From IMG/VR virus record IMGVR_UViG_3300035183_000407, positions 1-22,251 of that record: a DNA stretch of 22,251 nucleotides; one strand, given 5' to 3'. Below the pieces are notes generated by a model. It did not search any database. It saw only the letters and a program-made list of their open reading frames with translations, and had not been told where the DNA came from. This stretch comes from a virus. Shown here piece by piece: positions 1 through 22,251 of the stretch (positions are counted from its first letter, which is position 1; the number at the start of each line of letters is the position of its first letter). Both the position numbers and the translations under genes were made by a program.

Positions 1-175
1 GCGTCTTGCCAGTGTGCGGTGTGGCGGGCGAGTAGGGCTAGGGATGCGGCTAGGCCGGCTAGGGCGGTTGTGGCTAGGCCGGCGGGTGTGGCCAGGCTTG
101 CTAGGGCGGAGGATAGTGTGGCTATGGCGTGGTTGATGGGTGCTGGAGTGATGGCTTGTGTGGTGGCGGCCAGGC
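1..175. repeat. Direct terminal repeat, left copy
   Basis: The first 175 bases are repeated at the right end of the window (22077-22251). The copies differ only at position 128 (C) versus 22204 (T). This is the signature of a circular or circularly permuted molecule assembled slightly past its own start. The repeat lies inside the tape-measure gene, which reads continuously across the join, so it is an assembly overlap rather than a boundary with a function of its own. Confidence 0.95.
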
Positions 176-332
176 GGTGGTGTATGGCTTGGGCGATAGT
201 AGGGCGGTCTGGTGGGGCGGCGCGGGCGGTGATGTCGGCGAGCTGGCGGCGTAGTTCGCCGGTATTGGCCTTGATGCGGCCGAGGGTTAGCTCGATCTGT
301 GCTTGGCCTGCGCGTATGGGTCCAGCGCTCAT
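1..332 (-). CDS. Tape measure protein, N-terminal part (gene crosses contig ends)
   Basis: This is the 5' part of the tail tape measure gene. The ATG at 332 lies one base after the TAA of the upstream gene (TAAG-ATG), suggesting coupled translation. The frame runs off base 1 and continues exactly in frame from base 22076 down to a stop at 21224; the parts sum to 1185 nt, or 394 aa. The N-terminal 110 residues hold a helical start, then an Ala/Thr/Leu-rich hydrophobic stretch (about residues 60-100). That matches the 'phi13'-style tape measure architecture of helix followed by hydrophobic segment. The single mismatch in the terminal repeat changes codon 69 from GCC (Ala) to ACC (Thr), so it is a real variant in the phage population or an assembly error. 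Confidence 0.85.
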   Translation of the reverse strand, partial: MSAGPIRAGQAQIELTLGRIKANTGELRRQLADITARAAPPDRPTIAQAIHHRLAATTQAITPAPINHAIATLSSALASLATPAGLATTALAGLAASLALLARHTAHWQD

Positions 333-333
333 C

Positions 334-810
334 TTAGCGGTCCATGAACCGATGCAGTAGTCGCGGTAGTCGTTGTAATGTTTTCTCTAGGGCGGGCCGC
401 ATAAAGGGCCGTCTGGGAAAGCGTACTGTTACGGCGCGGCCGGGTCCAGTCCAGGACAGTATGGGCGGGGCGTTGGGCCGTTTTTTTCGGTAGAGGGTGG
501 CCGTAAGTCCGTGTTCGTGTACGGCGGGGGCAGGTTGGCTTTGTTTGCTAAACCGGATGGGGCCAACTACTAGGTGGCGGCCGGGTAGTAGGGCGAATTC
601 GATGGCGCGTAGGTTGGCCGGGTCGGCGACGCGGGTGCGTGGGGGTTTGCCAGGTGGTCGGGGTGGCGCGGTTTTGTTGGGGGGGCCCAGGTTGGTGCGG
701 GCCGTGGTGCGGATGTAGGCTCCGATGCGGGCTAGTACGCGGCGGGCGCGGGCGTCGATGGCGCGGTCTAGGGCGCGGTCTAGCCATAGGTGGCGGAGGT
801 TGGCGAGCAT
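334..810 (-). CDS. Minor tail protein, HK97 gp10-like
   Basis: This 158-aa protein lies between the tail assembly chaperone and the tape measure. I use the ATG at 810. The longer open frame to 1035 has low-complexity R/P/T-rich sequence that is the out-of-frame image of the chaperone gene. Family-like features are an N-terminal basic helix (DRALDRAIDARARRVLARIG), a central PPGKPPRTR segment, a VVGPIRF strand, an 'HEHGL' turn and a C-terminal RPFMRPALEKTL motif. 'RPFM.PAL' near the C-terminus is typical of gp10-like tail completion proteins. It overlaps the frameshifted chaperone by 31 nt, and its TAA is one base from the tape-measure start. The assignment rests on motif pattern and position; the exact subfamily is uncertain. 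Confidence 0.75.
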   Translation of the reverse strand: MLANLRHLWLDRALDRAIDARARRVLARIGAYIRTTARTNLGPPNKTAPPRPPGKPPRTRVADPANLRAIEFALLPGRHLVVGPIRFSKQSQPAPAVHEHGLTATLYRKKRPNAPPILSWTGPGRAVTVRFPRRPFMRPALEKTLQRLPRLLHRFMDR

Positions 811-1267
811 AGGTTGCGTAGGTGGTGGATTGTGTCGGTGGTCAGCGGGATTTGGCGGGTTGTCGGTCGGTCGTCGTGTTGGTACGCGGCGAGTGCGGCG
901 GTGATTTGCCAGGCTGTGCATTGGGCGAGCGCGTCGGGTGGCCAGTGGAGGATACCGGCGGCGCGGTAGGCGAGGGCGAGGAGGTGGTCGGTTGGTGGTT
1001 GGCTTTCGGGCCTTGGCCGGTCCGTGGTCGGCCAAGGCGGGCGGTAAAATCCGTGATGGCGGTCTCCAGTTCGGCGAGGTACTTGGCCAGCATGTCGGCG
1101 TCTAGCTGGTCGGCTAGTGTGTCGCGGTCGATGGGTGGTTCGTGTAAGGCGGCTATGATCGTTGCCAGGTCGTAGATGGTCCAGCGCTCGGGGTCGGGCT
1201 GCGTCAGGTCGATGTTGTACTGGGTAAGCAGGCGCTCTAGGCGTCCGATGGTGATGCGTAGGGTCAT
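780..1267 (-). CDS. Tail assembly chaperone, G/GT-type with probable -1 frameshift
   Basis: Two overlapping frames lie between the tail tube and the tape measure, where lambda-like phages encode G and GT. The zero frame starts at ATG 1267 (ATGA overlap with the tube stop) and stops at 842, giving 141 aa. Its first ~86 residues look genuine; the remainder is P/S/T-rich and unconvincing. The -1 frame from about 1009 to the TAG at 780 reads sensibly (HLLALAYRAAGILHW...). The total with one -1 shift is 489 nt, or 162 aa, an exact codon number. A candidate slippery site, C-CCG-AAA, lies at 1010-1004 in the zero frame. It is not a canonical X-XXY-YYZ heptamer, because the A-site codon re-pairs as GAA with one mismatch. 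The frame switch is well supported; the slip position is inferred. Confidence 0.75.
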
Positions 1268-1701
1268 GGCGTGGTCCACCAGGTGGGCGGTTGGTCGGCG
1301 TAGGTGGGCTTGAGTGTTACTTCTACTGCTTGGGCATTGTTGCGTTGTTCCATTTTTCGGTAGTTAAAGACGTGTACATGCGCGCGGGGGCCTTGTGCGC
1401 CGCTTAGGCCGACGGGTTGGTCGGTGGCGAGGAAGTCCAGGGGTGTGCGGGTGAGGTAGTGGGTCTGTAGGGCGGCGAGGCCTGGGTCGGCGGGGTCCCA
1501 TAACAGGGTGAGGTTGAACGTCAATTTGGCGGCGCCGTCAACGCTGGCGGCGAAGGCGGCGTTGCGTGGTGTGGCGTCCAGTTCGTCGATCTCGGTTTCG
1601 ATTGTGGCGTCTTGGATAGTCTTAAGTTCGGTCCATACGGGTGCCGCGTAGGTTCCAGTGTTGACGTAGGCTCTCGCTAGGCTTGGTTTAAGCGGGGGCA
1701 T
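1264..1701 (-). CDS. Major tail tube protein
   Basis: This 145-aa protein would form the stacked hexameric tube of a flexible non-contractile tail. The N-terminal pattern 'NTGTYAAPVWTELKTIQDATIE' (written here in short: NTGTY, then PVW, then DATIE) is typical of siphophage tube proteins. So is the following E-D-T-x-R segment (DELDATPRNAAF) and the C-terminal 'VEVTLKPTYADQPP' strand. The start at 1701 has AGGAG 8 nt upstream. Its TGA overlaps the chaperone ATG (ATGA). Position just before the chaperone and tape measure supports the call. Confidence 0.85.
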   Translation of the reverse strand: MPPLKPSLARAYVNTGTYAAPVWTELKTIQDATIETEIDELDATPRNAAFAASVDGAAKLTFNLTLLWDPADPGLAALQTHYLTRTPLDFLATDQPVGLSGAQGPRAHVHVFNYRKMEQRNNAQAVEVTLKPTYADQPPTWWTTP

Positions 1702-1704
1702 GGT

Positions 1705-2115
1705 TTAGGCTCCTGTGGTCTTGTACGTGGCGTAGGTTGCGGTCAGGTGGGTTAGCTGGAGGTGCTGGGTTTTCAGGTGGGCGAGGTCTAGGGCGGGCTC
1801 CTCGGCGATGTCGGTGAGTTCCGCGTAGTCGGGCTGTGTCGATAGGAGGCGGCGTGTTACGGCGTCGTGTAGGTCGTCGTGCGCGTTGGAGGTGGCTGGG
1901 GTCATGATGAGTATCCCGATGGTGTCGGTGTGGGTGTAGGTGTGCGGGCCGGTCGGTTGTGCGCCGCGGTCCATTGGGTAGAGGAGGACGTGGCCGGTAT
2001 CGGGTGGGAGTGTCGGTTGTTCCCATACGGGCCGTGGGGCGGCGTGTACGGTCGTGGGTATGGGATAGGTGGCGGTGGCCAAGATGGTCTCTAGGTCGGC
2101 CAGTAGCGGCGTCAT
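1705..2115 (-). CDS. Tail terminator-like / minor tail protein (gpU-like)
   Basis: This 136-aa protein is encoded between the head-tail joining protein and the tail tube, the usual place for the tail terminator that caps the tube at the head end. I see a short N-terminal helix (LLADLETILATA), a central beta-rich Thr/His segment with alternating hydrophobics (TYTHTDTIGILIMTP), a helix (DDLHDAVTRRLLST) and a C-terminal strand. That pattern fits gpU/HK97 gp10-neighbour proteins, but sequence identity is too low to be sure. The start overlaps the preceding stop by 4 nt. The function is inferred mainly from gene order. Confidence 0.6.
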   Translation of the reverse strand: MTPLLADLETILATATYPIPTTVHAAPRPVWEQPTLPPDTGHVLLYPMDRGAQPTGPHTYTHTDTIGILIMTPATSNAHDDLHDAVTRRLLSTQPDYAELTDIAEEPALDLAHLKTQHLQLTHLTATYATYKTTGA

Positions 2116-2438
2116 ACGGGCGGGTTACTCCGTGTGTGTATCCGCCAGAGCGGGCCGGTGTGTCGGTAGGGTCCGTCGTCTGGGGTGGCTACTACGGTGT
2201 GGGTGTCTTGGCCGTCGATGATTTGGTCGCCTACGTCTGGGGGCATGGGGATGGCGTTGGCGCGGATGATGTAGTCGGTTGCCCAGTAGCGGTGGATGGT
2301 GCCATGTGCGTCTTGTAGCACGTAGGCGGAGCGGCCGCGTACGGCGCGGATTTGCCAGGCGTCGTTGCCGCGGCGGTACGTTATCGGTCGGCCGGCTACT
2401 TCGAGTAGTCGGTCGGCTACGGCGTCTAGGTCGTCCAT
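2112..2438 (-). CDS. Head-tail joining protein (gpFII / Phage_attach-like)
   Basis: This 108-aa protein would sit between the portal/connector and the tail. Its order of features matches the FII-like connector family: an N-terminal helix, then 'GRPITYRRG' (a beta hairpin with G-x-x-I-T-Y-R-R-G), a central strand with D-Y-I-I, a 'PDVGDQIIDGQDTHTV' turn and a terminal 'WRIHT' strand. In related proteins the 'P..GD.I..G..Y.V' pattern and a near-terminal R-I-H-T are characteristic. It lies 1 nt after the decoration protein and overlaps the following gene by ATGA. No function other than structural joining is suggested. Confidence 0.7.
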   Translation of the reverse strand: MDDLDAVADRLLEVAGRPITYRRGNDAWQIRAVRGRSAYVLQDAHGTIHRYWATDYIIRANAIPMPPDVGDQIIDGQDTHTVVATPDDGPYRHTGPLWRIHTRSNPPV

Positions 2439-2439
2439 G

Positions 2440-2766
2440 TTACCGTCCGAGTAGGACTAGTACCTTGGTGGCGCTGGTTGCGGCGGCGGCGGCGGCGAGT
2501 CCCAGGCGTTTGTTTCCGGTGGCCGTGGTAGTGGCTTTTTTATTTGTGTTGTCCCAGTAAAGGATTGCGCCGGCGGTAACATTGCTGTTGTCTTTGTCGA
2601 TTTCGTATAGGCCGGTTACGTCTAGGGCGGCTGGAACATTGGCTTTTGCGGGTCTTGGGGTAATGGCGATGATTTCTCCGATTTGGAGGACGTCTCCGGC
2701 GGCTAGGTCGGTGGTGGGTACATAGTCGATGGTGAGTCCGTCGCTTACTCGTCGGGATTTGGGCAT
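2440..2766 (-). CDS. Capsid decoration protein, DUF2190-like
   Basis: This 108-aa protein follows the major capsid gene. Features of DUF2190 are visible: an early 'GLTIDYVPTTDLAAGDVLQIGEII' region (short form: IDY, then AAGDV, then IG), a central Gly-rich G-LY-EIDK strand, 'AGAILYWD' and a C-terminal 'LGLAAAAAATSATKVLVLL'. Such proteins bind the outside of the capsid or stabilise it. The start at 2766 has AGGAG 9 nt upstream, and this ribosome site abuts the capsid gene stop. The run of seven alanine codons explains the GC-repeat at about 2472-2495. Confidence 0.8.
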   Translation of the reverse strand: MPKSRRVSDGLTIDYVPTTDLAAGDVLQIGEIIAITPRPAKANVPAALDVTGLYEIDKDNSNVTAGAILYWDNTNKKATTTATGNKRLGLAAAAAATSATKVLVLLGR

Positions 2767-2782
2767 GTGTTAGGTCTCCTTA

Positions 2783-4702
2783 CTAGGCTCCGGTGGATTT
2801 GACGGCGGCTTTGGGTTCTTGGAGGGCTACTCCGAAGTCATGGTATCCGCGCAGCACGATGCCGAGTGTTCCGGGGTCGGGGTCTACGGTCTCGATTGTG
2901 GGGCTTTGTTGGCCGTTGAGGAATGCTACTTCGATGGCGGCGAGTTCGTTGGGGTCGGCCATGAGGTACCAGGCGGTGCTAGATGCCGCGTCCAGGTATC
3001 GGCTGGATTCGGGGCGATACTTTCCGGCGTGCGGGTTGCTTACTGGGTACTGGCGGTTGGTTGTGGTGTCTCTAATTTCGGTCGAGTTGAAAAGTTGGGC
3101 GGCGGTTGCTTGTAGGGCTACGGGGGTTAGCAGGATGCGTGCGTCGTGGCCGATGTATTGGCCATCGTCGTCGCGGAATTGGGCGAAGGCTACGGCAGCG
3201 GAGGTTAGGCCGGCTAGTCCTAGGGCGGAACCAGCGCCGGTTAACAGGTTTCCATTTCCGCTGGTGAAGAAAGCGGAGTCGGCCAGGAAGGTGTCCCAGA
3301 AAATACGGTTGAGCGTTCGGCCGGCTCCGGCTCCCATTTTGCGTGGGAGGGTGCTAAGGGCGTCCAGGTCGTCGTTGATGATGTCTTGGCGGTCGATTAC
3401 CAACATTAGGCCGTAGGTATCGGCTTTGTTTGTGTAGCTGCGCTCTCCCAGGGTTCCGTGCTTGAGCGCTCCTCCTGGTGGTACGCGTTCGTACTGGTCG
3501 CGTCCGATCAGTCTATAGCTGGTTACGGTCTTGAAGTCTTTGACGGCGCGTTGGGCGCTGACGTTCCGCCAGGTTTGCTCTACGCTGTTGAAGCCGTCGA
3601 GCAGGAATTTGTTCGCCGTGTTCTGGAAGATGGTCGGAAGGTCAACCGTGCTGAAGCCGCCAGCGCAGATTTCTGGGGTGAAGGCGTATCGGAAAATTTG
3701 GCGCCAGTCGCGGGTGCTTCGGCCGGTGTAGCCGTTTGCCCAGGCGGCTTCTAGGATGAGTTCTCCGAGTCCTAGGGGTTTCGGCCAGCGGCGTTCGGCG
3801 AGCAATACGGTTTGGGGGCCGTACTTGCGCTCGAGCCATTTTTCGTCGGCATTGGCGGATCGCAGGATGGCGCAGGCGAGTAGGTCCGTGCTAGCGGGTT
3901 GGTCGTAGGTTTGGATGACGGTGGGCGGTCGGCTTGCGCGGAGTACGGCCAGGGCGGTTCGGCCGGCGTCCCAACCTTCGCGGATAGCTTGGGCGGCGAT
4001 GTCGGGGTGTTCCGCGGCGATTCTTCGGATTTCAGCAATTCGGGCGGTCTCCTCGGCGGCGGCCGCGCGGATTAGTTGTTGGGCCGGTTGGGTATCGGCC
4101 GCAGGTGGGGCGGGCGTCGGGGTGGGTTGGTCGGCGGCGTTGATTTGGGGTTGGTCTTGGGTGGTGGGGGTGTGGTCGTCGTGTTGCATGGTGGTGGGTC
4201 TCCTATGGGCTGCGATGGTGGCGGCCGTGTCCATGTCGGCCGGTAGGTCAACTAGGGATATTTCGCGGAGTTCTGCTTGGGCTATCAGGGCCGGGCCGCT
4301 GATTTCGCGGCCATTGAGTGTGGTTTTTTGGTTAGCAGCAAGTTCTGTTAGGGTCAGGGTCTTTGCTCCGATGCTGGCTCGCCAGGGGAAGCCGCGTCGG
4401 GCGCTTGCGATTACTTCGCGCGTGGCGTCGTTGTCGCGGCTTAGGTATCCGGTGGCGACTAGGGTGCGTCCGTCGGTGGTGATGGTGTCGGTGTGGCCTA
4501 TGCCGCGGTCTGGGTCGTGGTTGAGTCGGAGCGGTAGGCGTTGGTCTGGGATGCGTAGGGTGGCCAGGTCGATGTAGATGGGCGTGTCGCTCCAGGGCTG
4601 GTCAATGGGTCCGCCAGAGTATGCCAGGATGCGCACGGTGGGGGTGCGTTGGTCGGCGGCTTGGATGTCGGCGTCGGCGGTCAGGCGTATTTCAGGATTC
4701 AT
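2783..4702 (-). CDS. Fused prohead protease and major capsid protein
   Basis: This 639-aa protein joins two head functions. Residues 1-170 resemble a U35/Mu-type prohead serine protease, with a catalytic-type His in LRLNHDPDRGIG (about 60), a Ser in the PWRASIGA strand (about 110) and an ISLVDLPADMDTAA terminus. Residues 172-270 are T/P/Q-rich then helical (AAEETARIAEIRRIAAEHPDI), typical of a scaffold/delta domain. Residues 290-639 read as an HK97-fold major capsid protein. An ATG at 4189 (residue 172) has AGGAG 10 nt upstream, so a separate 468-aa scaffold-capsid product is likely. The start overlaps the portal gene by 11 nt. Cleavage sites cannot be placed by eye. Confidence 0.88.
   Translation of the reverse strand: MNPEIRLTADADIQAADQRTPTVRILAYSGGPIDQPWSDTPIYIDLATLRIPDQRLPLRLNHDPDRGIGHTDTITTDGRTLVATGYLSRDNDATREVIASARRGFPWRASIGAKTLTLTELAANQKTTLNGREISGPALIAQAELREISLVDLPADMDTAATIAAHRRPTTMQHDDHTPTTQDQPQINAADQPTPTPAPPAADTQPAQQLIRAAAAEETARIAEIRRIAAEHPDIAAQAIREGWDAGRTALAVLRASRPPTVIQTYDQPASTDLLACAILRSANADEKWLERKYGPQTVLLAERRWPKPLGLGELILEAAWANGYTGRSTRDWRQIFRYAFTPEICAGGFSTVDLPTIFQNTANKFLLDGFNSVEQTWRNVSAQRAVKDFKTVTSYRLIGRDQYERVPPGGALKHGTLGERSYTNKADTYGLMLVIDRQDIINDDLDALSTLPRKMGAGAGRTLNRIFWDTFLADSAFFTSGNGNLLTGAGSALGLAGLTSAAVAFAQFRDDDGQYIGHDARILLTPVALQATAAQLFNSTEIRDTTTNRQYPVSNPHAGKYRPESSRYLDAASSTAWYLMADPNELAAIEVAFLNGQQSPTIETVDPDPGTLGIVLRGYHDFGVALQEPKAAVKSTGA
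4187..4204 (-). promoter_or_regulatory. Internal ribosome binding site and ATG inside protease-capsid gene
   Basis: AGGAG (4204-4200) lies 10 nt before an in-frame ATG (4189-4187) at the junction of the protease and scaffold domains. It fits the ribosome sites used by ordinary genes here and would give a capsid-only product lacking the protease, as nested head genes such as lambda C/Nu3 do. Confidence 0.6.
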
Positions 4703-6056
4703 TGGCGTTGTCGGTCGGGGTAGGGATTTGGTCCAGGGTTAGGCCGAGTTCTTCCATTTTTCGGCGCTCGCGGGCGATTTGCTCTAGGGCTGTTTCCCAG
4801 TCTTGGCCGGTGCGCGCATACTCCTGGGCGAGTGTGGTTGTGAGGTTGCGTAGGCGTATGGCTTGGGCTGTGGCTTCTTTGGCCGGGTCAACATGTTCGT
4901 GGCCGTCGTAGTACCAGAGCGGGTCGGCGCGGCGTAGCTGGAGGCGGTCGTAGGGTGGCGTAAGTAGTAGTTCGTCGAGCCAGGCGCGGAATATGGGGCC
5001 TAGTACGTGGCGCTCCAGTCGGGCGCGGTCGCAGGCTAGGCGTCGCTGGAAGGCTTGCCAGTCCAGGCGGCCGGAGGCGTAATTGTGGCGGCTGCTGTCT
5101 CCGGTGAGGACGTTGATTGGTAGGGTCAAGGCGCGGCTGATGGCGATGAGGGTCTCGCGGATAAAGTCGCTGTGTTGCGGGGTGGGTTGGGTGGGTTGCA
5201 GCTGGGCGATCTTCCATCCGGCGGGTAGTGTGAGCATTGCGCCGCGCTCGATGGGGATGGTCTCCCAGGGGGCGGCGTCGGGTGCGTTGGGGGGCGGTGT
5301 ATCAGTGTAGAGTAGGGCCGATATTTCGGCGGCGGTCTCGGCGGTTTGCAGTACGGCGGCCGTGTATCGTCGGAGTGTGGCGAAGAGGGACAGTACTGGG
5401 GCGAGTTCGGATAGGCCGCGGAGTTGTTCGGGGCGTGTGGGGTGGTAGTAGTGGATGACGCGGTCCGCGGGCAAGGTGATGGTGGTGTTAGGCAGTGGGG
5501 GCAGGTCGCCAGGGTGGCGTTGGAGGAGGCGGTAGCGGGTGGGTAGGCCGTGCTGGTCGTAGTCGATTCCGTCGGCGGGGTCGTTCCAGCGCGTGGGGTC
5601 GGTGAACCGGTCGGCTTCGAGCGGTCGGATTCGTAGGGTCGGCGATAGGCGCTGGTCCGTCTCCAGGATAGCGAAGGCTTCTCCGTCGACTACTCGGGCG
5701 CGGACGATGGTGTATAGGGTCTCGTGTAGGCGGGTTTCGTTGTACCAGTCGGTCCAGGCTTGCTCGATGGCCTGGGCGGCGGCGGGTTGATCGGGGGCGT
5801 CGATTTGCAGGACTAGCTGGCGGCCGAGGAGGTACTGGGTGTAGGTCTCGACGAGGGCGTATGCGTAGGGGTTGTTGTGGTATTCGTAGCGTGCGCGTGC
5901 GCGGATTTTTTGCCTTACGGAGGGCGTCAGTAGTGCGTTGGCGCTGAGCTGGTCGGCGCGGTTCCAGTGGCGGGACGTGTCGTCGGCTATGTCCAGGCGG
6001 GCCAGTACGGGCCTAGGTGGGCGTCTGGTCAGTAGGCGTCGGATCCATGCGATCAT
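4692..6056 (-). CDS. Portal protein
   Basis: This 454-aa protein would form the dodecameric vertex ring through which DNA is packaged. Family-like features are an N-terminal basic segment (IRRLLTRRPP), 'VRQKIRARARYEYHNNPYAYALVETYTQYLLG' (short form: RARYEYHNNPYA...LLG) and 'VDGEAFAIL'. Near residue 330 a typical 'GDSSRHNYASGRLDWQAF' stretch occurs, in which N-Y-A-S is the near-invariant portal core. Length is close to lambda-type portals. It lies between the gpW-like protein and the protease-capsid fusion, the lambda order A-W-B-C. The start at 6056 follows the gpW stop by 5 nt. Confidence 0.92.
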   Translation of the reverse strand: MIAWIRRLLTRRPPRPVLARLDIADDTSRHWNRADQLSANALLTPSVRQKIRARARYEYHNNPYAYALVETYTQYLLGRQLVLQIDAPDQPAAAQAIEQAWTDWYNETRLHETLYTIVRARVVDGEAFAILETDQRLSPTLRIRPLEADRFTDPTRWNDPADGIDYDQHGLPTRYRLLQRHPGDLPPLPNTTITLPADRVIHYYHPTRPEQLRGLSELAPVLSLFATLRRYTAAVLQTAETAAEISALLYTDTPPPNAPDAAPWETIPIERGAMLTLPAGWKIAQLQPTQPTPQHSDFIRETLIAISRALTLPINVLTGDSSRHNYASGRLDWQAFQRRLACDRARLERHVLGPIFRAWLDELLLTPPYDRLQLRRADPLWYYDGHEHVDPAKEATAQAIRLRNLTTTLAQEYARTGQDWETALEQIARERRKMEELGLTLDQIPTPTDNANES

Positions 6057-6061
6057 GTGGG

Positions 6062-6259
6062 CTAGTCCGTGGCGGCCGGTGGGGACAGTTTGCGCCAGCG
6101 CAGGGCCTGGGTCGGGTCATCGGCGATTTTTGCCGCGCGGGCGTACTCGTCCAATTGCCGCAGGTCGGCGGCGTCTCTCTCCGTCTTGGTCGTGCCGTCT
6201 ACGGTGACGGTCTTTGGCTGGCGGGCCAGGTCGGCGATTTCGTCGGGCGTTAGGCTCAT
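6062..6259 (-). CDS. Small head-tail adaptor, gpW-like
   Basis: This 65-aa protein lies between the large terminase and portal, the position of lambda W. It begins with an acidic helix (MSLTPDEIADLARQ), a short strand hairpin around 'KTVTVDGTTKT', and a second helix (ERDAADLRQLDEYARAAKI). Helix, beta hairpin with a 'V..DG' turn, helix is the gpW arrangement. In lambda this protein enters the capsid after DNA packaging and seals the connector. Its size is close to gpW (68 aa). The call rests on order, size and secondary-structure pattern. Confidence 0.7.
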   Translation of the reverse strand: MSLTPDEIADLARQPKTVTVDGTTKTERDAADLRQLDEYARAAKIADDPTQALRWRKLSPPAATD

Positions 6260-6268
6260 GCCGTCATT

Positions 6269-8302
6269 TTAGCGGGCCGCGCGGCGTTGTCGATACTGTT
6301 CCGCGAAGCTGATTTTGCGTGGCTGGCTGGTCTGGTCTTGGCCGGTGGCCTGGGCAACTACGGTTGCGAGTACCAGGGCGTCGAGGAGGTGGTTTTGTCG
6401 GTTTGGCAGTGGCTGCCAGTCGGTCCAGCGGGTTTGTCCGCGGGTGGCGGTGATGGGTTGTTCTGCGGTGAGGTGGTCGGCTAGTGTGGCGTGGTCGGCG
6501 GGGTTGTCTCCTGGTAGGGCGTAGCCGGCGGAGGGGTCTAGTCGGAGGCGGTCGTGTATGTAGGTCTTGGTGTGGCTTGGGTCGTGCAACAGGGTCCACG
6601 TGGGGCGGTGGGTGTAGCGGGTGATTCTCCATCCGGGGCCGGTGCGGTCTCCGGGCCTGGGCGCTAGGGGTAGGGTGCGGTGGCTAGCGGATCGGCCATG
6701 TGCGGGCCAGAGTAGGTCGCGCCGGGGGTGGGTGGCAATCAGGGTGTAGATGGCGTCGGTGAGTTCGTGCCAGTTGGCGTCGATTGCTAGGGCTTTCGGC
6801 TCGATGGTGTTGGGGGAGGCGTGTATTGGGTAGGGTCGGAGTAGGTGGGTCAATAGGTCGCGTAGGGCGGCGATGGCGGCGGTGTGGGCGGGGCCGGGGT
6901 AGCGGGTGGCGATAGGTACGGCGGGCTGGCGGTCGTCCCATTGCGGGGTGGGTTGGGGGGGCCAGGGGCCATAGTCGATGATGTATGGGGTGCCGTGTGC
7001 CCAGGCGAGAATGGCGTAGTAGTGTAGGTGTGCGCCGGTGTCTATGCCTATCGTCACGGCGTGGGTGTCTGGTGGGCAGGTGGCGCGGGGTAGGTGCGAT
7101 AGTCGGGCGGTGATAGCGCGGGGGGTGGCGATTTGGGCGGCGTTGTCTGGTCGGGCGGGTTGTAGCTGGTATTCGGCGGCGAAAGCAGCGGGGCCTAGGT
7201 CGTCGAGGAGGTCCATCGCGTACTGGATGGCGGATAGTTGGTCGGGGCTATGTAGGTGTGGCCATGTGGGGTCTGCTCCGGCGTCCATTTGCTGCTGGTG
7301 CGTGCGGTAATAGTCCGTCGCCAGGTCTGTGCCGTGGGTGTGGTCGTGTGCGCGCAGGGCGCGGTACTGGTCCCATAGGTCGGTGCGGGTGGGTAGGGAT
7401 CGTAGCAGGGGGATGCGTATGCGGTGCCAGTGGGGGTGTCGCTCGGGGTCGAGGTATCGTTCGGCTAGGTCGTCGGGTGCGATGGGGGTCGCGGTCATTA
7501 GGATCGCTAGGGGTTTAGTGGGGCTAGCTAGTCCAGCGATGGCTTGTTGCAAGAGTTGTTCGCGGCGGTCTGTCTGTCGTGGGGAGTGTGCGGAGGCGTC
7601 GGTTTGGGGGTCGTCTAGGAGGATTAGGTCGGGGCGGATGGTGCGTCCGTCGGGTAGGCGGGCGGCTTGGCCGCGGATGGCTCCTGTTAGGCCGGCGGTG
7701 CGGATGATGGCGGCATAGGCGGGGCCGGGTATGGCGGGGAGTCGTAGCATGTGGCGGGTCCAGCGTAGGTGTGTGGGTTGGCCGTGGTAGGTCTGGCCAG
7801 GGCAGCGATGGGCGATGCCGTCGGTGGCGCGGATGGGGTGGCATACTTCTGGCCAGTCGGCGGCTAGTAGTTCGTTTGTCGCGAGTTCGTCGCGGATTCG
7901 GGCGGCTAGGTCTTCGGCCATGCGTGCGGTGGCGGCGACGAGGAGGGCATATCGGCGATGGCCGTGCAGTATTGCCCACAGGGTGGCGGCTAGGGCGAGT
8001 GTGGTTTTGCCGTAGCCGCGGGGCATAGCTAAGAGGGTTTGTCCGCTGGAGAGTATGCAGTGTTGCATGGCGGCCAGCGCGGAGCGGTGCGCGTCCGCGA
8101 AGGGCAGGTAGAAGGTGCGGGGTAGGTACGTGGTGCAGAACGTGGCCAGGTCGTGCTTGGTACGTGCGCGGCGCTCGGTGTCGGCTATGGGCGGTATGGG
8201 GGCGATGTCTCGGCCGGCGGCTGAGAGTAGGCGTTGGCGCTCGGCGGCGGCCGTACGGTGGCGCTCGTAGGCGTTAGAGTTGGGCGATGGTCTGGTGGGC
8301 AA
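6269..8302 (-). CDS. terL: Terminase large subunit
   Basis: This 677-aa packaging motor has an N-terminal ATPase and a C-terminal RNase H-fold nuclease. I see a Walker A motif, MPRGYGKTT (residues 93-101), a Walker B, DLILLDDPQTD (225-235), and a coupling motif, ILMTATP (about 267-273). The nuclease begins with IGIDTG (D421) and continues with AIDAN in the 500s. It ends with a NHLLDALVLA motif near residue 645 that supplies another acidic residue. No ATG lies near the front; the frame opens at a TTG (8302) overlapping the small subunit by 29 nt, and the first Met is too close to Walker A. It cuts and packages genome concatemers into the prohead with the portal. Confidence 0.92.
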   Translation of the reverse strand: MPTRPSPNSNAYERHRTAAAERQRLLSAAGRDIAPIPPIADTERRARTKHDLATFCTTYLPRTFYLPFADAHRSALAAMQHCILSSGQTLLAMPRGYGKTTLALAATLWAILHGHRRYALLVAATARMAEDLAARIRDELATNELLAADWPEVCHPIRATDGIAHRCPGQTYHGQPTHLRWTRHMLRLPAIPGPAYAAIIRTAGLTGAIRGQAARLPDGRTIRPDLILLDDPQTDASAHSPRQTDRREQLLQQAIAGLASPTKPLAILMTATPIAPDDLAERYLDPERHPHWHRIRIPLLRSLPTRTDLWDQYRALRAHDHTHGTDLATDYYRTHQQQMDAGADPTWPHLHSPDQLSAIQYAMDLLDDLGPAAFAAEYQLQPARPDNAAQIATPRAITARLSHLPRATCPPDTHAVTIGIDTGAHLHYYAILAWAHGTPYIIDYGPWPPQPTPQWDDRQPAVPIATRYPGPAHTAAIAALRDLLTHLLRPYPIHASPNTIEPKALAIDANWHELTDAIYTLIATHPRRDLLWPAHGRSASHRTLPLAPRPGDRTGPGWRITRYTHRPTWTLLHDPSHTKTYIHDRLRLDPSAGYALPGDNPADHATLADHLTAEQPITATRGQTRWTDWQPLPNRQNHLLDALVLATVVAQATGQDQTSQPRKISFAEQYRQRRAAR

Positions 8303-8729
8303 GGCGTGCGAGCTCGTCTAAGGGTGCTTTTGCCAGGTCCAGGGTGGGATAGCGCGGGGCCAGTGCTGCTAGTAGCAGGTCGCGGGCGCGGGCGGCGGTT
8401 GGGTCGTGTTGGTCGGTGGTGGGCTGTGGGCGTAGGTGGTCTAGTTGTAGCAGGCGGTGCATTTCTTTTTGCGCTGCGAGGGCTACTTTTAAGTCTTGTG
8501 TGGAAAGGGCGCGGCGGAAGAGCTCTCGGAGTCTCCGGATTGCTAGTCCTAGCTCGTGTCGTAGGTCATAGTCGGCGGCGGCCGTGATGCGTCGGCGTGC
8601 CGTGGTTATCAGGGTGTCGATTCGGTCGGCGGGTAGCTGTAGCTGTTCGGCTTGGGTCCGTAGTTGGTCGGGCGTATATCCGGCGATTAGCAGCAGGATG
8701 GTGCGGTCCAGGGCGGGGTCATCCGGCAT
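8274..8729 (-). CDS. terS: Terminase small subunit-like protein
   Basis: This 151-aa, mostly helical protein directly precedes the large terminase. The N-terminal part (IAGYTPDQLRTQAEQL...DTLITTARRRI) could be a helix-turn-helix DNA-recognition region. The middle 'ELGLAIRRLRELFRRALSTQDLKVALAAQKEMHRLLQLD' stretch (short form: RRLRELFRRA then DLKVALAAQKEMHRLL) closely follows the oligomerisation helices seen in small terminases. It would recognise the packaging start site and stimulate the large subunit. It overlaps the upstream PLD-like gene by 11 nt. Position and helix pattern support the call. Confidence 0.75.
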   Translation of the reverse strand: MPDDPALDRTILLLIAGYTPDQLRTQAEQLQLPADRIDTLITTARRRITAAADYDLRHELGLAIRRLRELFRRALSTQDLKVALAAQKEMHRLLQLDHLRPQPTTDQHDPTAARARDLLLAALAPRYPTLDLAKAPLDELARLAHQTIAQL

Positions 8730-9816
8730 AGGCTACGCAGAGTGTGACAGCTAGGGGCGCTTGGGTCTGGGCGAGTTGTACCAGGTGTTGCATGGTGGTG
8801 CGTATGTGTTGGCCGTCTCCTACTTCGTCGGCGATTAGGATTATGTGTCGCGTATGGGGGGATGGGCGGGCTTGGTCGGCGGGGATGGGTTCTGGTAGGT
8901 GTAGGGTAGTGGCTATGTGGCGGGCCAGGTAGGGGCTGGCGTTAGGTCGGTCGTCGTCTGCGCGGTCTGATAGGTAGTAGAGGTGGGCGGCCGTCGGGTC
9001 TAGGTCGGGGGCCAGGTCTCGTAATAGGTACAGCATGTGGGCGGCGTAGCGTGGTGTCTCGTGCTGGGTGAGGGGTAATCCGCAGCGGTAGGCGCGGAAG
9101 GTGCGTGCGCGCATGGCGGTGGTGCAGCTGGCAACGTTGGGGCCGGCGCGGCGGTGGTAAAAGCGGCCGGTGGGGCTAACGGTGGCTTGGGCGTTGGCCA
9201 GGTCGTCGATCCATGTGCGGTGGAAGTCGTAGAGGGCGGGGTCGTTGGTGATGGTGTATTGTTCAATTCGCGGGTTGCTGTTTAGGTTGGCGCTGGTCTC
9301 GATTGCTAGTGCGGCGTCGTGGGTGCGAAGCAGGGTTACTTTGGCGTGGGAGCGGGCGAGGCGTATGCGTTGGTTTCGTTTCGCCAGGGCGGCGCGGAGG
9401 TGGGCATAGGTGCTGGCGTCGCGGCGGGCAAAGTAGGTTCCGGTGATGAGGGTTATGCCGCGTAGGGTGGTGGAGTCAAGCAGGGCTATGATTTCGTCCG
9501 CGTTGCGGCGCGATATGGTCCACGTGGCGGCATGGCATAGGGCGGGGCCGGTCCAGTGGTCGATGATGGTTGGCACTATGTCCCAGGCGTCCCAGGTGGC
9601 GTCGGATTGGATATGCAAGGTCTCTCCTGGTCGGAGTGGGGGGCCTAGTACGCGGGCCAGGTGGTCGCGGGCGGTGATGCGTAGTAGTCGGCGGTTGGTG
9701 GCGGTGCGTCGGTGGGTGCGTGCGGGCGGTATATGGTCGGTCTCCTGGTCGTCGATTAGTTCGGGGAGGTGCGGTATGTCGGGCAGGTCGGGTATGTCGG
9801 GCAGGTCGGTGGTCAT
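8719..9816 (-). CDS. Phospholipase D-like protein with probable phosphoribosyltransferase tail
   Basis: This 365-aa protein is of unknown role, upstream of the terminase genes. Residues 60-200 look like one phospholipase D-superfamily half: SHAKVTLL (H157, K159 of an HxK motif) followed by ETSANLNSNPRIEQY (173-187), which resembles the 'GSaNl...E' strand of HKD nucleases and DNA-binding proteins. Residues about 255-365 look like a ComF-type phosphoribosyltransferase, with RPNASPYLARHIA and then ILIADEVGDGQHI (326-338), resembling the PRPP-binding loop. The fusion is inferred from motifs only. The N-terminus contains a duplicated DLPDIP encoded by an 18-bp tandem repeat. The start overlaps the methylase stop by 4 nt. 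The PLD domain may act on DNA ends; the transferase substrate is unknown. Confidence 0.7.
   Translation of the reverse strand: MTTDLPDIPDLPDIPHLPELIDDQETDHIPPARTHRRTATNRRLLRITARDHLARVLGPPLRPGETLHIQSDATWDAWDIVPTIIDHWTGPALCHAATWTISRRNADEIIALLDSTTLRGITLITGTYFARRDASTYAHLRAALAKRNQRIRLARSHAKVTLLRTHDAALAIETSANLNSNPRIEQYTITNDPALYDFHRTWIDDLANAQATVSPTGRFYHRRAGPNVASCTTAMRARTFRAYRCGLPLTQHETPRYAAHMLYLLRDLAPDLDPTAAHLYYLSDRADDDRPNASPYLARHIATTLHLPEPIPADQARPSPHTRHIILIADEVGDGQHIRTTMQHLVQLAQTQAPLAVTLCVAYAG
9773..9808 (-). repeat. 18-bp perfect tandem duplication in PLD-like gene
   Basis: Two identical 18-bp units (9773-9790 and 9791-9808) encode the hexapeptide DLPDIP twice near the N-terminus of the PLD-like protein. 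The unit is a multiple of three, so it preserves the reading frame. It looks like a recent slippage duplication. Confidence 0.9.
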
Positions 9817-10814
9817 TGGGCGGGTCGGTAGTAGATGTGCTCGGTACGGCGGATAACGGTTTGGTCTCCGCGGAGTGTGCTTGTTAGGGTGCGGGATTCG
9901 CTGGCGTATCCTGCTTTGTCTAGTCGTGCTAGTGCGGGGTGGTCGTAGGTGGTCAGTATTACCGCGCCGCGTAGTTGGGTGAGTAGGGTTATCAGGCGTT
10001 CGTAGTGGCGGTTGGAGAATTGGTGGCGGTAGATGTCTTTCACGCGGGTTGGGTAGGGCGGGTCGACGAAGTGTATGGTGCGGCGTCCGTCCCAGTGTTT
10101 GAGGAAGGCTAGGGCGTCGGTGCAGTCGATGTAGGCGTTGCGTAGGCGTTGGTGGTAGGGTGTCAGGTCTGTTGGCAGTTGTTTGGGTCTGCGGGGGTTG
10201 TAGGTTGGGGTGCTTAGTTTTGTGCGGAAGGCGAGGTTGTAGAAGGTGATGGTTGCCCAGGCGATGTCGAGGGGGGTCGCGGGGATGCGCTGCTGGGTGA
10301 TTAGGTGGGCTAGTCGGAAGTGTTTAGGTGTGATGGGGGTGTTTTGGAGTCGGTGTTGGAGTTGTTGGCAGGCTATGGGGTCGGCCAGGATGGTGTAGGT
10401 GGTGGTTAGGTGGTGGTCCAGGTCATTTAGGGCTTCGATGGGGTGCGGTGGTTTTCTCCAGTAGACGGCGAGGGCTCCGGCGTAGGCTTCGGTGTAGGTA
10501 GTGGCTTTCGGGGCTATTTGCTCGAGTAGGGCTATTATTCGGGGTGCTGTCCGCCATTTGCTGCCGGTGTAGCGTATCAGCATACGGCGTGGGCCGTCGC
10601 TGGAAACAAAGTCGGACGATTCGCGCGGGTCTTCGGGTTGGGGCGGCGGGCCTGGGGTGGCGGGGAAGTACCTATCGGGTCCCAGCGACATGTCGCCGTG
10701 TGGTGCGTGGTTCTGGGTGTTTGTTGGGGTTGGCCGTGCGTCGGCGTGCGGCGACATGTCGTTGTATGGCGCGGTAGGCAGCGGATCGGGTGCGGTATCG
10801 GCGGGGTAGTCCAT
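9813..10814 (-). CDS. DNA adenine methylase, D12 class (Dam-like)
   Basis: This protein would transfer a methyl group from SAM to N6 of adenine in DNA. The conserved domain begins at residue 78 (ATG 10583) with MLIRYTGSKWR, the usual N-terminus of this family. Motif I follows as TEAYAGALAV (108-117), then an ALNDLD acidic segment (128-133) and the catalytic DPPY at 251-254. The longer frame from 10814 adds a 77-residue P/T-rich, low-complexity extension and overlaps the upstream gene by 143 nt. GGAG precedes 10814 by 10 nt, so the long form is possible, but the short form is the normal family length. The target site cannot be read from sequence; the protein may protect phage DNA from host restriction. 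Confidence 0.88.
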   Translation of the reverse strand: MDYPADTAPDPLPTAPYNDMSPHADARPTPTNTQNHAPHGDMSLGPDRYFPATPGPPPQPEDPRESSDFVSSDGPRRMLIRYTGSKWRTAPRIIALLEQIAPKATTYTEAYAGALAVYWRKPPHPIEALNDLDHHLTTTYTILADPIACQQLQHRLQNTPITPKHFRLAHLITQQRIPATPLDIAWATITFYNLAFRTKLSTPTYNPRRPKQLPTDLTPYHQRLRNAYIDCTDALAFLKHWDGRRTIHFVDPPYPTRVKDIYRHQFSNRHYERLITLLTQLRGAVILTTYDHPALARLDKAGYASESRTLTSTLRGDQTVIRRTEHIYYRPAQ

Positions 10815-10944
10815 CGGGGCGTCTCTCCAGGGCGAGCCAGCGTCCGTCGGGGGTGCGATACAGGGCGTAGTATATCGTGGCGAGTCCGTGGGCGGCAGAG
10901 CGTCCTATGGCGTAGGTCTGCGCTATTGGGGTGCGTCTGTACAT
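10672..10944 (-). CDS. Small protein of unknown function
   Basis: This 90-aa protein starts inside the end of the replication gene (22-nt overlap), and its 3' third overlaps the long form of the methylase gene. The core 'YALYRTPDGRWLALERRPDGLPRRYRTRSAAYRAIQRH' (short form: YRTPDGRW, then RTRSAAYRAI) reads as a three-stranded sheet followed by a helix, a layout common in small phage 'GxW...AA..A' proteins that mimic integrase arm-binding domains. The C-terminus is basic and unstructured-looking. I do not recognise a named family. Its position in the replication/modification cluster suggests DNA binding. Confidence 0.55.
   Translation of the reverse strand: MYRRTPIAQTYAIGRSAAHGLATIYYALYRTPDGRWLALERRPDGLPRRYRTRSAAYRAIQRHVAARRRTANPNKHPEPRTTRRHVAGTR
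10685..10761. repeat. Two CGACATGTCG palindromes 66 bp apart
   Basis: The 10-bp palindrome CGACATGTCG occurs at 10686-10695 (extended to GCGACATGTCGC) and 10752-10761. Both lie in the zone where the small gene and the long methylase frame overlap. The 66-bp spacing keeps them in the same frame, giving D-M-S twice in one frame and R-H-V-A twice in the other. They could be binding sites or a coding duplication. Confidence 0.6.
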
Positions 10945-11783
10945 TGGAGTATATCCGGTAGTATTAGCTGGGTGTATCGTGCGCCGTGCGGCAGTAGGTG
11001 CAGTACGTGGTGGTGTCTATGGTGCGTGAGTGCCCATACCAGGTATCCAACGGGGTTGTGCGGTCTGCGGTGCTTGGGCGCGCGGGTGGCGTAGTAGCAG
11101 TGGGTTATTGTCAGGGCTAGGCCTGCGGCCGTGGGTTGCGTGGGTGGTGGTAGGGGGCTGGCGATGGCGCGGCGGTACCAGGTGGCGATGAGGCGCGGGG
11201 TCTCGATGGTGCGTTTGTCCAGGGCGTCCCATATCGGGCCTACTAGCGGTGTGCTAGGCGGTATGGGCGTGTGTGCGAGTGGTGCGATCGCGGGGTGTGA
11301 GTAGATTTCGGCGTTGTGGCCGTTACTGTTTCCGTATCCGTTTCCGTCTCCGTTACTGGTTTTATTAGTTAGATCAGTATTTACAGTAACGGGTACGGAT
11401 ACAGTAACAGTATTATTGCAATTGGCGTGCCAGTCTGAAAATAGCGTAAGTTGTTGATTGTCGGTTGGTTGGGTGGTTCGTCGGTGGCGCAAGAGTTTGC
11501 GCGGCCGCGCAACATTTTGCGCCGCCGCGCAAGATGTTGCGCCGTCGCGCAATGGCATGGCACAAGTCGGGGGGGTGGCGTCGAGTAGCTGGGCTAGGGC
11601 GTGGTGGCCGTCTGGGGTCAGCGTCCAGGCGGTGTAGCGTGGGCCGGGGGCCGCTAGTCCAGCGTCTGCGAGTCGGCGCAGGCGGTGTTGTGCCGTGCGT
11701 AGTGGTATGGCTAGGCGGTCGGCCAGGTCTTTGGCCGTGCATGGGGCTATCCGGCGTAGTGTGGCCAGGGTGAGTAGGTCCAT
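10923..11783 (-). CDS. Winged-helix replication initiator with embedded origin (lambda O-like arrangement)
   Basis: This 286-aa protein is the first gene after promoter Pa. Residues 1-65 form a winged helix-turn-helix (LTLATLRRIAPCTAKDLADR, then LRTAQHRLRRLADAGL, then a TAWTLTPDG wing). Residues 85-165 are a low-complexity linker (N/G/T/S-rich) encoded by the iterons and the A/T-rich stretch. Residues 180-286 form a separate helical domain (RLIATWYRRAIASPL...NPVGYLVWALTHH) that might contact a helicase or loader. Linker DNA built of iterons plus an unwinding region is the lambda O/ori layout. No polymerase or helicase gene is present, so host enzymes would be recruited. GGAG precedes the start by 8 nt. 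The N-terminal domain alone could also be an ordinary regulator, so initiator is an inference. Confidence 0.65.
   Translation of the reverse strand: MDLLTLATLRRIAPCTAKDLADRLAIPLRTAQHRLRRLADAGLAAPGPRYTAWTLTPDGHHALAQLLDATPPTCAMPLRDGATSCAAAQNVARPRKLLRHRRTTQPTDNQQLTLFSDWHANCNNTVTVSVPVTVNTDLTNKTSNGDGNGYGNSNGHNAEIYSHPAIAPLAHTPIPPSTPLVGPIWDALDKRTIETPRLIATWYRRAIASPLPPPTQPTAAGLALTITHCYYATRAPKHRRPHNPVGYLVWALTHHRHHHVLHLLPHGARYTQLILPDILQCTDAPQ
11322..11408. repeat. Inverted GTTACTG repeats around an A/T-rich stretch
   Basis: The heptamer GTTACTG occurs at 11322-11328 and 11352-11358. Its complement CAGTAAC occurs at 11384-11390 and 11402-11408. The pairs flank an A/T-rich centre (about 11359-11383) unusual in this GC-rich genome. 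The arms also contain TCCGTA/TACGGA hexamers, so a long imperfect hairpin is possible. It encodes the N/G-rich linker of the replication protein and would suit a DNA-unwinding element beside the iterons. Confidence 0.7.
11477..11552. repeat. Palindromic iterons, 20-bp period, inside replication gene
   Basis: Three 16-bp palindromes of the form TTGCGC-NG-NCGCGCAA start at 11497, 11517 and 11537, exactly 20 bp apart. The first is a perfect palindrome (TTGCGCGGCCGCGCAA). A degenerate fourth copy (11 of 16 bases) sits one period earlier at 11477-11492. Twenty is not a multiple of three, so each copy is translated in a different frame; the conservation is therefore at DNA level. About two helical turns per copy puts all sites on one face, as in replication-origin iterons. 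Confidence 0.85.
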
Positions 11784-11814
11784 GTGTGTGTCTCCGTGGT
11801 GTTAGTGTTGGGGC

Positions 11815-11844
11815 AGTATATCAGAGCGATATAATGCATGTCAA
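11815..11844 (-). promoter_or_regulatory. Promoter Pa with 17-bp palindromic operator
   Basis: A perfect -35 TTGACA (11844-11839) and a -10 TATACT (11820-11815) are separated by 18 bp, reading into the replication gene. The palindrome TATATC-AGAGC-GATATA (11817-11833) covers the -10 and spacer. The TGA within TTGACA is the stop codon of the integrase. This promoter probably drives the long replication-packaging-structural operon. Confidence 0.85.
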
Positions 11845-12665
11845 GAGTAGATGCGCAGGCGCGGGGGCAACGGTACGGGTGGTGGGGCGGGTGGTGGTGC
11901 GAGTAGTCGGGGGTCGATGTAGTGGGCGTAGGTGGTCCGTGGGTCGGCGTGGCCGGCGAGTCGGGCGGCGGCTATCGGGTCCGTGTTGGCCAGGGCGGTG
12001 ATAGCAGAGCGTCGGAGTCTGTGCCAGAGTTGGCGGGGCGTGCGTGGTGGGTCTATGCCAGCGGTGGCCAGTAGTCGGCGTAGGGCGCGGTGTATCGTGT
12101 TGGGTCTCCTGGGGGCCGGCCAGATGGTGGCGGCGTCTCGTGGTAGTGCGTCCAGGCGGTCGGCCAGGTCGTCGGGCAGTCTCCACAGTTGGTATCGGCG
12201 GGCTTTGGTCGTCGTGGCCGGTGCGAGTAGGTGGGGCCTTTGCCAGGCGGTCCAGGGTAGAGCCAGTAGTGTGCCGATGCGGGCTGCCGTGTAGTAGGCC
12301 GTGGCGATGAGGGTGGTCCAGTAGGCGGCCGGGTCAGTGGTCCAGTAGGTCCGCGGCGGGAAGTGGGCGGCCGCGTGTAGTATGCGGGCTACGTCGTCGG
12401 GGGTCCAGGCGGTCGGTGCGTCTAGCGTCTGGCGTATGCGTGGGGCGGTCCAGGGTATTTCGGCGTGTCGGGCCAGGGCGGCTAGTATGCGGGCGTGGGT
12501 CGCTATGGTGGCGGGGCGTAGGTGGGCAATGGTGCCTAGGTAGTGGTCCAGGTCGGCGGGGGTGGGGTCGGGGGGCAGTCGTCGGGCTATGGTGAGGATG
12601 CGGGTCCGCGCTCGGGGCGACAGTGTAGGGCGTCGTGCCAGGTAGGCGGTGGCGTGTTCCATCAT
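11841..12665 (-). CDS. int: Tyrosine recombinase / phage integrase
   Basis: This 274-aa site-specific recombinase would join phage and host attachment sites. Residues 1-80 form the N-terminal SAM-like core-binding domain. The catalytic domain shows Arg I in YYTAARIGTLLALPW (R129), a strand Lys (K154 in TTTKARRYQL), H-x-x-R (H215, R218 in LWHRLRRSA) and GHADPRTTYAHY (from G238), which contains the nucleophile, Tyr 246 or 249. All catalytic elements are present, so it is probably active. The protein is short, without an extended arm-binding domain. The C-terminus is proline-rich. No clear tRNA-derived core site was found nearby. It has its own promoter (Pe) and indicates a temperate lifestyle. 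Confidence 0.93.
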   Translation of the reverse strand: MMEHATAYLARRPTLSPRARTRILTIARRLPPDPTPADLDHYLGTIAHLRPATIATHARILAALARHAEIPWTAPRIRQTLDAPTAWTPDDVARILHAAAHFPPRTYWTTDPAAYWTTLIATAYYTAARIGTLLALPWTAWQRPHLLAPATTTKARRYQLWRLPDDLADRLDALPRDAATIWPAPRRPNTIHRALRRLLATAGIDPPRTPRQLWHRLRRSAITALANTDPIAAARLAGHADPRTTYAHYIDPRLLAPPPAPPPVPLPPRLRIYS

Positions 12666-12700
12666 GGCCGGGCCTTTGCCTAGGGTGTCGATGGGTGCGC

Positions 12701-12729
12701 AGTATATCCGGGGGGCGTAGGCCGGTCAA
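12701..12729 (-). promoter_or_regulatory. int: Promoter Pe for integrase
   Basis: TTGACC (12729-12724), a 17-bp spacer and TATACT (12706-12701) read into the integrase start at 12665. Only a half operator (TATATC, 12703-12708) overlaps the -10 and there is no matching arm, so this promoter may escape the shared repressor. Confidence 0.75.
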
Positions 12730-12732
12730 GCG

Positions 12733-12766
12733 CAAGAGAAAAGGCCGCGGCTTCCGTGCCGCGGCC
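12733..12766 (-). terminator. Rho-independent terminator of the 12789-13193 gene
   Basis: A 9-bp perfect GC stem (12743-12751 with 12758-12766) with a 6-nt loop is followed on the minus strand by TTTTCTCTTG. It lies 22 bp after the stop of the upstream gene and directly before the integrase -35, separating the two transcription units. Confidence 0.88.
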
Positions 12767-12788
12767 GGCTTCCGTGTGTCGCTAACGA

Positions 12789-13193
12789 TTAGCGGCGCGG
12801 GTCGGGCAATTTTATCGTGTCTGATGTGGTGATTGAGATGAGGAGGTGGCCGTCTGCTGTCCGACGAAAATCAAGCGAGCGAAGGGGCTTTTCGGCGGAC
12901 GTGTCGACGAGGTAGACGGCTTCGATCCGTCCCCCGCGCTCGTGTTGCGCGAGCAGTTCGCCGTTGGCGACAGGCTCGGTGATTTCTTCGTTTCTGGTGC
13001 GGTACGACAGGTGGGGCAGTCGGCGCTTGGACAAGTAGCGCCATTCCCCGTCGCGCCATACCATGCGATGCGTCTCGTGCCCCGTCTTTAGGCTGGTCGA
13101 ATAGTGGCGCCATGAGGCGCGCACTTCGACGCAGTCTTGGGGGTCGATGGGTTGCTGGCCGAGGGCGATCTTTTGGGCGATTGTTAATTCCAT
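12789..13193 (-). CDS. Moron-encoded protein of unknown function
   Basis: This 134-aa protein belongs to no family I recognise. It has a helical N-terminus (MELTIAQKIALGQQP), a central charged section with paired Trp/Arg (RMVWRDGEWRYLSKRR) and a beta-rich C-terminal half (RIEAVYLVDT, then HLLISITT). There is no signal peptide or membrane segment. AGGAG sits 6 nt before the ATG. It stands alone between a consensus promoter and a strong terminator. Its base use differs from the neighbours: a sample line (12901-12960) has G and C nearly equal on the + strand (21 and 19 of 60), versus 29 and 12 in a tail-gene line (841-900). It uses more E, K and V. These are signs of recent acquisition; defence, counter-defence or exclusion roles are typical of morons but unproven here. 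Confidence 0.8.
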   Translation of the reverse strand: MELTIAQKIALGQQPIDPQDCVEVRASWRHYSTSLKTGHETHRMVWRDGEWRYLSKRRLPHLSYRTRNEEITEPVANGELLAQHERGGRIEAVYLVDTSAEKPLRSLDFRRTADGHLLISITTSDTIKLPDPRR

Positions 13194-13200
13194 ATCGCGC

Positions 13201-13252
13201 TCCTTTTTCTCTCCGGCCGTTTCTTCGGTGGCCGGTCAACCGCGCGCGGTTG
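13201..13252 (-). promoter_or_regulatory. Structured 5' leader of the moron gene
   Basis: Between Pb and the moron start the leader holds a perfect 16-bp palindrome, CAACCGCGCGCGGTTG (13237-13252), and a CCGGCC...GGCCGG hairpin (about 13213-13235). The hairpin ends just before the A-rich AGGAG ribosome site. These could hide or expose the ribosome site, or stabilise the message. I see no known riboswitch family. Confidence 0.5.
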
Positions 13253-13289
13253 TCGGGGCCGCGCGTCCCCTAACGTTCATTCTGTCTGT

Positions 13290-13317
13290 ATTATATCAGA
13301 TCGACATAAGGTGTCAA
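13290..13317 (-). promoter_or_regulatory. Promoter Pb with operator, for the moron gene
   Basis: Perfect hexamers TTGACA (13317-13312) and TATAAT (13295-13290) are separated by 16 bp. The sequence TATATC-AGATC-GACATA (13292-13308) is a one-mismatch copy of the operator found at Pa and Pd. The start of transcription should fall near 13283. Confidence 0.85.
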
Positions 13318-13327
13318 GGGCTTGAGC

Positions 13328-13531
13328 GAAAATTTTTTGAAAATTTTTTTGGGGGCGGTGTCTCCATTAGGGGGGTCTGTCACATTTAGAAAATTAGGGT
13401 TGCGTTGTCGTTGCAAAGTGTCACATAACAAAGTTAGGGTTGCGCAGAAAAGTGGAGTTTTTCTCGGAAAATACGCGAGTTTGTGGCTTTTCGCCTAGGC
13501 CTGAGTGTCACATAAGAAAAGGGGGGTTGTG
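13328..13531. repeat. Noncoding region with TGTCACAT/TTAGGGTTGCG direct repeats and A/T tract
   Basis: Within the gene-free stretch 13318-13534, a composite repeat occurs at 13378-13404, 13419-13444 and, degenerate, at 13506-13531. The first two share TGTCACAT followed by TTAGGGTTGCG. Starts are 41 and 87 bp apart. A duplicated GAAAATTTTTT tract (13328-13350) adjoins them. Candidate roles are integrase arm-binding sites of the attachment site, a second replication or partition locus, or repressor sites. I see no gene here. Confidence 0.75.
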
Positions 13532-13534
13532 TTT

Positions 13535-13873
13535 TTAGGTATGGTTAGGGGCGGCGCTGTTGCAATTGAGTTGTGGCGTCCCATTAGTGGGGGGTGGGGT
13601 GGTGCGTCGGGTCAAGCGGCGGGGCTGCTTGGTGGTGCGTGGTTGGTCGGGGTCGGCGAGTAGGTGGGCGGTGGGTACGTGCAGGGCGGCCGCTACGGCG
13701 GCTAGGTGGTGCAGGGTCCATCGGCGGTCGCCGCGTAGGATACGGTGCAGATTAGGTTGTGGGATACCGGCGGCTTTGGCCAGGGCGTTGCAGGATAGGC
13801 GGCGTTGCGCCATGCAACGTTGGACGTTAGTGGTGATTAGGTGTTGTATGGGGTGGGTAGCGGTGGTGGCCAT
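13535..13873 (-). CDS. Xre/Cro-CI-type helix-turn-helix repressor
   Basis: This 112-aa DNA-binding protein is the probable master regulator. The HTH covers about residues 15-65: MAQRRLSCNALAKAAG (helices 1-2), IPQPNLHRILRGDRR (recognition helix 3), then WTLHHLAAVAAALHV (helices 4-5). Residues 75-112 are a basic, Pro/Thr-rich tail with no peptidase domain, so RecA-stimulated self-cleavage as in lambda CI is not expected. AGGAG lies 9 nt before ATG. The -10 TATAAT upstream is good but the -35 is weak and overlaps a CACTAG-N5-CTAGTG palindrome. It lies in the regulatory region with the shared operators and is the simplest candidate to bind them. Confidence 0.85.
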   Translation of the reverse strand: MATTATHPIQHLITTNVQRCMAQRRLSCNALAKAAGIPQPNLHRILRGDRRWTLHHLAAVAAALHVPTAHLLADPDQPRTTKQPRRLTRRTTPPPTNGTPQLNCNSAAPNHT

Positions 13874-13893
13874 TGCTAGTGTCTCCTGCTGGC

Positions 13894-13925
13894 ATTATAG
13901 CAGGGCGGCACTAGCGGTGCTAGTG
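13894..13925 (-). promoter_or_regulatory. Repressor promoter region with CACTAG-N5-CTAGTG palindrome
   Basis: TATAAT (13899-13894) lies 20 bp before the repressor ATG. No good -35 exists; the -35 region is occupied by a perfect 17-bp palindrome, CACTAG-CGGTG-CTAGTG (13909-13925), which also contains the stop codon of the preceding gene. This may be an autoregulatory or activator site. Confidence 0.55.
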
Positions 13926-14273
13926 GTCGGCGTCGGGTATGTATCCGGGGCCTGGGTGGTCGGGGTCTGGGCAAGGGTCCGCATAGTAGGCGTAGGTGGC
14001 CATCGTTGCCCAGGGCAGGCGCTGTCCAGTATGGCTATAGATTCGGTCGGCTTGGCGCGATCCGCATAGGTGCAATGGTAGGCCGTGTTTGGTCCGCCGG
14101 TACCACAGCGTCCAGCGGCGTTTGCGGTGGGTGGCTATCCAGTCGGGGCCGGGTGGCGGGGCGTCCGCCGGTAGCCATTGTCTGTCGTCTCCGTGGTCTG
14201 GTCGTAGGATGATGCGGTGGTAGTAACCTGGGCATGTCCAGGTTCCGCCGCAGATTCGGCATTTCTCGGTCAT
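13920..14273 (-). CDS. Small Cys-containing protein, possible zinc binding
   Basis: This 117-aa protein is of unknown function. The N-terminus begins MTEKCRICGGTWTCPGYYHR, with a CxxC pair (C5, C8) and C14; a further Cys occurs in LHLCGSRQ and another in ADPCPDPDH. A zinc-ribbon-like N-terminus is plausible. The middle is rich in Trp, Arg and Pro (WTLWYRRTKHG). The start has AGGAG 10 nt upstream and overlaps the preceding gene stop (ATGA), so the two are probably co-translated. It precedes the repressor gene and may be under the same early control. Confidence 0.65.
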   Translation of the reverse strand: MTEKCRICGGTWTCPGYYHRIILRPDHGDDRQWLPADAPPPGPDWIATHRKRRWTLWYRRTKHGLPLHLCGSRQADRIYSHTGQRLPWATMATYAYYADPCPDPDHPGPGYIPDADH

Positions 14274-14713
14274 GGTTGGGTGTCTCCTAGTCGTATGTTA
14301 AAGCGTTTGTGCTGGGCTATTTGCCAGCGTTGGGCGAGTATTGCAAAGTAGGTGGGCACGTCCAACCACCAGTCAGGCAGTGGTTGGTCAGGGTGCCAGG
14401 TGTACGTGTCAGATTGATTTCCGTTGGCCGTGATGTAGTACCAGTCATAGACGGTGCCGCGGTCGCGGTCGTAGCGGCGCCGTATGTAGTAGTGTCGTAA
14501 TCCGTGGGGTCGGACGAGGGTGTACTCGTCCGTCAGGTGGTGGAGGCTTACTGCCGTGTGGCTGCGGAGTAGGTCGGCCATTGCGCCGACTACGGCGGAG
14601 AAGTCGTGGTGGTAAAGGTGGTCGTCAGCGCGGCGGTTTGCCGCGAGGAGGATTTCTGATTCTTTTACTGCGGTGAGCGTGAAACGATATGGATCGTAGA
14701 TGTACGTGTACAT
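14270..14713 (-). CDS. Early protein of unknown function
   Basis: This 147-aa protein is rich in Tyr, His, Asp and Arg (for example MYTYIYDPYRF and HYYIRRRYDRDRG). I do not recognise a family. There are no membrane segments or signal peptide. A helix-rich N-terminal section is followed by a beta-rich middle (TVYDWYYITANG) and a C-terminal 'YFAILAQRWQIAQHKRF' helix. AGGAG is 6 nt before ATG. The upstream region holds a degenerate operator and only a weak promoter, after a strong terminator, so it begins a new transcript of three genes ending with the repressor. Confidence 0.65.
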   Translation of the reverse strand: MYTYIYDPYRFTLTAVKESEILLAANRRADDHLYHHDFSAVVGAMADLLRSHTAVSLHHLTDEYTLVRPHGLRHYYIRRRYDRDRGTVYDWYYITANGNQSDTYTWHPDQPLPDWWLDVPTYFAILAQRWQIAQHKRFNIRLGDTQP

Positions 14714-14726
14714 TGTTTTCTCCTTT

Positions 14727-14743
14727 CATTTCCGATTGATATA
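14727..14743 (-). promoter_or_regulatory. Degenerate operator upstream of the 14713 gene
   Basis: CATTTC-CGATT-GATATA has one full and one 4-of-6 half site compared with TATATC-N5-GATATA at Pa and Pd. A TATATC on the minus strand (14743-14738) could be a -10, but no good -35 is 17 bp upstream. Regulation is plausible; the promoter is weak. Confidence 0.45.
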
Positions 14744-14786
14744 ACGTATGTCGTGGTGTAATCGTGACAGTCTCGGGCGTGTTGGT

Positions 14787-14852
14787 ACAAGAAAAGGCGT
14801 CTAGTGGTGGCGTCGTGCGCTGTGGGTAGCGTCCGTGCCTACCACTAGACGC
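14787..14852 (-). terminator. Terminator after the DUF1874 gene
   Basis: A 12-bp perfect stem, GCGTCTAGTGGT (14797-14808) with ACCACTAGACGC (14841-14852), extends by two more pairs after a bulge and encloses a 32-nt loop with a small inner hairpin. On the minus strand it is followed by CTTTTCTTG. It closes the DUF1874 transcript before the next promoter. Confidence 0.82.
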
Positions 14853-14865
14853 GGGACAACAGTGG

Positions 14866-14947
14866 CCGCGGCGGGAAAGGGGAGGTAAACCGCCGCGGGT
14901 CACGGAGGCGCTAGTTAGGGTGGCCGCACATTAGCAGTGTGCGGCCA
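14866..14947 (-). other. Two further strong stem-loops in the 3' region of the DUF1874 transcript
   Basis: CCGCGGCGG (14866-14874) pairs with CCGCCGCGG (14890-14898). TGGCCGCACA (14921-14930) pairs perfectly with TGTGCGGCCA (14938-14947) around a 7-nt loop. Neither has a U-tract on the minus strand. With the terminator they make three tandem hairpins in the gene-free interval 14714-14985, which could protect the message 3' end or be released as a small RNA. Confidence 0.7.
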
Positions 14948-14985
14948 TTGAATTTTGGGCAGGTGGGGGTCCGCTGTCCAGGGGG

Positions 14986-15339
14986 CTAGTCGAGGCGCTC
15001 CAGGAGGCCTAGCTCCCAGTGTCCGCGGGTGATTATCTCTCGGAGTCGTCCTTTGTCGGTGGGGTCGATGCGCGGGGAACCAGGGGGCAACACGATGCGG
15101 AACACTAGGGCTTCGTCTCCTGGTTCCATCGTTATGGTGCGGCGGTCGACGATTATGGGGCGGCCGAGCAGTTCCGATAGGGCTGCGGCCGTCTCGGCGT
15201 ATCCGATGGTCGATATGGGGGCGATGGGGTCCGTCGCTAGGGCTTGCTCGTACCAGTGGCGGGCGTCGTCGGCGGTGAGTTTTGCATAGCGATAGAGTCC
15301 AGGGGCGGTTATGACCGCGCTGTTTAGGAGGTACTTCAT
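14986..15339 (-). CDS. DUF1874 / AcrIII-1-fold protein lacking ring-nuclease catalytic residues
   Basis: This 117-aa protein has the DUF1874 (STIV B116-like) signature: MKYLLNSAV start, a 'G.Y.Y..LT..DA..W' helix, STIGYAETAAALSELLG and DEALVFRI, ending ELGLLERL. Family members such as SIRV1 gp29 (AcrIII-1) cut the cyclic tetra-adenylate messenger of type III CRISPR. I start at 15339 because AGGAG is 8 nt upstream and family proteins begin M-x-Y-L-x-N; a longer frame to 15366 lacks these. Numbering matches AcrIII-1 without gaps through this region: position 47 is Tyr in place of catalytic His, 85 is Pro in place of Arg and 88 is Ser in place of Glu. It may bind but not cut cyclic nucleotide, or have another role. 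It has its own promoter, operator and terminator. Confidence 0.88.
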   Translation of the reverse strand: MKYLLNSAVITAPGLYRYAKLTADDARHWYEQALATDPIAPISTIGYAETAAALSELLGRPIIVDRRTITMEPGDEALVFRIVLPPGSPRIDPTDKGRLREIITRGHWELGLLERLD

Positions 15340-15374
15340 TTTGCTGTCTCCTGTGTGGTGGTTCATGCTTGGTG

Positions 15375-15391
15375 GCGGCCACAGTGGCCGC
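15375..15391 (-). repeat. GCGGCCAC-A-GTGGCCGC inverted repeat in DUF1874 leader
   Basis: Perfect 8-bp arms with a one-base centre lie just downstream of the expected transcription start of Pd. It could be a 5' RNA hairpin or a second protein-binding site. Confidence 0.65.
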
Positions 15392-15394
15392 TGC

Positions 15395-15432
15395 TATATC
15401 GCTATGATATACTGGGCGGGGTGGCGTGTCAA
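15395..15432 (-). promoter_or_regulatory. Promoter Pd with perfect palindromic operator
   Basis: TTGACA (15432-15427), a 17-bp spacer and TATCAT (15409-15404) read into the DUF1874 gene. TATATC-GCTAT-GATATA (15395-15411), a perfect inverted repeat, covers the -10 and start region. The TGA in TTGACA is the stop codon of the sulfotransferase, just as at Pa with the integrase. Confidence 0.82.
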
Positions 15433-15920
15433 GTGATTTTTTCTGTGAGTGGCAGGCGGGGCAGGTCGGCGCGGGCGGTCCAGCGTGCCCAGTCTTCGGC
15501 CAGGTGGTCGTAGCGTAGTAGGTGGACGTGGTGGTCGCCTAGCCAGTAGCGGCGCCAGGTCTCGTCGTCGGTGGCCGCTGGCCATAGGGCTATAGCTAGC
15601 TCGTGGTGTGGTAGGGATAGGTCCAGGGTGCGCAGGGTCTCTCGCCAGGGTGGCGGCAGGTCGTCTAGGTGCGCGGCGTCTCGTCGTGCTAGTCGGGCCA
15701 GGCTACGGCGGATTTCGGGGAGCGGTCGCCATACGGTCCAGAGGGTTAGGTGGGGGCCGAAGGCGGCGAGTAGGTCGGACGCGGTGGCGTGCTTATGCCA
15801 GGCTAGGTCGATCAGGGTTGAGCGGTTGATTGCATGGCGTGCGTACCAGTATGTGATGCTGGTTCCGGCGGCGCGCGGGATATGGACGAAGGCTAGTCGG
15901 CGTTCATAGTCGACGATCAT
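15429..15920 (-). CDS. Sulfotransferase family protein
   Basis: This 163-aa enzyme probably transfers sulfate from PAPS to a carbohydrate or other acceptor. The N-terminal FVHIPRAAGTS (residues 11-21) is the 5'-phosphosulfate loop of the Sulfotransfer_2 / heparan-sulfate 2-O-type families ('FVHIPKTAGTS'). A 'WHKHATASDLLAAFG' region follows, and 'LWTVWRPLPEIRRSLARL' corresponds to the 3'-phosphate-binding 'F.VR.P..R..S' segment. At 163 aa it is short but holds both PAPS-binding elements. Its ATG overlaps the stop of the PRT-HAD fusion gene by 4 nt, so the two are likely translated together at the end of the late operon. A role in altering host surface or virion glycans is inference. Confidence 0.82.
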   Translation of the reverse strand: MIVDYERRLAFVHIPRAAGTSITYWYARHAINRSTLIDLAWHKHATASDLLAAFGPHLTLWTVWRPLPEIRRSLARLARRDAAHLDDLPPPWRETLRTLDLSLPHHELAIALWPAATDDETWRRYWLGDHHVHLLRYDHLAEDWARWTARADLPRLPLTEKIT

Positions 15921-17065
15921 GGTACGTAGTAGACGGTGGCCGTGGTGGGGCAGATTACGGTTTTGTGGGCTAATTCAGCGATTCTCTTGGCGATTGGGTC
16001 TTCGGATTCAACGAATTGGGTGGCGCGGCTCCGGGCGTATATTTGGGCTTTGTGCTGGGCGGCTTGTTCGGGGTCGTAGATGGTGGCTTTTTCGGCCATG
16101 TATAGCGGTACGTCGGCTAGTCCTAGGCGGCGGAGTAGTTGGCGGGTCTCGTCGGCGAATTCTTGGCCGCGGGCGGTGCAGATGGCCAGTGGTCGTACGG
16201 GGCGGCGTAGTAGTCGGCCGGTCTGGTTGGCTGTGATGATTCCGTCGAGGTCTAGGATGGCGTTGGCCATGTGGGGGCTTTGCCAGTAGTGCCAGTCTAG
16301 CCAGTGTGGCGGTGGCAGGATGTAGGCGTAGTGGGTGACTAGGCTTGGGTCGGTGGTGTAGACGGTGGCGGTGGGGTAGCTGTCGCGGTATGGGCGCAGA
16401 GCGTGGCCAGTGAAGGCGGTATCGTCCAGGATTACGGGGTGGGTGGGGCGGTGGTTTTGCCATGCTTGTGCGGAGCGGTAGCCGTAGTTGAGCGGCTTCG
16501 GTCCGTCTGGGGTCATTGCGTAGAGGGGCATTGCCAGGCGTGTTGCCAGGGCGGTCGCGGGCAATAGTCCAGAGCGGGGCAGGGCGTAGATGGCGTCGTA
16601 CTGGGCTATTTCGTCGGCCAGGGTGAGTGCGTCTCGTAGCAGTTGGTCAAGGGTTATCCAGGATGGGCTAGGGTATCGGCGGTCGGGCGGCGGGGCTTCG
16701 GTGCGGATGGTTATGTAGGTTGGCCAGCGGTTGGCTGGGCATTCCGTGGTGGCCATGCGGGCTTTGAGTTGCATATTGCATCCGCAGAGGTCGCAGTGGT
16801 CGGTTGTCGGGTGATAATAGGGGCATTGGCGGCAGGTGGCGAGTCGTGCTTCGGCCAGGGGTGTTGGGGTCAGTGGTGCGCCGGCGGCTATCCATTGGGC
16901 GGCTTCGGCTACCAGGCGGCTGGCGGTGGTCCATACTGTGGGGTGGCATAGTCGTAGGTCGTTGGGCAAGAGCGGGCGGCGGCGGTGTGGGTCACAGCGT
17001 GGGCAGTAGTGGCGGCCGTCAGTGTGGGGTACTGGGTGGCAGATTAGGCGGGCTCTATCGTCCAT
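15917..17065 (-). CDS. Zinc-binding / phosphoribosyltransferase / HAD hydrolase fusion protein
   Basis: This 382-aa multidomain enzyme has three parts. Residues 78-115 carry six cysteines (C78, C81, C91, C94, C96, C109) in CRQCPYYHP...CDLCGC...ECPANRW, a phage zinc-finger pattern; an extra CxxC is at 21-24. Residues 135-245 are a type I phosphoribosyltransferase, with a 'YALPRSGLLPATALATRL' strand-helix and the PRPP loop VILDDTAFTG (211-220). Residues 265-382 are a HAD phosphohydrolase with all four motifs: D272-L-D274-G, T297 in ICTARG, K339 and E355-D356. All catalytic elements are visible, so both enzyme domains may work, for example in nucleotide salvage, base or sugar exchange. The gene overlaps its upstream neighbour by 22 nt. 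The substrate is unknown. Confidence 0.85.
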   Translation of the reverse strand: MDDRARLICHPVPHTDGRHYCPRCDPHRRRPLLPNDLRLCHPTVWTTASRLVAEAAQWIAAGAPLTPTPLAEARLATCRQCPYYHPTTDHCDLCGCNMQLKARMATTECPANRWPTYITIRTEAPPPDRRYPSPSWITLDQLLRDALTLADEIAQYDAIYALPRSGLLPATALATRLAMPLYAMTPDGPKPLNYGYRSAQAWQNHRPTHPVILDDTAFTGHALRPYRDSYPTATVYTTDPSLVTHYAYILPPPHWLDWHYWQSPHMANAILDLDGIITANQTGRLLRRPVRPLAICTARGQEFADETRQLLRRLGLADVPLYMAEKATIYDPEQAAQHKAQIYARSRATQFVESEDPIAKRIAELAHKTVICPTTATVYYVP

Positions 17066-18321
17066 GTTGGGCCGTCGTCGTCACTGAGGGTGGCGGTCGT
17101 GGGCGTGGGGTTGGTGTAGTGGTATTGGCCGGAGCGCCAGTGTCCCCATTTTCCTGTGATCCACCAGTAGCCGGTGTGCGGGGGCAGGGTCTCTTCGTCG
17201 GGCCAGGCCACGTGGCGCAGTGTTGGGCCTGGGCTTGTATAGGCTGGGGCCAGGTTGCCTTGGGCGGGTTTTCCCCATGTCGGGGTGGCGATGTACGTTT
17301 GGCCGGTGGGGAGGTAGGTTAGGCGGATTTGCTGGGGCAATGGGCCGGGGTGTCCGAAGTGGGTTGGTGGGTTGGTTGGTATTCCGATTAGGTCTTCGGT
17401 GGTGAAGGGTTCGTAGTGGCGGACGATTGGTTGTGTGTGCCAGTCGTAGGCTTCCCAACCGGGGAGGAGGGCGTCTCGGTAGTTGGGGTTTAGTATCCAG
17501 TCGCCGGCTTCGATGTCTTCGATTGTGGGTTTGTGGGGGATCAATTTGTAGTAGTGGTAGGCGGCGGGTGGTTCCGGGTAGGTGAGGAACCAAGGGATGT
17601 CGGTCACGGCGTAGAAGGATAGGCTTGCTCGATAGGTGTTGGGTCTGGGTTTGTCAATTACTAGGTTGGGTCCGAGGTAACGGGTGTTTCCTATTACGAA
17701 AGGTCGGAAGTAGTCGTTGGTCCAGTGTCGCCATTGGCAGCCCCATTGTAAGGGTATGGTGATGATGTCGATGGGTGTGTGGGTCGGGGGGCCGTAGACG
17801 CTCCAGGCTATGGGCTGGGGTTGTGCCATGTTTTCGCAGGTTGCGATGGGCAGGTGTCGTTTTTGGTGGGTGCAATTCGATTGGCAGTTCGAGCATGGTT
17901 CGATGGGCGGGTAGGGTGGGCCGTAGGCTTTTGGGTCGCAGAGGTTGGGCGGGCAGGTGTCCATTGCGAGCGGTAGGTAGGCGGTCCATTGTCCGTCGCC
18001 GTCGCGGATGGCGATGAGCATGCCGCAGTATTGGAGGGCGTTATATCCTGGGGCTACGGGTTCCATCCAGGGTCCGATGTATATCCAACCGTGGGCGTTT
18101 GTCCAGCGACAACCGCCAAAGGGGTCCGTGATGAGGATATTAAGTCCGAAGGCGTCGGGCGGGCTGGGGTCGAATTGGTAGTCGGGGGCGGCGGGGAGGA
18201 AGTAGTAGGTACGGTCTTTTAAGGGGCCGTAGTCGGGCGTTACTTTCCAGCATTTGGGCGGTGGTGGGTTTAGGCAGAGGCTGCAATTGGCCGGTTGTGG
18301 TGGGCAGGGTGTGGCGGGCAT
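17044..18321 (-). CDS. Cys-rich late protein, possible tail fibre or virion protein
   Basis: This 425-aa protein has no family I recognise. The first ~210 residues hold 13 cysteines (C6, C13, C16, C24 and pairs such as CPPNLC and CSNCQSNC), and none appear after. This suggests a disulfide- or metal-stabilised N-terminal half and a Cys-free, W/Y/P/T-rich beta-like C-terminal half (for example GYWWITGKWGHWRSG). Such aromatic, beta-rich sequence is common in receptor-binding proteins. Its position after the distal tail genes fits a surface-exposed virion protein. It starts 4 nt after the preceding stop. The role is inferred only from position and composition. Confidence 0.65.
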   Translation of the reverse strand: MPATPCPPQPANCSLCLNPPPPKCWKVTPDYGPLKDRTYYFLPAAPDYQFDPSPPDAFGLNILITDPFGGCRWTNAHGWIYIGPWMEPVAPGYNALQYCGMLIAIRDGDGQWTAYLPLAMDTCPPNLCDPKAYGPPYPPIEPCSNCQSNCTHQKRHLPIATCENMAQPQPIAWSVYGPPTHTPIDIITIPLQWGCQWRHWTNDYFRPFVIGNTRYLGPNLVIDKPRPNTYRASLSFYAVTDIPWFLTYPEPPAAYHYYKLIPHKPTIEDIEAGDWILNPNYRDALLPGWEAYDWHTQPIVRHYEPFTTEDLIGIPTNPPTHFGHPGPLPQQIRLTYLPTGQTYIATPTWGKPAQGNLAPAYTSPGPTLRHVAWPDEETLPPHTGYWWITGKWGHWRSGQYHYTNPTPTTATLSDDDGPTWTIEPA

Positions 18322-18325
18322 GGTA

Positions 18326-18898
18326 CTAGCAGGATGCGGCGATTAGTGCCCAGTGGCGCGGTGTTGGGTCTAGTACGTTGGAGGCTTGCGTCCAGTATAT
18401 GGCTATGCCGAGGTGGCCGTCGGTGAGTGGTAGGCCGAGCGGGTTCCATAGGGCGACGCGGTCGGTTCCGCTGTCTTGGTCAGTCTCCAGGTGTGGTATT
18501 CGGTCGGCGGATGGGTGGGCTAGGATTTGGGGGGCTACTAGCCAGGGGCCGGTAGAGTCTATGTATCCGCGGATTAGGTAGCAGGGGATGGCGGGGACGT
18601 AGGTTGGTCGGTCGGCATTTGCGGCGGTGAGTATGCCCAGGGTCTCGGGTGGGGGTCGTCGGCCGGTTAGTCTGGGTTGGGTTATGGTTTCGTCGGTGTC
18701 GGTGGGTCCGTATTGGGTGGGTTTGACTATGCGGGCTATTGGGCGCTCCTGGTCGTCATAGTCGATACGGGCGGCGATAGTCTCGGTGGTGGGGTAGGGG
18801 TGGTGGCTTGGGTCGCGTGGGGTGTGTCTCGTGGCGCGGTGTAGGCGGTGTAGGGTCTCGGCGGTGGCCGGGCCTAGTACGTGGCGGATGCGGGTCAT
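18326..18898 (-). CDS. Late protein of unknown function, probable virion component
   Basis: This 190-aa protein is unrecognised. I use the ATG at 18898 because it has GGAGGAG 9 nt upstream and overlaps the preceding small gene's TGA (ATGA); an ATG six codons earlier lacks a ribosome site. The N-terminal third is basic and His/Arg-rich (HRLHRATRHTPRD). The rest has short hydrophobic strands (GILTAAN, YVPAIPCYLIRGYID, GIAIYWTQAS) separated by Pro and Asp turns, suggesting a beta-rich fold. It is encoded among distal tail genes, so a minor tail or baseplate-like role is the simplest guess. Confidence 0.6.
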   Translation of the reverse strand: MTRIRHVLGPATAETLHRLHRATRHTPRDPSHHPYPTTETIAARIDYDDQERPIARIVKPTQYGPTDTDETITQPRLTGRRPPPETLGILTAANADRPTYVPAIPCYLIRGYIDSTGPWLVAPQILAHPSADRIPHLETDQDSGTDRVALWNPLGLPLTDGHLGIAIYWTQASNVLDPTPRHWALIAASC

Positions 18899-19023
18899 GG
18901 TCGGGGTCTCCTCCATGCGGCGAGTAGGCGGGTGGCTAGCCAGGCTAGTAGGAGCAGGGCTAGGGCATGTATGTAGAGTGGCAGGGTGGCGATCAGGGCT
19001 AGCCAGCGTCTAGGTATCGTCAG
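18895..19023 (-). CDS. Tiny hydrophobic membrane protein with non-ATG start
   Basis: A short open frame fills the gap between the thioredoxin-like gene and the 18898 gene. Its codon style (CTA, CTAGCC) matches neighbouring genes. A CTG at 19023 overlaps the upstream TGA as CTGA, giving 42 aa: a basic segment (TIPRRW), then one or two membrane helices (LALIATLPLYIHALALLLLA), then a basic WRRPRP tail. No ATG, GTG or TTG precedes it in frame nearby, so the start is uncertain. A -1 frameshift from the upstream gene, which already ends in a membrane segment, is an alternative. Size and charge pattern resemble small holin or spanin-type membrane proteins. Confidence 0.5.
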   Translation of the reverse strand: MTIPRRWLALIATLPLYIHALALLLLAWLATRLLAAWRRPRP

Positions 19024-19832
19024 GATGGCGATGGCGGTCTGTCGGAGGGTGTCCCATAGCGTCGGATGGCATCTATCAGGCGCTGGTAGGATGCGTCGTC
19101 TAGCAGGAGGGGCAGGCCTTGGCGTCGGCGGTACTCTCTCCAGAGTTGTACGGCTATCAGGGCCGCTAGTAGCAGCGTCTGCATTGTCGATTGGCTGGGC
19201 ATTTGGGTTTGTTGGGGTGCTGGGGGCAGGATGGGGATCGGCTGGGGTTGTGTCTGCGTGGGGGTCGTGTCGAGAAAAGGGGGGCGGTAGGTAGAGGATT
19301 CGGCTGGGTCGGCTTGGCCGTGGCCTTGTGCTTGCATGTGGCGCGCGATGGCGTCTCGGATTCGGCGGGCCAGGTCGTAGTCGGTGGTGTATCCGGGCAG
19401 GATCGCGGCTATGCGTCTGGGGTCGCCGTACTGGCCGTTGAGCGGTGGTTGGATGGTGACGGTCGGCCAGGTGGTGATAGGGTAGCGGGCGAGTCTCCAG
19501 GCTTGGGCGGGGTCTCGGGCGTGCCAGGCGTGCCAGTGTGCCCAGGAGGTGCGGTAGTCGTCGGGGTTGGCGATGGCGCGGAGGTAGGGGCTAGTGCGCC
19601 AGTCGGCGAGCAGTCGGCGGCTGTCGGGGGAGTCGTCTAGCCAGAGGCTGACGTACCATTTGTGCGAGTCGTCGGGGGGGATGTCTGTCTGCTGGGTGAT
19701 TTGGTCTGTGACGTGGTCGATTCGGTCGCCGCGTGCGTCGATTTCTCGGCGTGCATAGTCTGGAACGTCTCGGTCTTCTGGTGGCTGTAGGGTGGTCAGG
19801 GCCAGGGCGAGAGCGAGTGTGAGGGTGGTCAT
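19020..19832 (-). CDS. Membrane protein with signal peptide and thioredoxin-fold-like domain
   Basis: This 270-aa protein appears membrane-anchored. Residues 1-17 (TLTLALALALTTLQ) look like a short signal peptide. Residues about 55-165 follow a thioredoxin-like layout: HKWYVSLWLDD strand, a helix where the redox CxxC would be but with S-P-D-S in its place, and a TWPTVTIQPP segment placed like the cis-Pro loop. A P/Q-rich linker (about 175-215) leads to a membrane helix (LLLAALIAVQLW) and a basic C-terminus. No redox activity is expected. It lies 12 nt after the C39-like peptidase gene, with AGGAG 8 nt before ATG. Host-membrane contact, lysis or DNA entry are possible roles. The fold call is tentative. 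Confidence 0.6.
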   Translation of the reverse strand: MTTLTLALALALTTLQPPEDRDVPDYARREIDARGDRIDHVTDQITQQTDIPPDDSHKWYVSLWLDDSPDSRRLLADWRTSPYLRAIANPDDYRTSWAHWHAWHARDPAQAWRLARYPITTWPTVTIQPPLNGQYGDPRRIAAILPGYTTDYDLARRIRDAIARHMQAQGHGQADPAESSTYRPPFLDTTPTQTQPQPIPILPPAPQQTQMPSQSTMQTLLLAALIAVQLWREYRRRQGLPLLLDDASYQRLIDAIRRYGTPSDRPPSPS

Positions 19833-19844
19833 TGTGCGGTCTCC

Positions 19845-20417
19845 TTATCGGGGCAAGGGTGGTACGGGGTCATAGTCGAGGATCACTATCCAGCGTCCGC
19901 TAGCTTCATGCAGTTGTCGCAGTTGCGCGGTGTTGTAGGTGTCTATTTTGGTTGGGGTGCGGTTGTCGCAGATATACCAGGTGTCGGTGCGCGGGTCGTA
20001 TCCTACCAGGGTTTGAAAGTGGCGGGCGGCTAGTCCCAGGGCGGCGTATCGGCCGGTGCGTGCTGCCCAGCGTGCCCAGTCGAGGGTAGGTTGGCCGGTG
20101 ATTTGCCAGAGTTTTATGCCGCGCCGTGCGGCATAGCTAGCTACTCGGCTTGGGCCGGCTCCTCCGCGTTCGGCGGGTCCGTGTTCCGTGTCCCACAGGA
20201 GGGTGTAGGCGGGTGGGACGTCTTGCCAGAGTCCTACCATGCCTATGCTGCATTGTACGCAGGAACCATCGGGGTTTCGGTACCAGGCGCGTTGCTCGGC
20301 GGGTAGGTCCATCGTTACGGGGGCGGTGGGGGTGGCGGTCCCAGATAATCCCAGAGCGGCGATAAGCGCAAGTGCATGCGCCAGTCGGTTTCGCGGTACT
20401 TTGGGCGGACAATCCAT
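19845..20417 (-). CDS. Secreted C39-like papain-fold cysteine peptidase
   Basis: This 190-aa protein has an N-terminal basic segment (PPKVPRNR) then a hydrophobic stretch (LAHALALIAALGLSG) and a small-residue region, consistent with a signal peptide. The peptidase follows: DGSCVQCSIGMVG (nucleophile C53), then ARHFQTLVGYD (H133) and ICDNR (D151/N152), the Cys-His-Asp order of C39-like and related bacteriocin-processing or cell-wall peptidases. The ATG at 20417 has AGGAG 10 nt upstream, and its first 34 codons overlap the 3' end of the upstream gene. It could be a lysis enzyme, virion-associated peptidase or processing enzyme; sequence alone does not decide. It is the best lysis candidate here, as no standard lysin is seen. 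Confidence 0.75.
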   Translation of the reverse strand: MDCPPKVPRNRLAHALALIAALGLSGTATPTAPVTMDLPAEQRAWYRNPDGSCVQCSIGMVGLWQDVPPAYTLLWDTEHGPAERGGAGPSRVASYAARRGIKLWQITGQPTLDWARWAARTGRYAALGLAARHFQTLVGYDPRTDTWYICDNRTPTKIDTYNTAQLRQLHEASGRWIVILDYDPVPPLPR

Positions 20418-21220
20418 TGTGGGTCTGCTCCTGGGGTGAGGGGTTTTCCGGTTCCGTCAAGCAGTCCTAGTGTTGGTCTGCCGGTGGTGTCGTCGGTGAA
20501 GGCGTGGTATTGGCCGGTGTCGTCTCTCCATCGTGGGCCGTGGTCCAGTAGGTGGTAGTCCCAGTAGTCGTCGGTCCCAGGTTCGAGGGCCGTCGGGCTT
20601 ATTTTGATTCGTAGGCGTAGGCTGGCGATTTTGCGGTGCTTCGCGGGTTGTATCTCCAGTATCTCGAGTAGCAGTGAGCGGTAGCGGTAGGGTTCATAGC
20701 GGTCAGCGTTCAGGGTTAGATTGTCTTGCTCGGCTTGGTCCAGGGTGGGGGCGTCGGCGGGGTCGTATTGGGCGGTGGCTTCGACGATCAGGATCGATTC
20801 GGTGCGGGGCGGTGGTGGGACGAAGGCGTCGCCGGCGCTGTTGGTCAGTCGGCCGGTGGGGGTTGGGTCGGCTGGGGAGGTGTAATATAGGCCGTCGGTG
20901 ATGGTGATTAGGTCGGTGGTGATACGGTCGATGGTGGTGGTGGTGCTTTCCAGGGTTACGGTGGCTTCCCAGCGGCGGGGCGCTACTTGCCGCAGGCTGA
21001 CGTCGGCTACTCGTCCATGTGGGGTGTTATCGCGGTACTTGGGCAGGTCTGCGTGCTTTAAGAGTTGATCGGCTATGGTGAGGTTGGGTGGGTCTGGGGT
21101 GTCGGTGTCGGCCAGTAGGACGTAGCGTAGGGTGGTGCGGCGCTCGCGGTCCGCTACGTCGCGGGTGTCTGCGGGTAGTGGTCCGATTAGGTGTGCTTTT
21201 GCTACGGGGTCGTATGGCAT
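20315..21220 (-). CDS. Distal tail protein-like protein of unknown function
   Basis: This 301-aa protein directly follows the tape measure, the position of the distal tail protein or tail tip. It is beta-rich by eye, with alternating Thr/Ile/Val strands (WEATVTLESTTTTIDRITTD, RSLLLEILEI, IASLRLRIKIS) and no membrane segments. The C-terminus ends in seven prolines. The start lies 3 nt after the tape-measure stop. Its last ~34 codons overlap the signal-peptide coding part of the next gene. I do not recognise specific family motifs; a Dit-like or tail-tip role is inferred from order. Confidence 0.65.
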   Translation of the reverse strand: MPYDPVAKAHLIGPLPADTRDVADRERRTTLRYVLLADTDTPDPPNLTIADQLLKHADLPKYRDNTPHGRVADVSLRQVAPRRWEATVTLESTTTTIDRITTDLITITDGLYYTSPADPTPTGRLTNSAGDAFVPPPPRTESILIVEATAQYDPADAPTLDQAEQDNLTLNADRYEPYRYRSLLLEILEIQPAKHRKIASLRLRIKISPTALEPGTDDYWDYHLLDHGPRWRDDTGQYHAFTDDTTGRPTLGLLDGTGKPLTPGADPQWIVRPKYRETDWRMHLRLSPLWDYLGPPPPPPP

Positions 21221-21223
21221 GGG

Positions 21224-22251
21224 CTAGTCTATCGTGGCTAGGGCGATGTCGGCGTCCAGTAGGGCGCGGCGTATGGCGGCTAGCTCCGTCGCGATGGCTC
21301 GGGAGTTGGCCATGATTTCGGCGGCTTCGGGGGTACCGCGTTCTGCGGGCTTCGGGCGTAGTCTCTCTATTTGGTCGGCTAGTCGCTGTATGGCTGGGGT
21401 GGCGTGTTCGGCGGCTAGTGCTATGGAGTCCAGCGCTCGGCGCATGGGGGTGGTGTCGATGCGTAGTCCCAGGCGGCCGCGGAACCATTGGATGGTTCTG
21501 GCCAGGTTGGCCAGTGTGGAAAATAGGGTGCGTCCTAGCCAGGTGAGTAGATCGGCGAGGGCGAGGATTCCGTCTCGTAGCAGGTCCAGTGTCTCCGGGG
21601 TGATGGCCTGGGCTAGGGCGAATTTCCAGGTATAGGCTAATTCAACCAGGGCGTCGTTGAAGCGTTCAACGGCGGCGGCTTGTTCGGGGGTGATTCGGAT
21701 GTTTCGTCGGGCGGCTACGTCTTGGGCTTGTTGTAGGGTGGCCGGGTCGAGGAGGGTCTCCAGGGTTGCGCCGGCGCGGCCGAAAAGGTCAATTTGGGCG
21801 CGGATTCGGTCTTCGGGGGCCAGGCGTCGGGTGGCTTCGGCTACGGTGTGTAGCTGTTGGAGGATGGGCTTTCCGAGTAGGTCCGCGGCGTTTATGCCTA
21901 GTCGTTGGAAGAGGGCCGCAGTGTCGGGGTCGGTGGTGGCCGTGGCAAGTTTTGCGCGTAGTTTGGCGGCGGCCATGCGGGCCATGTCTTCGGGGACAGC
22001 GGCGAATTGGGCGGCCAGGTCCAGTGTGGCAAGTTCTGTTGGGGTGGTGCCGAGGCGTCGGGCGGCTTTGATGATTGCGTCTTGCCAGTGTGCGGTGTGG
22101 CGGGCGAGTAGGGCTAGGGATGCGGCTAGGCCGGCTAGGGCGGTTGTGGCTAGGCCGGCGGGTGTGGCCAGGCTTGCTAGGGCGGAGGATAGTGTGGCTA
22201 TGGTGTGGTTGATGGGTGCTGGAGTGATGGCTTGTGTGGTGGCGGCCAGGC
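21224..22251 (-). CDS. Tape measure protein, C-terminal part (gene crosses contig ends)
   Basis: This is the larger part of the 394-aa tail tape measure. Coding continues in frame from base 1 to base 22076 of the circle; bases 22077-22251 duplicate the start. Diagnostic features are the 'GTTPTELATLDLAAQFAAVPEDMARMAAAKL' region (short form: LGTTPTEL then VPEDMARM), FQRLGINAADL and then LFGRAGATLETLLD, which match the TIGR01760-type tape measure core ('LfGk.a...l..Ll'). A membrane-like helix follows (LLRDGILALADLLTWLG), then a coiled C-terminus. At 394 aa it is short: at ~1.5 angstrom per residue it implies a tail of about 60 nm. It lies after the gp10-like gene and before the distal tail gene. 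Confidence 0.87.
   Translation of the reverse strand, partial: LAATTQAITPAPINHTIATLSSALASLATPAGLATTALAGLAASLALLARHTAHWQDAIIKAARRLGTTPTELATLDLAAQFAAVPEDMARMAAAKLRAKLATATTDPDTAALFQRLGINAADLLGKPILQQLHTVAEATRRLAPEDRIRAQIDLFGRAGATLETLLDPATLQQAQDVAARRNIRITPEQAAAVERFNDALVELAYTWKFALAQAITPETLDLLRDGILALADLLTWLGRTLFSTLANLARTIQWFRGRLGLRIDTTPMRRALDSIALAAEHATPAIQRLADQIERLRPKPAERGTPEAAEIMANSRAIATELAAIRRALLDADIALATID
22077..22251. repeat. Direct terminal repeat, right copy
   Basis: This copy repeats bases 1-175 with one difference (T at 22204 for C at 128). It marks the circular overlap of the assembly and lies within the tape measure gene. Confidence 0.95.

Follow-up and report, generated by a model that had tools for sequence, protein, structure and literature searches.

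We found that the 22,251-nucleotide stretch of viral DNA analysed here (the window; positions 1 to 22,251 of IMG/VR record IMGVR_UViG_3300035183_000407) encodes a DUF1874 protein with tyrosine at position 47, where ring nucleases of this fold have histidine, and that this tyrosine marks a widespread and apparently undescribed clade. The window protein has the shape of the enzymes with which viruses silence a bacterial CRISPR alarm signal, and it probably sequesters the signal molecule or cleaves it by another chemistry. By the defining histidine of the IGH turn, it is not an AcrIII-1 or Crn2 ring nuclease, though it may act on the same messenger. For this fold, viral counter-measures against cyclic oligoadenylate (cOA) signalling have been taken to depend on cleavage by the histidine. 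A clade that is coherent, carries an invariant tyrosine and occurs both in viruses unrelated to one another and next to Card1 and Csx1 genes thus offers a natural experiment: can the fold act by sequestration or by other chemistry?

Table 1. Positions of the gene, its active-site codons, its flanking elements and a two-copy virus
Feature	Position	Strand	Basis or remark
DUF1874/STIV_B116-like protein, 'IGY' clade, 117 aa	14986..15339	minus	PF08960, AF2 model, Foldseek, clade
Tyr47 codon (His47 in ring nucleases)	15199..15201	minus	counted from ATG 15339
Arg90 codon, inserted PPGSPR loop	15070..15072	minus	kept in 12 PPG-form members
Lys96 codon, clade-invariant; opposite family Glu88 in one of two alignments	15052..15054	minus	alignments
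Sigma-70-type promoter TTGACA-17-TATCAT, 11/12	15404..15432	minus	motif match; kept in L001
Perfect 17-bp palindrome GCGGCCACtGTGGCCGC, between promoter and start codon	15375..15391		candidate operator or 5' UTR hairpin; core kept in L001
Non-coding 3' region, three hairpins, the last followed by CCTTTTCTT	14714..14985	minus	candidate terminator or structured RNA
His-type and Tyr-type DUF1874 genes of one virus	L059:16206-16556, 10001-10333	minus, plus	sequence

Family and fold of the window protein

The open reading frame starts with the ATG at 15339 on the minus strand, and the plus-strand frame of 14986-15339 is interrupted by stops; the first-pass annotation had given these positions with no strand, and the frame of 117 amino acids is real. 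The window protein matched the PF08960 profile over residues 3-82 with an E-value of 7.7e-12 and 45.7 bits, the cut-off being 26 bits, and its AlphaFold2 model, a monomer built on a 19-row clade alignment, had a pLDDT of 91.9 and a pTM of 0.84. When this model was compared with the PDB using Foldseek, the matches at E < 0.001 were DUF1874 structures only, namely Csx1-Crn2 (8y7f), its cA4-bound form 8y7g, AFV3-109 (2j6b), SIRV1 gp29 (6scf), STIV B116 (2j85) and ORF114a (2x4i). Structure 8y7g, which is Csx1-Crn2 H495A with cA4, was among the best matches (TM 0.76). Taken together, these results show that the gene is real and that its product is a PF08960/DUF1874 member by profile and predicted fold, in agreement with the DUF1874/AcrIII-1 fold first assigned to it.

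Compared with AcrIII-1 (SIRV1 gp29, 6SCF), the window protein is alike in fold (TM about 0.7), length, the IG-[HY] turn and Arg66, and it is likewise encoded by a small viral gene. In contrast, it has Tyr47 instead of the catalytic His47 and a loop with P85, R90, D92 and K96 instead of R85 and E88, with 17-18% identity in the structural alignment and a weak profile match (E 0.54). Crn2, including Marinitoga Csx1-Crn2 (8Y7F/8Y7G), resembles the window protein in fold (TM 0.76) and the clade member L011 in its type III neighbourhood, whereas the window protein is free-standing and has no such histidine. The closest solved sequence by profile is AFV3-109 (2J6B, 3.2e-13), which has IGH. Csx15, a cA4 sponge or slow ring nuclease, sets the precedent that a family of ring nucleases can include non-enzymatic members (PMC13148439); unlike the window protein, it has a CARF fold and a filament mechanism and is not seen in phages.

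PADLOC labels the window family 'Csx16' (PDLC01147, 1.3e-14). We rejected this identity, which is a model name only: the same PADLOC model also matches canonical DUF1874 proteins, the window protein matched no NCBIfam model at E values up to 1, Csx16 TIGR02620 (VVA1548) included, and the genomes of four clade members likewise gave no TIGR02620 match. Where Tyr-clade genes are labelled 'ring nuclease' or 'AcrIII-1' on the strength of PF08960 alone, the label may be wrong.

Residues at the former active site

Residue 47 of the window protein is Tyr within 'STIGY', where SIRV1 gp29 has His47; R85 and E88 of gp29 are presumably catalytic alongside H47. In an L-INS-i alignment of 70 sequences, position 47 was Tyr in 26/26 clade members and His in 40 of the 44 sequences outside the clade, which excludes chance or sequencing error as the source of the tyrosine. 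The first-pass annotation had considered all three catalytic positions to be replaced. The change of His47 to Tyr is borne out clade-wide and, judged from the alignment, is the one catalytic change that is certain.

Residue 85 is Pro in both the ungapped and the gapped alignment, as first noted, but the clade loop after strand 76-82 comes in two forms. In 14 of the 26 members, it reads RLT-R-L-x-DPxxKG or close, and Arg is retained at the Arg85 place; in the other 12, the window protein included, it reads RLVLPPGSPRIDPxDKG or close and carries an inserted loop. The members of this PPG form have Pro at position 85 (once Gln), and Arg90 is present in 12/12, so that by alignment the Arg is displaced by the loop insert rather than absent. 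The reported Ser in place of Glu88 was a product of ungapped counting, since Ser88 falls within the insert. In the L-INS-i alignment, the Glu of canonical 'RLEEG' lies opposite Lys96 of 'KG', and this column is Glu in 35/44 sequences outside the clade and Lys in 26/26 inside it; in a profile-profile alignment with PTDK inserted, the canonical Glu lies opposite Asp92. The Glu88 place would thus be taken by either Asp92 or the invariant Lys96, depending on the alignment. Arg66 is found in 26/26 clade members and in 41/44 of the sequences outside. What had looked like a simple loss of three catalytic positions in this virus is instead a variant that defines a clade.

Capture or cleavage of cOA

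We favour the reading that the window protein is a counter-CRISPR sponge that binds cOA, or a very slow nuclease. Such a protein would descend from the Crn2/AcrIII-1 ring nucleases with the histidine chemistry lost; its homodimer would close over cOA, most likely cA4, and hold it, cleavage of cA4 would be absent or very slow, and the signal would be kept from type III effectors such as Csx1 and Card1, which would amount to an anti-CRISPR role. A sponge or a new activity had already been proposed for this gene and is upheld here as a reading; the sponge has independent support, in that SIRV1 gp29 lacking the histidine (H47A) still binds cA4 with a KD of about 25 nM (PMC7213978). In addition, Csx1-Crn2 H495A shows no cA4 degradation (PMC7293037), and Csx15 demonstrates that non-enzymatic cA4 sponges exist among ring-nuclease families (PMC13148439). 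We also counted for cOA capture the fold and family, Tyr47 in 26/26 members of one clade, the Arg66 common to canonical members, the L011 operon, the dN/dS of about 0.06, and the Tyr and His copies in one virus. For a pure sponge, the invariant Tyr47 and Lys96 would not obviously be needed, and type III systems produce cA4 in such quantity that sponging may be fruitless (PMC13148439). Because this invariance and the abundance of cA4 pull the other way, we give the sponge or slow enzyme somewhat less than an even chance.

The same residues would also fit a ring nuclease that is active through another catalytic set, Tyr47 and Lys96 with Arg90 (Arg85 in sister proteins), which we consider unlikely but worth weighing; that attack by the 2'-OH is retained in such an enzyme, giving a 2',3'-cyclic phosphate, is likewise a minority view. 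Tyr47, Lys96 and Arg81 are fixed in 26/26 members despite divergence to about 40% identity, Lys96 stands at the canonical Glu place in one alignment, and polar residues that stay fixed where an active site once was point to chemistry more than to drift. Such a mechanism would be chemically reasonable by the precedent of the archaeal tRNA-splicing endonuclease, whose active site consists of Tyr, His and Lys. However, tyrosine is a poor general acid, the alternative alignment puts Asp92 and not Lys96 opposite Glu, and we know of no ring nuclease of the DUF1874 fold that works without the histidine. The loss of cleavage in Csx1-Crn2 upon the H495A change (PMC7293037) also speaks against a tyrosine enzyme. 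It is correspondingly doubtful that the clade is a new ring-nuclease or cOA-processing class with a Tyr47/Lys96 site and a substrate or rate unlike that of AcrIII-1; the users of such a class would, on an equally tentative view, be viruses of bacteria and archaea plus at least one type III CRISPR operon.

Extent and origin of the tyrosine clade

From IMG/VR and a set with one genome per species, we retrieved 26 distinct Tyr47 proteins from uncultivated viruses, prophages and MAGs, which diverge down to about 40% identity; Tyr47 as an oddity of a single virus is thereby rejected. The bin labels of the contigs are Nitrososphaeria, Methanoperedens, Desulfobacterales/Desulfobacteraceae, Chloroflexota, Latescibacterota, Syntrophomonadaceae, NPL-UPA2 and Nitrospira. 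Trp29, Tyr47, Arg81 and Lys96 are present in 26/26 clade proteins and rare or absent outside. In an unrooted maximum-likelihood tree of these 26 and 42 other DUF1874 proteins, the clade formed one side of a branch with support of 100/94, and the same branch was recovered at 95/88 after the Tyr47 residue and the loop columns were removed. Repeated independent origin of Tyr47 is rejected by this single clade with and without the trait columns, and because His is nearly universal outside the clade (40/44), a single origin from a His ancestor would be the simplest reading of the unrooted tree. The deepest clade branch is L011, and the nearest outgroup in the first tree is L046, a His-type protein from a genome in the phylum of L007. 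L007, from a Nitrososphaeria MAG, and the window virus have this gene alone in common.

The scans that sampled the clade were seeded with patterns and lean towards the LNSAVI and IGY motifs, which partly helps the invariance of Tyr. When a scan was seeded on LNSAVI and GDEALVFR instead, it returned Tyr proteins only, and PF08960-seeded scans of Chloroflexota, Thermoproteota, Desulfobacterota and Bacillota genomes found no His47 protein with clade features except the sister L046. No clade member was found by tblastn in collections of named phages (50,697 records) and plasmids (72,556 records), a search that distant members could escape; the matches were His-type where read and about 29-40% identical to the clade queries. 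No description of the Tyr clade was found in the literature searched, in which the paper combining DUF1874, 'tyrosine' and 'anti-CRISPR' concerns Csm6.

DUF1874 proteins of other kinds that have no His also occur outside the clade (L051-L054). Three of them (L052, L053 and L054, from the phylum of L007) read 'ERQDTA' where the IGH turn would be, have Ser at the Arg66 position, and form a second, separate branch. Within the clade, the Tyr-type domain lies in longer open frames at L008:9614-10315 (235 aa) and L021:9515-10333 (273 aa), which may be fusions whose N-terminal domain belongs to an unknown family, or else reflect a misread upstream start.

Genomic context

The window carries genes for a terminase, a portal, a fused head protein and protease, an integrase and a Cro/C1-type repressor, and on this gene content it is a tailed virus or provirus. 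A host search with the terminase and the major head protein gave only weak matches, at about 25-31%, among them Mu-like phages, other phages and proviruses of Chloroflexota; for the head protein, Chloroflexota alone were sampled, and that search does not allow hosts to be ranked. Genes near other clade members encode, among others, terminase, integrase, primase and methylase.

In L011, the gene order is csx1, cas6, cas2, cas1, the Tyr gene, a CARF/sigma-54 gene, Card1 and a Card1-CARF gene, and the Tyr gene lies 4 bp before the CARF/sigma-54 gene in a tight operon. By its gene order, this type III CRISPR ancillary operon ties the Tyr clade to cOA, and it is the only direct link, seen within one contig and in 1/26 clade members. 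The contig has 33.8% GC and its bin is labelled Nitrospira, a MAG label that is doubtful. The same locus contains two genes, L011:370-3372 (1000 aa) and 5631-6116 (161 aa), with no Pfam or PADLOC match.

One 66-kb virus record (G1755) encodes both a Tyr and a His DUF1874 copy at a distance of 6 kb from each other, and this speaks against redundancy. Two copies suggest two targets and in this respect fit a protein that uses the DUF1874 scaffold to bind another signal or a protein partner, an explanation that we rate as rather improbable; candidates for that signal, of similarly low probability, are cOA of another ring size, nucleotides of CBASS or Thoeris, and linear nucleotides. The loop carrying Arg85 and Glu88 is rebuilt in the clade, and the mobile loop of AcrIII-1/Crn2 moves on cA4 binding (PMC10018336). 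With the loop remodelled, the choice of ligand could have changed. Arg66 and the framework are nevertheless retained, and L011 sits with the genes of the CARF proteins Card1 and Csx1, which read cOA, cA4 in known examples; both points sit better with cOA capture than with another ligand.

Selection, promoter and flanking DNA

Between the window gene and its counterpart in the virus L001, 35 codons have changed with 5 amino-acid changes (dN 0.028, dS 0.487), and the resulting dN/dS of about 0.06 indicates strong purifying selection. A non-functional, decaying ring nuclease gene, as the missing catalytic His might suggest, is rejected by this ratio and by conservation across the clade, and is made more improbable still by the near-consensus promoter kept between the two viruses; we regard decay as very remote.

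The promoter at 15432-15404 overlaps the 3' end of the upstream gene. Both the promoter and the leader palindrome are preserved in L001, while the spacer between them has diverged. The window holds a single occurrence of the perfect palindrome. The first-pass annotation had called both elements perfect and the gene the sole one of its transcript. The promoter is near-consensus but scores 11/12, and the 12/12 promoter is another (13317-13290); the palindrome is perfect and its core is kept, while its role as an operator is putative. A transcript with this one gene is plausible, since the gene has downstream of it a hairpin whose arms are 25 nt long, with CCTTTTCTT after it, although this hairpin is absent from the list of a simple terminator scan. 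Expressed from its native mid-stage promoter, SIRV2 AcrIII-1 reportedly had no anti-CRISPR effect (PMC11065993), and the strong promoter of the window gene itself may matter.

The 272-nt non-coding region at 14714-14985 (minus strand) has an MFE z of -5.8. Its counterpart in L001 is 89% identical and keeps whole blocks unchanged, and a comparison with Rfam gave no match. The region could combine a terminator with a small RNA, or be a site of attachment or packaging. The 12/12 sigma-70 promoter, which has a TG extension (13290-13317, minus strand), lies upstream of the gene at 12789-13193, and this gene is the most diverged in the comparison with L001 (69% DNA identity).
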